This document shows positions 1 through 64,000 of a DNA stretch of 64,000 bases, piece by piece. The stretch lies in NCBI RefSeq assembly GCF_030055635.1, contig NZ_JASFYM010000003.1, forward strand, positions 1-64,000, given 5' to 3'. The notes beneath the pieces are model-generated. The model saw nothing but the letters and a program-made list of their open reading frames with translations. It did not search any database and was not told the origin of the DNA. The stretch is from Methanothrix sp. (GTDB lineage Archaea; Halobacteriota; Methanosarcinia; Methanotrichales; Methanotrichaceae). A program made the position numbers and the translations under genes. Positions within the stretch are counted from its first letter, which is position 1, and every line of letters starts with the position of its first letter.

Positions 1-326
1 ATCTCGTTGAAAAGATCCGTCGCACCGTACTCATAAATCGCATCCAGCGTCCTGCCTATCGCATCATCGTTCAAATCCGATGCGTAAACTCCATCCCCAA
101 GCAATCTCTCAACAGGCAGCCTCTCGTAGAACTCCGGAAACAGGTACAACCTCTGACCCACAAAACCAAGCCCGTTCAGAACCATCGCCTTAACAAGCAC
201 CGAATGATCAAGCTTGTGATGCCTCAACTTCGGCATGCGCATGTCTATAACATCCGCTATACCAAGCTGGTCAAAAACTGATGCTACTATCCCTAAATGA
301 TCCATTGATCGCGTGTCTGTCTCCAT
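1..326 (-). CDS. IS1634-type transposase, N-terminal part (runs off left edge)
   Basis: The reading frame starts with ATG at 326-324 and stays open to the left edge, giving 108 codons. The product begins METDTRSMDHLGIVASVF and continues with a region of the DUF4277 type that opens IS1634-family transposases (MPKLRHHKLDHSVLVKAMVLN). The DDE catalytic part would lie outside the window. About 85 bases upstream of the start lies GTTAATGCGAAATG (412-425), which nearly matches the sequence just after the C-terminal transposase fragment at 811-824, so it is probably this element's terminal repeat. Whether the gene is intact cannot be judged here. Family assignment is from remembered sequence patterns. 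Confidence 0.7.
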   Translation of the reverse strand, partial: METDTRSMDHLGIVASVFDQLGIADVIDMRMPKLRHHKLDHSVLVKAMVLNGLGFVGQRLYLFPEFYERLPVERLLGDGVYASDLNDDAIGRTLDAIYEYGATDLFNE

Positions 327-425
327 CTAAGCTGCTCCTCTCTCCAAACCTGTGAGCCGGCTAAAAATGTTTGCCGCAGGCCATGCAGAGAAAATTGTTC
401 GGAAAATGAATGTTAATGCGAAATG
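1..425 (-). mobile_element. IS1634-like insertion sequence, right-hand portion
   Basis: This stretch spans the partial transposase gene and its probable terminal repeat at 412-425. It meets a truncated copy of a transposase of the same family, reading in the opposite direction, at about 426. That is the arrangement expected when one IS inserts into another. The other end of the element lies outside the window. Confidence 0.55.
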
Positions 426-815
426 CAGGATAAAGGACAGCAAGAGGTAGAACGCGGATTCAGGTTCCTCAAAGACAAAAGCTTCCGCGTCGCAGAGGTC
501 TACCTCAAAAAAGAAGAACGCATCGAAGCTCTCGCCATGATCATGGTCCTCTCACTCATGATCTATTCCGTGGCAGAGTGGCTGATCAGAAAACGGTTGC
601 GTGAATCAAACCAATCCATACCTAATCAGCTGAAGAAACCCACACAAAACCCAACCTTCAAATGGATCGCGTTCATGTTCCTCGGAGTCACTGAAGTCAA
701 CATATGGCTCTGCGGCGAGAAACACCAGAAAATCGCTAACCTCAACGAGAATACCATAAAGATCATCAAACTGTTCGGACCAGAATGCGAAAAATACTAC
801 GGACTGGAGCGTTAA
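423..815 (+). pseudogene. IS1634-type transposase, C-terminal fragment
   Basis: The 130-residue frame carries the typical end of an IS1634/IS4-group transposase: GQQEVERGFRFLKD, then a short hydrophobic stretch (EALAMIMVLSLMIYSVAEWL) and a basic segment. The conserved glutamate of the YREK-like end of the DDE domain would be in VERGFRFLKD. Some three quarters of the protein is missing, and the fragment starts exactly where the minus-strand element ends, so the apparent ATG at 423 lies inside the terminal repeat of the neighbour. It is a remnant of an older IS cut by a newer one. Its own right end is probably GTTAATGCGGAATG at 811-824. Confidence 0.7.
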
Positions 816-1027
816 TGCGGAATGTGGGTTATATTGTAACTAATGGCGAAAAAGTGATTGTTTTCCAAATCAATGGTCTAAAATGTCAAGATGAACGTGT
901 GCTTGAATTCGAGAGATCAATAGTAAATGAAATGTGGTCTGAATTATATAAATATGTTAGTAAAGAAGCTGCAATTAAGCGAAAAGCATCGTTGAAGGAA
1001 ATGCTTCGTGCGGTTGGGCGAATATAG
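815..1027 (+). pseudogene. truncated reading frame flanking the IS remnant
   Basis: This frame of about 70 codons starts in the terminal repeat of the old IS and runs through DNA clearly richer in A+T than the surroundings. The product (for example VFQINGLKCQDERVLEFE, then a basic helix KRKASLKEMLRAVG) matches nothing I recognise. Because it begins at the IS border, it may be the 3' end of a host or foreign gene interrupted by the insertion. It could also be non-coding. Confidence 0.3.
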
Positions 1028-1152
1028 GTGATTCAGCGGAAAACAGTGCATGGTTGAAAGAGAACCATACCACCTGCGAAAAGTCGTCCTCTTTAAGGGG
1101 TCCCGGTAACTACAAACATGAAAAATTCGTCAAGATTCCTCTGTCAAGACCC

Positions 1153-1253
1153 CACCAACACATCCAACGCATCTTTCCCATTTTAAGTGCATGGGATTTT
1201 ACTTCACTGTACAGTGAAGTAAAATAGGGGAGAATGCGTTGGATGTGTTGGTG
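1153..1253. repeat. perfect 30-bp palindrome nested inside 20-bp inverted repeats
   Basis: The arms at 1153-1172 and 1234-1253 are perfect 20-base inverted repeats (left arm CACCAACACATCCAACGCAT). Between them lies a perfect palindrome at 1196-1225, with half-site ATTTTACTTCACTGT followed by its exact complement. The structure ends 23 bases before the 3' end of a tyrosine-recombinase relic and lies about 610 bases from a tRNA gene. Such nested symmetry suggests binding sites for a recombinase or a dimeric repressor, or a strong hairpin in RNA. Function is not known. Confidence 0.75.
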
Positions 1254-1275
1254 CGATGTGTGTCACAGAGCGCAG

Positions 1276-1776
1276 CTACAGTCTCAGGAACTGCTCGTAC
1301 TTCTCCCGCCTGGTCGCATCCGAGATGTGCATGTACCGCATGGTGGTGTGGACATCCGAATGCCGCATCAGCTCCTTGACCGTCACGATATCGCAGCCGC
1401 GTTTCAGCAGCAGGCTTCCCACGCTGTGCCGCGAGAAGACATGGACACCTCCTTTCTTCTCGATACCTGCACGCCTCTTGTGGTACATGAACATCCTGTA
1501 CACCCCACGACGCTCCCAGCGTTTCCCGAAGTCCGTGTAAAATAGCGGTTTGCGACCGTCGATCACGAGGGGAGGCCGGACCTCCAGGTAACGCCTGAGC
1601 GTCTTCGCGCAGTCATCGGTGATGTAGACCACCGCATCCCTGCCACCCTTCCCACGACGCACGAAGACCGTCAGCGTGTTCAGATCCGCATCCTGATCAT
1701 CGGGGTTGCATAACTTACTGGCACATGCTCCCTCTTCCAGTTCACATCCAGCCGCTTCCTGGACATACTGCATCAT
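1276..1776 (-). pseudogene. tyrosine recombinase (phage/plasmid integrase) C-terminal fragment
   Basis: The 166-residue frame holds the back half of a tyrosine recombinase catalytic domain: the basic VRRGKGGR turn (about residues 39-46), the HVFSRHSVGSLLLKRG box, a later His in ELMRHSD, and the nucleophile region TTMRYMHIS. Translating upstream, the segment where a TGLR-type box with the first catalytic Arg is expected reads ASGMMQ, and a stop soon follows, so the Arg and the whole N-terminal domain are gone. It lies just past the 3' end of tRNA-Leu, a standard attachment site for such integrases. I read it as the relic of an integrated element. Confidence 0.7.
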
Positions 1777-1862
1777 CCCTGAAGCAGCGAGCGTGAAAAA
1801 GAATCCCGCCTCTCAGATATAAATTCTCTGGGAGTTATAGATCAAAAATCGATATGTTGGAG

Positions 1863-1946
1863 TGCGGGGTACGGGATTCGAACCCGTGAACTCCTGCGAG
1901 ACGGGATCTTAAGTCCCGCGCCTTTGGCCAGCTTGGCAAACCCCGC
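1863..1946 (-). tRNA. tRNA-Leu (anticodon UAA)
   Basis: The minus strand folds as a class II tRNA. The acceptor GCGGGGT pairs with ACCCCGC and A is the discriminator. The anticodon stem is CGGGA/TCCCG around loop CTTAAGA (anticodon UAA), there is a long variable arm, and the T arm is ACGGG-TTCGAAT-CCCGT. It is 84 bases long, has no intron, and CCA is not encoded. An integrase relic lies downstream of its 3' end. Confidence 0.96.
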
Positions 1947-2109
1947 ACGGTCCCGCGGTTTATCTTCCAAAGATAAATATGTCGGGATGTTTTGCAATGA
2001 TGAATTGGCGGATCTCACTCGCTGGCAAGAGTTGCTGAAGCGTCTGGCGCATCAATCAAAATCATGCGATGGAGTCCTGCTCAGGCCCCTTATTCCTGGT
2101 GATGCCGGG

Positions 2110-2433
2110 TCACCTCTTGGATGCATCTGCATACTCCAGCTCCTCCAGAATGACTGCAGCAGCATTGAGGCCGGAGCCCATGCGTATGAGCGATGCAACA
2201 GCTGCTGCCTCAAGCATCTCCTCCCTGGTCAAGCCTAGCGCTTTTGCCTGCTCCATATGCCTTCTTGTGCAGTCCTCACACCTTAGCGCCACAGAGCATG
2301 CAAGCGCTATCAGCGCTTTCTCCCGTGCAGATAGCGCTCCGTCCCCCAGGATCCCGGATGCGAGCGATCTGAATGTGCTGCTCATGCTCGCATCCATTGA
2401 GTCCAGAAATCTGTCCGCCCCTGTCTTACGCAC
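2110..2433 (-). CDS. carboxymuconolactone decarboxylase / AhpD-like protein
   Basis: The product belongs to the CMD/AhpD-like family: small, all-helical, usually hexameric proteins, many of which reduce peroxides or disulfides through a CxxC pair and a nearby His. The motif CEDCTRRHMEQA is intact, with both cysteines and the His, and is followed by the usual helices ending in AAAVILEELE. The frame is open to 2511, but a GTG at 2433 has AAGGTGA five bases upstream and gives 107 residues, close to the family length; an ATG at 2397 is another option. It lies downstream of the aminotransferase and in the same direction. The substrate is not predictable. Confidence 0.8.
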   Translation of the reverse strand: MRKTGADRFLDSMDASMSSTFRSLASGILGDGALSAREKALIALACSVALRCEDCTRRHMEQAKALGLTREEMLEAAAVASLIRMGSGLNAAAVILEELEYADASKR

Positions 2434-2616
2434 AGGAATCACCTTGCAATCCGCCACTGCTCTAAGACCAATGCTCCACCATCTGGCCTGGAAACCATCC
2501 GGATCTGACACCCTGAGGGTGGATTATCGAGAGGCATGCAGCTTCTGTCCTAAAAGCTGCGATCCCTCACCATCTCCGACAAGCCGTTTAAGCGATCCGC
2601 ATTCCATAAATGGGGT

Positions 2617-3771
2617 TTACCTGTCGAGCACCTTTGAGGCAGCCGCGACCCCCTCTCCGGGTGCGTTAATCACCCCTTCCTTTGCGAGAACAAGCTCTAA
2701 AGCCTGTATTGTTCTCAGCACGTCCCCCTCAGAGCAGACGCCCATAGTGCCAATCCTGAAGATCTTTCCCTTCAGCCTCTCCTGCCCGCCTGAAACGACG
2801 ACACCCTGCTTTTTCATGCCGCCCCTGAGCTTCTCATCATTGATCCTCGGCGGGATCTTCATCGCTGTGACCGTGTTCGAGTACCGGGAGTACTCATTCA
2901 GGACAGGGAAGAGCTCTATGCCCAGCGCGGATGCCGCTGCTCTGACAGCCTCGGCAAGCCTGGCTATGCGTGCCCTCCTGGCCTCGAAGCCCTCCTCCTT
3001 CGCCATGTGCAGCGCCTCCTGGAGCGCATAGAAGAGGGGAACTGCAGGCGTGAATGGCGTCTGGGTTGGCTTCTTTCTCACACTCTTGAGATGGGCCCTC
3101 AGATCAGCATAGTAGCTCCCTGAGCCCTCCTTTAGCGCCTCCTCTGCGCGCTCGCTCACGGATACAATCGCCAATCCAGGGGGCACGGCAAGACACTTCT
3201 GCGATCCTGTTATCGCTATATCGATACCCCACTCATCGGTCCTGAACTCGTTTCCGCCGATTGAGGATATTCCATCCACTATGAATATGGCGTCGTGCTT
3301 CCTCGCAAGCCTCCCTATCTCCCTGGCAGGATTGATTATGCCCACGGATGTCTCGTTGTGAACCATGGCCACGGCCTTCACGCCCTTCTCAAGCGCAGCC
3401 TCCACACGCTCGAGATCGAACGGCATGCCCCATTCGAAGTCGACCGATATCGCTCTGCCGTACCTGTTGCCTATCTCAGTGAACCGCTCGCCGAACTTTC
3501 CGTTTGTTATCGTGAGTATCCTGTCGTCCCTGCCTATCAGCCCGCCAACAGCGGCATCCATCCCGCACGTGCCGGACCCGCTCATGACCACGATCTCGTT
3601 CTTCGTCTCGAAGAACTCCTGGAGGAGTTCTCTGCAGTCATCGTATATCCTGCCAAACTCCGGGCTCCTGTGGCTTATCATCGGCTTCGACATCGCGCGA
3701 AGCACCCTTGGGGCCACCTTGACAGGGCCTGGAATCATAAGAAGCGTATCCTCTATATCCAATAGGATCAC
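2617..3771 (-). CDS. class V pyridoxal-phosphate aminotransferase (serine/alanine-glyoxylate type)
   Basis: This 384-residue enzyme has the full fold of class V aminotransferases: an N-terminal MIPGPVKVAPRVL, a glycine-rich SGSGTCGMDAA cofactor loop, VDGISSIGG with the Asp that contacts the PLP ring, and the Schiff-base lysine in ITGSQKCLAVPPG. The C-terminal small domain holds the GGQERLKGKIFRIGTMG substrate region. Archaeal members are annotated as alanine-glyoxylate, serine-pyruvate or broad-specificity aspartate aminotransferases, so the substrate stays open. The chosen start is a GTG; a downstream ATG at 3738 would remove part of the conserved beginning. The gene starts 14 bases after the RNase HII gene, so the two are likely co-transcribed. 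Confidence 0.88.
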   Translation of the reverse strand: MILLDIEDTLLMIPGPVKVAPRVLRAMSKPMISHRSPEFGRIYDDCRELLQEFFETKNEIVVMSGSGTCGMDAAVGGLIGRDDRILTITNGKFGERFTEIGNRYGRAISVDFEWGMPFDLERVEAALEKGVKAVAMVHNETSVGIINPAREIGRLARKHDAIFIVDGISSIGGNEFRTDEWGIDIAITGSQKCLAVPPGLAIVSVSERAEEALKEGSGSYYADLRAHLKSVRKKPTQTPFTPAVPLFYALQEALHMAKEEGFEARRARIARLAEAVRAAASALGIELFPVLNEYSRYSNTVTAMKIPPRINDEKLRGGMKKQGVVVSGGQERLKGKIFRIGTMGVCSEGDVLRTIQALELVLAKEGVINAPGEGVAAASKVLDR

Positions 3772-3785
3772 TCTCTCTCAGGGGC

Positions 3786-4418
3786 TTATACAGAGCTTGC
3801 TTTTAAGCGTTGTGCAGTGCTCCAGCTCTTCCTTGCGAACGGCGGCAGATCCCCGTTCTCCTCAATCCAGTCCTTCAGAAACCTCACCGTGACAGGATCT
3901 GACGGGTAGCCGCTTCCGAGCGGTCGGCCGAGTGTGGCCTCCAGCTCTCTTATGGATCGGTCCCTGGCAACCTTGGCGATTATCGATGCTGCTGCGACCA
4001 CGAGGTGCTTCCTGTCAGCATCATGCTCTGCCAGGATCTGCATCGTCGCTCCTGAGAGCTCCCTGACCCTCTGAGCGAACCTCTCAGCATTAACGTCAGC
4101 TGCATCGAGAATGGCGCGATCCGCCCTGAGTCCGGATACAACCCTGGAGTGAGCTCTCACCATGATATCGTTCATCGACATGACCATGCGCAGCTCATCG
4201 ATCTGCTGCGCTGTCACCTCCAGAACGAAGCTCTCTCTGGCCCTGGCGAGTATCTGCCTCTCGATGGATTCTCTCTTTGCAGGGCTCAGCAGCTTGGAAT
4301 CTCTCACACCACATGCTGCGAGATCGAAGATATCCTCCTCGCCGAAAACAACACCAGCAACAAACATCGATCCGATGACAGGCCCTTTTCCGGCCTCATC
4401 CACGCCAAGTATGAGCAT
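3786..4418 (-). CDS. rnhB: ribonuclease HII
   Basis: RNase HII cuts the RNA strand of RNA-DNA hybrids and single ribonucleotides in DNA. The sequence starts MLILGVDEAGKGPVIGSMFV, holding the first Asp-Glu pair of the metal site. It continues with RDSKLLSPAKR, RAILDAADVN and EHDADRKHLVVAAASIIAKVARD, which supply the other acidic residues. The C-terminal YPSDPVTVRFL tail is typical of archaeal enzymes. The frame is open another 34 codons upstream, but those residues do not look like RNase HII and the start at 4418 gives the family length of 210 residues. It leads into the aminotransferase gene. Confidence 0.95.
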   Translation of the reverse strand: MLILGVDEAGKGPVIGSMFVAGVVFGEEDIFDLAACGVRDSKLLSPAKRESIERQILARARESFVLEVTAQQIDELRMVMSMNDIMVRAHSRVVSGLRADRAILDAADVNAERFAQRVRELSGATMQILAEHDADRKHLVVAAASIIAKVARDRSIRELEATLGRPLGSGYPSDPVTVRFLKDWIEENGDLPPFARKSWSTAQRLKASSV

Positions 4419-4701
4419 CGTGTGTATCTCTGGAGTTTGTATCTCAAAACCTTTGTGTCCGGCTCGTGTGCCTGTATTGAGATCGATGGTATCAACTTCT
4501 AGAGATCTGCGAGACATCACGCCGTTAGCTACGGATTACTGACAGGCCAAGCAGTGATTCGAATCCCAGAGCCCCCCTCATTCAGCCCTGCGCCGCAAAT
4601 CAGCCTGCACGGGAGAGGAATCCGGGAAATTATAGTTTCAAAAAAAGTAATGGAAAATTATTAGTAGAGTGGCCCCGTTCATTCTGTTGCAGAGGATGAA
4701 T

Positions 4702-5340
4702 ATGGGTGTGTTCAAGAGCCTCCGGATGAGCCTCGGAGTCTGGTTAAGTCGCATTTTCGGCAAAAAGCGTGCGCGAATCGGCATCTATGGGCCACCTAAT
4801 GCTGGAAAGACCACACTGGCCAACAGGATAGTCAAGGACTGGAGCGGTGATGGCGCGATAGGGACTGTATCTCCGGTTCCACACGAGACCAGAAGGGCGG
4901 TTCGGAAGGAAGGCCTTGTGATAAATGCAAATGGCGCGAGCATTCACCTTGATATAGTGGATACTCCAGGAATGGCCACGAAGATCGATTTCAGGGAGTT
5001 CATGGCGTATGGCATGAGCGAGGAAGAGGCAAAGAAGAGGGCGAAAGAGGCCACAGAGGGCGTCATAGAGGCCATCAAGTGGCTGGACGATCTTGATGGT
5101 GTTCTGCTTGTCATGGACTCCACAGAGGACCCCTACACGCAGGTCAACGTCACCGTTATAGGAAACATGGAGGCTAGGAATCTGCCGCTTCTCATCGTGG
5201 CAAACAAGATAGATCTCCCGAACGCCGCCCCTTCGAGAATAAAGGCCGCATTTCCTCAGCATCCTGTGGTCCAGATCTCGGCGCTGGAGGGGAACAACCT
5301 GGACGAGCTGTATAATGCAATAGCATTACACTTCGGGTGA
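4702..5340 (+). CDS. oapA: Era-like GTP-binding protein OapA
   Basis: The product is a small GTPase of 212 residues: P-loop [10 protein letters not shown], switch/G3 DTPG and G4 NKID are all visible. A short basic N-terminus ([19 protein letters not shown]) precedes the GTPase fold. An earlier ATG at 4669 exists, but AGAGG at 4691-4695 fits the start at 4702. The same gene order, GTPase, conserved small protein, zinc-finger protein, is known in haloarchaea as oapABC, named for a position next to a replication origin. Its cellular role is not established. The next two genes follow within four bases or none, so they form one operon. Confidence 0.88.
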
Positions 5341-5344
5341 GCAT

Positions 5345-5707
5345 ATGCGGGAAGTACAGATGGACCTCATATCTGAGGAGAAGCTGAACCGCATGACCTC
5401 AATGGAGAAGATCCGGCTTATCCTTGACAAGGTCAAGACTGGCAGGATAGTGGTTCTCGAGAGCGGACTCACTCCAGAGGAGGAGGTGAGGCTTATAGAG
5501 ATGACCATGACGGAGATCCGGGTCGATGAGTTCTCAGGAATAGAGATCGAGAGCTATCCTGCGAAGAGGGAGAGCTCCTTTGTGGGCAGGCTGCTTGGAA
5601 GAGGCTCATCAAAGGGCAGGATGACCGTGATAGGCCCGGCGAACCAGCTCAGAACGGTCGAGAAGGATCAGTACCAGATAAGCACCAAGGTCTCGGTCGG
5701 GGATTAG
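5345..5707 (+). CDS. oapB: DUF2073 family protein OapB
   Basis: This 120-residue protein matches the DUF2073 family, the second member of the archaeal oapABC trio. Visible features are an N-terminal helical stretch (EKLNRMTSMEKIRLILDKV), an acidic middle (LTPEEEVRLIEMTM) and a basic turn (GRLLGRGSSKGRMTVIGP). No catalytic motif is apparent. The gene begins four bases after oapA and ends directly against oapC, so the three should be translated from one message. In haloarchaea OapA and OapB are reported as highly conserved, and the near-complete conservation of order suggests a shared function with the GTPase. Confidence 0.85.
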   Translation: MREVQMDLISEEKLNRMTSMEKIRLILDKVKTGRIVVLESGLTPEEEVRLIEMTMTEIRVDEFSGIEIESYPAKRESSFVGRLLGRGSSKGRMTVIGPANQLRTVEKDQYQISTKVSVGD

Positions 5708-6148
5708 ATGCCGCACATGTGCACCAGATGCAAAAAGGTATTCGATGATGGCGCGGATATACTCAAAGGCTGCCCGAAGTGTGGCGGGAGGATGTTTGAG
5801 TACATCAGAGAGCGGGAGAGCGAGACGCTGATAACCGAGGCCATGGGTGTCAGAAGACCGCCCAGGAGGACTCCAGCAATCACCACGGCTGTTCGCGACG
5901 TGGGTGAGATAAAAGAGGAGATGCGGAGGCTGCAGGTAGCCTCTGAGAGTGTCAACAAGCCTCCTGCTATCCAGACATCTCAGAGATCACCGGAGGATCG
6001 CCCCATAGAGAGCGTGAGGATCACAGAGCCGGGAAGATACGAGCTGAATCTGCCGACGCTGTTCTCTAGGGACGAGCTTGTCATGGCATTAAAGGAGGGG
6101 ACCTATCTGATAGACCTGAACTCGGCCTTCAGAAGGTCTAAGAAGTAG
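5708..6148 (+). CDS. oapC: zinc-ribbon protein OapC
   Basis: The 146-residue product opens with a zinc ribbon, CTRCKKVF then CPKCGGRMF, followed by a poorly conserved, proline- and arginine-rich linker (about residues 55-105) and a C-terminal block ESVRITEPGRYELNLPTLF with a helical end. This matches the description of haloarchaeal OapC, with an N-terminal zinc finger and conservation only at the two ends. It starts immediately after the oapB stop codon. Its end is only one base from the end of the convergent small gene at 6150-6302. Function is unknown. Confidence 0.85.
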   Translation: MPHMCTRCKKVFDDGADILKGCPKCGGRMFEYIRERESETLITEAMGVRRPPRRTPAITTAVRDVGEIKEEMRRLQVASESVNKPPAIQTSQRSPEDRPIESVRITEPGRYELNLPTLFSRDELVMALKEGTYLIDLNSAFRRSKK

Positions 6149-6149
6149 A

Positions 6150-6302
6150 TCAGTCCCTCTCGACCGTTATCTGGAGACTCTTCCAGTCCTGGCTCACGCC
6201 ACGCAGGGAGCTGGCCATGCTTGCTGATACGTTCCCGATTATCTGCTGAGTGAAGTCGTTCAGCGGTATCTCAACGCCGTCCACGACCAGGCTGACCTTC
6301 AT
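6150..6302 (-). CDS. conserved small protein, 50 residues
   Basis: An ATG at 6302 opens a 50-residue frame (MKVSLVVDGVEIPLNDF ... SLQITVERD) ending in TGA at 6150. The pattern, a beta strand with VDG, a central helix with SLRG and a closing beta strand, resembles a short protein found in many methanogen genomes (from memory). The compact composition and the exact fit between the oapC end and the secreted-protein gene upstream support a real gene. No function is known. Confidence 0.65.
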   Translation of the reverse strand: MKVSLVVDGVEIPLNDFTQQIIGNVSASMASSLRGVSQDWKSLQITVERD

Positions 6303-6345
6303 GTGTTCTCAATCTCCGTCTTGAGAGCGGAGCCCGTGAATGCTC

Positions 6346-6747
6346 TCAGGCTCCACCAAATATCGCTATCGGTGGCGTCCAGACTGTCACATTGGGCCTG
6401 AGGTAGTTGATCTGTGCTCCCGAAAGGGCATGTGGCATTGTTATTACAGTGTTCGTGCCAGATGTTATATTGGCATTCATTATCGCGAATGACGGGGTTA
6501 TCGTCACCGGCTTTGCAGCTGAGAGCTCCTTCGGCTCGATCATCGAGCGCTGGACCTTCCTGCCGAGCGTGCTGAGCTGCACGACACCCGGGCTGACATT
6601 GCTTATGGCTGGAGTGTACGGGCTTATTCTGGGAAGCGAGACGGTCTCTGTCTTATCAAGCGTGCTGAGATGGATCACGTCGATCGCGCCTGCCGTCAGG
6701 ACGCATATAAGCATCAACGAGACCGCTAATATTAGTATGTACCTCAT
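6346..6747 (-). CDS. secreted hypothetical protein
   Basis: The 133-residue product begins with a clear signal peptide (MRYILILAVSLMLICVLTAGA). The mature part is rich in Ser, Thr, Pro and Val with potential N-glycosylation sites (ANITSGTN, PNVTVW) and few charged residues. No family is recognised. It lies on the minus strand upstream of the 50-residue gene and runs away from serA, so the two share a divergent intergenic region. It is probably an envelope protein. Confidence 0.6.
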   Translation of the reverse strand: MRYILILAVSLMLICVLTAGAIDVIHLSTLDKTETVSLPRISPYTPAISNVSPGVVQLSTLGRKVQRSMIEPKELSAAKPVTITPSFAIMNANITSGTNTVITMPHALSGAQINYLRPNVTVWTPPIAIFGGA

Positions 6748-6886
6748 CTATCAACCTCCTTTTTGCGATCTGATCTGCGTTTCATCATTTATTCCTTTTG
6801 ATGGGTGGTCTTCCTGAGACGCTGAAGCCATGAAGGGCAAAGATGAAATTCTAGATCATCTTTGAGCGGCAATGGAGGTAGAAGCC

Positions 6887-8458
6887 ATGAGAGTTCTGGT
6901 CAGTGACCCGCTGGCCGAGGAGGGCATAAGACGGCTTGAGACGGCCGCAGAGGTCGATGTTATAACCAACCTCACTCCTGAGGAGCTGGTGGAGAGGATC
7001 AAGGGGTATGATGCTCTGGTCATACGCAGCGGGACCAAGGTGACGGCTGATGTGATAAACGCAGCGGACCGGCTCAAGGTGATAGCGAGAGCCGGAGTCG
7101 GTGTCGACAACGTCGATGTGGATGCTGCAACAAAAAAGGGCATAATAGTCGTAAACGCTCCGGGCGGGAACACCATATCGGCTGCAGAGCACACGATCGC
7201 CATGATGCTGGCGCTCGCGAGAAACATCCCGCAGGCGCATGCATCTGTCAAGAGGGGCGAGTGGAACAGGAAGAAGTACACTGGCGTCGAGGTCTTCAAC
7301 AAGACCCTGGGCATAATCGGCCTCGGCAGAATCGGGACAGAGGTTGCGAAGAGGATGAAGGCGTTCGGGATGCGCATACTCGCCTACGATCCGTTTATAA
7401 CAGAGTCGAAGGCTGCAGAGCTCGGAATAAAGCTTGCAAGCCTTGAGGAGATCTACAGGGAGAGCGATTTCATAACCGTTCACACGCCTCTAACTCCGGA
7501 AACGAGAAACATGATCGATGAGCCTCAGATAAAGATGATGAAGCCCACCGTGAGGCTGATAAACTGCGCCAGAGGTGGCATAATCAACGAGGCAGCGCTC
7601 GCCAGGGCTGTTGCGGAGAACAGAATAGCCGGCGCTGCGGTGGACGTTTACACAAAGGAGCCGCCTGTGGGCAATCCTCTTATCGAGCAGGAGCGGATCA
7701 TAACAACGCCGCATCTCGGAGCTTCGACCGCTGAGGCACAGATCAACGTGGCGCTCGCGGTTGCGGATCAGATAATCGCCATAAGCAGGGGACAGCTCCC
7801 GACGACAGCGATCAACCTGATCTCAATACCGCCGGAGACGATGGCAGTGATGGAGCCGTACATGGATATCGCGGAGAGGATGGGCAGGCTCCTCGGGCAG
7901 CTTGGCACGAGCAGGTTCGAGCAGCTAGAGATCGTGTATGGCGGATCCATCGCGGAGAAGGATACCCGCCTGATAACTATAGCGGCTGTGAAGGGGCTGC
8001 TGTCAGCCATAGGTGCCCATGCGAACCTTGTGAACTCGCTGACGCTGCTGAAGGAGAAGGGCGTAAAGCTGATTGAGTCGAAGACCGAGGTGGCGAACGG
8101 GTACAGCAATCTCATAACCATGCGCCTTAAGACTGCATCAGAGACATTCGCGGTTCACGGCACTGTTTACAGGCCCGATGACAGGAGGATCGTCCAGATC
8201 AACGACTACAGGGTTCATGTTCCTACCGAGGGCAATCTTGTTCTTGTCCTCCATGAGGACAGGCCGAACATAATAGGTCCGGTGTGCGTGGTTCTGGGCG
8301 AGGCGAATATAAATATCGGAAGCATGCATGTCGGCAGGATCTCACCAGGGCAGCCGCAGCTGATGGTCCTGAACGTGGATTCTCCTGTCAGTGACGAGAC
8401 CCTGAAGAGGATACTGAGCGTTTCAGGCGTTCTGAGTGCGAGGACGATAAGCATGTGA
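6887..8458 (+). CDS. serA: D-3-phosphoglycerate dehydrogenase
   Basis: SerA oxidises 3-phosphoglycerate to 3-phosphohydroxypyruvate with NAD, the first step of serine synthesis. The Rossmann motif GLGRIG sits at residues 145-150, the substrate Arg region RLINCARGG near 230, and the catalytic His region TTPHLGAST near 280. The long form is present: an intervening domain after residue 315 and a C-terminal ACT domain (LVLHEDRPNIIGPVCVVLGE), which in other SerA proteins binds serine as feedback inhibitor. A GGAGGT at 6875-6880 selects the ATG at 6887 over the one at 6872. The length of 523 residues is normal for this class. Confidence 0.96.
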   Translation: MRVLVSDPLAEEGIRRLETAAEVDVITNLTPEELVERIKGYDALVIRSGTKVTADVINAADRLKVIARAGVGVDNVDVDAATKKGIIVVNAPGGNTISAAEHTIAMMLALARNIPQAHASVKRGEWNRKKYTGVEVFNKTLGIIGLGRIGTEVAKRMKAFGMRILAYDPFITESKAAELGIKLASLEEIYRESDFITVHTPLTPETRNMIDEPQIKMMKPTVRLINCARGGIINEAALARAVAENRIAGAAVDVYTKEPPVGNPLIEQERIITTPHLGASTAEAQINVALAVADQIIAISRGQLPTTAINLISIPPETMAVMEPYMDIAERMGRLLGQLGTSRFEQLEIVYGGSIAEKDTRLITIAAVKGLLSAIGAHANLVNSLTLLKEKGVKLIESKTEVANGYSNLITMRLKTASETFAVHGTVYRPDDRRIVQINDYRVHVPTEGNLVLVLHEDRPNIIGPVCVVLGEANINIGSMHVGRISPGQPQLMVLNVDSPVSDETLKRILSVSGVLSARTISM

Positions 8459-8459
8459 G

Positions 8460-8480
8460 GATGGCCCCTTCCAGGCCATC
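8460..8480 (+). terminator. hairpin just after serA
   Basis: GATGGCC at 8460-8466 pairs with GGCCATC at 8474-8480 around a 7-base loop, two bases after the serA stop. No clear T run follows, so termination is only a guess. The remaining gap to 8729 shows no convincing gene. Confidence 0.35.
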
Positions 8481-8729
8481 TCCTAATGACGCGCGTGGTG
8501 TAGCGGAGAGTCTGGCTTCCTTGAGTTGATACGGCTACACAAGGGCGCATCACGGTGATTCGGCGGATCGGTAATATTGGAGATGGAGTCTCTCGGTGAT
8601 GGGAGTTGCCAGAGTTCGCCTCTCCGGCGATTCGACCGCATGAGCCTGCACAAAACATGTTCGCTCATCCATATGATTCAGCGGATCAAGAGCCTTGCAT
8701 GATCCAATTGGCGCCTCTCGCATCGAACG

Positions 8730-9248
8730 TCAAAGCGCCTGTTTGCAGCCAGTGCGGAAGGAGCACCTAGCACACCTCGCCTTCTGGCTGTGATTCCTAT
8801 GAGCATGGCCCTTTCTCAGCGTGCGCCTCATACCATCCAGAGCTCTCAGCACCTCCGCCCTGAGATCGTCATTGATCTCTATCCTGTAACGCCTGTTTCC
8901 GTATACGAGGTAACCGTATGGAACATCTCTTCTGCAGATATCCTCCATGATCAGGCAGTAGGCTGCAAGCTGGAGCTGATGGCTCCTGTACGGCTCCTCA
9001 GCCTCGGTGCTCTTGACCTCGACGGGTATCACGTGTCGGCCCTCTCTGATTATGTAATCCGGCTTTCCTGTGAGGCCGTAGCGCTCTGAGCGAAGGATCT
9101 TTCCAGAGCCTGAGAGGTCTGAGTAGAGGGCATCTCCATCCGGCAGCCCATACCTGAGACGCATGGATCTAGCAGCAGAGGACATCTTGAGGGAGAGGAG
9201 CATGGATGCTGTGCCCAGAGCGAAGAGAAGAGGTGCGATATCATTCAT
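8730..9248 (-). CDS. Cas4-like PD-(D/E)XK nuclease, C-terminal half with membrane segment
   Basis: The product carries the catalytic core of the Cas4/RecB-like nuclease family: KPDYII with the metal-binding Asp, VIPVEVKST with the E-x-K pair, and the QLQLAAYCLIM helix with the QxxxY element. Three of the four Fe-S cysteines are in the C-terminus (CARCSFRTGC). The fourth, N-terminal Cys lies in the neighbouring gene at 9241-9504. The 172 residues start with a hydrophobic stretch (IAPLLFALGTASMLLSL). The ATG overlaps the previous stop in a different frame, so the two genes could be coupled subunits or one frameshifted gene. No CRISPR array or other cas gene is nearby. Confidence 0.75.
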   Translation of the reverse strand: MNDIAPLLFALGTASMLLSLKMSSAARSMRLRYGLPDGDALYSDLSGSGKILRSERYGLTGKPDYIIREGRHVIPVEVKSTEAEEPYRSHQLQLAAYCLIMEDICRRDVPYGYLVYGNRRYRIEINDDLRAEVLRALDGMRRTLRKGHAHRNHSQKARCARCSFRTGCKQAL

Positions 9249-9504
9249 GAGCGAACCATCCGACCGCTGATACGAGCATCAGAATCACTCCTGCGATCCG
9301 GAGGACTCCAGAGAATCTATCCAGAAGACGCGATCTCGAGAGGGATGCGCCTGCTGCCCTGTGCATCTCCCTCCCCGCCCTGAGCTCCCTTCGCATGCGC
9401 CCGGAAGGTCGCGCTCCCATCCTGCCCTGGTACCAGGCCACAGGACAGTATGCGTACTCCGCAACCTCGGATGCAGATATCCACTCCCTCTGCCGGCGGA
9501 ACAT
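9241..9504 (-). CDS. Cas4-like nuclease, N-terminal half with membrane segment
   Basis: This 87-residue product has the opening of a Cas4-like protein: ISASEVAEYAYCPVAWYQG carries the N-terminal Fe-S cysteine, followed by GREMHRAAG. It ends with a transmembrane stretch (VLRIAGVILMLVSAVGWFA). The downstream gene supplies the nuclease core and the remaining cysteines. The last bases overlap the next start by 8 bases in another frame. An AT-rich TATA-like sequence at about 9524-9540 lies 20-35 bases upstream of the start, consistent with a short leader. Known proteins of this type with internal hydrophobic segments are single chains, so a frameshift is a fair alternative to a true split. Confidence 0.65.
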   Translation of the reverse strand: MFRRQREWISASEVAEYAYCPVAWYQGRMGARPSGRMRRELRAGREMHRAAGASLSRSRLLDRFSGVLRIAGVILMLVSAVGWFAHE

Positions 9505-9822
9505 CGATTACTGGGGTCGGGCCATTTATTTATAAAATTGTCGGTATACCCATCAGAGACACAATGGTGATCCGAGCCAGCTGTTTTATGGAGCCGCTGA
9601 AGGTCGATCGTCTGGAGCAGTGTGGCGCGCTCCTCCAGAAAAACAATGGTGCAAGCTCCATTTCATCCCGCACTGTCTAAAAGGCTCATGTGGTCGAACC
9701 ATCGGAGAGGAGGCCACGATAAGACCAGTGCCGTTCGACCTCGTGTCTTTCTGTAAGGTCATCGATCAGTTGAATCAAAGGGATTGGCAGCCTGAAATAT
9801 GAGTCACGCATGTCATCTGTAT
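9505..9822. other. gap between the Cas4-like pair and dnaJ
   Basis: Apart from the TATA-like AATTTTATAAATAAAT (reverse strand, about 9524-9540) upstream of the Cas4-like pair, no gene, RNA or repeat is evident. Short open frames here have no protein-like features. Confidence 0.5.
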
Positions 9823-10983
9823 CTACCGCACAGCTCCCTTTACCTCATCAACTATCTTCTCGAAAAAACCTGTTTTTCCATGGTGTCTTCTGCCCTCTGG
9901 CTCGCCGAACTCCCTTGCGAGCTCCTCGAGGAGCTGTCTCTGCCTGGGCGTCAGAGATGTGGGGATCTTCACATTCGTCCGTACAAGGAGATCCCCAGTG
10001 CCAGCGCCGTGGAGCCTTGGCATGCCCTTTCCTTTTATCCTGAAGATGGATCCGCTCTGCGTTCCCGGTGGAATCCTCAGGTGTGCTCTTCCATCGAGCG
10101 TGGGAACATCGAGCTCTGTGCCGAGTGCAGCCTGCGTCATGCTGATGTTCATCTCATGGATCAGGTTGTCGCCATCTCTGATGAACAGGGGATGCGGCCT
10201 GACGTTGATGAATATGTACAGATCCCCGGGCTCGGCCTGAGCCCCAGGAGAGAACGGCGGAGCCTCGCCCTGGCCCCTCAGCTTGAGGTGATGTCCTGTA
10301 TCGACACCCGGCGGGATCCTGACGTTTATCTTTCTGTACCTCCTGACCCTGCCGGTGCCGTCGCAGTCGTCGCAGGGCGTCTGTATCACCTGCCCCCTTC
10401 CTCCGCATCTGGAGCAGGTGGTCGATGTCACGATCTGCCCGAAGGGCGTCACCTGTGTCCTCGTTATCTGCCCGGTGCCGTGGCAGCTCTGGCATCTCAC
10501 CGGCGATGTCCCGGGCTTTGCGCCTGTGCCTGAGCAGGTCCTGCAGACCTCTGTCCTGGGCACCTCGATCGTGGTCTCCAGACCTGAGGCCGCCTGCTCC
10601 AGCGTTATCTCCAGATCATACCTGAGATCTCTTCCCCTCACAGGCCCGTGGCGGCCCCTGCCAAAGAAGATGTCGAAGATGCTGTCGGTGCCAAACCCGA
10701 AGCCTCTGAGCAGATCCTCGAAGTCGACGGATCTGAAGAGATCCTCCTGAGAGTACTGGCCGATGCCGGCATGCCCGAACTGATCGTACTGCCTCCGTTT
10801 CTCAGGATCAGAGAGTACAGCATACGCCTCCGAGATCTCCTTGAACCTCTCCTCTGCGTCAGGGGCGTCGGAGCGATCGGGATGGTACTTCATCGCCAGC
10901 TTCCTGTAAGCGCTCTTGATCTCCTTCTCTGTGGCGTTCCTGTCAACGCCGAGGATCTCGTAGTAATCCCTCTTCTCCGCCAC
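9823..10983 (-). CDS. dnaJ: chaperone protein DnaJ
   Basis: DnaJ delivers clients to DnaK and stimulates its ATPase. The J domain is complete ([23 protein letters not shown] in MKYHPDRSD), followed by a short Gly/Phe-rich region ([17 protein letters not shown]). Four zinc-binding repeats follow: [24 protein letters not shown] and CDDCDGTG. The C-terminal substrate domains and the dimerisation tail are intact in 386 residues, the normal type I length. It is the last gene of the grpE-dnaK-dnaJ run, 14 bases after dnaK. The Hsp70 system is patchy in archaea and is generally thought to be acquired from bacteria. Confidence 0.97.
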
Positions 10984-10997
10984 CCCGACCGCCTCTC

Positions 10998-12839
10998 TCA
11001 GCGCTTATCGTCGTTCACGACCTCGTAATCTGCATCAACTGTCTTGCTGGATGAAGAGCTCGATGAGCTCGAGGTGGATCCGCTCTGGCTCTGCGCAGCC
11101 CTCTGGTACATTGCAGCCGAGAGCTCATATACTGCATTCTGGAGCTTCTCCATCTTGCTCTTGATCTCCTGGACGTCCTTCCCTGAGAGAGCATCTCTGA
11201 GCTCCGATATCGCCTTCTGGATCCTCTCCCTCTGATCGGATGTGGCCACATCTCCGGCTTCCTTCAGCATCTTCTCCGTCGTGTATATCAGGTTGTCAGC
11301 CTGGTTCCTGGTCTCGATCTCCTCCCTGCGCCTCGCATCCTCCTGCGCGTACCTCTCCGCCTCCTTCACCTTCTGCTCGATCTCCTCCTTTGAGAGCCTG
11401 TGAGGCGCTGTGATCGTGATCCTCTGCTCCTTCTTCGTGGCCAGATCCTTCGCCGAGACATGGAGTATGCCGTTCGCATCTATATCGAATGTGACCTCTA
11501 TCTGTGGAATACCACGGGGCGCTGGGGGTATGCCCATGAGCGTGAATCTTCCCAGGGAGATGTTATCCTTTGCGAGCGGTCTCTCTCCCTGAAGCACATG
11601 TATCTCGACGCTCGTCTGGTTGTCAGCTGCGGTCGTGAATATCTGGCTCTTTCTTGTGGGGATCGTGGTGTTTCTCTCTATCAGCTTTGTCATTATCCCG
11701 CCGAGCGTCTCCACGCCGAGGGATAGCGGCGTTACATCCAGCAGGAGTATATCCTTGACCTCGCCCGCGAGGACTCCCGCCTGTATGGCCGCGCCCATTG
11801 CGACGCACTCCATGGGATCGACGCCGCGCTCCACATCCTTCCCCATGAAGCGCTTCACGAACTCCTGGACCGCAGGCATCCTCGTCGGGCCGCCGACCAG
11901 GATGATCTTGTCGATATCGCTCCTGCTGAGCTTCGCATCGCTGAGCGCCTGCTCCATCGGGCCGCGACACCTCTCCAGGACATCCTGTATGAGCTCCTCA
12001 AGCTTCGCCCTGGTTATGGTCATGTTCAGATGCTTCGGCCCGCTCGCATCCGCCGTGATGTACGGCAGGTTTATCGTGGTCTGGAGCATCGATGAGAGCT
12101 CGATCTTGGCGACCTCCACGGCCTCACGGAGGCGCTGCATCGCCATCGGATCCCTGCGCAGGTCGATGCCGGTCTCCTGGCGGAATTTGTCGATGACATA
12201 GTTGAGAAGCCGCTCGTCCATGTCCCTGCCGCCGAGCTGTGTATCGCCACTGGTCGCCTTGACCTCGAAGACCCCCTCGCCCATCTCCATTATCGTGACA
12301 TCCAGCGTCCCGCCACCGAGGTCGAAGACCATGATCTTCTGCTCTCCACCCTTATCAAGACCATAGGCCAGGGCGGCAGCCGTGGGCTCGTTGATTATCC
12401 TCACTACATCAAGCCCTGCTATCGTGCCCGCATCCTTCGTCGCCTGACGCTGGTTATCATTGAAGTACGCGGGAACCGTGATCACCGCCTTCTCGACCTT
12501 CTCCCCCAGGAAGGCCTCTGCGTCCTGCTTTATCTTCCTCAGAATGTGGGCGGAGATCTCCTCAGGCGTGTACTTCTTTCCGAAGACCTCGACCTTGTAG
12601 TCGGTCCCCATCTTCCTCTTAATACCGGTTATCGTCCCCTCAGGGTTCGTGATCGCCTGCCTCCTGGCCGGCTCTCCCACAAGGACCTGGCCGTCCTTCG
12701 TGAATGCAACATATGATGGGAACGCCTTTCCGCCCAGGCTCGTGCCCTCAGCGCTGGGTATTATCGTAGGCCTTCCACCAATAAGCACCGCAGCAGCGGA
12801 GTTGCTGGTTCCAAGATCTATGCCTATGATCTTCGACAT
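10998..12839 (-). CDS. dnaK: molecular chaperone DnaK (Hsp70)
   Basis: The 613-residue protein has every Hsp70 landmark: [14 protein letters not shown] for phosphate binding, [14 protein letters not shown], the [16 protein letters not shown] strand, [14 protein letters not shown], the [14 protein letters not shown] linker, and the substrate-binding domain. The C-terminal lid ends in a serine-rich stretch and [10 protein letters not shown], similar to bacterial DnaK tails. A weak AT-rich promoter-like stretch separates it from grpE by about 40 bases, so it may have its own transcript besides the shared one. It works with the neighbouring DnaJ and GrpE. Confidence 0.98.
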
Positions 12840-12881
12840 GCTACCATCCCCTAAACATAATTATGCAATTAACATTTAACC

Positions 12882-13409
12882 TTATCCACGTTTTGCGACA
12901 GCGACCTTTGAAGTTCTTATGACCTTTGAATGAAGCGTGTAACCCTTCTGGAACTCCTGAACCACGGTCCCGTCCTCAGCCTCCTGGGATTCGACCTGCA
13001 TCATCGCCTCATGCACAAACGGATCGAACCTCTTCCCCACGGCCTCTATCGGCTCCAGACCCTCTGATCTCATTATATCCAGAAGCTGATCGTACAGCGC
13101 CCTGGATCCATCATCGTGCTTCGCTGCCTGCTCCAGGCTGTCCAGGAAGACCAGGAGCTTTTTTATGATCGTCTCTGATGCGAACCTTGCAAGCTCCTCT
13201 CTCTCGCGGGAGTTTCTTTTTATGACATTGTCCAGCTCTGCCCTGCATCTCAACAGCTGATCCAGCCGCTCATCTGCAAGCCTCTTAACCTCTTCCAGCT
13301 CCTGCCGGAGTTTCGCAATCTCATCCACAGAAATGTCTTCAGAGGCGCCCCCGGCAGGAGCAGCCTCTTGCTTCTCATCAATGATCTCCTCTGAAGGTTC
13401 ATCTGCCAT
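12882..13409 (-). CDS. grpE: nucleotide exchange factor GrpE
   Basis: GrpE releases ADP from DnaK. The product has an acidic, disordered start, a long coiled-coil helix (AKLRQELEEVKRLADERLDQ), then the core with NVIKRNSREREELARFA and KLLVFLDSLEQA. The C-terminal beta domain ends in GYTLHSKVIRTSKVAVAKR. The frame is open from a TTG at 13424, but GGTGA at the right distance supports the ATG at 13409, giving 175 residues. It lies 31 bases after the thermosome gene on the same strand, which places two chaperone systems in one run. Confidence 0.95.
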   Translation of the reverse strand: MADEPSEEIIDEKQEAAPAGGASEDISVDEIAKLRQELEEVKRLADERLDQLLRCRAELDNVIKRNSREREELARFASETIIKKLLVFLDSLEQAAKHDDGSRALYDQLLDIMRSEGLEPIEAVGKRFDPFVHEAMMQVESQEAEDGTVVQEFQKGYTLHSKVIRTSKVAVAKRG

Positions 13410-13440
13410 GCCGCTCACCTTCAAAAGAGGATGTGACCGC

Positions 13441-15057
13441 TCACATCCTCGTGTAGTCGTGTGGACTCTGCCCTGGCTTCGGCTTGAGCTCCTCTCTCTT
13501 GGCAGCTATCACATCATCCACCCTAAGAACCATTGTGGCAGCCTCTGCAGCTGATTTTACTGCCTGCAGCTTGACCTTGAGCGGCTCCACGACGCCGCCG
13601 TCGAGCATGTCCGCAGTACCTCCGTTATGCACATCGACCCCATACGCTCTGAGGCCTGCACCATGCTTCGATCTAAGAGCCACAATGGTGTCTATCGGAT
13701 CAAGCCCCGCGTTCTCTGCGAGCGTCTTGGGTATGACCTCTACTGCATCTGCAAATGCCTCCACCGCGAGCTGCTCCCTGCCGCTGAGCGTCGCAGCAAA
13801 CTCCCTCATCCTCTCAGCGACCTCGACCTCAGGAGCGCCTCCGCCGGGGACTATCTTTCTGTACGACAGCACATCACCAACGACCATCAGGGCATCGTTC
13901 AGGGCCCTCTCCATCTCGTCCAGGAAGACCTCGGATCCGCCGTGGACGACTATTGTCACAGCCTTCGGGTCCTTGCAGCCCTCGATGAAGATCATGTGCT
14001 TGTCCTTCTTGATCTTTCTGTCCTCAACCACTCTGGCATGCCCGAGATCCTGCGGGGATGCCTGCATCGGATCGCCTATGATCCTCGCGCCGGTCGCAAG
14101 GGCGAGCATCTTCATATCCTCGTCCTTGACCCTGCGTGCAGCGAGCATGTTGTGCTTTGCGAGGAAATGCGACGCGGCAACGCCGATTCCCTTCTGGCAA
14201 AGCACCACATTTGCTCCGGCCTTTGCGAGAGCCTCCACCTGTGCCTCAAGGACCTTCTTCTCACCCTCCTTGAAGCTCCTCAGACCCTCGACCTCTGAGA
14301 TCGTTATCTTTGCATCTGTGCCAAGCTTCTTCAGCTCGAGCGTTGCATCCAGCAGGGCGATTCTCGCATCCTCGACCTTTCTGGGCATCTCGGGATTCAG
14401 GCGCTCCAGCTCAAGAACTATGCCGTGGACGAGCTCTGTGTCCGCTAGGCTCCCACCGGTGATCTTCACTATCTTCACTCTGTTCTCGACATCCACCTTC
14501 CCGTTGTCCTCGATGGCGAGAGCTGCATCCACAACAATGTCTGCAAGCTTCTCCTTCATCGCCTCGATGCCCTTCCCGATCATCGCTGTCATCGCTATCT
14601 TTCTCAGCATCTCTCTGTTATCTCTGGTGACCTCGACAGACATGCCCTCGAGAATCTCGCCGGCCTTCGCCTCGGCAGTCTTGTACCCCTGGACTATCGT
14701 GGTAGGATGGACACCCTTGTCAAGAAGCTCCTCAGCCTTCTTCAGAAGCTCTCCCGCAAGGACGACAGCTGTTGTGGTTCCATCTCCAACCTCATCATCC
14801 TGCGCCCTTGCGACCTCCACGATCATCTTGGCGACTGGATGCTCTATATCCAGCTCCCAGAGTATCGTGGCGCCATCATTCGTCACCACCACATCTCCAT
14901 TGCTGTCCACCAGCATCTTGTCCATGCCCTTCGGTCCAAGGGTAGTTCTCACAGCCTCTGCCACCGCCCTCGCAGCTGTTATGTTTTTATGCTGGGCCTC
15001 GCGTCCCACATCGCGCTTGGCACCTTCCTTTAAAATGATGATCGGATAGCCGCTCAT
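13441..15057 (-). CDS. thermosome subunit (group II chaperonin)
   Basis: The thermosome is the archaeal relative of eukaryotic CCT; two rings of eight subunits fold proteins with ATP and a built-in lid. The 538-residue product has the nucleotide loop RTTLGPKGMDKMLVD, the catalytic VGDGTTTAVVLAGELL, and the equatorial-domain return KIVPGGGAPEVEVAERM and GLDPIDTIVALRSKHG. The ATG at 15057 replaces an upstream TTG. A strong TATA box (CTTTATATAG on the minus strand, 15112-15121) lies about 55-65 bases upstream of the start, so a leader of about 30 bases is expected. Heat induction is likely from family knowledge. grpE, dnaK and dnaJ follow on the same strand. Confidence 0.97.
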   Translation of the reverse strand: MSGYPIIILKEGAKRDVGREAQHKNITAARAVAEAVRTTLGPKGMDKMLVDSNGDVVVTNDGATILWELDIEHPVAKMIVEVARAQDDEVGDGTTTAVVLAGELLKKAEELLDKGVHPTTIVQGYKTAEAKAGEILEGMSVEVTRDNREMLRKIAMTAMIGKGIEAMKEKLADIVVDAALAIEDNGKVDVENRVKIVKITGGSLADTELVHGIVLELERLNPEMPRKVEDARIALLDATLELKKLGTDAKITISEVEGLRSFKEGEKKVLEAQVEALAKAGANVVLCQKGIGVAASHFLAKHNMLAARRVKDEDMKMLALATGARIIGDPMQASPQDLGHARVVEDRKIKKDKHMIFIEGCKDPKAVTIVVHGGSEVFLDEMERALNDALMVVGDVLSYRKIVPGGGAPEVEVAERMREFAATLSGREQLAVEAFADAVEVIPKTLAENAGLDPIDTIVALRSKHGAGLRAYGVDVHNGGTADMLDGGVVEPLKVKLQAVKSAAEAATMVLRVDDVIAAKREELKPKPGQSPHDYTRM

Positions 15058-15111
15058 TCCAGCCAAATCAACTCCTCCAAAGCCTGGCTGGGCTTAAAGC
15101 TGTTTGAGGTT

Positions 15112-15121
15112 CTATATAAAG
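15112..15121 (-). promoter_or_regulatory. TATA box of the thermosome gene
   Basis: CTTTATATAG on the minus strand is a near-ideal archaeal TATA box. Transcription would start near 15086, leaving about 30 bases of leader before the thermosome ATG. Confidence 0.7.
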
Positions 15122-15417
15122 ATTCCGAGGATTGTGATGCGGATGCGTTGATCACCACATACAGATCGGGATGAGCTGTGCTGTAAGGTCATCGATGGTT
15201 CGAGCGAACGGCTTGCAGCCAGCGGAATACCGGATAAACCATTTAACAAAGGTCGTGTGCTTGAATCACCGAATGGAATTTCAGAAATCAGCACTCACTA
15301 GCACAGCATATCACAAATCCCGCGATGCCATCTGCTGCCAAGCTCAGTGATCTGAGTGCACAACCTAAACAAAAACAGATTGAGAAATGAGTTTTGGCGC
15401 CTCTCGGCGCGTGGATC
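15122..15417. other. gene-free stretch
   Basis: Together with the thermosome promoter this is a gap of about 350 bases. I see no protein-like frame, tRNA or clear repeat. Confidence 0.5.
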
Positions 15418-15585
15418 TCATCTCACCCTTGCGGGCCTGTGTTTCTGATAGCACTCCTTGCAGTATACGGGCCTGGACCCATCGGGCTTGAATGGAACCT
15501 GTGTCTGTTTACCGCAATCCGAGCATACCACATCATGCATCTCTCTTGGGCCGTGGTTGAAGCCACCCCTGTTACCAAATCTCAT
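15418..15585 (-). CDS. small CxxC zinc-finger protein
   Basis: A 55-residue protein runs from ATG at 15585 to TGA at 15418. It begins MRFGNRGGFNHGPREMHD and contains CSDCGKQTQVPFKP then YCKECYQKH, two CxxC pairs separated by 17 residues that should bind one zinc. The ends are Arg/Gly- and basic-rich, which suits nucleic-acid binding. Similar CxxC-x17-CxxC proteins are common in methanogens (from memory) and are also seen in some bacterial phyla. The exact role is unknown. A possible TATA (TATATATA) lies near 15693-15700. Confidence 0.8.
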   Translation of the reverse strand: MRFGNRGGFNHGPREMHDVVCSDCGKQTQVPFKPDGSRPVYCKECYQKHRPARVR

Positions 15586-16084
15586 ATATTTCACTTCTTA
15601 TTCGACTCGAGAAGAGCCGCTCTGCCACAAAAACATCTCAACAAAATCAATTGAATCGATGTAATGCAGCATCTCCACCAAGAACAACTCAGTATATATA
15701 GTTATCCCTTGGGTTGTGCTGAATTGCTGCCTAACGAGATCGTCGCAGAACTCCGTCAGAGATTGCTGATGCAGTGTCTATGTCAGTATCCATGCGACCC
15801 TGTGGGATACATATGGCATCATGCGGTCGTGTGCTCCAGTGGCGGAATGATTCTGCTGGAATCGAGAGCCAGGGGCGAGATATCCAATGAGTCTGACTGG
15901 GCTGAGCGCCGCGGGCTTCGGTGATGCGAGTACAAGACCCATCATGCCAGTGCATGCTGATCTCTGACAGCCTGTTCAGCTATACTGGCGCACGGCCCAG
16001 TACAGCGATCCAGGCCCGCAACATCGGTGGCACGCCGTATCCGCAGGGGATGAGCAGTCAGCGGATTTCCAAAAATTACTTATC
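15586..16084. other. 500-base gap without a convincing gene
   Basis: A TATA-like run (15692-15700) is present and may serve the zinc-finger gene on the minus strand. Open frames in the region have no recognisable protein character, and no tRNA or repeat is seen. Confidence 0.5.
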
Positions 16085-17380
16085 ATGGTCTGCGCAGGTA
16101 CAGATACGATGGATGTCTCCTTCTCATCATGGAAGCTCGCAAACGAGGGCAAAGGCCCACTTCCGCTCAGCGGAGAGAGCTTCTCGTTCCTGTTCGACAG
16201 GAGGTACACTAACAGGCTCAACAGGATGAGCCGGGTGTTCTTCGAGGCCTATGCGAAGGCAACCGCAGAGCTGGCGCTCTCCGAGGATCGTTTCCCAAGC
16301 CTGAGCGAGGTCGAGGAGAAGATGGAGAGCGGGGCGGTCTATGCCTTCAAGGATAGACTCATGAAGAACACCCAGTTCTTCGATGAGGTGAAGATCTCGG
16401 GAGTCTCATACCTGGTCCCGAGAGCGTATCATTTCGTGGACTCATCTGGCATATACACAGATCTGATCTTCGATTTCGAGAAGGGGACGGTCACGCTGCC
16501 AAGCAGGCGGAAGGTCCCACTGCTGAAGGAAAGGGCTGAGATAAGAGCGGCTGAGATAAAAGAGCCGCAGGCTGGGGTGACCCCCGGAGAGGAGAGGGCT
16601 CCGGAGAAGGCGCCGGAGGTGCAGCCAGAGGGTGTGGAAGAGGTTCCGGGGATTGAGCCCTGTGGGGAGGCGCCCTATCCAGCGGAGGCTTCTGTGCAGG
16701 AGACGCCTGCGGAGCAGATACAGCCACCGAGGCATGATGTTGCTGAAGCCCTGTACGTAGAAGAGGAGAAGGAAGAGCAAATCGAAGAGGTGAAGCCATC
16801 GATTCCTCCAGCCGTGCCTGAGGCGAGAGAAGGGGCTGAGGTGAAGATCGAGGCAGAGAAGAGACCCGGATACTCGCGAACTCGGATCGGCATCATCCTG
16901 GCGGCTCTGCTAATAGCGGCAGGAATCGGTGTTTTCTTCATGTATTCACCATTTCTCGCACCAGCCCAGATAGATCACGTGCTTTATGCTGCGTACATCT
17001 CGAACAGCACAAATGAGAGCATACTCAACTTCGATATCGAGAACTCAGCTGGCATACCGCATGAGGTGGAGCTTCTGCTGCCGGAGAACATCGACAGATC
17101 TGTGATCGCCAGAGGCGGCACTGTGACCGTGTCACATTACAGAGGCACTGTTGTGAGGATGTCCTCGTCGGGCGACTCGAGCATAAAGGTGTATCTTTCA
17201 GACAGGAGAGATTATGTTCCGGTCGTGCTGAGCGTATCGGTTCCGGAGGGGTACGACTCAGGCATAGTGGTCCACGGCAGGAGCTATGAGGTCAGCAGGA
17301 AGGACCGCGAGCTCGAGCTCAGACTTAACGTCACATCCGAGAGGGTGGAGTTTGACCAGAGCTACATGCGAACGCGATAG
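16085..17380 (+). CDS. single-pass membrane protein of unknown function
   Basis: The 431-residue product has three parts. Residues 1-150 form a globular, probably cytoplasmic domain of mixed secondary structure (FLFDRRYTNRLNRMSRVFFE, YLVPRAYHFVDSS). Residues 155-262 are a Glu/Pro-rich, low-complexity linker. One transmembrane helix at about 268-290 (RIGIILAALLIAAGIGVFF) leads to an outside domain of about 135 residues with beta-strand character and an N-glycosylation site (SNSTNESIL). It resembles a sensor or anchor layout without a recognisable output domain. The taw2 gene overlaps or abuts its end. The start could also be the ATG at 16109. Confidence 0.7.
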   Translation: MVCAGTDTMDVSFSSWKLANEGKGPLPLSGESFSFLFDRRYTNRLNRMSRVFFEAYAKATAELALSEDRFPSLSEVEEKMESGAVYAFKDRLMKNTQFFDEVKISGVSYLVPRAYHFVDSSGIYTDLIFDFEKGTVTLPSRRKVPLLKERAEIRAAEIKEPQAGVTPGEERAPEKAPEVQPEGVEEVPGIEPCGEAPYPAEASVQETPAEQIQPPRHDVAEALYVEEEKEEQIEEVKPSIPPAVPEAREGAEVKIEAEKRPGYSRTRIGIILAALLIAAGIGVFFMYSPFLAPAQIDHVLYAAYISNSTNESILNFDIENSAGIPHEVELLLPENIDRSVIARGGTVTVSHYRGTVVRMSSSGDSSIKVYLSDRRDYVPVVLSVSVPEGYDSGIVVHGRSYEVSRKDRELELRLNVTSERVEFDQSYMRTR

Positions 17381-17387
17381 GCTTGCT

Positions 17388-18377
17388 GTGGTGGTCGGGA
17401 GCTCCGAGGCTGCGAATGCCATAGGAATGCTTCTCGAGAATGGACTGCTCGATAAGCGCAGGAAGATCGTGCGCAGAGGGGGGATGGTTGAGATTCCTGT
17501 GCTGAAAGAGGTTGCGGGAATGCAGATCGTCGAGCAGTCATCGCCAGAGCACTACCTCAAAATGCCGGAACTCTCAGATCTCCTGGATGGAGCGATTCCA
17601 GCGCATCTCAGGGATCTCCTGCCGAGGGGCTGGTTCATACTGGGAGACACGATAATCGTCCGAATACACCAAGAACTCTCGGAGCACAAGCGGATGATAG
17701 GCGATGCTCTTCTCAGGCTATATCCGAGATGCAGGTGCGTCCTTGCGGATCAGGGGGTCAGAGGCCAGTTCAGGGAGCCATGCAGGGAGGTGATCGCAGG
17801 GACGCCGGGGGAGACGATCCACAGGGAGAACGGAGTTCTCTTCAAGCTCGATCCCATGAGAATAATGTTCTCACAGGGCAACGTGAAGGAGAGGATGAGG
17901 ATGGCGTCTCTCGGTAAAGGTGAGACCGTCGTTGATATGTTCGCCGGAATAGGCTACTTCTCCCTGCCGATGGCTGTGCACTCGAGACCATCCAGGATCA
18001 CAGCGATCGAGATAAATCCGGTCGCCCACAGATACCTGGTGGAGAACATCAGGCTGAACCGCGTGGAGGATATCATCAATCCAGTGCTCGGAGACTGTGC
18101 TGTTCTGACGCCCGAAGGAGAGGCGGACAGGGTCATAATGGGGATGGTGGGGATAACCGAGAGATACCTGAGGAAGGGAATAGAGGCGTTGAGGCCCGGC
18201 GGTGTCCTGCACTACCACCAGAATGTGCCCGCCTGGCAGTATCCTGACGCTCTGGTAAGACCTCCGGTGCATGCCGCAGCGCTTCTCGGGAGAGCTGCGA
18301 AGCCCATCGGGTGCCACAAGATCAAGAAGTATGCTCCAGGGATAGTACACGGGGTCGCGGACATCAGGGTCTACTGA
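17388..18377 (+). CDS. taw2: tRNA(Phe) wybutosine-type aminocarboxypropyltransferase Taw2 (Trm5/TYW2 family)
   Basis: Taw2 transfers the aminocarboxypropyl group of S-adenosylmethionine to the wyosine precursor at G37 of tRNA-Phe. The Rossmann core is intact: VVDMFAGIGYFSLPMAV for cofactor binding, then AIEINPVAHRYLVENI. The DRVIMGMVG and LHYHQNVP motifs point to TYW2/Taw2 rather than Trm5, which usually has an NLP motif at this place. No ATG is available near the expected beginning; I chose GTG at 17388, eight bases after the upstream stop, giving 329 residues. The frame is open further upstream inside the previous gene, but those residues look unrelated. Confidence 0.82.
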   Translation: MVVGSSEAANAIGMLLENGLLDKRRKIVRRGGMVEIPVLKEVAGMQIVEQSSPEHYLKMPELSDLLDGAIPAHLRDLLPRGWFILGDTIIVRIHQELSEHKRMIGDALLRLYPRCRCVLADQGVRGQFREPCREVIAGTPGETIHRENGVLFKLDPMRIMFSQGNVKERMRMASLGKGETVVDMFAGIGYFSLPMAVHSRPSRITAIEINPVAHRYLVENIRLNRVEDIINPVLGDCAVLTPEGEADRVIMGMVGITERYLRKGIEALRPGGVLHYHQNVPAWQYPDALVRPPVHAAALLGRAAKPIGCHKIKKYAPGIVHGVADIRVY

Positions 18378-18408
18378 TAGAGTATCAGGATGCAGACTCC
18401 AGTGGCAC

Positions 18409-18505
18409 ATCTCCGCGAACTATCGGAAAGCTGGATTGAGCCGGATTTTCGGTACCGTTGAAGCTTCCTTTTTCGTCATTCTCACTATTCCGCTAACTCG
18501 CCTGG
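18409..18505 (+). repeat. dispersed 70-95 bp repeat, copy A
   Basis: The stretch from CTCCGCGAA through CGGATTTTCGG and AAGCTTCCTTTTTCG matches, with few changes, the reverse complement of 31746-31827 and more loosely that of 61498-61578. It lies between taw2 and the second Cas4-like gene and touches a copy of the hairpin element. It has no coding character. Confidence 0.75.
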
Positions 18506-18542
18506 CGAGCCACTCCGGTCTTCAAGGCCGGAGAAAACGTCA
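18504..18542 (+). repeat. hairpin (REP-like) element, copy 1
   Basis: A stem of CTCCGGTC and GGCCGGAG around a short loop is followed by GAGAAAACGTCA. It is a diverged member of the six-copy family whose best form is GGGCGCAAACTCCGGCC ... GGCCGGAGAGGAGGTCA. Confidence 0.6.
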
Positions 18543-18554
18543 CGATTTGAGGGA

Positions 18555-19283
18555 TCACAGCATCCTGGAGACGATGCTGCTTTTCACCCCGCACATCCCG
18601 ATCATCTCACACGAATTGCATTTCTCGATCTCCACATCAGGCATCTCTCCATCGCGTATCTCGCGAACGCGGTCTCTCACCCATAGCGCCCTCGATCTGT
18701 CCAGGCTTCTGATGCGCACACGTCTTACCTCCCCATCACGCACATACTCCACCTGCCCTGTGGAGACCTCGACCCCAAAGCGCTCTTCGAGGAGCATCGC
18801 GTATCCGGCGAGCTGTATCCTGTCCCTCCTCCACACACCCACTCCGGGCGATCTGCCTGTTCGAACGATTGAGGGAATCATCTCATCTTCTCTCAGCAGC
18901 ATTCCAAGTATACCACGCCGGCGCACAGGCCTGACCAGCCTGTCGAGTATGCCGGAGAGCCCCAGCCGCTCTGAGCGCAGCTCCACCTCGGTATCACACG
19001 GCGTTAAGAGCTCCCGTGGGAGGGATGCGATCCTGGAGATCGATTCCCTCATACCATCAATGGATCTGATGACATCTTCCTCCGGGATCCTGTGGATCCT
19101 TGTCAAATCCACCAAGACCTTTGACAGATCTCCGCGCAGATCCTCTGGAGCAGCGTAAAGCGCGAGGTATCTGAGAATTGTGTGCTCGGCGTCTGCTCTG
19201 AAGCATTCTCTGCCCATCGACTCCAGATACACAAGCATGGGGCATCTAAGATAAAGCCCGATATCGTGGATCCTTACAAACAT
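18555..19283 (-). CDS. Cas4-like (DUF83) PD-(D/E)XK nuclease family protein
   Basis: The 242-residue product has the Cas4-type cysteine layout: one Cys near the N-terminus (IGLYLRCPMLVYLE) and three near the C-terminus (CNSCEMIGMC), expected to hold an Fe-S cluster. The middle shows LSGILDRLVRP with the metal-binding Asp and RDRIQLAGYAMLLEE with the QxxxY helix. The usual E-x-K pair is less clear in the segment around IPSIVRTGRSPG, so activity is uncertain. The ATG at 19283 lies four bases after the stop of the secreted beta-propeller gene, so the two are likely co-transcribed. It is only loosely related to the split pair at 8730-9504 and no CRISPR array is visible. Confidence 0.72.
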   Translation of the reverse strand: MFVRIHDIGLYLRCPMLVYLESMGRECFRADAEHTILRYLALYAAPEDLRGDLSKVLVDLTRIHRIPEEDVIRSIDGMRESISRIASLPRELLTPCDTEVELRSERLGLSGILDRLVRPVRRRGILGMLLREDEMIPSIVRTGRSPGVGVWRRDRIQLAGYAMLLEERFGVEVSTGQVEYVRDGEVRRVRIRSLDRSRALWVRDRVREIRDGEMPDVEIEKCNSCEMIGMCGVKSSIVSRML

Positions 19284-19287
19284 GAGA

Positions 19288-20619
19288 TCACAGCCTGAAC
19301 ATCGCCCTGAAGCTCTTTGATCCGATCTCACCCTTTCTGTTCAGGGATGTCATTGCAGCTGGTCCACTCTCAGGAGATGCGGATGAGGTGTTCCCCGTGG
19401 CGTTCGGCGCCGGTGATATCGATGATGGGATGCCTGTCTCTTCAATGTAGGGCGCATGCGTCTCTGCAGATGCGGGCATGCTGCTCCAGAGTGGGAGTCT
19501 GAAGCTGGCGACGAAGAGGTTCTCCTGCTCAAGATCCCCTGCTGGTATTATGCCGGCAACCACGCATTCATCTCCACTCCACGCAACGGCAGTCGCGATG
19601 CCCCTGCCCAGATTGTAGAGCGCCAGCGGCACCCCATTGGTATCTGTGACCACCAGAATCATGCTCCAGTCGTTGGTTGGCCCGCTTCTCCCGGCTATGA
19701 TGTATCCATCATCAGACTCCGCGACCGCCATGCCCACCTGGTCCCCCTCGCCTCCAAAGCTCCTCCACCAGAGGAGATCGCCCTGCAGTGATACCTTGGC
19801 GAGCAGCATGTCCTTGTCTCCCCTTTTCGTCTCTGTTCTTCCCGTCAGGACAAAACCATCTCCAGAGGATATCATCGAGAGCGCGGCATCGCTCCCTGCA
19901 CCTCCAAAAGATCTGTTCCAGATCTCTGCGCCCAGATGATTTGTCATGACGAGATACACATTCTCATTGCCTGCATCTGTTCCATACCCTGCGGCTATGT
20001 ACCCCAGGGGCGCATTATCCACAGAGAATCCGACATCATCCTGAGATCGACCGAAAGCCTTTGACCATAGGAGGCTGCCATCTCGATCCAGCTTGACCAT
20101 CCAAAGATCCTTGCCGCCTGAGCCAAAGGATCTCGTCGATCCGGCTATCACGAAACCATCGCCTGTGTCCCTCACAGACCACCCAGCCTCGCCGTCTGTG
20201 ATGAAACCGCCCAGCACCCTGTCCCAGAGAAGTTCTCCTCTCTCATCGAGCCGCAGCACCCAGAGCTTCTCGCCTCCGGGACCGAAGGAGTCTGTGGTTC
20301 CGACCGCGATGAAACCTCCGCCATCCACCTCATCTATCCCGTAGCCCATGTCGTCACCAGGGCCGCCGTATGTCCTGGCCCACTCGATCTCCCCACGACT
20401 GTTCAGCTTCAGCACCCACAGATCTGTATCGTTCCTCACGGTGTATCCGATGACGGCGTATCCGCCATCGCTCGTCGCCCTCAGAGACCACGCGCCATCT
20501 GCATACTGCCCTCCATAAATACGCATCCAGGTGACATCAGGCGGCAGGGCATGTGGGACTATATCCCCGTGGACATTGATGATCAGAAGTGATATCAGAA
20601 GCAGTGGTATCGATCTCAT
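19288..20619 (-). CDS. secreted beta-propeller repeat protein
   Basis: A signal peptide (MRSIPLLLISLLIINVHG) leads into at least six repeats of about 50 residues, each built as DGGY/GDGF-(I/V)xxG-x-T, a DLWVLKLD-like strand, and G-E-I-x-W-x-x-(S/T)-(Y/F)-GG. Such repeats fold into a propeller and are frequent in methanogen envelope proteins. After residue 385 comes a Ser/Thr/Pro-rich tail with N-glycosylation sites; no membrane anchor is seen. It follows the gene at 20616-21041 with a 4-base overlap and precedes the Cas4-like gene by four bases, so three genes form one run. Ligand unknown. Confidence 0.8.
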   Translation of the reverse strand: MRSIPLLLISLLIINVHGDIVPHALPPDVTWMRIYGGQYADGAWSLRATSDGGYAVIGYTVRNDTDLWVLKLNSRGEIEWARTYGGPGDDMGYGIDEVDGGGFIAVGTTDSFGPGGEKLWVLRLDERGELLWDRVLGGFITDGEAGWSVRDTGDGFVIAGSTRSFGSGGKDLWMVKLDRDGSLLWSKAFGRSQDDVGFSVDNAPLGYIAAGYGTDAGNENVYLVMTNHLGAEIWNRSFGGAGSDAALSMISSGDGFVLTGRTETKRGDKDMLLAKVSLQGDLLWWRSFGGEGDQVGMAVAESDDGYIIAGRSGPTNDWSMILVVTDTNGVPLALYNLGRGIATAVAWSGDECVVAGIIPAGDLEQENLFVASFRLPLWSSMPASAETHAPYIEETGIPSSISPAPNATGNTSSASPESGPAAMTSLNRKGEIGSKSFRAMFRL

Positions 20620-21041
20620 GCAGCAGGCTCGTGGAAGATCACAGACTTATCGACCTGGAAGTCCCCGCTCAGGGAGATCCTGGACCATATGCCCTCTCTA
20701 CCGAATGTCCTCTTGCTGGCCTCCATGCTCCAGAAGCCCCTGATGTTCCCGCTCACAGAGGACGCAACATCACTTCCAACACTGGTGGTCGAAACCGTCT
20801 CATTAGATGAGATGCCAGAAGCAGTGGTCTGATTCATTGTGGTGTTTGCATCAAGATTCGATCTGTTCAGGCTGGCAGTGCTGTTATTCGCCGGCAGAGA
20901 CTGGGCCTTTATCAGCATCGCTTCCAGCGATGAATGGAGGCGCTTCTCCATCGCAGAGGGAGCTTCTGACGAGATTCCAAAATTGAGGGCCGAGGATAAC
21001 CCAATCATCAGCACAATCACTGCCACAATTCCCTTCAACAC
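20616..21041 (-). CDS. secreted hypothetical protein
   Basis: From a GTG at 21041 (or TTG at 21038) behind AGGGGTGG, the product has a signal peptide (KGIVAVIVLMIGLSSALNFG) and a mature part of about 120 residues rich in Ser, Thr and Asn with many N-glycosylation sites (NNSTASLNRSNLDANTTMN). The frame is open to 21278 but the upstream part overlaps a hairpin repeat and is not protein-like. It ends ISLSGDFQVDKSVIFHEP. The gene overlaps the start of the propeller gene by four bases, which suggests coupled synthesis of two envelope proteins. No family is recognised. Confidence 0.6.
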   Translation of the reverse strand: MLKGIVAVIVLMIGLSSALNFGISSEAPSAMEKRLHSSLEAMLIKAQSLPANNSTASLNRSNLDANTTMNQTTASGISSNETVSTTSVGSDVASSVSGNIRGFWSMEASKRTFGREGIWSRISLSGDFQVDKSVIFHEPAA

Positions 21042-21210
21042 ACCACCCCTTCGGAGGAAAGGCGCTCTATCGATTTTAACCTTTCCACACCGCATGCCCC
21101 GGGCAGAACCTCCGGTATGCCCGATCGTGTGGTTTGCAGAAAGAGCGTATCTCCAGCGTGATCTGGCTGTCACATAAATGTGTGAGTGGAACCCGATGAT
21201 ATATAGCAGA

Positions 21211-21250
21211 AGGGCGCAAACTCCGGCCCTCTGGCCGGAGAGGAGGTAAC
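21211..21250 (+). repeat. hairpin (REP-like) element, copy 2
   Basis: CTCCGGCC (21221-21228) and GGCCGGAG (21233-21240) form a perfect 8-bp stem with a 4-base loop. It is preceded by AGGGCGCAAA and followed by AGGAGGTAAC. This is the most regular copy of the family. Confidence 0.75.
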
Positions 21251-21416
21251 TCAGGTAAATGGCCATTCGATCTCGCATCTCAAAGATATCAGCGCTCCTG
21301 TGTGTTCAGCAACTTAGAGCTCAAGAGCAGGTTGCCGGAAGCACACACATTTTCCAAGAGCGCATAGCAGGACCGGTGCCTCTTCTGGCAAGTCATCGTA
21401 TGGATAAGAGCGGACA

Positions 21417-21827
21417 TCAGATCACGCTTCTGAACAGCACCGGTCTGCCTGAGACCTGGGCGATCATCCACGGGTCGTTCAGCATCTCAGGAGATGTGAA
21501 GTCGGGTGCATTTTTTGCGCTCAGGCTCGCGTTCTCGATTATCGGCGTGCTGTTTGTGGGGAATGCTGGATAGAACCACATGCCTGAGCCCATGTACTCG
21601 AGTCTGCCATCTATGAGCATGTGCCACTTTGGAACCGAACCCCAGGACCAGAGCCCCTCAGTCGTCGCATTGGTCCTGTTCACCTCTACCTTATCCATCT
21701 GCTCAAGGCTCTGGAGCCAGGCTCTGCCGAAGCCTCCTCCGACCTGCTGTGCACCCCCTCCGGGTATGGAAACAACATGCGGAACTGAGAGGATGAGCAG
21801 AATAACGGACATCACTATTATCCTCAT
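21417..21827 (-). CDS. secreted hypothetical protein
   Basis: A GGGAGGT at 21832-21838, five bases from the ATG, sets the start at 21827. The 136-residue product has a signal peptide (MRIIVMSVILLILSVPHVVS) followed by a Gly-rich start of the mature chain and a Trp-rich middle (TEGLWSWGSVPKWHMLIDG). N-glycosylation sites are present. The general plan, small, secreted and ending in a short hydrophobic strand (PVLFRSVI), resembles the gene at 20616-21041, so they may be distant paralogues. No family is recognised. Confidence 0.62.
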   Translation of the reverse strand: MRIIVMSVILLILSVPHVVSIPGGGAQQVGGGFGRAWLQSLEQMDKVEVNRTNATTEGLWSWGSVPKWHMLIDGRLEYMGSGMWFYPAFPTNSTPIIENASLSAKNAPDFTSPEMLNDPWMIAQVSGRPVLFRSVI

Positions 21828-21891
21828 AAGCGACCTCCCTGCCATCGATCTTCAGGCGCATGTGGGCAGTGTCTAATACGATTACAGCATC

Positions 21892-22281
21892 TTAATGCTT
21901 TTGCTTTTTCGAGAGGTAATCGTTGATGGCTGCGTGCAGCGCATCCGCCGCGAGGTTGGAGCAGTGCATCTTCTGTGGGGGCAGGCCATCGAGCGCATCC
22001 GCCACATCATTTCTCGTTATCCTCATCGCCTCCTCCAGGCTCTTTCCTCTGGCCATCTCTGTTATCATGCTGCTCGTGGCGATCGCCGCCCCGCATCCAA
22101 ACGTCCTGAACTTGATGTCCTCTATTCTTCCATCCCTCACCTTTATGAAGATCTCCATGAGGTCCCCACAAACCGGATTTCCGACTCTGCCGTATCCATC
22201 TGGATCATCTATCACCCCAACGTTTCTGGGGTTCATGAAGTGCTCCATCACCTTTTTGCTGTAGCCGGTCTGCTGATTCAT
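21892..22281 (-). CDS. iscU: Fe-S cluster scaffold protein IscU/NifU-like
   Basis: IscU builds 2Fe-2S and 4Fe-4S clusters and hands them to apoproteins. The 129-residue protein has all three ligand cysteines, in GNPVCGDLMEIF (with the nearby Asp), FRTFGCGAAIATSSM and MHCSNLAADAL, and the N-terminal YSKKVMEHFMNPRNVG. The ATG at 22281 was chosen because the TATA box AAAATATAAT (22308-22317) lies about 27-36 bases upstream and a start at 22302 would fall too close to it; the gene would then be almost leaderless. No cysteine desulfurase gene is next to it in this window. Confidence 0.92.
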   Translation of the reverse strand: MNQQTGYSKKVMEHFMNPRNVGVIDDPDGYGRVGNPVCGDLMEIFIKVRDGRIEDIKFRTFGCGAAIATSSMITEMARGKSLEEAMRITRNDVADALDGLPPQKMHCSNLAADALHAAINDYLSKKQKH

Positions 22282-22307
22282 ACATGGTTTTATGCGGGCC
22301 ACAGGAT

Positions 22308-22317
22308 ATTATATTTT
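22308..22317 (-). promoter_or_regulatory. TATA box of iscU
   Basis: AAAATATAAT on the minus strand would place the transcript start near 22285, about five bases before the iscU ATG. This supports leaderless translation and the shorter protein. Confidence 0.6.
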
Positions 22318-22593
22318 CGCTGACATTTATGCAATCGATCGATTCGTTTTCCTGCTGGATGGTGATCTGCGATGTCAACGAATACCGGTTAATAAAATGC
22401 CATGAAGCAATTCAGGACTGCAAACGATTTCTAATCTTAACGCAGCTCACACAACCACATCGATCGAGCTATCGCGAAGAGGGTACTTTCACCAATTCCT
22501 GAGATGGAACAAAAAATTAATATAAGGGTATTTGATATATACATGCAGAAGTACTTAAGAGCCCATGGATATGGATAATCCGAGGTATAAAAA

Positions 22594-22878
22594 ATGGCGG
22601 AAAAAAAGTCTGAGAAGAGGAACTTCGCATTGAGGGATGCCGAAGGAAATGAGATCGGTGTCTTCAGCGGGAAGCAGCCGAGGCAGGCAGCGCTCAAGGC
22701 TGCCAACAGAGGGTTCACAGATATCAGGCTGAGAGAGAGGGGAACGAAGAAGGTTCACATCTTCAAGGGCTGGAGAACACAGGTGCCGAAGCCACCCAAT
22801 GCGCCCGCATGGATGCCGGACATGATCTGGAAGCCGAACGTCAAAAAGATAGGCATAGAGAAGCTGGACAAGATTTAA
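22594..22878 (+). CDS. mc1: MC1 family chromosomal protein
   Basis: MC1 is a small, basic, monomeric DNA-bending protein that compacts the chromosome of Methanosarcinales and relatives. The 94-residue product matches its core: RNFALRDAEGNEIGVFSGKQ, PRQAALKAANRG, IRLRERGTKKVHIFKGW and PAWMPDMIWKPNVKK. Compared with the Methanosarcina protein as I remember it, the short insertion after ANRG is missing and the Trp and Pro residues that bend DNA are kept. GAGGT at 22582-22586 serves as ribosome binding site. A strong terminator follows, so it is probably transcribed alone, from AT-rich promoter sequence around 22510-22545. Confidence 0.95.
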   Translation: MAEKKSEKRNFALRDAEGNEIGVFSGKQPRQAALKAANRGFTDIRLRERGTKKVHIFKGWRTQVPKPPNAPAWMPDMIWKPNVKKIGIEKLDKI

Positions 22879-22901
22879 CTCTACAGAGAGGGCGAAGCGG
22901 G

Positions 22902-22940
22902 GAGCCCGCCCTTCCAGGGCGCGGGTGTGGCTCTTTTTTA
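22902..22940 (+). terminator. terminator after mc1
   Basis: GAGCC (22902-22906) pairs with GGCTC (22929-22933), and inside it CGCCC pairs with GGGCG around TTCCA. Six T residues follow (22934-22939). It sits 24 bases after the mc1 stop and also faces the end of the convergent rubrerythrin gene. Confidence 0.75.
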
Positions 22941-22964
22941 ACCGCCCCGCGACTGGAGGTTGCT

Positions 22965-23462
22965 TCAGTCTATTCGCCTGAATGAGGAACCCTTAGCTCC
23001 ACATATCGGGCATCTCTCCGGCGGTTCCCTTCCGACGGTCATCCCGCATACGGGGCAGACGAAGTAGGGGTACTCTTCCCTCAACTCGCCCAGCTTTGCC
23101 AGCGCTTCCCTGTAGAGTTCTGCGTGGACCTTCTCCACCTCGTTTGCGTAGCGGAACGATATCTCGGCGGCCTTCTTTCCCTCTTCTTTTGCGGTCTTCA
23201 TCATCTCAGGGTACATATCTTTGAACTCGTGCGTCTCTCCTGCCACCGCCTCCTCGAGGTTCTCCCTCGTCGAGCGTATGGCATTAAGCGCTCTGAGATG
23301 GTTCATCGCATGCACCGTCTCGGCCTCGGCTGCAGCCCGGAAGAGCCTGGCAACCTGCGGATACCCTTCCTTCTCAGCCTTCTCGGCAAATGCCAGGTAC
23401 TTCCTGTTCGCCTGCGACTCTCCTGCGAACGCCTCCCTAAGATACTCCTCTGTCTTGGACAT
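22965..23462 (-). CDS. rbr: rubrerythrin
   Basis: Rubrerythrin reduces hydrogen peroxide with electrons passed through its rubredoxin-like iron centre and protects anaerobes from oxygen. The N-terminal four-helix domain holds the di-iron ligands (FAGESQANRKYLAFAEKAE, EAETVHAMNHL, EEAVAGETHEF, NEVEKVHAELY). The C-terminus carries CPVCGMT and CPICGAK, the rubredoxin-type iron site. GGGTGAG before the ATG at 23462 favours this start, giving 165 residues. It is in the same direction as, and just downstream of, the sulfite-reductase-like gene. Confidence 0.96.
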   Translation of the reverse strand: MSKTEEYLREAFAGESQANRKYLAFAEKAEKEGYPQVARLFRAAAEAETVHAMNHLRALNAIRSTRENLEEAVAGETHEFKDMYPEMMKTAKEEGKKAAEISFRYANEVEKVHAELYREALAKLGELREEYPYFVCPVCGMTVGREPPERCPICGAKGSSFRRID

Positions 23463-23510
23463 TTTCTCACCCAAAAGCAACATCCAGCAGAACCTGCTGG
23501 TCCACAGATT

Positions 23511-24173
23511 TCAGGATCCCAGCACCTCGGACTTGAACCTCTCGAAGCCTATCTCCTCGATGAACTCCCCCAGGCGCTGCTTCTTTGCATGCGCCTTGTA
23601 GTAGTTTATGATCCTGTCCACGAGATCGATGGCTTCATCGTCATTCAGGTTCTCCGCCAGAACCTGCGCGATCCTCGGCTTTGCGCCTGCACATCCCCCA
23701 ACGACGACGCGCCAGCCCTTCGATGTGCCTATGAGCCCGATATCCTTGATCCATGGCTCGGCGCATGAGTTGACGCACCCTGAGACGCCCATCTTGAACT
23801 TCCAGGGAAGCTGGTATCCGTGGTATTTCTCGTCGAGCTTCAATCCGACCCCAACAGAGTCCTGCTGACCTCTCTTGCAGAACGTCGTGCCCGGGCAGAT
23901 CTTTATGCTCCGCACGCACATCCCTATGGCATGGCCCGGGCTCATGCCTAGATCCTTCCATGCATTATCTATATCCTCAGGCTTGATGCCGACTATCGCT
24001 ATCCTCTGAGCAGATGTGAGCTTCAGCACCTTGGCGTTGTACTTCTCAGCAACATCTGCTATCTTTCTCAGCGTGGCCGGGTCTATTATGCCTCCAGGTA
24101 TGTGAGGAGCTATGGCGTATGTCTCCTTGTCACGCTGCACAATTGCACCCTTCTCCAATATGTCCTTGGACAA
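23511..24173 (-). CDS. small sulfite/nitrite reductase-like Fe-S-siroheme protein
   Basis: The product combines an N-terminal ferredoxin-like half domain (GAIVQRDKETYAIAPHIPGGI) with the 4Fe-4S/siroheme motif CPGTTFCKRG ... GCVNSCAE and the segment VVVGGCAGAKPRIAQ. At about 220 residues it matches the short, single-unit sulfite-reductase-like proteins common in methanogens, whose substrate is not established. Full assimilatory or Fsr enzymes are much longer. The frame stays open 115 codons upstream without a good start; a TTG at 24173 preceded by GGGGGT fits the family length. A TATA-like sequence lies near 24276-24288. Confidence 0.82.
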   Translation of the reverse strand: MSKDILEKGAIVQRDKETYAIAPHIPGGIIDPATLRKIADVAEKYNAKVLKLTSAQRIAIVGIKPEDIDNAWKDLGMSPGHAIGMCVRSIKICPGTTFCKRGQQDSVGVGLKLDEKYHGYQLPWKFKMGVSGCVNSCAEPWIKDIGLIGTSKGWRVVVGGCAGAKPRIAQVLAENLNDDEAIDLVDRIINYYKAHAKKQRLGEFIEEIGFERFKSEVLGS

Positions 24174-24540
24174 GACAAAACCCCCATACGTAATCGATGC
24201 TTTTCTTATTTCAATTATGCGATCTGATGAGAAGCAGCCGGAGTAAAAAAGTACAGTACCTGCCAATACGGAATTACAAAAATATAAAATTATATGACTT
24301 GCAGGTGCTTCGACCGGAATGAGCCAGAGGCCTATCTTGACCTTCTCGGCAGCTCCTCGGACCTGGATCTCCTGGAGACCTCTGTGCTTCTCGATCTCCT
24401 TGCTACATCTGATCGGGTCCTTCTTGCTATATCTGACATACGTATCGATGCTCCTTACTTTTTGTAAGAATTTAAACCATTCGGTCGGAATTGCCTTATC
24501 ACTACAGTGTAAATGCACATGCTCTATCGCTCTGAGCGAC
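24174..24540 (-). other. gap with a coding-like but unidentified frame
   Basis: About 24170-24300 is AT-rich and contains a probable TATA box for the sulfite-reductase-like gene. Between roughly 24300 and 24450 one minus-strand frame, in phase with that gene, uses codons typical of this genome (SKKDPIRCSKEIEKHRGLQE, AAEKVKIGLWLIPVEAPA), preceded by AAGGAG at 24449-24454. In another frame an ATG at 24439 opens 35 codons full of Arg-Ser repeats. I recognise neither. It may be a gene fragment. Confidence 0.4.
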
Positions 24541-25824
24541 TCACACCAGCCTCGGCGGTATGACCTGGCATGCGAGGAGGGCGTTGATATCCTCTGCTTT
24601 TCTTATGAGCTCCACATCTCCATCATGGACCAGGACCTCTGCAGGCCGCGGCTGGCCGTTGTACTGAGATGACATCGAGAATCCGTACGCCCCTGCATCG
24701 AGAAACGCAAGGATGTCGCCCCTCTCCACCACAGGAAGCGCCCTGTCGCGCGCAAGGACGTCTCCGCTCTCGCAGATCGGCCCGACGACTGTGTATTTAT
24801 CCGAGATCTCAGCACCTGCCCTGTTCGCCACTACGATGTGATGGTAGGCGTCGTAGAGCATCGGCCGTGCGAGCACATTGAATCCAGCATCCACTCCCAC
24901 GAACGTGACATGAGCCCGCTTGACAACATTGACCCTGGTTAGCAGTATCGTGGTGTCCGCGACGATGCTCCTCCCGGGCTCAAGAATCAGCCTCATCCGG
25001 ACGCCGAGCTCTTCGGATCTCCTCTCGATCACAGGCAGCACTGCATTCGCCAGATCCTGCGGAGATGGCGCTGGAGATGCTGCAGGATCGTACTGAATCC
25101 CAAGGCCTCCACCGAGATCCAGGAGCTTCACATCACCGCCGATACCAGCTATCTCACCAGCCAGATCCATCATCCTGGCAGCGGCCTCTGAAAAGGGCGA
25201 GACATCGAGTATCTGAGAGCCTATGTGGCAGTGGAGACCGACCGGCTCCACCCCGTCCATCTGCATCGCCTTTTCGTAGATGCTCTTCACAGACTTGGGG
25301 GGTATGCCGAACTTCGAGCTCTTCAGACCTGTGGCTATCTTCGGATGTGTATCCACCGAGATATCGGGGTTGACCCTGAAGAGGACCTCAACGCTCTTCC
25401 CTTCCTCTGATGCGATACTGCTCAGGGTCTCCAGCTCCTCCTCGGAGTCGACCGAGACGCGAACCCCCGAGGTCACAGCCATCCTCAGCTCCTCATCCCT
25501 TTTGGAGTTACCGTTGAAGAGTATCTTCTCCCTGGGAACTCCTGCAAGTCTGGCAAGGTAAAGCTCCCCGGCGGAGAAGACATCCGCCCCAGCTCCCTCA
25601 TGCGCGAGGATTCTTATTATCGAGATGTTGCCATTCGCCTTCACGGCGAAGTACTTATCAGCATCCGGGAAGGCTCTGTGATACCTCCGGATGTTCTCTC
25701 TGAGACGATCCTCGGATGTTACATAAACAGGAGTTCCGAACCTCTCAGCAATCTCAACTGTGTCAGCTCCTGAGATATACAGGTGATTGTTGACAACCCG
25801 GATGTGATCCTTGCCTCCGAACAT
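24541..25824 (-). CDS. lysA: diaminopimelate decarboxylase
   Basis: LysA converts meso-diaminopimelate to lysine, the last step of lysine synthesis. It is a PLP enzyme of the alanine-racemase fold: the Schiff-base Lys is K62 in KYFAVKANGN, the phosphate loop is LGGGLGIQYD, the GRSIVADTT region follows, and CESGDVLARDR gives the active-site Cys from the other subunit. The protein has 427 residues from ATG at 25824, the usual length; an upstream start at 25863 adds residues not seen in the family. The gene stands alone and is divergent from the HEAT-repeat gene. Confidence 0.95.
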   Translation of the reverse strand: MFGGKDHIRVVNNHLYISGADTVEIAERFGTPVYVTSEDRLRENIRRYHRAFPDADKYFAVKANGNISIIRILAHEGAGADVFSAGELYLARLAGVPREKILFNGNSKRDEELRMAVTSGVRVSVDSEEELETLSSIASEEGKSVEVLFRVNPDISVDTHPKIATGLKSSKFGIPPKSVKSIYEKAMQMDGVEPVGLHCHIGSQILDVSPFSEAAARMMDLAGEIAGIGGDVKLLDLGGGLGIQYDPAASPAPSPQDLANAVLPVIERRSEELGVRMRLILEPGRSIVADTTILLTRVNVVKRAHVTFVGVDAGFNVLARPMLYDAYHHIVVANRAGAEISDKYTVVGPICESGDVLARDRALPVVERGDILAFLDAGAYGFSMSSQYNGQPRPAEVLVHDGDVELIRKAEDINALLACQVIPPRLV

Positions 25825-25913
25825 GCTACATGCATGGACCGAGATATAGGTAAACCTTATCATCCAGCCATGCTCGACCGAATCTGTGTGACTCGAGAGA
25901 GGTGTACTCCATC

Positions 25914-26855
25914 ATGGACACTGAAAATCCACTCATGATGCTCAGGAGCGAGAATTACTTTGAGAGCCAGAGGGCCGCATGGGAGCTCGTGGGCATGGGC
26001 GAGAGCGCGGTTCCCGGCCTTCTCGAGGCTCTGCATGATCCTGCGCCACACGTCCGGTACAGAGCAGCATGGGCTCTCGGAAAGATTGGTGATACAAGGG
26101 CGGTTGATGCTCTATCGGGATGCCTGCTCGGCGATGATGATCGGGCGGTTAGAGAGTGGTCTGCCGCCGCGCTCGAGGCCATAGGCGATCCATCTGCAAT
26201 CCCAGCTCTCGTCCAGGCAATGAGATCTGACCCGGCGAGGGATGTGCGTTTAAGAGCCGCTGCCGCACTGCGCGGGCTGCGTGCTGAGGCCGCGCTAATA
26301 GATCTTCTGAACGATACAGACCCCATGGTGAGGGGCATGGCGGTCACAGCGCTCGCGAGGCTGAAGTCCAGGGATGCTGTATCTGCGGCCGCAGATCTCC
26401 TGCGCGACGAGGATCCTGAGGTCAGGAGGAGGGCGGCTGGCTTCATGGGAGAGCTCGCGATAGAGGACACCGCAGATCTCCTCGCCCCATTGCTCTTCGA
26501 CGAATATCTGGACGTGCGGGTTGAGGCTGTGAAGGCGCTCGGGCGGATACGCACAGATCGTGCATGCGATCTTGTTGTGTCTGCACTGAGTGACGAGAAC
26601 CCGGAGATAAGGCTCTCCGCGGTGACAACGCTGGGCGAGATGGCCAATCCGAAAGCACTCACCCCACTTGTCGATATAATGCTCGGAGGAGATCTCGAGG
26701 AGATCAGGGCATGGGCCGCGTGGTCCCTCGGGGAGATAAATGATCAGAGGGCCATAGAGCCTCTCAAGAAGGCCTGCAGCTCGGACAACTGCCCTGAGAT
26801 CGTCAGGGAAAAGGCCAGAGCGTCTTTGCGAGAGGTTTATGGCCTGGATCTCTGA
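25914..26855 (+). CDS. HEAT-repeat (PBS-lyase type) protein
   Basis: The 313-residue product is made of about nine HEAT-like repeats of 30-31 residues, each with the pattern D-x-x-x-x-V-R-x-x-A-A-x-A-L-G-x-(I/L)-x-(D/S)-x-x-A-x-x-x-L, for example HVRYRAAWALGKIGD and EIRLSAVTTLGEM. Such arrays make a curved scaffold for protein-protein contact, and no catalytic residues are visible. The ATG at 25914 is about nine bases from GAGAGGTG; a GTG at 25902 is possible. A hairpin element copy lies just downstream. The partner is unknown. Confidence 0.85.
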   Translation: MDTENPLMMLRSENYFESQRAAWELVGMGESAVPGLLEALHDPAPHVRYRAAWALGKIGDTRAVDALSGCLLGDDDRAVREWSAAALEAIGDPSAIPALVQAMRSDPARDVRLRAAAALRGLRAEAALIDLLNDTDPMVRGMAVTALARLKSRDAVSAAADLLRDEDPEVRRRAAGFMGELAIEDTADLLAPLLFDEYLDVRVEAVKALGRIRTDRACDLVVSALSDENPEIRLSAVTTLGEMANPKALTPLVDIMLGGDLEEIRAWAAWSLGEINDQRAIEPLKKACSSDNCPEIVREKARASLREVYGLDL

Positions 26856-26871
26856 TTTATTGCCCAACAGC

Positions 26872-26906
26872 GACTTACTCTCCGGACTTAAGAACGGAGT
26901 TTGCGC
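26872..26906 (-). repeat. hairpin (REP-like) element, copy 3
   Basis: In reverse orientation the sequence reads GCGCAAACTCCGTTC, a loop and GGAGAGTAAGTC, matching the hairpin family with several changes. It lies between the HEAT-repeat gene and mscL, which converge on it. Confidence 0.6.
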
Positions 26907-26950
26907 TACATTCTATCAGCTCCGGAGCCATCAAGACCTGTGTTTTTTAA

Positions 26951-27391
26951 TTACGCCTTGAGATCAGATGTGCAGTGCGGGCATTTCACCGCTGCAAGAG
27001 GTATGGTCTCCCTGCAGTACGGGCACTCCTTCGTGTTAGGCGCAGGCGGTGCTGGCGCCTTCTTCATGGCGTTGATGCGTCTTATGACGATGAATATGGC
27101 CAGCGCCACTATCAGGAAGTTTATTATGGTGTTTATGAACAGACCGTAGTTTATGGTCGGAGCGCCAGCCGCCTGGGCAGCCGCAAGCGAAGGATAGGCC
27201 TTTCCGTCCAGGGCTATGAAAAGATCCGTGAAGTTCACCCTTCCGAGGATGAGACCCAGCGGCGGCATTATTATGTCCTTGACAAGAGAGTTGACGATAG
27301 CCCCGAAGGCAGCTCCGATTATTATGCCAACGGCCATGTCCAAAGCGTTGCCCTTTACTGCAAACTCTTTAAACTCATCGATAAATCCCAT
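26951..27391 (-). CDS. mscL: large-conductance mechanosensitive channel MscL with zinc-ribbon tail
   Basis: MscL opens a wide pore when the membrane is stretched and releases solutes on osmotic downshock. The amphipathic start ([21 protein letters not shown]), the pore helix with [25 protein letters not shown] and the second membrane helix ([17 protein letters not shown]) are complete. After the usual cytoplasmic end comes a Pro/Ala linker and a zinc ribbon, [18 protein letters not shown], which standard bacterial MscL lacks. The length is 146 residues. The gene converges with the HEAT-repeat gene and is divergent from the phosphodiesterase-like gene. Confidence 0.95.
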
Positions 27392-27509
27392 AAAGATCCC
27401 CCCAAATTTATCGGTTCAGTCTTCTGATAAATATCTTCCCCCTTCTGAGTGCCATGCTGATCTTCGAGGGCGAAGTTTATTGGGCAGCGATCATCAGAAT
27501 CAGAACATC

Positions 27510-28256
27510 ATGAGAATGGTAAGCCAGACAGACATCGCGCCGAGCATAGCGCGATCGCTTGGATTTCATCTACCTGATCCGGATGGCAGGCCGATAGAGG
27601 AGATCGGGCGGTGGAGATGCAAGAGGGCGATTCTGATAATAGTCGACAGTCTTGGGTATGAGCTCTGCAGATCATTTCTTCCACATTTGAGACACATGAG
27701 AGAGATAGCTGGCTCTGGCTTCCTGTTCAGAGCTCTTCACGTCTCAGATCACACATCTCCGGCCATAGCATCGATACTCAGCGGGCTCACACCTGAGCAT
27801 CACGGCATATATGATACGGAGAGCGCCAAGAGGTCGCCGATCCTTAGCATACCCGAGATCGCGAGCTCTTCCGGCCTGAGGTCTGCGGTGATAATGGAGA
27901 AGGGTGGTGCCGAGGTCTACGATGGACTGATAGAATACATAGGCGCTGTCCCGAGAACGCTCCCCCCAGATGAGTTCGATCACCACATCTGCAGGCTTAC
28001 CGTTGAAGCGCTCTCCACAGACCCTGCCCTCGTTGTGTCATACTTCATAGGGCTCGATAAGGCAGCACATAACGGATTGCATCTCGATGGATTTATTAAA
28101 GCTGCTGTCTCCATAGACTCTCACATAGGGGAGGTGTTCAGAAGAGCAGGCTCTGCGACAATGATCGTGATCGTGGGGGATCATCCTGTTCACGCAGGGA
28201 AGATGAAGAATGATGACGACCAGAGCGTGGCACTCATAATCGGAAGGAAGATCTGA
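27510..28256 (+). CDS. type I phosphodiesterase / nucleotide pyrophosphatase-like protein
   Basis: The 248-residue protein has the alkaline-phosphatase-superfamily core: AILIIVDSLGYELC with the first metal Asp, DHTSPAIASILSGLTPEHHG with the probable nucleophile Ser/Thr region, VSYFIGLDKAAHNGLHLDG with Asp and His, and VIVGDHPVHAGK with the last Asp-His pair. These are the expected metal ligands of type I phosphodiesterases. Substrate and location are unknown; no signal peptide is seen. The ATG at 27510 lies about 30 bases from a TATA-like AAGTTTATTGG, so the transcript may be nearly leaderless. The frame is open upstream but that part overlaps mscL on the other strand. Confidence 0.8.
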   Translation: MRMVSQTDIAPSIARSLGFHLPDPDGRPIEEIGRWRCKRAILIIVDSLGYELCRSFLPHLRHMREIAGSGFLFRALHVSDHTSPAIASILSGLTPEHHGIYDTESAKRSPILSIPEIASSSGLRSAVIMEKGGAEVYDGLIEYIGAVPRTLPPDEFDHHICRLTVEALSTDPALVVSYFIGLDKAAHNGLHLDGFIKAAVSIDSHIGEVFRRAGSATMIVIVGDHPVHAGKMKNDDDQSVALIIGRKI

Positions 28257-28433
28257 GACGCTGATGATGTGATCCAAGGCGATTGGTTGCGATTCGCGGG
28301 AGCTGCACACCGGTCACACCCCGCTACATTAGCTCCGTGAGATGATATCCAGATCTGCGGTGCATTTTCTGGTACTCACCACACCGCATCTTACAGGAGG
28401 GGATCCGCAGAAAGACTCCCCATAATATGAGAA

Positions 28434-29021
28434 TCATTCTGGCGATATGCTCATCAGGACTTCATCGAACCATCTCCTCGCCCTTCTCACGACATCTGGA
28501 TCCTCTGTGCCACTGTAGCCGCTCCCCTTCAGCTCGCTCAGCGCCTCGGTGAGGGCTTTCACCGCCTCGATCGACCCGGGGCAGCTGGTGTGAACCTTGA
28601 CAGCATCATCCGATCCGTAAATCCCCAGGAAGGGGAATATACGGCATGACCATGGCCTGGCCTCATAGATCCTGCACCCCTTCGCTGATGGATCGTAGAA
28701 CCTGCATGGTCTGGTGTGCTTCATCGCAAGAAAGCCCTTTCCGGTCTCCGAGACCCTGCGAGCAACATACCGCTTCATGGCCCTGCTTGGAGTTATCCTG
28801 AGATGTCTGGCGATCCTCCTGACGTCCTCCTCTCTCAGCTTTATCGGATCGCCCGTTGTGCAGCAGGTGCCGCAGCGCCTGCACACAAAGAGCATGTGGC
28901 AAGCGATCCGGTAGTAATCAGCCTCGGAGAGCGCTGGCACGAGCGGGTCCTCTGCCCTCGGGTCGCCAAGCATCGATGTCGCCTCGATCAGCTTTATCGC
29001 TATCTCCCTCGGAGTTGTCAT
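28434..29021 (-). CDS. YkgJ-type cysteine cluster protein
   Basis: The 195-residue product has the motif of the YkgJ/CxxCxxCC family: CRRCGTCCTTGDPI, then PCRFYDPSAKGCRIYEARPWSC, and a last Cys in VHTSCPG. The family is thought to bind an Fe-S cluster or zinc, with no firm function. The N-terminal 45 residues are helical and the C-terminus after residue 150 is acidic and probably helical. It is on the same strand as the phosphoribosyltransferase gene, about 60 bases downstream of it. Confidence 0.82.
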   Translation of the reverse strand: MTTPREIAIKLIEATSMLGDPRAEDPLVPALSEADYYRIACHMLFVCRRCGTCCTTGDPIKLREEDVRRIARHLRITPSRAMKRYVARRVSETGKGFLAMKHTRPCRFYDPSAKGCRIYEARPWSCRIFPFLGIYGSDDAVKVHTSCPGSIEAVKALTEALSELKGSGYSGTEDPDVVRRARRWFDEVLMSISPE

Positions 29022-29083
29022 AAAACCTCAGTTTGTTTCAACACACAGGCACGATCTCCCTCAGATACCGATGCGGTTTTCAG

Positions 29084-29746
29084 TCAGACCTGCTCCGCCC
29101 TCACATACCCCTCTCCGGCCATTTCAGCCTTCCCTGTGAGAATCGCGTCCTCAAGCACCTCGGAGAGATCCTGCTCGCTGATATCTATTCCGTACAACCT
29201 CTTTAAACGGATGCGTATCTCCTCCATTCCCAGAGGATTGCCCGAAAGGATGCGCTCGACAAATCCGAGCATCTCCTCGTGGAAGGCCCATGGGTAGACG
29301 ATCCACCTCCATCTCTGGACGATCTCAGAGCAGTAATCAGGCTCCACCCTGCTGGAGACCTTGTGATGCAGCACGCCTGTTCTGATATCCTCAGGGTTCA
29401 TGCTCCAGAGATACTCCAGCGCGGCGCTGAGCGTATCCCCCGTGTCGGTCACGTCGTCCACAACAAGAACCCTCATCTTTGAGATATCCACTGACAGCGG
29501 GAACCGTATCGTTGCCCTTTCGAGCTTGTGAGCCGCAACCCCCCATCTCTCGATCCTTATGCTTGTGAGCTGCGTGTGCAGCAGACGGTCACAGACAATT
29601 CTCGCGGGAACGAACCCACCCCGCCCTATCGCGATCACGAGATCCGGACGGTAGCCGGATCTTTTTATGTGAGATGCAAGCTCCCGCTCCAGCCTGTAGG
29701 CCTCATCCCACGATACGACCTGGCAATCAAAACGCTCTCCGATCAT
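29084..29746 (-). CDS. phosphoribosyltransferase family protein
   Basis: The PRPP-binding signature is clear in MRVLVVDDVTDTGDTLSAAL, and an N-terminal SWDEAYRLERELA ... DLVIAIGRGGFVPARIV forms the usual first half of a type I phosphoribosyltransferase. The C-terminal 70 residues (ILSGNPLGMEEIRIRLKRLY) form an added helical segment. Archaeal proteins like this are annotated as purine phosphoribosyltransferases, often for xanthine or hypoxanthine, but specificity cannot be read from the sequence. The ATG at 29746 gives 220 residues; the frame extends to 29848 through residues with no family likeness. Confidence 0.85.
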   Translation of the reverse strand: MIGERFDCQVVSWDEAYRLERELASHIKRSGYRPDLVIAIGRGGFVPARIVCDRLLHTQLTSIRIERWGVAAHKLERATIRFPLSVDISKMRVLVVDDVTDTGDTLSAALEYLWSMNPEDIRTGVLHHKVSSRVEPDYCSEIVQRWRWIVYPWAFHEEMLGFVERILSGNPLGMEEIRIRLKRLYGIDISEQDLSEVLEDAILTGKAEMAGEGYVRAEQV

Positions 29747-30007
29747 CAGAAGAACTGTCAAGCTTATGGATAAAATAGCTTCCAGAGGTGCGGATGCAGA
29801 GATCCTGCATCTCGCGATTGAAGGCGAGAACATGAGAAACAAAATCATTCTGTTACATCAGAGGGCTTATGCAATGCCCCTTGAATGATCATGTCCTGGA
29901 CATGGATCACTGAGGTCCGGCGCAGCTGTCGGGCTTCAGTTATCCACCACACGCCATCGATTCAACCATCCAGAGCTCCGCCGAACCGTGGATCGCGAAG
30001 GGATGAG

Positions 30008-30325
30008 CTATGCGGTCTCTGTCTCATGTCTCAGCCTCTCGATCAGGCTTCTGATCATGCTCTTCGTCCTCTCTGCGCTCTCGCAGTGGGAGGCTATCTT
30101 CGGGCTGCAGATGCTCAGTATATCCATGACCCTGTCCGCGAGCCTGTACTGGCCCGCATCCTCCAGCCTCTCCAGGAGCCTGGCGAGCATGCCGCCGAAT
30201 CTCCTGCACTCCTCGATATCGCAGAGCGCGGCGTCATGCCTCTCGTACAGATCCTCAAGCTCCTTGATGAGATTCAGCAGGAACTCCCTTTCATCCTGTG
30301 ATGAGCCCGTCGAACCACCCGCCAT
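30008..30325 (-). CDS. hypothetical helical protein, 105 residues
   Basis: The product is almost wholly helical and charged (EREFLLNLIKELEDLYERHD, ARLLERLEDAGQYRLADRVM) with two or three isolated cysteines and no signal peptide. The codon use matches neighbouring genes and the gene lies 19 bases after the LarA homologue on the same strand, which supports a real gene. I recognise no family. It may be a small adaptor or coiled-coil protein. Confidence 0.55.
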   Translation of the reverse strand: MAGGSTGSSQDEREFLLNLIKELEDLYERHDAALCDIEECRRFGGMLARLLERLEDAGQYRLADRVMDILSICSPKIASHCESAERTKSMIRSLIERLRHETETA

Positions 30326-30344
30326 GATGCAGCTCGATCCCGAA

Positions 30345-31553
30345 CTACCTCGCCCTGGTCAGCGTGAGGTCTCCATGAGGGATCAGCACCGTCCTCGCAT
30401 CCCTCCCATGCGCGCTCCAGGCGAGCTCGAGCGCCTCCTCTATGCTTCTCATAGGCTTGAAGAAGCACATCTCAGCCACATCTCTGGGCATTGATGATAC
30501 CAGGATGAGATTGTTCCTGAGTGCCAGCTCTGCTATGTAAGCCGCCTTGTGCCCGCCAAACTCGTACTCTCTTGCAAAGCGCTCAACGCACTCCTCCGGT
30601 GTGGAGCACTCCCTCGCCCATCGCTCGAACACCCTGTCGCCCAGCCCTTCGGCGCATTCCGCCAGGAGTATGATGGTCCCGCCAGGAGCTGCGGCGCCCT
30701 TTGCATTCTCCAGCGCCTTCACCGCCTGGTACAGATTGATGTCCTTCGGCCTGCCTCCTGCGCATGTTACGACTATCTCCGCTGGCTTCACCTCACGGAG
30801 GTACATCCTGTCCACAACCTCTGCGCCTGCGCGATGCGCCTTTATGTAATCGCCAGCCACAGCTGAGACGATCTCCTTCCTGCTGTTGAGCACCACATTG
30901 AGTATGAGATCGAGCCCTGCGATGTCTGCTGCTTCTTCCATGTCCTTTCTCACAGGGCTGTCGAGAAATCCGGAGCGCGCCTTTGGCTCCCTCATCATCA
31001 TGTGGTTGTGATGTATCGATCGCTCTGATGATACCCCAGGAAGAAGGGCCTTCGCGCCACCGCTGTAGCCAGCGTAGTAATGGTACTCTATGTTGCCTGT
31101 GCCTATTACCAGATCCGAGGACTCTACAAGATCGAAGATCTCGACCGGCGTGCCCCGGCCGGTCTCACCAAGATGCACGCATCTCGATGTATCATGCTGG
31201 AAGTGCGGGAGTCTCACGCATCCGCGCAGAAGGTGTCTGATCTCAGCATCGGTCATGCGCCGGTGTGTTCCAAGGGCAAAAACGATCTTTATGTCATTCA
31301 CGCCGATACCCCTCAGCCTGCGCACCAGGGGCGGAAGGATCCTGTGGCTTGGGGATGGACGGGTGATGTCGCTCACGATCACAGCCGCGCTTCTGCCCGA
31401 CAGATCCTCCAGGCCGGCGCCGAACGGCGAGTCCAGGGCTCTGTCGATCTCGCCATCGTGCGCTGAAGGCAGCTCATTCGGCTGGACAACCTCCCAGCCA
31501 TCCTGGAGCTCGACCCTCACAGATGAGTTTCCATAGCCGAGAAGCATGTTCAT
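30345..31553 (-). CDS. larA: nickel-dependent lactate racemase family protein (LarA-like)
   Basis: LarA enzymes use a nickel-pincer nucleotide to racemise lactate or other 2-hydroxyacids. Key residues fit: VSDITRPSPS for phosphate contacts, ALGTHRRMTDAE with the first catalytic His, EYHYYAGYSGGAKALLPG with the second His and the Lys that carries the cofactor, and SIHHNHM for a further His. AGGTG lies five bases before the ATG at 31553 and the product has 402 residues. The larB, larC and larE cofactor genes are not in the window. Many homologues act on substrates other than lactate, so the reaction is uncertain. Confidence 0.82.
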   Translation of the reverse strand: MNMLLGYGNSSVRVELQDGWEVVQPNELPSAHDGEIDRALDSPFGAGLEDLSGRSAAVIVSDITRPSPSHRILPPLVRRLRGIGVNDIKIVFALGTHRRMTDAEIRHLLRGCVRLPHFQHDTSRCVHLGETGRGTPVEIFDLVESSDLVIGTGNIEYHYYAGYSGGAKALLPGVSSERSIHHNHMMMREPKARSGFLDSPVRKDMEEAADIAGLDLILNVVLNSRKEIVSAVAGDYIKAHRAGAEVVDRMYLREVKPAEIVVTCAGGRPKDINLYQAVKALENAKGAAAPGGTIILLAECAEGLGDRVFERWARECSTPEECVERFAREYEFGGHKAAYIAELALRNNLILVSSMPRDVAEMCFFKPMRSIEEALELAWSAHGRDARTVLIPHGDLTLTRAR

Positions 31554-31670
31554 TGACACCTTAAGATCCGATGAAAGCAACAGCGCCGTCTCTACCTGGA
31601 GCTTTATGAAGGTTTCAATCCGCATTTTTAATGGAACTCAGGGGCGATTTTATAGTCGGCGCATCCATGA

Positions 31671-31745
31671 GAATCCGATTTATTCTCCATGCATTCCTGA
31701 AATCGCCTTCTGCTTGCGGATTTTCATGACATATCCAACACAGCA
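31671..31745 (+). repeat. partial copy of the MITE found at 49086-49202
   Basis: These 75 bases match the right 60 percent of that MITE at about nine positions in ten, including its end TATCCAACACAGCA. No left terminal repeat is seen. Its right end touches copy B of the dispersed repeat directly. Confidence 0.75.
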
Positions 31746-31827
31746 GAGAATGGCGAAAAAGGAAGCTTCAACGATACCGAAAATCCGGTTCAATCCAGCT
31801 TTCCGATAATTCGCGGAGATGAGCCTC
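31746..31827 (-). repeat. dispersed 70-95 bp repeat, copy B
   Basis: The reverse complement matches copy A at 18409-18505 almost base for base over about 75 bases (CGAATTATCGGAAAGCTGG, then GAAGCTTCCTTTTTCG). It ends against the tmk stop codon on one side and the MITE fragment on the other. Confidence 0.8.
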
Positions 31828-32444
31828 TACAGCTGAGTTCCAGCCAGGTTGTTCCTCCGTCGTATGAACCTCTCGATCTCAGAGGCAGCGCGGTCTGCCA
31901 CATCTGAGATCTCCCTTTCCGCATCTATCACCACAAACCTCTCAGGCTCCCTTGAAGCCAGGATATCAAAGTTCCTGCTCACCTCTCTCAGGAACGACTC
32001 CCTCTCGAAGATGGAGGTCGCGCCGCGATTCGTGCACCTCTCGAGGGCCAGTGATGGATCTATCCTGAATAGCAGCGTCATATCAGGCATCCGCGACCAC
32101 GGCCTGTGTATCTCGTATATCCAGTCGAGAGGGACAAGATCCCTCATAAGGGCGCCCTGGTAAGCGACCCGCGAGTCTATGTATCTGTCAGATACCACGA
32201 TCCTTCCGCTGCTGATGGATGGGAGTACAACTGAGCGGAGGTGATTGGCGTGATCCGCCATGAACAGAAAGAGCTGCTCGAGCGGCTCCTCTGTACTCCT
32301 GGCCAGCTCTCCGAGTGGCCCCTCAGTCGGCTCTCTTGTGAAAACGAAATCCGGAAACCTCTTATGGAGCATCCGCGCGACGGTCGTCTTTCCAGCGCCG
32401 TCTATTCCCTCGAGGGTGATCAGAAGACCTCTGTCCGCTTGCAT
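31827..32444 (-). CDS. tmk: thymidylate kinase
   Basis: Tmk phosphorylates dTMP to dTDP. The P-loop LEGIDGAGKTTVARML, the FTREPTEGPLG motif that binds dTMP, the VVSDRYIDSRVAYQGA region with the DRY-like segment, and a lid-like ERCTNRG are present. The ATG at 32444 with GGGATG about six bases upstream gives 205 residues, the family size. The C-terminus ends in a basic FIRRRNNLAG. A dispersed repeat follows the stop codon immediately. Confidence 0.94.
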   Translation of the reverse strand: MQADRGLLITLEGIDGAGKTTVARMLHKRFPDFVFTREPTEGPLGELARSTEEPLEQLFLFMADHANHLRSVVLPSISSGRIVVSDRYIDSRVAYQGALMRDLVPLDWIYEIHRPWSRMPDMTLLFRIDPSLALERCTNRGATSIFERESFLREVSRNFDILASREPERFVVIDAEREISDVADRAASEIERFIRRRNNLAGTQL

Positions 32445-32620
32445 GATCTGCATCCCTGTGGATCTGCTGACGGGTCGCCTGTTCTTGTAGTCGTCGTTCG
32501 AGGCGCAGAGGATCTGGCGTTACACAGGACAGTGCCTCCATAACGCTGCTTGTGGCCGACAATCCCCCAGTCGCTTCTGCTCGACTATGCGAACGAAGAT
32601 GCACTCGTCCAGCCAGATCA

Positions 32621-32731
32621 TTACTCCTGCATTGTCGATCCCATCATACCATCATCAGACGCCTCTGAGCTCCCAATCAGTCCCGTGCAGAGGCACTGAC
32701 CGTTGACCCAGCGGCACATGGGATTGCGCTC
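32621..32731 (-). pseudogene. third Cys repeat, cut off by an in-frame TGA
   Basis: Continuing past the TGA at 32734-32732 in the same frame, the sequence reads ERNPMCRWVNGQCLCTGLI and then a 17-residue tail ending at TAA (32623-32621). This is a third copy of the 28-residue Cys repeat of the preceding gene. The TGA stands exactly where repeats one and two have a cysteine codon TGC. Confidence 0.75.
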
Positions 32732-33580
32732 TCACTGCTGCTTATCCGGATCTTCAGGAATCAGTCCCGTACACAGGCACTGTCCGCTGACCCACCGGCA
32801 CATGGGGTTCTGCTCGCACTGCCGCTTCTCCGGATCCTCGGGAATCAGACCGCGGCAGTAGCACCTCCCGTTGACCCAGCTGCACTGCGGGTTGATCTCG
32901 CAGATCTCCTCTGGAGATGGCCCTGGTGACGGCCCTGGCGGAACCCACTGATAAACATCAACAACCACGCGGTTGCTGAACATGCCTCCTGAATAGAGAA
33001 GGCACTCGTGCCTGCCCACAGCATCCGCGTAATACCAGATGCGGTAGAAGTCTGGGGTCACATATCCAAGATCGTATCTCCAGACGAACCCCTGCGGGTA
33101 CATCTCGTAGATGGAGACAGGCGATGCATCCGGGACGAATATCAGCATCTCCGACCAAACGCCAAGCGGCATCGTTGCATACCACGACCATCCATTCTGC
33201 CGCCTGATCCACATCGCAGGCATGCTCTCAGGAAAGATCGCTCTGAACCTCTTCCAGGGCATGTAGCTGCCGCTGTAGTAGACATAAGAGGACTGGCTTA
33301 TGCCCTCAAATGGCAGCAGCTCCCCCACATCAGTCTCAGGAGGGGCCTCAAGTGTGTAAGCCGCGCTCTCCACTGCTGAGGATGCAGCAGCCCCGGGAAC
33401 CTCCGGAGATGTCCCCAATGCTCCAGAAGATTGCAGGAGAGAAGTGAAATCCTGCATGCTCATGTTCACAGCGCCGGAGCCGGGTTCCTGGTCGTAGCCG
33501 CCAAGAGCCAGCCCGCTGATGAGCAGGACGCCCACCACTGCCAATATAAATACACGTTCACCCACCAAGATCGCTCCCAT
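32732..33580 (-). CDS. secreted protein with C-terminal tandem Cys repeats
   Basis: The 282-residue product begins with a signal peptide or anchor (VFILAVVGVLLISGLALGG). The central domain, about residues 85-215, is Trp- and Tyr-rich (YVYYSGSYMPWKRF, WYATMPLGVWSEMLIFVPD), with no recognised family. The C-terminus has two 28-residue repeats of the form C-x5-C-x6-C-x-C (CEINPQCSWVNGRCYC, CEQNPMCRWVSGQCLC) joined by GLIPEDP. A third repeat lies beyond an in-frame TGA that replaces its first Cys codon. The ATG at 33580 is chosen because earlier residues do not look like a signal peptide. Likely an envelope protein. Confidence 0.7.
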   Translation of the reverse strand: MGAILVGERVFILAVVGVLLISGLALGGYDQEPGSGAVNMSMQDFTSLLQSSGALGTSPEVPGAAASSAVESAAYTLEAPPETDVGELLPFEGISQSSYVYYSGSYMPWKRFRAIFPESMPAMWIRRQNGWSWYATMPLGVWSEMLIFVPDASPVSIYEMYPQGFVWRYDLGYVTPDFYRIWYYADAVGRHECLLYSGGMFSNRVVVDVYQWVPPGPSPGPSPEEICEINPQCSWVNGRCYCRGLIPEDPEKRQCEQNPMCRWVSGQCLCTGLIPEDPDKQQ

Positions 33581-33629
33581 TTTCGTACAGCCGCATCTAA
33601 GCATGGACACATCTGGAGTTACAAAGCAA

Positions 33630-34103
33630 TCACGCGACAGAGGCGTTTTCTGCAGCGCTCCTGTCGGGCGCATCGCTCACCGGAGGCAGTGTGTTCCACA
33701 TGAGCCAGTATGTGCACACGGTTCTCGCAAGCTCCTGGAACTTGTTGAATCCAAGCGGCTTTATGAGATAGCTGTTCGCATGGTTAAGGTAGGCGTTCCT
33801 GATATCATGCCTGTTCTTCGATGTGGTCAGGATCACCACCGGTATGCTCCTCAGATCCTCTGAGCGCTTGATCTCCTTGAGGAGGTCCATGCCATCCATT
33901 TTCGGGAGCCTCAGATCCAGAAGGATCAGATCCGGCCTGGGGCTGGTGGTGCTGTCCACGTATCTGCCGCGATGGAGCAGGAAATCGAGAGCCTCCTCCC
34001 CATCACTCACCCAGTAGATCCTTCCCATGTTCATCTCTCCGAAGGATCTTATAAAGAGGGACGCATGGTTCTCGTCGTCCTCCACAAGCAATACCGATGA
34101 CAT
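33630..34103 (-). CDS. response regulator receiver domain protein
   Basis: A stand-alone receiver domain of 157 residues: acidic pair in LLVEDDENH, phospho-acceptor Asp in LILLDLRLPKMDG, Thr in VVILTTSKN and the conserved Lys in SYLIKPLG. The insertion of a Tyr-Val-Asp-rich loop (HRGRYVDSTTSPRP) before the Asp strand is typical of the receiver group often paired with histidine kinases that read light or redox state. No output domain is attached, and no kinase gene is adjacent. GGGTGTGG lies just before the ATG. Confidence 0.92.
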   Translation of the reverse strand: MSSVLLVEDDENHASLFIRSFGEMNMGRIYWVSDGEEALDFLLHRGRYVDSTTSPRPDLILLDLRLPKMDGMDLLKEIKRSEDLRSIPVVILTTSKNRHDIRNAYLNHANSYLIKPLGFNKFQELARTVCTYWLMWNTLPPVSDAPDRSAAENASVA

Positions 34104-34235
34104 ACCACACCCACTTTCAATACCCTGTTTTGCTCTCTTGCGCGAACCCAGGCGTCAGGCGCACATAATGCCACACAGGACAATTTTGTTGATTCCGTTC
34201 CTGGCCCGAAACGTCTCAGATTCGCAGCACATCTG

Positions 34236-35615
34236 TTATTTGAGTATCCTGGTATGTGAGATGCTGCAGGCCGAACTTCTGAACCGCTCGAATATCCTGT
34301 CTCCTGTCGTGCTATCTGGCTCGAACCTCTCCCTTGGATGGGCCATGCATCGCGAGGCCTCCTGGATGCTGTGATAATCGCCAGATCCATATGCAGCTAT
34401 CATCGCAGCGCCCAGCATCTCTCCCTCCAGCACCCTCTGTGAGACCACGGGCAGGCCTGTTATATCTGCCTTTATCTGGTTCCAGAGCCTTGAGATCGAC
34501 TGCGTTCCTGTAGTCCGTATCTCTCCAATGTGTACGCCTTTTTCCTTAAACCTGTCGATCACCAGCCGCATCGCGCATGCGCATCCCTCCATGATCGCCC
34601 TGGATACCTCAGGCAGTCCGTGATTCAAGGAGATTCCCACCATCGCGCCCGCAGCGGAGATGCTGTGGCGTTCGCGGGATAGGTACGGCAAAAATGTAAG
34701 ACCGCCTGAGCCTGGGGGTGCCATCTCAGCCTCTGCTGCAAGCTCTGACGGATGCTTCGAGACAAGAGATGCCATCCACTCCATGCTCAGGCCCGTCGTA
34801 GAGAGAGAGGCGCCTGTGTGCCAGAGAGCTTTATCAAGAGGGTGAGGAGCCGTGTAGAATCCATCGATTGGAGCATCCCAGCAGAGCTCGATCCCCTCAG
34901 AGGTGCCGGCCTTGTCGCACACAACCCCCCTCTCGAACGATGCAGTCGCTAGAATCGCCTCCACGAAGTCGGGCGCGCCTGCGAAGACCGGAATCCCCCC
35001 ACAAAGCCCGGCTCTGCGCGATGCATCCGGTTTTGTGCATCCTATCAGCTCTCCCATGATCCGCTGCTCCGGGAACATCTCAGGATCAAGACCCGCTGCA
35101 TCGATCTCCTCATCGCTCCAGGGCAGTATCTCCTCTGAGGCCACGGATGCTGTTAAAGATCCGGTGAGCTTCCATGCGATATAGTCCATAGGCTGGACCA
35201 CCTTTTTCAGCTGTGCAAAGATCTCAGGCCTGTGGCTCCTGAGCCACATCGTCTGCGGGACGTACCAGGAGGGCTGCACAGGTCTTCCAATAAGCTCTGA
35301 GAGCAGAGATGCCTCTCTCTCAGCCCTTCTGTCCAGCCAGAGCACCGAGGTCGTGAGCGGTTCCATGGATGCATCGAGAAAGACCGGGGATGGCCCGTGG
35401 CCACCGATCGATATTCCCTTGATCTCATGCGGTGGTTTCAGCTCGCGGAGCGCCTCGCAGAGGGCATGCCAGAACATTTCCGGATCTATCTCTGCAAAGC
35501 TCTCGTAGCTCCTGAACTGCCTGTACCTGTTTACAGCACCCCTCACCATATCTCCTTCATGCGTGAACAGCCCCGCCTTGACTGAGGTGGTGCCGATATC
35601 GATGCCAAGATACAT
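34236..35615 (-). CDS. FGGY-family carbohydrate kinase
   Basis: The 459-residue protein has the FGGY kinase fold: phosphate-1 loop MYLGIDIGTTSVKAGLF, VLWLDRRAE, the aspartate-bearing DFVEAILATASFERG, and the late ATP-binding TTGTQSISRLWNQIKADITG with the Gly-rich turn. It is closest in type to xylulokinases, but the sugar cannot be told. GGTGTGAG selects the ATG at 35615. Sugar kinases are unusual in an acetate specialist, so it may phosphorylate a polyol or act in salvage. The gene stands alone between the response regulator and polC. Confidence 0.85.
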   Translation of the reverse strand: MYLGIDIGTTSVKAGLFTHEGDMVRGAVNRYRQFRSYESFAEIDPEMFWHALCEALRELKPPHEIKGISIGGHGPSPVFLDASMEPLTTSVLWLDRRAEREASLLSELIGRPVQPSWYVPQTMWLRSHRPEIFAQLKKVVQPMDYIAWKLTGSLTASVASEEILPWSDEEIDAAGLDPEMFPEQRIMGELIGCTKPDASRRAGLCGGIPVFAGAPDFVEAILATASFERGVVCDKAGTSEGIELCWDAPIDGFYTAPHPLDKALWHTGASLSTTGLSMEWMASLVSKHPSELAAEAEMAPPGSGGLTFLPYLSRERHSISAAGAMVGISLNHGLPEVSRAIMEGCACAMRLVIDRFKEKGVHIGEIRTTGTQSISRLWNQIKADITGLPVVSQRVLEGEMLGAAMIAAYGSGDYHSIQEASRCMAHPRERFEPDSTTGDRIFERFRSSACSISHTRILK

Positions 35616-35724
35616 ACTCACACCGCTGTCTTAACCTGCAGAGCCACTGTCCGGCCACGCGCTCATGGCTGATTGATATTCCAGGAGCAGGCTTTGCCTG
35701 ACGCTGATGAGCATAACGGACGAT

Positions 35725-38700
35725 TCACACAAAATCCGCGAGGCCGGTCTGCTTCACCTTATCTGATCTGAACAGCGACTCTATCTCCATCCTGATCAGC
35801 TCGAGCCGCTGGCGCGTGTAGCTCGAGACGCCGTACTCCTCGGCGACCTTCATCGAGACCTCGAGGTACTTTCTTACGCTGCCTTCGTGAACGGTGAGCA
35901 CCAGCCTCCCTCCACACTTCGGGCAGAGCTCGCTGAGCGGAGGCCTCCTGTACTTCGCATTGCACTTCACGCAGCGCACGCTCTGTCGCGAGAACGCCCT
36001 GAGGTTCCCCATCAGATCTGGCAGGAAATGCGAGTTTATCACACGCTCGGCCACATCGGTCGCATCGACCGCCCTTATCAACCTGGCGAGCTCCAGCTGG
36101 GATTTCATCTTGTCTATCATCGTCTCAAGGGTCTTGTAGGAGCTGTTTCTGGGCCCGCCGGCGATATCGTCGGTGTCGTGGGTGAAGCCGAAGCCAGAGT
36201 ACTGCCCCTCGCCTCCAAGCCGCTTAGAGACGAGATCGATCAACCCCTCGACGTCCTTCGGGTTTGCATTCCTCAAAGTCGCCTCGTAGAACTCCAGTGG
36301 ATACCTGAAGGATAGATCGAGGTTGTGGGCCTCCTTGTCGACCTCTGCCGGATTTATCCGCGTCGTCAGGACGAGTGGCGCGTCCATCTTCCCTCCCCTC
36401 TTCTCCGGCAGGTAGGACCTGGAGAAGTTCAGGAGCGCATCCATGAGCAGCATCACACAGTCCTCATCGCCATCGCAGTTTCTGCGCTTGGCAGCGTGGA
36501 AATATGGATGGGCGTATCCGGCGCTGGCCCTCGTGAACCCGATCAGCCTGCAGAGGACGCCAGCGGATGTGTGCGGGGCCAGGCCGATCATGAGCCTGCC
36601 GATGAGATCCTCAGGTCTCTCAGCTCTGTAGTACGGCTCCAGGCCGTAGAATTTGAGGAGGAGATCGTCCACAAACCTCGAGACCCTGAGAAGCCAGTTG
36701 CCTGCATCCCTGCAGAGCACGACATCCTGGACCTTCAGCTCCAGGATCTGATCGTCCCTCTCCAGAGGCTCTCCGTGGATGTCGTGGGTGTATCCGAGAT
36801 CGCGAAGAACCTCCACGCTGGTGCCGATCTCCCTGGGACGGAAGTGGGTAAGCGGGAGATCTGTGAGATCGTACCTCGAGGTTCCATCCTTGAAGATGAA
36901 CACGCCGTGCTTTGCTCTCAGCACCCCCTTCTCAAGCGGCTCCGGCGTGGAGTCCCTGGAGGTCAGCCCCATGACCCCCCTTATGTTATCAACACGCTCC
37001 CCCAGAGACTCAAGGGCTCTTGCGAGAGTGCTCTTCACATCTATCCTAAACCGCGTGGCTGCGCTTGTCTCCGTCCCGCACCTCGGGCATTTCTCATCGG
37101 AGCGCACGCCGCACGATGGGCACGCGCGCACCCGCTCCGTGTGCGCCCCACACTCACACCTGAACGCAAACCCCTCCTTGCCGCATGATGGGCATCTCCT
37201 TCTCTCAACAACAGCCTCTATGAATCCATGCTCTGCAGCCTCGTTCACGAGACGGCTCTTTCCTCCCTCAGGGCCTGTGGGAAAGAGAACATGCGGCGGT
37301 GGCCTCATCTCCCGCCTATCGGATTTCTCCGGTCGACCCATCCTGCACCCGATCCTGGTGGGAGCCCTCGCTTTGATTCTGAGACCTGAGAGCTTGTTCA
37401 CAGCGCTGAGCGCGTCTTCTGCATCGAGATCATCTCTCCTCCAGCGCCTGCCGCTCTCGTCCACGCCCAGACATAGTAGAAGCGGGCGAGCGTCCTCCAC
37501 CACGATCCTTCCATCTCTGACTTTGTGATGGACGAGCAGCTTCTCCAGAATCTCCTTCGTGTCATCACGCAGATCCATGAGGAGGACATCCCCATCGATG
37601 CATCCTCCAGATGCAGCATCCGCGAGCTGATCCAGCTCATCCAGGGTTATATCGTGCCAGAGGTATGTGTGGTCAGGATGCAGAGGCACACCGAAATCTC
37701 TCGAGAGCTGTATCGCGGTTCTTCCATCTATGTGCTCCATGCCCTCCGGATCTCCGCCAGCCCTCCTGAGCTCCTCGGCCCACCACTCGAAGGTGTAGGA
37801 TGCGGGCGCAAGCGGCCTGTTGTTCTCCATGAAGTCCCCGTAGCTGACCAGGATCTCGCCGAGATCTATGATCCTGGAGATGTTTCTCTTCAGAGCCTCA
37901 GGGCTCGATATCCAGGGGAACGATGCGGGGTCATCTATGCGCACAACGTCTCCATTCACCAGACGCACGGTTGGACCCTCGATTGAGCTCACCGGAGCTA
38001 CGGCTGCAGCCTTGCCGGGCTGCTCGACCTTGATCTGGGTTCCGGGCGCAAGGAAGTGATTCAGAACCATCATCGTTGCCGGATTTATGCCGGCCGCTGC
38101 AAGACCAGTATTTCTGGATCTCCCGTAGCGCAGCCTGAACCCCCCGGGCCTGGATGGATGGGAGAACACTGGCCTGCCCGCTATAAGGTCTCTTAAAAAC
38201 TTCTCGCTCGATCCCCCTCCGTCCTTCTTCTCCCCGCCGAGCGCATCCAGCCATTCCCATCCATCTATTCCGAGCTTGGAGACGTGCTTCTTTATCTTCG
38301 GGCGCTTCAGCGCGATGCCCTCTGCGGAGACGAGCGCGATGCCGCCACGAACCCTGTTCGTCTCAACCCTCGGAAGATCCCGGTAGCCTGAGACCTCCTC
38401 CTCCTCTGTGGGCTCGCCATCTATGCAGACGGGACAGTTTCTGATTATCGTCCTGATCTCATCGTCTGATGGAGTATACTGGAGGTGCTGAAGGCGCTTG
38501 TAGAGGCCGATCTCCTCGACGTACCTCTCTATCTCCTCCTCTGTGGGTCTGTACGGGGCTATGCCCATGCTCCTCCTCACGTAATCCGCAACGAGCACCG
38601 ATAGCGCCTGGGCGGTTCCACCAGCGGATCTTATCGGGCCTGCGTAGTACACCTTCAGGTACTCGCTACCGTCATCGTTCTTTCCCAGCCCGACCCTGGC

Positions 38701-39054
38701 TATGCCCTCAATCGGCGCCGCAACCACGCCCTCGGTGAGAAGCGCCACAGAGGTCCTTATGGCCATGTCTATTGCATCGAGCCTGCTTGCTCCCTTCCCG
38801 AGACGCCCCTCGGCGAAGTCCCTGCCGATGGCGAGCGCGGCCTCCTCCCTGCTGAGCCCCTGCGCCTCGAGCTCTCTTATCCTGTCTGCAACTCCCGGTA
38901 TGGAGACGAGCTTCTCGACCCGCTCGGCCAGATCGATGGCTATGGGTATCTCCACATCCAGCTCCGGATCGAGGCCCTTCGATCTCGCCTTTCTGGCGAT
39001 CTCCATCTCCTCTCCAAGGCCGCGCTCAAGACGCTCAAAGTAATCAGTGCTCAA
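35725..39054 (-). CDS. polC: DNA polymerase D large subunit (DP2)
   Basis: DP2 is the polymerising subunit of the archaeal replicative polymerase PolD. The 1109-residue chain includes the N-terminal [40 protein letters not shown], two zinc-binding clusters in the middle ([21 protein letters not shown]), the catalytic region with [19 protein letters not shown], and the C-terminal zinc finger CVKCNAKY ... CPKCGG. No intein interrupts it, unlike in some archaea. It starts with TTG at 39054, supported by GGAGG five bases upstream, and that TTG overlaps the stop of the PPC-domain gene. The small subunit DP1 is not in the window. Confidence 0.97.
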
Positions 39055-39458
39055 CTCCGCCTCCAGAGAAACAGACCTGTCACGGGATCGTATTCTCTAA
39101 CAGGTGGCTCTCCCTCAAGACCCATGATGTGAAGCTCAGCAGCAAAGACCCTGCCGCCGAGCAGATGCCCGCCGAAGAGGTTGTAATTCTTATCTGCGAG
39201 TGCGATGTGTGCATGGACAAATCTCTGTCCATCTTTTAAAGATATGTTGCCGGTGCAGGATGCTATCTCGAAATCTCCTTCAAAGCTGCGCTGCCTGTAC
39301 ACCTTTTCTTTCTGATCATAGTACGCGAGATCAACCGAGGATAGCGCTCCTATGACGCTGAAGAATCCGGCATATATAGACAGATCTGCTGCAGCATCTC
39401 TTATAGCTTCCATTATATCAGAGCCGTGCTGCAGCCCCACCATCACCATCTCCGGCAT
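39051..39458 (-). CDS. PPC (DUF296) domain protein
   Basis: The 135-residue protein is a PPC/DUF296 domain, a trimeric fold found alone in bacteria and archaea and with AT-hooks in plants. Visible motifs are [60 protein letters not shown] with the conserved His residues that may bind metal, and [13 protein letters not shown]. The stop overlaps the TTG start of polC by four bases, so DP2 synthesis may be coupled to it. The function of single-domain members is not known; they have been suggested to bind DNA or nucleotides. Confidence 0.85.
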
Positions 39459-39641
39459 GTACCGCCTCCATACTTATGTGGAGCTTCATAGACCCTGCTG
39501 GTTAAAGGAAACTCCGTCCTTTGGACCAGATCAGCCGACCAGCAGCCTTCGACAGAGCTCAAGCACTTTGAGGCAGCTAGAGAATTCGCAGGGGGCGTCG
39601 CAGATCGATAGGCAGATCTATCCGCTCTGTCCTCAGAGTCT

Positions 39642-40640
39642 TCACCTGAGTATGACGCTGCCTGCCCTCAGGCCGCTCTTGACTATCCTGCCGATGACCT
39701 TCGAGCCAGGCCCCATTATCCTGCAAGCATCGTCTGCCTGCTCCTCAGGAAGCACCACGACGAACCCCATTCCCATGTTGAACGTCCGGTACATCTCAGC
39801 ATCATCCACGCCCCCCAGCTCCTGCAGGAACCTGAAGACAGGCTGCGGCTCGATGGGGTCTGTTATCTCGAAGCCGAGGTCTGTTATGCGGTGAAGCTTT
39901 AGGAGCCCGCTGCCTGTTATGTGTGCAAGGCCATGGACATCGCATCTCCGGAGAAGCTCCAGAACCTCGATGTATATCCTGGTGGGGGTCAGCAGGATCT
40001 CGCCTATGCTCCTGGAGTCGCCCGGCATCGTATCGAAGTACGTGTAGCCAGAGCTCTCGATTATCCTCCTGGCGAGAGTGTAGCCGTTGCTGTGCAGCCC
40101 TGTGCTCGGCACACCGACCACAGCATCGCCGACGCGGACCCTCTCGCCTGTGATCACCCTGTCCTTCTTCACATAGCCTATGGCTGTGCCGGCAAGATCC
40201 AGGCCCCGGATCATCTCAGGCAGCGATGCGGTCTCCCCTCCGACTATGCTGATGTTTGATATCTCAGCGCCCTTCTGGAGCCCCACAGCTATCTGCTCCG
40301 AGACCTCAGGATCGACCCTCTCCACAGCGAGGTAATCAACAAACGCCAGCGGCTCGGCGCCTATTGCTAGAAGATCATTCACGTTCATGGCGATGCAGTC
40401 TATCCCTATGGTGTCCCACTTGCGCATCGCATTTGCGATCAGGATCTTGCTCCCGACCCCATCGGTCGTCATCGCTATCGCGAACTCGCCCATGTCGATC
40501 AGGCCGGCATAATGTCCTATGCCGGTAAGAGGTGCGCCGAAGCCCTTTCTGGAGAACGTGAGCCTCCGCTTCATCGCATCGATCGATCTGTTCTCCAGCT
40601 CTATATCGACGCCTGCATCCGAGTATGTCATACCCTTCAT
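39642..40640 (-). CDS. purM: phosphoribosylformylglycinamidine cyclo-ligase (AIR synthetase)
   Basis: PurM closes the imidazole ring in purine synthesis using ATP. The 332 residues show the PurM fold: MTYSDAGVDIELENRSIDAM, FAIAMTTDGVGSKILIA, the IDCIAMNVNDLLAIGAEPLAFVDYLAV stretch (ATP and substrate), GGETASLPEMI and GLHSNGYTLARRI. The ATG overlaps the lysC stop in the form ATGA (40637-40640), so it is translated with aspartate kinase. The pairing of a purine and an aspartate-family gene shows no obvious metabolic logic. Confidence 0.95.
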   Translation of the reverse strand: MKGMTYSDAGVDIELENRSIDAMKRRLTFSRKGFGAPLTGIGHYAGLIDMGEFAIAMTTDGVGSKILIANAMRKWDTIGIDCIAMNVNDLLAIGAEPLAFVDYLAVERVDPEVSEQIAVGLQKGAEISNISIVGGETASLPEMIRGLDLAGTAIGYVKKDRVITGERVRVGDAVVGVPSTGLHSNGYTLARRIIESSGYTYFDTMPGDSRSIGEILLTPTRIYIEVLELLRRCDVHGLAHITGSGLLKLHRITDLGFEITDPIEPQPVFRFLQELGGVDDAEMYRTFNMGMGFVVVLPEEQADDACRIMGPGSKVIGRIVKSGLRAGSVILR

Positions 40641-42034
40641 GTGCGCTCACCGTTGAGCTTGAACTCCCGGTGTATCTCCTGCACCGCCCGCTTTCCATCC
40701 TTTGATGCGACGACGAATGATATGTTGTGCTCGCTCGATCCCTGGCTGATCATCCTCACGTTTATCCCTGCCCTCCCCATGGCGCTGAAGAGACGGCCGG
40801 CCACACCTGGGGTGCCTGCCATGCCAGAGCCCACAACTGCGACGACGCAGACATCCTTGTTGTGGGTGATATCCTTCACGATCTCCCTGGGGAGCTCGCG
40901 CCTGAGAGCCTCCTCTGCCCTGTCAAGGTCCTTTTCCTCCACAACCATCGATATGTTCGCCTCTGATGAGCCCTGGCTGATCATGATTATGTTCACACCA
41001 GAGTTTGCGAGGGCTGAGAACACCCTGGCCGCGACTCCTGGAGTGCCGATCATCTCCGCGCCAGATACATTGAGCAGTGCAACATTGGTGGACAGGCTCA
41101 CCGCCTTTATAACACCATCCTTCAGCTCCTCCTCCTGGACTATCCTCGTTCCAGGACTCTCCGGATCGAATGTGCATTTCACCCTTACCGGTATGCCCTT
41201 CCTTATCGCCGGCTCGATCGCTCTTGGATGCAGAACCTTCGCTCCGAAGAAGGAGAGCTCCATGGCCTCTATGTAGGATATCGTGGGTATGGTCTTCGCG
41301 GACGGATCTATCTTGGGATCTGCTGTAAGTACTCCAGAGGTCTCCTTCCAGAACCAGATCTCATCCGCGTCTATTGCAGCTCCGATTATCGATGCTGTGA
41401 AGTCAGACCCGCCGCGCCCGAGCGTTGTTGTTATGCCGTTCTCATCCTTTGCTATGAAGCCGGTGACAACAGGTATCCCCTTTATTGGCAGCAGCCTCTT
41501 CGCTATGAGTGCATAGCTCTTCTCGAGTGGTTTCGCATTCCCGTAATCGCTGTTTGTGATTATCCCCGCGTCTCCACCCGTGTAGTACTTGGACTCAATC
41601 CCCATATCCCTGAATACGCCAGAGAGTATCGGGGCAGAGAGCTGCTCGCCAAAGCTTGATATGTAATCTACGGATCTCGATGTGAGCTCTCCGAGATAGC
41701 ATATTCCGACGTAGGCCTTCTCAAGCATGTCGATCTTCTTGCGTATGTCAGATCTGATCTCCTCCCGTATCGAATCATCGGATATCGCATCTGTGATCGC
41801 CTGCTCGTGCCTCTCAGAGAGCCTCTTGATGAAACCCTCGACGTCAGATACCCTGCCGTACTTGGCGGAGGACCTCGCACATTCCAGCAGGTCATCGGTG
41901 ACGCCCTGGAGGGCAGAGGTCACCACCACGATCTCATTCCCTGAGCTGAATCCCCTCACAAGCTCCCCAACGTTTCTGAGCCGCCTGCCATCGGCCACAG
42001 AAACCCCGCCGAATTTCATTACCAAGCGTGCCAT
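40637..42034 (-). CDS. lysC: aspartate kinase
   Basis: Aspartate kinase starts the pathway to lysine, methionine, threonine and isoleucine. The kinase domain has KFGGVSVADGRRLRNV, TLGRGGSDFTASIIGAAI and SYIEAMELSFFGAKVLHPRAIEPA. Two tandem ACT domains end the chain, each with a GTPGVAARVFSALANSGVNIIMISQGSSE-like unit, the usual site for lysine or threonine feedback. The ATG at 42034 gives 465 residues. A TATA box (GCTTATATCG, 42068-42077 on the minus strand) leaves a leader of only a dozen bases. purM follows with a 4-base overlap. Confidence 0.95.
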   Translation of the reverse strand: MARLVMKFGGVSVADGRRLRNVGELVRGFSSGNEIVVVTSALQGVTDDLLECARSSAKYGRVSDVEGFIKRLSERHEQAITDAISDDSIREEIRSDIRKKIDMLEKAYVGICYLGELTSRSVDYISSFGEQLSAPILSGVFRDMGIESKYYTGGDAGIITNSDYGNAKPLEKSYALIAKRLLPIKGIPVVTGFIAKDENGITTTLGRGGSDFTASIIGAAIDADEIWFWKETSGVLTADPKIDPSAKTIPTISYIEAMELSFFGAKVLHPRAIEPAIRKGIPVRVKCTFDPESPGTRIVQEEELKDGVIKAVSLSTNVALLNVSGAEMIGTPGVAARVFSALANSGVNIIMISQGSSEANISMVVEEKDLDRAEEALRRELPREIVKDITHNKDVCVVAVVGSGMAGTPGVAGRLFSAMGRAGINVRMISQGSSEHNISFVVASKDGKRAVQEIHREFKLNGERT

Positions 42035-42067
42035 CTGGAACCCTGCCCCATACCAGCCATACAACGA

Positions 42068-42077
42068 TATAAGCTTT
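42068..42077 (-). promoter_or_regulatory. TATA box of lysC-purM
   Basis: GCTTATATCG on the minus strand would start transcription near 42047, about 13 bases before the lysC ATG. This supports the shorter protein over an open frame that begins at 42157. Confidence 0.5.
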
Positions 42078-42209
42078 AGGATATGCCATGGCGGTTGACG
42101 CAAAGCTCCATGATCCTCATCGCCAACGTTAAATTGTTGTGAAGGATGACGGCTCATAAAAGCCCCTCAGAACCGGCACTGCAGCAGGCATGCTCAAAAA
42201 CAAGAACAA

Positions 42210-42219
42210 TGTATATAAG
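42210..42219 (+). promoter_or_regulatory. TATA box upstream of the structured leader
   Basis: TGTATATAAG fits an archaeal TATA box. Initiation about 26 bases downstream falls at about 42240, the first base of the inverted-repeat arm that opens the leader. Confidence 0.6.
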
Positions 42220-42240
42220 GTTGGAGAACAACAATATCAA

Positions 42241-42381
42241 TTCCTGACGTGAGATGCAGCTGTACGAACCGGAGATATGCATCTGTGTGGGATCCACACA
42301 TGTGCTGTGTAGAGGTAATACAATGACGCCACGATCTTCGATTCGTATCTGTAGTATGATCGTCAATCATCACGTCAGGAA
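42241..42381 (+). ncRNA. structured 5' leader (candidate cis-regulatory RNA)
   Basis: TTCCTGACGTGA at 42241-42252 is perfectly complementary to TCACGTCAGGAA at 42370-42381, enclosing 117 bases. Inside lies a 7-bp hairpin, TGTGTGG/CCACACA with loop GAT (42284-42300). The 5' arm begins at the predicted transcript start and the 3' arm ends about 20 bases before the AGGAGGT ribosome binding site of the two-helix membrane protein. A long leader is unusual here, where many transcripts look leaderless. No known riboswitch class is recognised. Confidence 0.5.
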
Positions 42382-42414
42382 CCGGGCATCCATAGGGATA
42401 AGGAGGTGGAACTG

Positions 42415-42696
42415 TTGGCTGCGACTCTGGAAGAATACAAAAGACTTTTTAGAGAGGCGACTGTTGCAGATCAGGTGAAGCTCTTCCAGCTTCACATAGC
42501 TATCTACATTGTGGTGAATGCCATCTGGATAGCACTGAACGCCATGGGCACGATAAAGACGATCCCCGGCTGGGCGATGTACTACCCAATAGTGGGCTGG
42601 GGGCTGCTGGTGGTGGTCCACTACTGGTTCTACGTGCGCGGTGCTGAGAACCTCTGCAAGCTCAGGGAGAGGGAGATAGAATCCAGGCTGAGGTGA
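42415..42696 (+). CDS. small two-helix membrane protein
   Basis: AGGAGGT at 42401-42407 points to a TTG start at 42415; a GTG at 42406 lies inside that site. The 93-residue product has a short charged N-terminal helix (EEYKRLFREATVADQ), two membrane helices (FQLHIAIYIVVNAIWIALNA and YYPIVGWGLLVVVHYWFYV) joined by a Gly-Pro turn, and a charged C-terminal helix. It resembles the 2TM-domain family (PF13239), which is often fused to or near signalling proteins. The function is unknown. Its 174-base leader carries the structured element described separately. Confidence 0.75.
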   Translation: MAATLEEYKRLFREATVADQVKLFQLHIAIYIVVNAIWIALNAMGTIKTIPGWAMYYPIVGWGLLVVVHYWFYVRGAENLCKLREREIESRLR

Positions 42697-42855
42697 ATTT
42701 GGAGCTGGGGGCTCTCCGGAAAGCCCTCAGATTCAGATCACCTGGTAAATGCAGCTTTTGAGCCTGTAGATCAGATGGCATAAATGTGTTATAATATTTT
42801 TAATATTGGCTTGTATCAGTTAAGCATTTATTTTGGCGAGAGGACGTTTTGATAC

Positions 42856-43065
42856 ATGGGAAGGATACCTGAGAGGTGCAGGGACTGGAAGGTCGCGCGG
42901 TGCCCTCTCTTCAGATGGTGGTGCTCCCTTGTCTGTGGCGGAGTTACTGGCGGCCGGCTCTGTGCTCCATGGTGCCGTGTTGCTGAGCGGTTCGGATTAT
43001 GGAGTTTGCTTGTAACTCTGGTACTGCCACTGCTTATTATTCTGGCAGTGATAATCCGCATGTGA
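42856..43065 (+). CDS. possible small Cys-rich membrane protein
   Basis: A TATA-like GCATTTATTTTGG at about 42824-42836 lies about 26 bases before an ATG at 42856, as expected for a leaderless gene. The 69-residue product has an N-terminal part with five Cys and several Trp (CPLFRWWCSLVCGG, CAPWC), and a C-terminal membrane helix (LWSLLVTLVLPLLIILAVII). That layout looks designed, but another frame is open over the same stretch and no family is known. Confidence 0.4.
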   Translation: MGRIPERCRDWKVARCPLFRWWCSLVCGGVTGGRLCAPWCRVAERFGLWSLLVTLVLPLLIILAVIIRM

Positions 43066-43297
43066 TCAGTCCTACATTCCAGCCATTTTCAGAGCGCTGT
43101 GCATTCTATCTGGTGCAGCAGCCTGGAACATCATGCATTGATGGCAGAGCTGGCTGTCTGAGATACGGAGGATTTTCAGAAGATCACAATTAGAATTTTA
43201 ATTCTGATTATGTCCAGAAGAACTTTATTTATACGGTATCATAAACCACAAGTGTCTATTAATAATATGATATTGTCCCTTGATGTGGTGAGTCTCT

Positions 43298-43705
43298 ATG
43301 AGAATTAGGGTAGTCAGCTCCAAGAGTGAGATCGCACAGCTCAATCCGAATGAAAGAATGGTGCATCTGGCCTTCAGGGCATCGAATGTCGATTTCCTGA
43401 ATCTTATGCAGAGGTGCCCGAGGCTCAGGGTGATCCAGGTACCGCCTTCTTACAAGAAGACGATGTCGAATGCGATTCAGGTGTTCCTGGAGATGCAGGG
43501 CATCGAGCTGCTCGAGGGCGACGTCTGGGGTCACAGGAAGGATCTTGACGAGTACTTCACAGTGAGCGACAGCACAATAGAAGAGATAAGGTCGATGATC
43601 AGCAAGGGCGTCCCCTTTGAGCAGATGGCCGAGGAGCTCCAGAAGAAGGCGAGGATCGGCCCGGACCTCATAAAGTACATCGCAAAGACAAAGGTAACGG
43701 CGTGA
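43298..43705 (+). CDS. DUF1699 family protein
   Basis: The 135-residue product matches DUF1699, a family I know only from methanogens: MRIRVVSSKSEIAQLNPNER, VHLAFRASNVDFLNLM, CPRLRVIQVPPSYKKTMS and the FLEMQGIELLEGDVWGHRKD stretch are characteristic. The C-terminal part is helical and charged (EQMAEELQKKARIGPDLIKY) and may bind nucleic acid or a partner. GGTGAG lies seven bases before the ATG, and a TATA-like TTTATTTATACGG is found at 43223-43236. The function is unknown. No neighbour is close enough to share a transcript. Confidence 0.85.
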   Translation: MRIRVVSSKSEIAQLNPNERMVHLAFRASNVDFLNLMQRCPRLRVIQVPPSYKKTMSNAIQVFLEMQGIELLEGDVWGHRKDLDEYFTVSDSTIEEIRSMISKGVPFEQMAEELQKKARIGPDLIKYIAKTKVTA

Positions 43706-43890
43706 CCCAGGAGCGGAACTCCTGGATCGCACCATCACTATCGAGCTCCTGCACTGTTTTGCGCAGATGCGCATCGAAATTATCGTGCCTGCCGGTTCAG
43801 GTGGGCGCATATAAGATGTCCTCAAACCGCACAGCAGTCGACCACAATTCGCATCACCTAACAGACAGCGGATTTCTGGAGGGAGATAGC
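43706..43890. other. gap after the DUF1699 gene
   Basis: An inverted repeat, CAGGAGCGGAACTCCTG (43708-43724), directly after the stop may be a terminator hairpin. Nothing else is evident. Confidence 0.45.
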
Positions 43891-44124
43891 CTACCCCATT
43901 GTTTGCATAGCTCTCTGCAGTGTTGAGACTGTGGTCCGGTTGCCGAACAGCCTGCCAGGAATCAGCTCCCCTGACGCCCCTCCTGTGGTTCTGCGCGGTC
44001 TCGCCCCGCAGATCTGGATGTTTTGTTGCACGATCCGTGAGGGTGTAGCAATACTTTCTATTATATTACGCATTGGTTTGTCTATTTGTGACATGTAGCA
44101 GGCTTTTTCATGGAAATCTATCAT
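43891..44124 (-). CDS. possible leaderless hypothetical protein, 77 residues
   Basis: The ATG at 44124 lies 26 bases from the centre of the symmetric TATA element at 44143-44158, which also serves acs in the other direction. The product is basic with polar stretches ([33 protein letters not shown]) and two Cys. Codon use is compatible with the genome, but no family is recognised and no ribosome binding site is seen. Confidence 0.4.
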
Positions 44125-44142
44125 AATAAATCCTAAGCGACA

Positions 44143-44158
44143 AATTTATAAATTAAAA
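44143..44158. promoter_or_regulatory. symmetric TATA element between acs and the 77-residue gene
   Basis: AAATTTATAAATTAAA reads as a good TATA box on both strands. On the plus strand it leaves a leader of about 120 bases before acs; on the minus strand it predicts a leaderless start at 44124. Confidence 0.5.
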
Positions 44159-44299
44159 TCGCTTTCATGGCGAATCGATCCAATTAAAAACACTGTATTG
44201 CGGAAATGGACTACAAAAATCGTGTTGTTCTTTGAATACTCAGTGTGGTCTTTTCCGCAATTGTCTGATGAATGGATGAAATTCAGAAGGCGATCCGAA

Positions 44300-46270
44300 A
44301 TGGCAGATGAGAAAGCACAGGTCTCCTCTCAGGAGAACGTCTACAGGCCGGCAAGCGACCTGGTGGAGAACTCCAATGTGATGCAGTGGATGAAGAGAAA
44401 GGGCATCAGGAGCGAAAAGGAGCTGCGGGCCTGGTGTTCCGAGAACTACGTCGAGTTCTGGGACGAGATGGCAAAGACATACGCAGAATGGTTTGTGCCA
44501 TACGAGAAGGTCCTTGAGTGGAACCCGCCGCATGCGAGGTGGTTCGTCGGAGGAAAGTGCAACGTCGCGCACAACGCCCTAGACAGGCATGCAAGATCAT
44601 GGCGGAGAAACAAGGTCGCCTACTACTTTGTGGGCGAGCCGGTCGGAGACACCAGGGCCATAACATACTATCAGCTCTACAGAGAGGTGAACAAGCTCGC
44701 CAACGGTCTTAAGAGCCTGGGGATCAAGAAGGGCGACAGGGTTGGGATCTACCTGCCGATGATCCCCGAGCTTCCGGTAGCGATGCTGGCCTGTGCGAAG
44801 ATCGGCGCGATACACGTCGTTGTCTTCTCGGGATTCAGCGCAGGCGCGCTCCGCGAGAGGATCAATGACGCAGGCGCCAGGATTCTGATAACATGTGATG
44901 GATCTTACAGAAGAGGCAAGCCGATCCCGATAAAGGCCCAGGCTGACGAGGCCCTCCAGGATGCGCCATCAGTGGAGCGCCAGATAGTCTACAGACGGAC
45001 AGGCCAGAGCATCGACTGGAGGGATGGATTCGATATCTGGTGGCATGAGCTTGTGAAGAACCAGCCCGATGAGTGCGAGACCCTCCAGATGGACTCAGAG
45101 GATCCGCTCTTCATACTCTACACAGCCGGAGCTGGAGGAAAGCCGAGGGGAGTGGTCCATGTGCACGGCGGCTTCTGCGTCGGGCCTGCGTACACAACGA
45201 GCTGGGTCTTTGACATGAAGGATACTGATGTCTACTGGTCGACCGCTGACATCGGATGGATCACGGGCCACACCTACATAGTCTACGGGCCGCTCTGCCT
45301 CGGCGCGACGAGCGTGATGTACGAGGGCTCTCCGGATTACCCTGATTTCGGGAGATGGTTCCAGATCATAGAGGACTACGGTGTCTCAGTAATCTACACA
45401 GCGCCCACCGCGATCAGGATGTTCATGAAGGAGGGCGAGGATTGGCCCAGGAAGTACAACCTGAGAAGCGTCCGGCTCATGGGATCTGTGGGAGAGGCGA
45501 TGAACCCTGATGCATTCCTGTGGTGGAGGAAGCATGTCGGTAACGACTGGGCCCCCATAATGGACACATGGTTCCAGTCAGAGACCGGCTGCCATGTGAT
45601 AGCTCCACTGCCCATAACCCCGCTCAAGCCGGGCTCGCCAGCATTCCCGCTTCCCGGATACAACGTGGAGCTGCTGGATGTGAACGGGAGAGCGGTTGGT
45701 CCTGAAGAGAGCGGGAACATCGTGCTCACAGCACCATGGCCGACCATGCTCAGGGGCATATACGGAGAGCCGGAGAAGCTCAAGGAGATCTACTACGACT
45801 ACTACTGGAGCGTCAGGCCTGGGATCTACCTCAGCGGCGACAGGGCGAGAAGAGATGCAGACGGCTACTGGTGGATACTGGGCAGGATAGATGATGTCCT
45901 CAAGGTCGCAGGCCACAGGATAAGCAACGCAGAGGTCGAGGCTGCCGCACTCTCACACCCAAAGGTCGCGGATGCAGCGGTCATCGGCAGGCCAGACAAG
46001 GTCAAGGGGGAGAACATAGTTCTCTTCGTCGTGCCGAAAGAGGGCGTCGAGGCTGACGAGAACCTCAAGAAGGAGATAAGGAACCACGTCAGGGCGACAA
46101 TGGGGCCGATAGCGATGCCGTCAGAGGTTTACTTTGTGTCAGCCATACCAAAGGACAGAACAGGGAAGCCTGTGAGGGCTGTGATCAAGGCAAAGGCGCT
46201 TGGAGCAGCTCCCGGAGACACATCATCTGTGGTCAACAGGGATGCAATAGATGCCATACCATCGATTTAG
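44300..46270 (+). CDS. acs: acetyl-CoA synthetase (AMP-forming)
   Basis: Acs activates acetate to acetyl-CoA with ATP; in Methanothrix this is the entry step of methanogenesis from acetate. The 656 residues follow the family order: [21 protein letters not shown], the acetate/CoA region [17 protein letters not shown], the ATP loop near residue 273, [58 protein letters not shown] and the closing [14 protein letters not shown] with the catalytic Lys. The ATP loop reads [11 protein letters not shown] where most enzymes have YTSGTTGKPKG. The ATG at 44300 fits the family; an earlier TTG at 44198 does not. Confidence 0.95.
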
Positions 46271-46704
46271 CGGTGGTATGGCTCATTTTTTATTATCCTG
46301 AACGCCCTGTAGAGCTGCTCCAGGAGGATGATCCTCGCCAGCTGGTAGGGGAATGTCATCCTTGAAAGTGAGAGCTGGAGGTCCGAGCGGTTCAGTATCT
46401 CCTGAGAGAGGCCCTCTGGCCCTCCGATCAGCCAGCTGATACAGCCGCATCCCTCGATGATCCTCCTCTGGATCCAGGACGCCAGCTCCAGCGAGCTCAT
46501 GCACTCACCGTGCTCATCCAGCGCCACTGTTATCCCCCCGCTCAGATGCGAGAGCATCTCCCTGCCCTCTTTGAAGGGATCCCCCTCGCGAACCTCCACG
46601 ACATCGAGCCTGGTGTAGGGGGCGAGGCGTTTTATGTAGTAAAATGCTGCCTCCTGCCAGAATCGCTCTCTGATCCGGCCAACAGCGATTATCCTCATGT
46701 GCAT
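46267..46704 (-). CDS. rlmH: 23S rRNA (pseudouridine-N3) methyltransferase RlmH
   Basis: RlmH is a small SPOUT methyltransferase that acts on a pseudouridine in helix 69 of 23S rRNA. The 145-residue protein has [44 protein letters not shown], the knot motif [16 protein letters not shown] and the C-terminal [24 protein letters not shown]. The start at 46704 (or 46698) follows from homology; the longer frame would overlap the next gene. The stop codon overlaps the convergent acs stop by four bases. Confidence 0.94.
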
Positions 46705-46804
46705 GATCTCTGCCTGATACGAACTGCTCCACCGGCATTCCGGGCCGGCATCGTATCTGCTCCTCCACGGTATAGGGGCTGGAATCTCCGGAAGAAGACA
46801 GCAG

Positions 46805-48169
46805 CTACCGGCCTCTGAGTATTCCGCGCGCCGCAAGCAGTCCGGTGGCAGCAGCCGCGACTATGCCTCTCGAGAGCCCGGCGCCATCGCCTGCAGCGTA
46901 GAGTGATGGTATGCTGGTCTGCAGGTCTCTGTCCACGCTTATCTCCCGGGCGTAGAACTTTATCTCCGGAGCGTAAAGCAGCGTGGAGTCAGCATTGACC
47001 CCGGGAATGATCTCGTTCAGGATCTCGAGCCCCTCGATGACGTCCATGACTATCCTGTGGGGCAGAGCCATCGATATGTCTCCCGGGGTCACGTCTCTCA
47101 GCGTGTTCCGGACCGGATTCCTGGCGATCCTCTCCTCCGTGGATCTCCTTCCTCTGTGCAGATCCCCAAGCCTCTGGATGACTGGCTTCCTCCCTCCGAT
47201 TGTTGTCACGAGCTTCGCTATGGATATTCCGTAGGCTGTGGTGTTCTCTATCGGCTTCGTCAGCTCAAGCCTTACAAGAAATGCGAAGTTCGTGTTCTCA
47301 GAGCGCTCTCCAGACATGGAGTGCCCGTTTGTCGCTATGAAGTCCCTGTACTCCTCCTTGACCACAAAGCCACCAGGGTTTGTGCAGAAGGTTCTGATGA
47401 AATCATCGTATCTGTGAGTTATGATGTGGAACTTAGGATCCCTGTTGATCCGCGTGACTGGATCCATGACTATCGATGGCACCTCCACACGCACCCCGAC
47501 ATCCAGAGGTCCATAGCGTGCTTTGATGCCGTACCTGTCGATCATCTCTCCGATCCACTGTGCACCTATCCTGCCGGGCGCGAGGAGAGTGCTCTCAGCC
47601 CTTATCTCTCTGCCATCGGAAAGCCTGACCCCGATGCATCCATCCTTTTCCATTATGAGATCTGCTGCCGAGGTGTTCAGCACGAACCTGACGCCGCGGC
47701 TTTTGAGATCTGCGCTGAACGCCCTTATTATCTCTGGCGTCCTGTCAGATCCCATGTGGCGCTGCTTTATCGCTATGAATCTCGCGCCCACGGATGCAGC
47801 CCTCCGGCTGAGCTCCTCCACATCGCCCTGCGTGGGCTCCTGTGTCTCGACGGGGGCGCCGTATCTCAGAAATACCGAGTCCACCTCATCTATGAGCGAC
47901 CAGGCATCATCCGTCAGACGCGTGAGATCGCCGCCGATCGCCGGATGTAGATTGAGTATGCCATCTGAGTATGTGCCCGCTCCCCCCATCCCGCACATTA
48001 TGTGGCACGGGTCGCAGTGAAGACAGTGCCCCCACTTCTTCATCGGGCAGCTCCTCTCAGAGATGTCCCGGCCCTTATCGACAACCACCACCTTCTTTCC
48101 GTGGGCGGATAGCTCCAGAGCCGCGAAGAGTCCCGCAGGCCCGGCGCCGACCACGACCACATCCTGCAT
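46805..48169 (-). CDS. FAD-dependent oxidoreductase (COG2509 type)
   Basis: The 454-residue protein begins with an FAD-binding Rossmann motif ([18 protein letters not shown]) and ends with the second FAD contact, [22 protein letters not shown]. Between them lies a Cys-rich loop, [25 protein letters not shown], near residues 41-66, which could hold a metal or redox disulfides. These proteins are called FAD-dependent dehydrogenases in many genomes but have no proven substrate. The chain matches the archaeal group in length. It lies upstream of rlmH on the same strand with a gap of about 100 bases. Confidence 0.85.
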
Positions 48170-48333
48170 GCATTAATGTACGCATGCAATGGTATTTTAA
48201 CCCGCGGGAGTGCCGGAGCACCGACTCACAGTATGGGAGAAATCTCATGAAGTGATGGCGTAGGCGCCGTGAGATGACGCATACCGGTGTTTTGCTCTGC
48301 GGGCTGCATTCCCTCACGCGCTCCATTAAGATT

Positions 48334-49029
48334 ATGTGCTATACGACTGTATTTAATGGTCAGGTGCATGGGGGTTCTCATCTGGATCTGGCTGCATACC
48401 TTCAGTACTTCGTATACGCGTTCACCTCGATATTCATAATAGTGAACCCCATCGAGGCGACGATGGTCTTCGTCTCCCTCACTCAGGAGGCCAGCCCAGC
48501 TGAGAAAAGCAGGATATGCGTCCGCACAACGCTTGTGGCATTCTCTGTCGCGATGATCTTCGCACTTGCAGGGGATATGATCCTGAGGTTCTTCGGCATA
48601 ACCGTCGACTCTCTAAGGGTGGCGGGTGGCATACTGCTCTTTCTCGTGGCCATAGACATGCTCCGCGCGAAGCCTCACAAGAAGGTCACAGAGGCCGAGA
48701 TCGAGGATGCAACCACCAGGGAGGATATCTCGATATTTCCGCTGGCCATCCCGCTGCTCACCGGCCCCGGAGCGATAACCACGGTGATAGTCAATATGGG
48801 AGCAAGCAGCACGCTTATGGAGAAGATGCTGGTGCTCCTGGCGATATGTTTGACATTCAGTGCGACCTACGTCATACTGAGATCCGCAGAGTATGTCGAT
48901 GCTCTCCTCGGCGTTACGGGGATCATGGTGTTCACGCGGATAATGGGACTGATCCTCGGGGCGATAGCCGTCGATTTTGTCAGCGTGGGCGCCTGGAACA
49001 TCTACATCTCCATGGCGTCAGCCGCATGA
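48334..49029 (+). CDS. MarC family membrane protein
   Basis: MarC proteins are small integral membrane proteins with six predicted helices; despite the name they are not proven antibiotic exporters. Segments such as YFVYAFTSIFIIVNPIEATMVFV, TLVAFSVAMIFALAGDMIL, LAIPLLTGPGAITTVIVNMG, MLVLLAICLTFSATYVIL and IMGLILGAIAVDFV fit the family, including the NPIE/NPxG-like and TGPGAI motifs. Homologues usually begin close to LDLAAYLQYF, so the true start may be a GTG at 48364; I give the ATG at 48334. The MITE begins 57 bases after the stop. Confidence 0.88.
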   Translation: MCYTTVFNGQVHGGSHLDLAAYLQYFVYAFTSIFIIVNPIEATMVFVSLTQEASPAEKSRICVRTTLVAFSVAMIFALAGDMILRFFGITVDSLRVAGGILLFLVAIDMLRAKPHKKVTEAEIEDATTREDISIFPLAIPLLTGPGAITTVIVNMGASSTLMEKMLVLLAICLTFSATYVILRSAEYVDALLGVTGIMVFTRIMGLILGAIAVDFVSVGAWNIYISMASAA

Positions 49030-49085
49030 GCCCCCAGAAGAGCGGTGCCATCCGGAGGAGCTTATTGATTGGCTCGTCTCAAAAC

Positions 49086-49202
49086 TGCTGTGTTGGATAA
49101 CCTCCCGTGATGATGTCTCAAGATATCGATTCCGGTCTATTCTCCATGCATTCCTGAAATCGTCTTCTGCTTGCGTATTTTCATGACTTATCCAACACAG
49201 CA
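49086..49202 (+). mobile_element. MITE with 15-bp inverted repeats and 9-bp target duplication
   Basis: TGCTGTGTTGGATAA at 49086-49100 is the exact reverse complement of 49188-49202. The sequence TCTCAAAAC directly precedes (49077-49085) and follows (49203-49211) the element, a perfect 9-bp target duplication. The 117-bp element has no coding capacity. The ends and the 9-bp duplication resemble the IS903 group of the IS5 family, so such a transposase may move it. A partial copy is at 31671-31745. It lies between marC and kptA. Confidence 0.92.
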
Positions 49203-49452
49203 TCTCAAAACCAGATTCACTCGATGGGTCGGAGCCGAGCGCTGCAGGAGCGATTGCTTATGGAGGTTTGGACAGCTTCGAGACCCGCTCATGGTATCGG
49301 AAACCGGTGTTCCTGCGATTCTGACAGGGAGTCTCACCGTATCGCTTCTGCAGACCGATAACTCTATACACCATCATCACCTTCACAGATACTGGTGCCG
49401 GCCTGTTTTGCAGGCCACAGAGTGTACCCAGGCGTGGAGGTCCGGTTCATCA

Positions 49453-50100
49453 ATGAGTTCAGAGCAGGCGATAAGGAGATGCCCGCAGCATGGATTTTTC
49501 AGAGGAGATGCATGCAGCTGCGGGAGCAGGGGGAAGCTCGTTCTTGATGGTGTGAGGACCGAGAAGCTCGGGAGGCTGCTCGCAGGGGCTCTCCGTCACT
49601 TCCCCGATGACCTGGGGCTGGCGATGAGCCCGCAGGGCTGGGTGGAGATACCGGTGCTCGTGGATGCCATCCGGACCAGATACAGATGGGCAAACGGGAA
49701 TGTCATAATGGCGCTCGTCAGATCCGATCCGAAGGGAAGGTATGAGATAAACGGCACACGAATCAGAGCCAGATACGGCCATTCTGTGGATGTTGATCTG
49801 GACTATCCGATAAACGAGCTGCCCACGCTCTACTACGGGACTGCGGAGGAGGAGGCAGAGCGTCTCCTGGAGGTCGGCCTGAAGTCGGCCACACAGCGGT
49901 ATGTGCATCTCAGCACCACGCCTGACAAGGCATGGGAGGTCGGCACATTCAGGACGAGCAATCCAAAGGTAATCGTGGTGGACGCGGCAGGGGCTCAGCG
50001 TGAAGGGGTGAGGATGATGAAGGTGAGCGAGAGCATGGTCATCTCCGAGCCGATACCGCCGAGGTTCCTGAGCATGATGCCGGCGAAAGGTCAGAAATAA
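49453..50100 (+). CDS. kptA: RNA 2'-phosphotransferase (Tpt1/KptA family)
   Basis: KptA moves an internal 2'-phosphate from RNA to NAD, as in the last step of tRNA splicing in eukaryotes; its archaeal role is less clear. The protein has a short N-terminal zinc-binding-like part (CPQHGFFRGDACSCGSRG), followed by the core KLGRLLAGALRHFPDDLGLAM, the GWVEIPVLVDAI motif, the RARYGHSVDVDLDY substrate loop, LYYGTAEEEAERLLEVGL and the HLSTTPDKAWEVG Arg-His region. GGAGGT before the ATG at 49453 sets the start at 215 residues. It is notable that an intron-containing tRNA gene is in the same window. Confidence 0.92.
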   Translation: MSSEQAIRRCPQHGFFRGDACSCGSRGKLVLDGVRTEKLGRLLAGALRHFPDDLGLAMSPQGWVEIPVLVDAIRTRYRWANGNVIMALVRSDPKGRYEINGTRIRARYGHSVDVDLDYPINELPTLYYGTAEEEAERLLEVGLKSATQRYVHLSTTPDKAWEVGTFRTSNPKVIVVDAAGAQREGVRMMKVSESMVISEPIPPRFLSMMPAKGQK

Positions 50101-50189
50101 GACGAAGAAAGACGAAGAAAAAGACGCCGAGAACATCCGCGACCCGCATGCATGTGGGGATGGGCTGCACATCATTTGTATGATGCCGG

Positions 50190-50642
50190 TTAGATCTCCC
50201 TGACCTCTTCCGTTCCGCGCTCCTCGTCTATGGACTTCACGAGCTTACCGAGGAGCAGCGCGAAGAGTCCTGAGAGACCACCAGCTATGGCAGCCTCCAC
50301 CTTTTTGTCCCTGGTCCTTCTTCCCATCAGCAGGCTTGTGAGTAACACGATCGCCATGGAGACGAGATACTCAGGGGCGTCTCTCATGAGATGCCCCACA
50401 GGATCATCGGACGCGTTGACTATGTCCCTGTGGAATACCCAGTGATCCACGAACTCATGAACGTGCGCCCCTGACGGCCCTCTGAACTGCCTGGTCGCTC
50501 CTGGGAGCATCTCCCCCATCAGAGTCTCCCTGAAGCACACGGGCAGCTCAGGGCAGCACTCCTTCGGGAGCGCATACTTCCTGTGGTACGGCATCCCCTC
50601 TATCCAGCTGCAGATATGCCTGCAGTGATGATCGCAGTCCAT
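50190..50642 (-). CDS. hypothetical protein with Cys/His-rich start and membrane segment
   Basis: The 150-residue product starts with a Cys/His-rich stretch (MDCDHHCRHICSWIEGMPYH, ECCPELPVC) that could bind a metal or heme. It then has a His-containing middle (GAHVHEFVDHWVFHRDIV) and a hydrophobic segment (PEYLVSMAIVLLTSLLMG) followed by another (AAIAGGLSGLFALLLGKLV). The layout suggests a small membrane-bound metal protein, but no family is recognised. It converges with kptA and is transcribed alone. Confidence 0.6.
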   Translation of the reverse strand: MDCDHHCRHICSWIEGMPYHRKYALPKECCPELPVCFRETLMGEMLPGATRQFRGPSGAHVHEFVDHWVFHRDIVNASDDPVGHLMRDAPEYLVSMAIVLLTSLLMGRRTRDKKVEAAIAGGLSGLFALLLGKLVKSIDEERGTEEVREI

Positions 50643-50955
50643 GTGCTCATATACGCGGTACGGTATTAAATCCCATCGCGTGAAATCCCGCGGCGCGGGG
50701 AATAAGTTGACTCCAGCCGCGAAGAGCTGTGAGCTTTGTCATTCAACAGCATGGGGCTTCCCCTTAAGGGGAAGGACTCCTGCGCTTCGACTTGCTCTGA
50801 CTTCCTCGAAGCCCTTCGACAAAGTCTGAAGTTTCACAGATCAGGTTATCTCACAAACTCACGGAATTCCTGGGACGAGGCATGTTGCTGTTGGCCATCG
50901 CTTCCTGTGACATCGCTCAGCTTGGCCTGCGGCACCTGCACACAAGCAAATCAGA
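50643..50955. other. gap with a palindrome and possible relic
   Basis: CTTCCCCTTAAGGGGAAG at 50757-50774 is a perfect 18-bp palindrome, and CCCGCGGCGCGGG at 50687-50699 is nearly symmetric. On the plus strand around 50710-50829 a frame (TPAAKSCELCHSTAWGF) looks mildly protein-like and might be the end of an old insertion element. This is weak evidence. Confidence 0.35.
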
Positions 50956-52281
50956 TCAGGCAGATCTCGATTGCCTCGATCTTATCCTCTCCACGAACCG
51001 CTTTTTCTTCTCGATCGCGCGCTCTGCCGCTTCGTCCACGAGCGCACGCATCTCCCCGAAGTCCCTCGTCGCCTCCTCGCCGACGAACTTCTTTATGGGA
51101 GTGTATGCTGATTCCCTGAACCTTGGCGAGAAGTCCCTGATGCCATCTCTGGTATGAAGCTCCACGCCAGAGCCCCTCTCGACCCTTCCTATGACATCAG
51201 CTGCGACTCCGGCTCTCTCTATGATATCCAGTATCCCATCAGCCTCGCTCCTGGGGGCTATTATGAGAAGAGCATCTATCGATACTCCGAGATAGTCGAT
51301 CTCGAGCCTCTCGAGCATATCCAGGACTCTCGGGTTGACAAGGGACCTCATCCGCTCCTCGAAGAAGACCAGCTTTACGCCGGCTGTGTGGGAGATCTCC
51401 TTTGCATCCCCCCTTATCCCCCCATTGGTCACATCAGTCATCGCATGTATCTCAGGGCCCTCATCGATCAGCGCACCAGCAGCCTCCAGGAACTTTATGT
51501 TGAGCGTCTCCTCCACAACCTCGTGAATGCCGTAGTAGAGAGCAGCAGCGCAGATCGTCCCTCCACCAGCTCCCTCTGTCATGATTATGACATCCCCAGG
51601 GGCTGCATCCTTTCTCGGAGTGATTCTATCCGCGATGCCAACCGCACCGACGCAGCCTGTCAGCCTGTCGCCTATGACCATGTCCCCGCCGATCCTGAGC
51701 GTGCTGCCTGTGATCAGCGGGACGTTCACAAGCTCTCCGACAGTGGCGATTCCGGCTATGTGGTCGAGCACCTTTGCGACATCCCCGTCGTCTGCGAGGT
51801 GAACATCTGAGAAGAGGGCGACAGGCCTCGCACCCATCACCAGGATATCGCGGAGCGCGGCCCTTGTAACATGGAAGCCGGCCAGAAACGGATAGTCGCT
51901 CAGCCTGGAGTGCATTCCATCAACAGTGACCACTAGGTATCTATCGCCAGCCTTCACAACACCCGAATCATCCAGCTCTGAGGAATCGACAACTGCGCCT
52001 GTTCTTCCGATTACCTCTGCTATCTTTGTGTGCATGTAGAAGTCGCCCAGGCCCCGCGATCCGACCCCGAACTCGCCCATGCTCACGCCGGAGCCCTGAA
52101 GCTCGAACACATCCCCCCTGGGATTGAGCGTTGCCCTGGCCTCCTGGAGCACGGCTCCTGCCAGCGCCTCGGCCCTGTCCCGTCTGATGCCCTTTATCTC
52201 GACGATGAGATCTGCGAGCTTATTTTTTATATCAGGATCGTTTCTCCTCAGCCCGAGCTTTGCATACCCCTCAAGATCCAT
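50956..52281 (-). CDS. AIR synthase-related / HypE-like protein (COG1973 type)
   Basis: The 441-residue product has the PurM/HypE fold: GDRYLVVTVDGMHSRLSDYPFLAG, RDILVMGARPVALFSDVHLADDGD, MTEGAGGGTICAAALYYGI and MTDVTNGGIRGDAKEI, all typical of the ATP-binding half and the cleft. An N-terminal helical part of about 70 residues (YAKLGLRRNDPDIKNKLADL) and a C-terminal extension are added, as in archaeal COG1973 proteins. The C-terminal Cys of true HypE is absent, so a hydrogenase-maturation role is doubtful. The ATG at 52281 is preferred; one at 52299 also exists. It is transcribed alone in this window. Confidence 0.78.
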   Translation of the reverse strand: MDLEGYAKLGLRRNDPDIKNKLADLIVEIKGIRRDRAEALAGAVLQEARATLNPRGDVFELQGSGVSMGEFGVGSRGLGDFYMHTKIAEVIGRTGAVVDSSELDDSGVVKAGDRYLVVTVDGMHSRLSDYPFLAGFHVTRAALRDILVMGARPVALFSDVHLADDGDVAKVLDHIAGIATVGELVNVPLITGSTLRIGGDMVIGDRLTGCVGAVGIADRITPRKDAAPGDVIIMTEGAGGGTICAAALYYGIHEVVEETLNIKFLEAAGALIDEGPEIHAMTDVTNGGIRGDAKEISHTAGVKLVFFEERMRSLVNPRVLDMLERLEIDYLGVSIDALLIIAPRSEADGILDIIERAGVAADVIGRVERGSGVELHTRDGIRDFSPRFRESAYTPIKKFVGEEATRDFGEMRALVDEAAERAIEKKKRFVERIRSRQSRSA

Positions 52282-52473
52282 ACGATGGGCGCAGGTCATG
52301 ATCCTGCACCGCTCACCTCCATTCCGGCTCCGGCGGCATATCTTAAGTATCTACCTGACCGCCGCCAGTGAGCCTGTGAAAGCATGGAGTTCCAGATTTG
52401 CATACCTCCTGTGCGGGATCGAAAACAGGTGAGGACGATCATGACAGAATCAACGAAGAATAAGTGGCGATAG

Positions 52474-52557
52474 CGCCGCCAACAGGGCTCGAACCTGTGA
52501 CATTCTGGTATCTGCCGGATTAACAGCCAGACACTCTACCAGCTGAGTTATGGCGGC
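52474..52557 (-). tRNA. tRNA-Asn (anticodon GUU) with an 11-nt intron
   Basis: The 84-base minus-strand gene folds perfectly only if 11 bases (ATCCGGCAGAT) are removed after position 37. The mature 73-base tRNA then has acceptor GCCGCCA/TGGCGGC, D stem ACTC/GAGT, anticodon stem TCTGG/CCAGA around CTGTTAA, and T stem ACAGG/CCTGT. Without removal the anticodon stem is mismatched and the variable loop is far too long. The precursor can form the splice motif: CTGT of the anticodon loop pairs with GCAG of the intron, and a 3-base ATA bulge marks the 3' site. CCA is not encoded. Confidence 0.93.
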
Positions 52558-52724
52558 CCGCTCATCTCCGTATCCACATCATCCATTTAAGCTTTTTGGA
52601 TGACGAAGGTCTAAAAATATGGCATCTGTTTGGTGTGAAATTGTAGAGCTTATGACATCTTTCACTTTTCAGCTTAACGCTTCAGGCAGAGAATGAGAAG
52701 TTCAGGAAGGCGAAGCCCGTCAGC

Positions 52725-53279
52725 TCACCAGTACATCTCAGCTCTGCTGATGCAGATCTGCCTGAGCTGATCCAGCGATCCCCTCACGGGCAGCGCGCGC
52801 AGGATCTCCTTTATGTACCGGGCCTTGGCGCGCATCACCCCTGCAGCGTCGAGAGCATCCAGCTCTGAGAGCAGGGCGGCTGTGGCCCCTCGAGCAGAGC
52901 TTATGGAGCTCTGAATGTCATTCCTCACATCATCTGGATCCGAGAACTTCACTGCCGTTCCCAGATCGATGATGGCATCTGAGAGCTGGACAAACCTCGA
53001 GCTGTCGCTGCTGCATGTGCCACCGTGCGTCTCCGCGTACCCGCACTCTGAGCATCTCTCATCCGCGTACTCATTGCAGAACGGGCACATCTCCGGCCTG
53101 AGGGGGAGGTAGGCAAGCTCCAGGAGCGCAAGCGCCCTGGCGAGCCTTTGGGATCCATCAGGGGATCTCAACAGGCCCTGCTCGACCTCCCCAAGCACCC
53201 GCAGGAACTCCTCTGCCCTCGACCTGATCGCGCCCTTCGCCCTGAGCAGGGATCTGTCGGATATCCGGCCTGCAGCCAT
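52725..53279 (-). CDS. zinc-ribbon protein of unknown function in the HDAC operon
   Basis: The ATG at 53279 is separated by one base from the stop of the HDAC-like gene. The 184-residue product is largely helical and has a CPFCNEYADERCSECGYAE zinc ribbon around residues 64-82, plus another Cys in GGTC. The helices on both sides (FLRVLGEVEQGLLRS, FVQLSDAIIDLGTAV) suggest a scaffold or adaptor. No family is recognised. Its tight coupling to the deacetylase and hydantoinase-like genes suggests a joint process. Confidence 0.65.
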   Translation of the reverse strand: MAAGRISDRSLLRAKGAIRSRAEEFLRVLGEVEQGLLRSPDGSQRLARALALLELAYLPLRPEMCPFCNEYADERCSECGYAETHGGTCSSDSSRFVQLSDAIIDLGTAVKFSDPDDVRNDIQSSISSARGATAALLSELDALDAAGVMRAKARYIKEILRALPVRGSLDQLRQICISRAEMYW

Positions 53280-53280
53280 C

Positions 53281-54723
53281 TCACAGGACGATCTCGTTTC
53301 TGGTTCTGGTGCAGTACGCCCTGAATTTATCGGAGGGCTTGTCCTGGAGGTAGACATAGTCGTACTTCATCTCGGATTTGTGCTCCTCGTACTCCTCACG
53401 CGCATCCTCGATGCAGTTCCTGCATGCGAAGAGTGGCACAGAGACGCAGAACGCTGTGTTCAGCCGGCCGTATCCCCTGGCAGCCTGTGTGGATATCGTT
53501 AGGTATCCGGGGCAATCTGTGCACATCCTCAGCGTCTCCTCCTGCCCCTCGGTTATCATGTCTGTATCATAGAAGATCCTCTTCCTCCGGGAGTAAAACC
53601 TGCCGTGCTCCTGCCTCGCCTTTTCCACAAGATCATCCCTGCTCTCCCATATAGTGAGGAGGTGGTTCACAGTGGCCTCTATTGATCTCCTCATCTCGGA
53701 TGTCAGGACAAACCTCCCTGGAACATAGTCTGGCTCTCTGACGTTGGAGTAATCGAGCCCGGCCATCGCCTGTATGATTCCAGTGTTGACGTAGGGCAGC
53801 GCGCTCTCTATGGCATATCCGCCCTCGAGCACGGCCATGTCCGGAGCGAGCATCTCGTTCAGCCTCGCATAGCCCTGGGCTGTGAACCTCATGTTCGCGA
53901 GGGGATCTGTGTAGTGGTTGTCCTGGCCGGCTGAGTTGAAGACGAGCTGCGGATCGAACTCCTCCAGCACCGGCAGTACAAGATTCTCCAGGACATACAG
54001 TATCCCCTCATCAGTTGTTCCCGGGGGCAGCGGCACGTTCAGAGTTCTTCCGAGAGCCAGAGGCCCGCCCATCTCGCTGGTGAATCCCGAGCCGGGGTAG
54101 AGAGTCCTGCCGTCCTGGTGGAAGCTTATGAAGAGCACATCAGGATCATGCCAGAATATGTCCTGGGTTCCATCTCCGTGGTGCACATCCGTGTCGACTA
54201 TGGCGATGCGCCTCACGCCGTACTTCCTGCGTATGTACTCGACCATTATGGCCTCGTTGTTGATGTTGCAGAACCCCCTGTTTCCGTGGACCACCCTCAT
54301 CGAGTGATGTCCAGGAGGGCGCACAAGGGCGAAGCCGTTTCTTATCTCACCTCTCATCAGAGCATCCGCTAGGACGAGGGTGCTTCCCGCTGCTATCAGG
54401 TGCGCCTCGGTAACCTGTGACTCCACATCTGGAACGCAGAAGTGGACCCTGGCCACGTCCTTCAGCTCAGCGAGGCGCGGCCTGTACTCGACGATCTCGG
54501 GGAAGTCCATCAGTCCTTCTTCAAAGATCTGGTCTCTCGTGTAGAGAAGCCTCTCCTCCCGTTCGGGATGCGTGGGGGATATCGCCCAGTCGAATGCGGG
54601 GAAGAATATAAGGCCGGTCTTTCTCGCAGAGGAGGTCCTGGCAGGCCTCACGGGCGGCTCGATTCTCCTCTCGGTCGCACCGATTTTTGTGGCATCCGGT
54701 TTCGAGCGAACATCAGCTGCCAT
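53281..54723 (-). CDS. histone deacetylase superfamily protein with Cys-rich C-terminal extension
   Basis: The arginase/deacetylase fold is complete: VRPPGHHSMRVVHGNRGFCNINN with the His pair near 139-140, VDTDVHHGDGTQDIFW (179-190) with zinc ligands, and SAGQDNHYTDPLANM, GGYAIESAL near the Tyr-loop. After about residue 355 there is a further stretch of about 125 residues with cysteines in CTDC and CRNC, absent from ordinary archaeal HDAC-like proteins (about 340-370 residues). GGAGGGG lies before the ATG at 54723. The substrate could be an acetylated polyamine or protein. It overlaps the upstream gene by 11 bases, and the downstream gene starts one base after its stop. Confidence 0.85.
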   Translation of the reverse strand: MAADVRSKPDATKIGATERRIEPPVRPARTSSARKTGLIFFPAFDWAISPTHPEREERLLYTRDQIFEEGLMDFPEIVEYRPRLAELKDVARVHFCVPDVESQVTEAHLIAAGSTLVLADALMRGEIRNGFALVRPPGHHSMRVVHGNRGFCNINNEAIMVEYIRRKYGVRRIAIVDTDVHHGDGTQDIFWHDPDVLFISFHQDGRTLYPGSGFTSEMGGPLALGRTLNVPLPPGTTDEGILYVLENLVLPVLEEFDPQLVFNSAGQDNHYTDPLANMRFTAQGYARLNEMLAPDMAVLEGGYAIESALPYVNTGIIQAMAGLDYSNVREPDYVPGRFVLTSEMRRSIEATVNHLLTIWESRDDLVEKARQEHGRFYSRRKRIFYDTDMITEGQEETLRMCTDCPGYLTISTQAARGYGRLNTAFCVSVPLFACRNCIEDAREEYEEHKSEMKYDYVYLQDKPSDKFRAYCTRTRNEIVL

Positions 54724-56395
54724 GCTCTCCCCTCCAGGATGTGATGATTCCTGCCGGGATCTCCATCCTGACATCGATAAGCTTTCCAACAGTCGACCAA
54801 CCCCGGACCATATTGAAGACCTCACTCTCCACCACCTCCGCCTCGTCAGCGTAATCCTGGATCCCGAAGCGCTCTGCCCGCTCCCTCAGAAGCCGCCTTG
54901 CCATCTCCTGTGCCCCCTCCAGACTGAGGTTTCTGCCCTTCGCCTCGCCCAGCGTGCCGTCCTCCTCAACTGTGTACATGCCCCTCTCGGTATCTATCCT
55001 GAGGCTCAGCGTCATCGTGGGCCTGGCAACAGCAGCGCCTATCGCGTTGGCCACAGGCGCGTGCTCCGGGATGATTGCCACCGCGTTGAGCCTCTTCGCA
55101 ACCAGCGGCACCAGCGGCGGTGAAGCTCCGCCAACTCCGACAACATTCTGCGGTCTGGCCTTTGTCTTCTGGAGCAGCTCCCAGATTCTGTATGCAGGCT
55201 CCTGCTCCCACTCGAGAAACATCATGTTCACGGTATCAACTATCCTATCGACAACAGTATCAACTATCATTCTGGCCGCATCCTCTGTGCTGCATCCGAG
55301 GGCCCTGGCTATGATGCCAATTCCCTTCCTCGCGAGGGCCATGTCCCCCAGGTTTGTTAGTCCGAGAACCATGAGGGCATCTGTCGGCGTCGGCTCCGGC
55401 CCGCCCAGTGCGAATGCAGGCCCCGCTCTATCTGGACCCACAGTGATCTTTCCGTTTGATACTCTGACCACGCTGTCCCCGCCGATGCCCATCGAACGAA
55501 CTGCGAAGGCTCTGACATGCGTCAACATATCCTCTATCTTCGCGCCCTTCGATGATAGAAGCGGTTTTCCGGAGAGTATCAGCGCGAGATCGGTTGTCGT
55601 GCCGCCTATGTCTATGACAACCGAGGTCTGCCCCTCTGGGGTCAGGGCCATGACCCCCATGACGCTCGCAGCCGGCCCTGAGAATATCGTCTCAACAGGC
55701 CTGTCCAGCGATTTTTCCAGCGGGAGCGTTCCGCCATCTGCTTTGAGAATGTATATCGGGGCCTTTATTCCGCGCTCACGCATGGCCCGCTCCGCCTGCT
55801 CCGCGAACCGCCTGTAATGGTCGCGTGTCGCGAGCGTCAACAGAGTCGTGGCAGCTCTTCTCGGGAAGTTCAGCCGGCCGGAGACCCTGTGCCCCATCTC
55901 AACCTCGATCGCTGGGGCGGCCTTCGAGAATATCTCCCTGATGTGCATCTCATGATCGTGGTTCCTCTGGCAGAACTTTCCCACGACTGCGACCTTTCTG
56001 TACCCCTGGTCGGCGAGGCTCTGGGCAGCAGCCTTTATCTGATCGTCCCTGAGCGGCGCGATCTCTCTTCCTCTGTAATCTATCGCGCCCTCAAGGATCA
56101 CAGGCTCGGTCCTGAACCTGTAATCCCTCGGATTGACTCCAGGCCCGGGTATCAGAACCAGGCCGACCCTGTCCGCCTTTCCCTCTGCGATGAGGTTTGT
56201 GATCAGCGTGGTGCTGAGCACCACCCTCTCGATCCTCTCAACGTCTATACCCTCTATGAGCCTGTCCATTGTTCTGAGCAGGCTGCCGAGGATCTCCTGA
56301 TGGTCAGTCGGGCCGATGGCGGTCTTCACAACCTTATTGCCGTCCACCAGCGCCGCGTTGGTTGTTGTTCCACCGACGTCTATTCCTACAAACAT
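54713..56395 (-). CDS. hydantoinase/oxoprolinase family protein
   Basis: The 560-residue product belongs to the ATP-dependent hydantoinase/5-oxoprolinase family of the actin-like ATPase superfamily: FVGIDVGGTTTNAALVDG for phosphate binding, VVLSTTLITNLIAEG, ADGGTLPLEKSLDRPVETIFSGPAASVMG, SVVIDIGGTTTDLALILSG, and GVGGASPPLVPLVAKRL. Substrates vary widely in the family (hydantoins, 5-oxoproline, acetone as HydA/AcxA-like). Only the A-type subunit is present; no B subunit gene is next to it. The start at 56395 has AGGCGAT upstream. It is the first gene of the HDAC operon. Confidence 0.87.
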   Translation of the reverse strand: MFVGIDVGGTTTNAALVDGNKVVKTAIGPTDHQEILGSLLRTMDRLIEGIDVERIERVVLSTTLITNLIAEGKADRVGLVLIPGPGVNPRDYRFRTEPVILEGAIDYRGREIAPLRDDQIKAAAQSLADQGYRKVAVVGKFCQRNHDHEMHIREIFSKAAPAIEVEMGHRVSGRLNFPRRAATTLLTLATRDHYRRFAEQAERAMRERGIKAPIYILKADGGTLPLEKSLDRPVETIFSGPAASVMGVMALTPEGQTSVVIDIGGTTTDLALILSGKPLLSSKGAKIEDMLTHVRAFAVRSMGIGGDSVVRVSNGKITVGPDRAGPAFALGGPEPTPTDALMVLGLTNLGDMALARKGIGIIARALGCSTEDAARMIVDTVVDRIVDTVNMMFLEWEQEPAYRIWELLQKTKARPQNVVGVGGASPPLVPLVAKRLNAVAIIPEHAPVANAIGAAVARPTMTLSLRIDTERGMYTVEEDGTLGEAKGRNLSLEGAQEMARRLLRERAERFGIQDYADEAEVVESEVFNMVRGWSTVGKLIDVRMEIPAGIITSWRGEHGS

Positions 56396-56702
56396 CGTAT
56401 CGCCTTTTTCCACGGCCCGCTAACGCGTTTGATGTATATCGGCCTTTTGGTGAGCGCACCACCGGCAGATCCAGCAGGGCGTGTTCAAATACCAGCATCC
56501 GCTCCGAAGCAGTTGATAAACCCCGACACATCGCACGCTTGAGCATCCTAAACCATCAGGATTCCGCATGATCGTATAGAAACCTCTGCCGGTGGGGAGG
56601 CAGCGTGAACCCTCAGGAAATGGGTTCAAAGCCCACAGCTCAACATCCCTCCAATGCGCCCGACCAGCAACTATATTGAGCTTCATGGAGCACGATCTAT
56701 GG

Positions 56703-57797
56703 ATGTCGGACACTCTCATCACATTTCGAAATTTCGAGCTACCGCGATTTGAGGTCGTGGAGAGGAAGTGTACAGGCCATCCGGATACACTTGCGGACGG
56801 GATCTCGGAGTCGATATCCAGGGAGCTCTGCAGGATCTACATGGAGGAGTTTGGAGAGATCATGCACCACAACGTGGACAAGGTTCTCATCATAGGCGGA
56901 AGGGCAGAGCCACGGTTCGGAGGCGGCCGGGTACTCGAGCCGCCTGCCATCGTTGTAGGCGGAAGGGCGACATCTGTGAGATCCTCCATGAGTGAGGTCA
57001 TAAGAGACGCTGCAACCTCATATCTGAGAGGGGCTGTAAGAAACCTGAACGAGTTCGTGGTGGAGCCCAGGACGCGGGAGGGGGCTCCGGAGCTGAGGAG
57101 CCTCATCGGTAGAGGCGCCAATGATACATCCATAGGGTCTGGCTTTGCGCCTCTGCGACCTCTCGAATCTATGGTCCTGGAGATCGACAGCATGATCGAG
57201 GGGATGAAGGGGGTCGGCGAGGACAGGAAGATCATGGCAGTCAGGTTTGATGACAGGGTGAGGGTGGTCGTGGCCGCAGCAGCCATCTCAAGGTACATCT
57301 TCTCCATGGATGATTACATCGAGATGAAATCCCGCATAAGGGAGACGATCCAGAGCGCCTACGATGTGGAGGTCGATGTCAACGCTGCGGATCACGATTC
57401 CAGCATCTTCCTCACCGTGACGGGGACATCAGCCGAGATGGGGGATGATGGCGCCACGGGAAGGGGCAACCGCGCGAACGGGCTGATCACCCCAATGAGA
57501 CCCATGACCATGGAGGCGGTCGCGGGCAAGAACCCGGTGAACCATGTCGGCAAGATATACAACGTGATAGCGCAGCGTGCAGCCGAGGAGATCTCGGGGC
57601 TTGACGGGGTACACGAGGTATACGTCACACTGGTGAGCAGGATCGGCTCTCCTCTCGATAAGCCACTCATGAAGGCCCTGAGCATCGCCGGCTCGGAGAG
57701 AGCAGCATATGAGGCTGAGTCGATACTGGATGACTGGCTGGGGAGGGCGGACAGGCTTGTCGATGAGTTCGTATCCGGCAGGATCAGGATATTTTGA
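56703..57797 (+). CDS. mat: methionine adenosyltransferase (archaeal type)
   Basis: This enzyme makes S-adenosylmethionine from methionine and ATP and belongs to the archaeal class, only distantly related to bacterial MetK. Motifs are [109 protein letters not shown] and [17 protein letters not shown]-like CTATATTGAG at 56671-56680 would start transcription at about 56700, so the ATG at 56703 is nearly leaderless; the ATG at 56685 is less likely. The 364 residues are somewhat shorter than the roughly 400 of other archaea. Confidence 0.95.
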
Positions 57798-57809
57798 TCT
57801 AAGATAGCA

Positions 57810-57846
57810 GGGCGCAAACTCTGGCATTCAGGCCGGAGAGGAGGTC
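57810..57846 (+). repeat. hairpin (REP-like) element, copy 4
   Basis: GGGCGCAAACTCTGGC is followed by a 6-base loop and GCCGGAGAGGAGGTCA. The stem CTCTGGC/GCCGGAG includes one G-U pair. It starts 13 bases after the mat stop codon. Confidence 0.7.
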
Positions 57847-57940
57847 AAGCATTTTGAGCACCCCGCTAGATGCAGCCGGATACCGGACGAAGGGCCGGAC
57901 CGGCGCACAACGGCCCAGATGTATAAAAATAATTGATCGT

Positions 57941-58996
57941 TTATTCTGCATCTGAGTGGGCATAGTTTGCATTTGCCTCAGGATTCTCTACGAAAGCTTT
58001 TAAACTAGATAAAATAAAATCGACTACTTCTTTCGCCTTGCCGACTGTGTTCACGTCCAGCTCCGCAACCAGGGTCTTTTTGCCTGATTCTCTGAATATG
58101 CCGTATGATAACAGCTGTTTTCGTAAATCCTTTGCAACCTCATCAGATAACCGCAGCTGAGCGAAATAAAAACTAAGCTCGCCAGTGGGCTTGCAGTAGA
58201 GAAAACTGGCATGTGCGTCTTCTGATGGCAGATACATCCGAACCGAATAGCTCTTAGTACCCCAGTATATCGAGAATCCATTCCTTTCAGCTTCATCCAG
58301 GATATACTGGAAGAACGATCTCAATTCAGGCACACATTTATTCATGAAATCAATAGGTGTAAGATTTGTAAACTTCTTTTTCTTTTGAGCCTCTTGTATC
58401 CGCTCTCGGGCAATATCCTCATTAATCACCACGGTCCGGAGCAGCAGCTCATCACCGCCTTTGGTCTTGACATAACTGAGTACCACAGCGTTGATATTGA
58501 CATCATGATGCTCTGAGAGCCATTTGATCATTCTTTTGAGCGAGTCCTCTATCGAGAATCCAACCAGGACGATCCTCTGTGTGCTATTCAGGTTAATGCT
58601 ATCCAGATCGACATCCGGAAACGCTTCACTGAAAGCATCTTCAAGCTCTTTAGACCTGTAATTCGAGCAGATGTCATTTAATTTATCCACAGACCAGCCT
58701 GCCACACTTGCTGCGTAATCAATTGCCTGCGCTAGTGCTTCACGTGGTAAGGCATCACGCTTCAGCTCTATGATAACGGTGTTTCCATATATGTCGATGC
58801 CCAGAAGATCAACGGTACCAGAATCTGTATTTACCTGTCTGCCGATGACCATGATGTCTGGTCCAACTATTTCCGGATTGGATGCGATCCAGGACTCGAG
58901 ATCATCTGGCTCGGTGTGCCCTTCCTTGCTCAGATTGGTCGCGATGGGTATCAATTTGCCGTCAAGTATCTGCCAGGTCTTGATCTCAGTGCTCAT
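57941..58996 (-). CDS. NucS/DUF91-like PD-(D/E)XK endonuclease domain protein, AT-rich
   Basis: The N-terminal half has the fold of the NucS/DUF91 nuclease group: TDSGTVDLLGIDIYGNTVIIELKRD gives the metal Asp and the E-x-K pair, followed by the QAIDYAASVAGW helix with the QxxxY element. The second half (about residues 180-351) is of unknown type, with basic and aromatic strands and a helical end. The DNA is clearly richer in A+T than the neighbours, and codon choice differs (AAA, ATA, GAT), which suggests recent transfer. The start at 58996 follows a GGAGAA. It may be a mismatch- or ssDNA-processing nuclease or a defence-associated enzyme. Confidence 0.72.
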   Translation of the reverse strand: MSTEIKTWQILDGKLIPIATNLSKEGHTEPDDLESWIASNPEIVGPDIMVIGRQVNTDSGTVDLLGIDIYGNTVIIELKRDALPREALAQAIDYAASVAGWSVDKLNDICSNYRSKELEDAFSEAFPDVDLDSINLNSTQRIVLVGFSIEDSLKRMIKWLSEHHDVNINAVVLSYVKTKGGDELLLRTVVINEDIARERIQEAQKKKKFTNLTPIDFMNKCVPELRSFFQYILDEAERNGFSIYWGTKSYSVRMYLPSEDAHASFLYCKPTGELSFYFAQLRLSDEVAKDLRKQLLSYGIFRESGKKTLVAELDVNTVGKAKEVVDFILSSLKAFVENPEANANYAHSDAE

Positions 58997-59317
58997 AACC
59001 GATTCTCCGCGAGTCAGAAACACAATTATCTCTTGTAAAGTATTACGTGACACTGGTTCCTTCTGTATAAATAAACGTCGCTCGATGTTTGTATATTTCT
59101 ATTTAAAATTTATATTTTCCGGCTGCATATTGCCGATTTACTTCCCAAATTAGCAATGTCAAGATGCAACGCTGTACAGAACGCTCCTATCGGCAGCTTC
59201 GCAGGTGCATTGGCCCTGCTACGCACTCGTGGTGAGCAGATGAATGCTACCAGCAACTGACCTGTGAATTCCAAGTTGCTCAACAAATGAGAGACTGCAC
59301 CCGAGTTTAGAGAAGGC
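58997..59317. other. gap upstream of the NucS-like gene
   Basis: The first 150 bases are AT-rich and probably hold the promoter of the NucS-like gene (TATTTTATA-like runs near 59100-59115). No gene, RNA or copy of the repeat families is seen in the rest. Confidence 0.5.
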
Positions 59318-59752
59318 TCATTGACTGGCGTTTACCAGCTCCTCATAGCCGATGTAGCTCATGAGAGCTTCCTTCTTGTCGCCTATCAGCTCCCTCTCCC
59401 TGTTCAGAATATCGCGAACAAGCGGAACTATGGGTTCATCTCCGTCCCAGTTCTTCAGGAGTATCTCATCGGATCCCGTGGCTGTGCGCACCTGATCAGC
59501 AACCATGGCGCACAGGAATATGTCATCCACATAGCCCTCTGCACCGTGCGATTCTTCAGGAATGATATCTGATGGCAGGATGAAATATGCTATCGCCGCT
59601 ATGACCAGCTTCCACATGCACCTGGGCAGCTCCGGATCACCGAGCATGCGGCTCATGAGCCTGTAAAACGCAGGGGCGTATCTCACGAGATCGCTGTGCT
59701 CTCCCTCATACCCCTCTATGTCCTTCTCGAGTATCTTGTCGAATCTATCCAA
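59318..59752 (-). CDS. DUF1232 (YkvA) family protein
   Basis: The 144-residue product has the DUF1232 core IAAIAYFILPSDIIPE followed by GYVDDIFLCAMVADQV, a helical hairpin near the membrane found in many small bacterial and archaeal proteins of unknown role. The first 45 residues and the last 40 are charged helices. No signal peptide is seen. It lies alone between the NucS-like gene and the basic 58-residue protein. Confidence 0.8.
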   Translation of the reverse strand: MDRFDKILEKDIEGYEGEHSDLVRYAPAFYRLMSRMLGDPELPRCMWKLVIAAIAYFILPSDIIPEESHGAEGYVDDIFLCAMVADQVRTATGSDEILLKNWDGDEPIVPLVRDILNRERELIGDKKEALMSYIGYEELVNASQ

Positions 59753-59894
59753 GGAGTGCCCTCCTTGAAGGCCCTTGATGGGAATTATTACCGGTGATAA
59801 TTAACCTTTCCGCCGCGTGTCTCAAGGCGGTTTGATGATGCCCACATGCAATCGCGAAAGGTTTTTAATTCAGGCCATGGCTACCTCGGTGACC

Positions 59895-60071
59895 ATGGGA
59901 AAAACAGGAAGTGTAGTCTGGCAGAAGATAAAGGGCCGAAAGGGACAGGTCCGCATGGTACCGAGCTCAGAAGTATCCTACAAGAAGCCGGGACCCCTTC
60001 ACAAGTACACATCCAGCGGTTCCAGGCGCAGATGGATGAAGAGGTCTGAGAAGGCTGCAGCCACCAGGTAA
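59895..60071 (+). CDS. small basic protein (DUF5350-like)
   Basis: GGTGA at 59888-59892 lies before an ATG at 59895, giving a 58-residue, strongly basic protein: MGKTGSVVWQKIKGRKGQV, MVPSSEVSYKKPGPLHKY and a tail SRRRWMKRSEK. It resembles DUF5350, a short protein known mainly from methanogens (from memory). The charge suggests binding to RNA or the ribosome. The frame is open upstream but the earlier part is not basic and lies across a promoter-like region. thiI lies immediately downstream on the same strand. Confidence 0.72.
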   Translation: MGKTGSVVWQKIKGRKGQVRMVPSSEVSYKKPGPLHKYTSSGSRRRWMKRSEKAAATR

Positions 60072-60084
60072 ACCCCAACTTGTT

Positions 60085-61233
60085 CTGGTTCGGTATGGAG
60101 AGGTCGCTCTCAAGGACAGCTGGACCAGGTCGAGCTGGGAGAGGCTCCTGAGAGCGAACATATCCCATGATCTTCGCGCGGCCTGTATAGATTTCAGGAT
60201 GACTGGAGAGGGCGGAAGGATATACGTCCACACCGCAGATGAGAGAGCGCCCTCCACGATCTCCAGGGTTTTTGGCGTTGTTTCGGTCAGCCCCGCCTAC
60301 AGCGTGCATCCCCGGATAACTGATATCTCCGAGCTTGCGGTGAGCATCGCCCTGATGCGCTCGCCGAAGAGCTTTGCAATAAGATCGAGGCGTGCCGGAG
60401 GCGAGATATCCAGCGAGAGGATAGCTGTGGAGGTCGGAGCTGCGGTCCAGCGCGCCACGGGGGCGGATGTCGATCTCGATAATCCAGAGCTGGAGATATT
60501 CGTCGAGGCCCGCCCGGAGAGGGCGCTGGTCTTCACCGAGATCATGCGGGGCGTTGGGGGTCTCCCTCTAGGCTCTCAGTCCAGGATGCTCGCGCTGATC
60601 TCCGGCGGCATTGACTCTCCTGTGGCGGCATGGCTTATCATGCGTCGCGGATCTCCTGTGTCGCTGCTCCACTTCGATGCCTCGCCATACGCTGACTCCA
60701 GGGAGCAGGTGATCAGACAGGCCGAGATACTTCAGAGCTGGATGTCAGGAAGGCGGCTCGATCTGGTCATAGTACGTAACGCACGTGCGATCGATGTGAT
60801 ATCATCCAGATACCCCAGGGAGACCTGCGTTCTATGCAGACGGCTGATGTACCATGTCTCCTCTGTCGTGATGAAGCGGATGAGAGCGAAGGGCATCGTG
60901 ACCGGATACTCCCTCGGGCAGGTGGCATCCCAGACCCCTGAGAACATCATGGCAGAGCAGGTCGGGATCGAGGCGCCCGTATACCATCCACTGATCGCGA
61001 TGGACAAGACCGAGATCATGGATCTGGCACGCAGGATCGGCACGTACGATGTATCCACAGGATCTAAGCAGTGCCGGGCTGCGCCGAGGAAGCCTGTGAC
61101 CAAGGCGAAGCTCGACGAGATCCTGAGAATCGAGGGTGAGCTGGCTCTGAGGGAGCTCGCAATGGAGCTCGCGGATGAAATGGAGGTCGTGAGAGTAAGG
61201 AAGCAGGAAGTGTCACATGAAGATGCGGATTGA
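60085..61233 (+). CDS. thiI: tRNA 4-thiouridine synthase ThiI (no standard start codon)
   Basis: ThiI adenylates tRNA U8 and adds sulfur. The PP-loop LALISGGIDSPVAAWLI, ETCVLCRRLMY with the CxxC pair used by archaeal ThiI for sulfur transfer, and the N-terminal THUMP part (IYVHTADERAPSTISRVFGV) are clear; there is no rhodanese domain, as usual in archaea. Homology demands residues like VRYGEVALKDSW, encoded from 60088, but between the upstream stop at 60037 and the ATG at 60199 no ATG, GTG or TTG occurs in frame. I place the start at CTG 60085, giving about 382 residues. A shorter protein from 60199 would lose the ferredoxin-like part. Confidence 0.85.
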   Translation: MVRYGEVALKDSWTRSSWERLLRANISHDLRAACIDFRMTGEGGRIYVHTADERAPSTISRVFGVVSVSPAYSVHPRITDISELAVSIALMRSPKSFAIRSRRAGGEISSERIAVEVGAAVQRATGADVDLDNPELEIFVEARPERALVFTEIMRGVGGLPLGSQSRMLALISGGIDSPVAAWLIMRRGSPVSLLHFDASPYADSREQVIRQAEILQSWMSGRRLDLVIVRNARAIDVISSRYPRETCVLCRRLMYHVSSVVMKRMRAKGIVTGYSLGQVASQTPENIMAEQVGIEAPVYHPLIAMDKTEIMDLARRIGTYDVSTGSKQCRAAPRKPVTKAKLDEILRIEGELALRELAMELADEMEVVRVRKQEVSHEDAD

Positions 61234-61315
61234 CAGCTGCTTGCGTGGACGTATGCATGTGACCCTGCAGGAGTCACGAAGCGCTGCAATTATGAGCATC
61301 GGTTTCTGTATTCAG

Positions 61316-61354
61316 TGACCTCCTCTCCAGCCTGAAGACCGGAGCCTGCACCCT
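61316..61354 (-). repeat. hairpin (REP-like) element, copy 5
   Basis: In reverse orientation it reads AGGGTGCAGGCTCCGGTC, a short loop and GGCTGGAGAGGAGGTCA. It differs from copy 6 at only two positions over 39 bases. Confidence 0.75.
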
Positions 61355-61497
61355 GTTACGCTCTGTCATTCGAGACCACGACCCAAGCCGGTTGCTCTTG
61401 ATCCCCTCCCACATTCTGCTCTGACTGCTCAACCAAATGAGCATGTTGACAATGGACGTGCCTGTTGATCTCTCGATGCCTCATCCAGGTGAATTGG

Positions 61498-61578
61498 CGG
61501 GGTAGTGAGAATGACGAAAAAGGATGCTTCACAGATCACGAAAATCCAGCTCTACGGTAATTCGCAGAGATGAGCCTT
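61498..61578 (-). repeat. dispersed 70-95 bp repeat, copy C
   Basis: The reverse complement carries CTCATCTCTGCGAATTA, GCTGGATTTTCG and GCATCCTTTTTCGTCATTC, in the same order as copies A and B but with about ten bases missing in the middle. It lies upstream of the 67-residue gene. Confidence 0.7.
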
Positions 61579-61693
61579 CTCGATATCTGTACAGTAGCAT
61601 TTAGATGAATCGTCTATATGTACATGTATCTGCAACCTGGCGGGACGGCTCACTGAATCGAAGAGCTTCAAGCATGCAGGAGCCAGTGGTGGT

Positions 61694-61897
61694 ATGGATA
61701 TAAACAAAACCAGCAGCGTTTACCTTGCCATGATGTATGTTTACATAAAGTCCTATGAGGAGGCCATAAGCGACTTCGAGACCGCTGTCAAGGATACAGG
61801 GTTCGCGGATCTTGCGATAGAGGCGGTCAGGGAGAAGTTCCGGGAGAGGATAGACAGGGTCTCGAGAGAGCTGGATATGCTCTCCTCAAGCAGCTGA
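61694..61897 (+). CDS. hypothetical small helical protein, 67 residues
   Basis: The product is short, acidic and helical (SVYLAMMYVYIKSYEEAIS, AIEAVREKFRERIDRVSREL) and ends in a run of Ser. No family is recognised and no ribosome binding site is strong, but codon use fits this genome. It lies between dispersed repeat copy C and hairpin copy 6. Confidence 0.5.
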   Translation: MDINKTSSVYLAMMYVYIKSYEEAISDFETAVKDTGFADLAIEAVREKFRERIDRVSRELDMLSSSS

Positions 61898-62003
61898 TCT
61901 CTTCATTCCAGCTATTTTAATTATTGATCGTGTCTGAAGCATGTGCTTTTGAGCATTGTGTGCCCTGGCACGTGGGGCTTCCTGCAGGGCTGTAAGTTGC
62001 GGG

Positions 62004-62043
62004 TGACCTCCTCTCCGGCCTGAAGACCGGAGCCTGCGCCCTG
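62004..62043 (-). repeat. hairpin (REP-like) element, copy 6
   Basis: In reverse orientation it reads CAGGGCGCAGGCTCCGGTC, a loop and GGCCGGAGAGGAGGTCA. Copies 5 and 6 lie about 690 bases apart, flanking the 67-residue gene. Confidence 0.8.
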
Positions 62044-62134
62044 CTGCTCTATATCCATCAGTACAATAACTGGAGAGGAGATGTGGGGAGAAGGAAGGCA
62101 CCAGGAGGGGCAGTGTTTCGAATTCTACCAGATC

Positions 62135-63115
62135 TCACCTGAAGAGATCTGTTTTGTGGAGGCCGGAGAAGCAGACCCTCTCGCATCTTCCGCACCCAAC
62201 GCATCCCGGCATTCCAGCGCGCGAGAGCATGTACTCCAGCTTCTCCATGTACCATGAGAGGAGCCTTTCCTCAGGTCTGGCCTTAGGGTTTGCACCGGAT
62301 GCCATTCTGTGGAATCCGGAGAGTATGCAGGAGTCAGCGCATCTGATTCTCTCACCGTCTGGCAGGCCGAGATCTGCGATCGTAAAGCAGTGGCACGTGG
62401 GGCATACAAAGCTGCATCCGCCGCAGGAGATGCATTCCCTCGACATGGATCTCCAGTCGATCTCCCTGAGCTTGGATCGCATGCGCTCCTGAGAGAGCCA
62501 GGGCCTGGCGCTCAGGATCCTCTCACGGCTTTCTCTCATCAGCGCCCTCTTTTCCGCATCATCGCCCCTCTCGAGAAGCTCCTCTGAGAGCCGCGCGAGC
62601 ATGATGCCATCCGGAGACCCGGTCTCCAGGAGGTAGCGTTCTCCCAGATCAGTGAGAAGGAGATCGAAGCCCTCATGCGCCTCAGGTCCAGATCCCATCT
62701 GGGCGCAGAAGCAGCTCTCGGACGGCTCAGTGCAGCTCAGAGCGACTATAGCAGTCGATCTTCTGCGTTTTGAGTACAGCTCGTCAGCAGGCTCGGAGAG
62801 CATTATTCTGTCAAGCAGGGAGAGTGCACGGAGATCGCATGGTCTCACGCCGACGATCAGCCTCTCTTTGACCTGAGGAACCTGAAATGTGTAAAGGCCG
62901 CTCTCCTGGAGGTATGTGAAGAGCGTCTCACGCGGCGGGAGAAACAGCCGTGTTGGCGGTAAGAGCGGATTCGGGGCGCCGAGCGCCAGATCCTCTCCCC
63001 TCCACGAGACCAGCTGCGGCTCCCCATTCACGAGAACAGGTGCGATGATCTCGAAGTATGCGCTGGCCCTTCTGAGCAGCTCAGGGAGGTCGTTCTTTTC
63101 GAGGAAGAACATCAT
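62135..63115 (-). CDS. 4Fe-4S dicluster protein paired with a formate-dehydrogenase-like gene
   Basis: The 326-residue product resembles sulfhydrogenase/formate-dehydrogenase electron-transfer subunits. GVRPCDLRALSLLDRIM is typical of HyhB/CooF-like proteins, and two 4Fe-4S clusters are bound near the C-terminus: CISCGGCSFVCPTCHC and CVGCGRCERVC. ATG at 63115 overlaps the upstream stop as ATGA and is preceded by GGAGGG. It probably passes electrons from the catalytic molybdopterin subunit to another carrier. The substrate of the pair is not certain. Confidence 0.75.
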   Translation of the reverse strand: MMFFLEKNDLPELLRRASAYFEIIAPVLVNGEPQLVSWRGEDLALGAPNPLLPPTRLFLPPRETLFTYLQESGLYTFQVPQVKERLIVGVRPCDLRALSLLDRIMLSEPADELYSKRRRSTAIVALSCTEPSESCFCAQMGSGPEAHEGFDLLLTDLGERYLLETGSPDGIMLARLSEELLERGDDAEKRALMRESRERILSARPWLSQERMRSKLREIDWRSMSRECISCGGCSFVCPTCHCFTIADLGLPDGERIRCADSCILSGFHRMASGANPKARPEERLLSWYMEKLEYMLSRAGMPGCVGCGRCERVCFSGLHKTDLFR

Positions 63116-64000
63116 GCCCCCTCCCTCCTGATGCTGACGGATGTGATCTTGAGAGATGGAATCTTCGAGTGCGGATCGAGCTGCCATCCTGTGAGCATAT
63201 TCGCAGGCGACTCCCTGAAGTGGAAGGGCATGAAAAGGGTTCCACTGCTGACGCTATCGCTCAGTCTCGCCCTCGCCCTTATGGTTCCGCTCTCCGACTC
63301 CAGGATCACGCCGGTCCCGTTTCTTATTCCAAGAGACGCAGCATCTTTTGGATTTACATCAACAAAAGCCTCAGGCACCTCGCGCTCCAGTATGCACACC
63401 CTTCTGGTCATGCTCCCTGTGTGGAAGTGGTACTGGCTCCTGCCTATGATGAGCGTGAACCTACCATCCCCACACTCATGTTGATCAACATGCCTGAAGA
63501 GAGCGCGCCCGCGCGGAAAACCGTCCCTGTAAAGCACGGGCGTTCCAGGATGCTCCTGTGTCGGGCATGGCCAGTGGATGCCACCGCGCTCCAGCCGCTC
63601 GTGGGATATGCCGCCGTAGCTTGGAGTCAGTGCCGCTATCTCTCTCATAACAGCAGCGGAGGAATCATAACCTGCGGAGATACCGAAGATCTCGAGAAGC
63701 TTCGCTGCCACGACCCACTCGGGCAGCGCGTTCCCTGGAGGATCGATCGCCTTTCTGATGAGCTGTACCTTTCTCTCTGTTGATGTCACCGTCCCGTACT
63801 TCTCCGCAAACGATGCAATGGGGAGGACAACATCTGCCATCCTGGTCGTCTCTGTTGGGAATATGTCCGCAACCACCAGGAGATCGAGAGACTCCAGCGC
63901 ACTCCTGATCCTCGAGCTGTCCGGGTAGCTGAGAGCCGGGTTCTCTCCAGAGATGTACATCCCCCTGATCTCAGATCCAGCGGAGCTCATGATCTCGATC
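63112..64000 (-). CDS. fdhA: molybdopterin oxidoreductase (formate dehydrogenase alpha-like), C-terminal part
   Basis: The window ends inside this gene; about 296 C-terminal residues are visible. SGENPALSYPDSSRI, LLVVADIFPTETTRMADVVLPI, ASFAEKYGTVTSTERKVQLI and the molydopterin-binding domain with LIIGRSQYHFHTGSMTRRV and FVDVNPKDAASLGI fit FdhA-type enzymes. The catalytic Cys or Sec and the N-terminal Fe-S cluster lie beyond the edge, so the substrate is uncertain. The stop overlaps the start of the Fe-S partner by four bases. Confidence 0.8.
   Translation of the reverse strand, partial: IEIMSSAGSEIRGMYISGENPALSYPDSSRIRSALESLDLLVVADIFPTETTRMADVVLPIASFAEKYGTVTSTERKVQLIRKAIDPPGNALPEWVVAAKLLEIFGISAGYDSSAAVMREIAALTPSYGGISHERLERGGIHWPCPTQEHPGTPVLYRDGFPRGRALFRHVDQHECGDGRFTLIIGRSQYHFHTGSMTRRVCILEREVPEAFVDVNPKDAASLGIRNGTGVILESESGTIRARARLSDSVSSGTLFMPFHFRESPANMLTGWQLDPHSKIPSLKITSVSIRREGA

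Follow-up and report, generated by a model that had tools for sequence, protein, structure and literature searches.

Few cis-regulatory RNAs have been characterised in archaea, and we know of none from Methanothrix, one of the major methanogens that use acetate. In bacteria, ompA-type 5'-terminal stem-loops stabilise mRNA. Related methanogens offer the nearest parallels: in a cold-adaptive methanogen the long leaders of mtaA/mtaC help to keep the transcripts stable in the cold, and temperature-linked isoforms of 5' untranslated regions (UTRs), in which the ribosome site is predicted to be masked, have been reported (PMC5378194). A preliminary description of the DNA analysed here had treated long leaders as exceptional, a view made doubtful by the finding that 24% of the 5' UTRs of the related methanogen Methanolobus psychrophilus exceed 150 nt (PMC5378194).

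Here we analyse a leader that precedes the gene of a small 2TM-domain membrane protein (2TM gene) in Methanothrix sp. The leader is real, conserved throughout its genus and undescribed in the literature that we searched, which yielded no account of the 2TM gene or of its leader in Methanothrix. A paper on the small protein MtrI was also considered and judged unrelated to this gene. From its sequence, the leader appears to belong to an already known kind, the structured archaeal 5' UTRs. It has the look of a bona fide orphan element, serving either control or stabilisation. The earlier proposal of ligand or temperature sensing is not supported.

Like the long 5' UTRs of methanogens, including mtaA/mtaC and those of M. 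psychrophilus, the 2TM leader places a long stretch before the Shine-Dalgarno (SD) sequence and, as proposed for them, may act in cis on stability or translation (PMC5378194). It differs from these cases in gene and sequence; they are tied to cold and come with transcript data (PMC5378194), whereas the 2TM leader is known here from its sequence alone and its very 5' end is predicted to be paired. With the ompA-type stabilisers it shares, by prediction, an arrangement in which the 5' end is base-paired and the SD region after it is single-stranded, although the closing distance is much longer (117 nt inside the stem) and decay from the 5' end would have to be presumed for Methanothrix. Orphan candidate riboswitches and autoregulatory leaders of the ribosomal-protein type are likewise structured, attached to a single gene and followed closely by the ribosome site; unlike them, the 2TM leader has neither a conserved pocket-like core nor an Rfam match, and it is confined to one gene family with a narrow distribution.

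The 2TM gene, its promoter and its leader

The window, that is, the whole 64-kb stretch of DNA analysed, carries the 2TM gene on its forward strand at positions 42415-42696 (93 aa, TTG start; Pfam PF13239, E 2.3e-10). Acetyl-CoA synthetase, DUF1699 and aspartokinase genes lie in its neighbourhood, and the leader region occupies the gap between the divergent aspartokinase gene and the 2TM gene. Orthologues were found in 41 of 50 Methanotrichaceae genomes; among the loci that were compared, different genera had no operon or neighbours in common that would hint at a role for the gene. The start codon was placed at TTG 42415 by comparison with relatives, since the upstream GTG at 42406 overlaps the SD sequence and is out of frame in two relatives, where one T is missing; in these two, GTG takes the place of this TTG. 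Start codons are TTG or GTG within the genus (window 42415; orthologues L003-L007) and mostly ATG in other genera.

The promoter contains a TATATAA box at 42212-42218 (forward strand, as are all features below), invariant across the six genomes that make up the window's genus here and 29 to 33 bases before the 5' arm of the leader. From this spacing, which is 29 bases in the window, transcription is expected to start near 42241, in agreement with the preliminary description. Between the TATA box and the predicted start, at 42220-42232, lies a conserved GTTGN5CAAC dyad that is a possible transcription-factor site; it is exact in five of the six species and degenerate in G046, and the 13-mer with at most one mismatch occurs two to three times per genome. 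The dyad suggests that transcription of the 2TM gene may also be regulated. AGAACAA-type repeats flank the TATA box within 42200-42232 (ACAAGAACAA before it and GAGAACAAC after it); they are largely conserved within the genus and may represent a regulator site at the 2TM promoter.

Given the predicted start, positions 42241-42414 are best explained as the 5' untranslated leader of the 2TM mRNA. Its first twelve bases, TTCCTGACGTGA at 42241-42252, form the 5' arm of a helix that we call P1 and are the exact reverse complement of the 3' arm at 42370-42381, as had been noted before, and so are the other two elements of the earlier outline present: an AGGAGGT ribosome site at 42401-42407, 19 bases after the 3' arm, and a 7-bp apical hairpin (TGTGTGG-GAT-CCACACA) at 42284-42300. 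This hairpin is not conserved at that position in the aligned relatives. In the predicted fold, a short helix P2 (42255-42259 with 42349-42353 in the window sequence) and a longer helix P3 (42262-42276 with 42334-42348) continue inwards from P1; P2 is longer and well defined in G042 and G045 but weaker in the other species, G043 and G046 showing a weak P2 or none at all. The first nucleotides of the message would thus find their partners some 130 nt further on, and this pairing would close a long, imperfect hairpin made of P1, P2, P3 and a variable tip, so that a 141-nt domain would span the leader from its 5' end to 19 nt before the SD sequence. Perfect 12-bp inverted repeats with 50 to 170 bp between their arms number only three in the 64 kb, and the other two are clearly different elements, one of them long and palindromic (at 1153) and one present in many copies (at 49086). 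Stronger evidence against chance is provided by the comparative data.

Conservation within the genus

The layout of TATA box, arm, arm and SD sequence is common to all six genomes of the genus, in each of which the leader lies between the promoter and the 2TM gene. Alignment of the orthologous leaders, one of the checks advocated in the preliminary description, bore out the conservation of the arms: the 5' arm reads TTCCTGRCGT in every species, its complement (TCACGTCAGGAA or a near variant) is found shortly before the SD sequence, and the latter reads AGGRGGTG throughout. No part of the leader ahead of the SD sequence is better conserved than the P1 arms, whose mean pairwise identity is 0.89; the P3 arms reach 0.67 and the apical part about 0.63. 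For comparison, fourfold sites in the 2TM gene stand at 0.78 and the DNA upstream of the promoter at 0.42, the last being the level of unalignable DNA. Since the identity of the arms exceeds that of the interior, the fourfold sites and the upstream DNA, the arms are under selection and not merely young. Small open reading frames in the leader were also examined; no in-frame one is conserved across the six species, and the reading of the region as encoding a leader peptide was dropped.

A covariance model built from the six genus sequences returned a single match per genome in each genus member (E 6e-36 to 5e-52), always at the 2TM gene. As the model derives from these same sequences, the scores in their own genomes are not evidence; the absence of the leader elsewhere is. 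Our search covered 50 Methanotrichaceae genomes, and in the 44 outside the genus the model found no leader, the best match having an E of 0.02 (sub-threshold matches: G016, E 0.019; G000 C8, E 0.42). In the other genera a TATA-like box mostly lies 40 to 60 nt before the start codon, and leaders should therefore be short. The best explanation of this distribution is that the leader arose, or was kept, only in the window's Methanothrix genus.

Presence in a single genus, together with terminal repeats that are perfect in the window, would also be expected of a MITE-like insertion of 141 bp, bounded by terminal inverted repeats of 12 bp, that entered the gap between promoter and gene in the ancestor of the genus and now merely forms the leader. 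A real family of short inverted-repeat elements does exist in these genomes and adjoins the 2TM promoter in G042. The leader, however, is unlike that family in its arms, shows no evident target duplication and is weakened as a candidate relic by being single-copy, with one copy per genus genome and none outside the genus among the 50 family genomes. Its arms moreover evolve more slowly than its interior, which argues that they are selected. We regard both the insertional origin and the passive role that it entails as very unlikely.

Predicted folding and covariation

The window leader folds with a predicted energy of -59.9 kcal/mol (z -2.4 against dinucleotide shuffles, 4 of 200 of which fold equally well). 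Across the six species the single-leader z ranges from -3.0 to +0.6, and two leaders, those of G045 and G046, do not exceed their own shuffles in stability. The RNAalifold consensus was better than that of column-shuffled alignments, with z values of -3.3 and -3.6 in two alignments for the sense strand and of -2.5 and -2.7 for the antisense strand. Despite substitutions, the P1 duplex keeps an energy of -14.7 to -20.7 kcal/mol in all six species and is predicted to persist at 75 °C in five; in G046 it is not the dominant predicted fold at 37 °C.

The covariation test advocated in the preliminary description, run on six sequences, showed little covariation overall and is suggestive for P3: G-C pairs have become A-U at two positions by changes on both sides, and a third pair is also doubly changed. 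Slid controls contained up to three such pairs, and the overall covariation score was reached by 62 of 500 column shuffles. When pairs were counted with single-sequence folds, doubly changed cells of P3 still paired in 10 of 12 cases (5.2 expected), one-sided changes in P1 kept pairing in 25 of 71 (18 expected), and pair preservation in the apical part and the rest was near chance. The arms of P1 have undergone about eight substitutions among the six sequences, of which two keep pairing, six break it and none is compensatory.

That changes in the arms are mostly one-sided raises the alternative that the arms are paired binding sites of a regulator, conserved for their DNA sequence rather than for forming a stem in RNA, an idea to which the conserved promoter dyad at 42220-42232 lends some colour. 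Against it, no second convergent pair of arms occurs among the matches listed for the six genomes, indels inside the leader make the spacing of the arms vary from species to species, and a tendency to pair is seen in the inner P3 helix as well. This DNA-level alternative is in our opinion improbable. We favour, with less than even confidence, a genus-specific 5'-terminal structured leader that acts in cis on a single mRNA, protecting it and presenting its SD sequence. If the fold forms in the cell, as the predictions would have it, the base-paired 5' end may shield the message from attack at that end, and the domain closed by P1 may hold the leader away from pairing with the SD sequence; the 2TM gene, with its weak TTG or GTG start, would thereby be expressed at a set level. 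Shielding of the 5' end combined with a leader kept off the SD sequence is, we infer, the simplest reading.

Access to the ribosome site

The preliminary description had proposed that a ligand or temperature controls access of the ribosome to the SD sequence, and neither part of this proposal is supported: no conserved structure conceals the SD sequence, and the exposure predicted for it is nearly flat between 25 and 75 °C in the six species. A helix at the SD sequence (TCCAY/GTGGA), drawing on bases that follow P1, can form in five species and is lost in G046, which is without that segment. It is not the dominant fold of the window sequence, where the SD sequence is predicted to be mostly free, and the GGAG of the SD sequence is largely unpaired by prediction in five of the six species. 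From 25 to 75 °C its predicted exposure passes from 0.83 to 0.71 in the window and from 0.46 to 0.55 in G043.

The restriction of the leader to a genus with a thermophilic species, M. thermoacetophila (presumably G046), would suit an RNA thermometer, in which the leader unfolds on heating and the SD sequence becomes accessible. The temperature-linked 5' UTR isoforms of a related methanogen, with their predicted masking of the ribosome site, offer a precedent (PMC5378194). Such a device is nonetheless disfavoured because the predicted exposure barely moves over this range, and P1 survives at 75 °C in five species; we give it hardly any credence.

Better placed, if still unlikely, is a cis-regulatory switch in which the P1-P3 domain is bound either by a ligand, as in a riboswitch, or by an RNA-binding protein (conceivably the 2TM protein itself or a partner), with a change in ribosome access as the result. 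A conserved structured leader on one gene, a weak start codon and a ribosome site adjoining the domain are all suggestive of such control. The invariant UUCCU at the 5' end can moreover pair with the AGGAG of the SD sequence instead of with the 3' arm, the two pairings being mutually exclusive; all six species are able to form this 5' arm-SD duplex (-5.0 to -9.4 kcal/mol), and all but one the helix at the SD sequence. With -15 to -21 kcal/mol, however, P1 is much the more stable of the two pairings of UUCCU. The alternative fold would therefore need a strong trigger, and the default state, in which P1 outweighs the UUCCU-SD pairing, should leave the SD sequence open. The expected site of a ligand pocket, the interior, is poorly conserved (identity 0.63), no riboswitch aptamer core is conserved and apical pairs are kept at chance level. 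Rfam, at gathering and relaxed thresholds, returned nothing for the leader region even at E values up to 5, in keeping with the earlier remark that no known riboswitch is recognised, and only one gene per genome carries the leader. The specific version in which UUCCU toggles between the distal arm (SD open) and the SD sequence (SD closed), making the leader a genus-specific orphan riboswitch or protein-sensing leader, is quite doubtful.

Returning to the protective cis-acting leader that we favour, a compact genus-specific leader set against the short leaders predicted for relatives makes for a clean natural comparison, through which the effect of 5' structure on mRNA decay and translation in archaea can be tested.

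Other repeats in the genus

The multi-copy element mentioned above spans 117 bp of the window (49086-49202) and ends in 15-bp terminal inverted repeats (TGCTGTGTTGGATAA...TTATCCAACACAGCA); another such end lies at 31731-31745. With up to two mismatches allowed, 55 copies of the 15-bp repeat were counted in the window's genome, 125 in G042 and 50 in G046, as against 0-1 for a reversed-pattern control. Very often the copies form convergent pairs spaced by about 102 bp, and the element looks like a MITE family of the genus. The G042 copy just upstream of the 2TM promoter (L003) has the ends TGCTGTGTTGAATAAT and TTATTTAACACAGCA, and a similar single end, TTATCCGACACAGCA, lies near the 2TM promoter of G046. 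The palindromic element at 1153-1253 of the window consists of a perfect 20-bp inverted repeat (CACCAACACATCCAACGCAT / ATGCGTTGGATGTGTTGGTG) around a 30-base palindrome, ATTTTACTTCACTGTACAGTGAAGTAAAAT.
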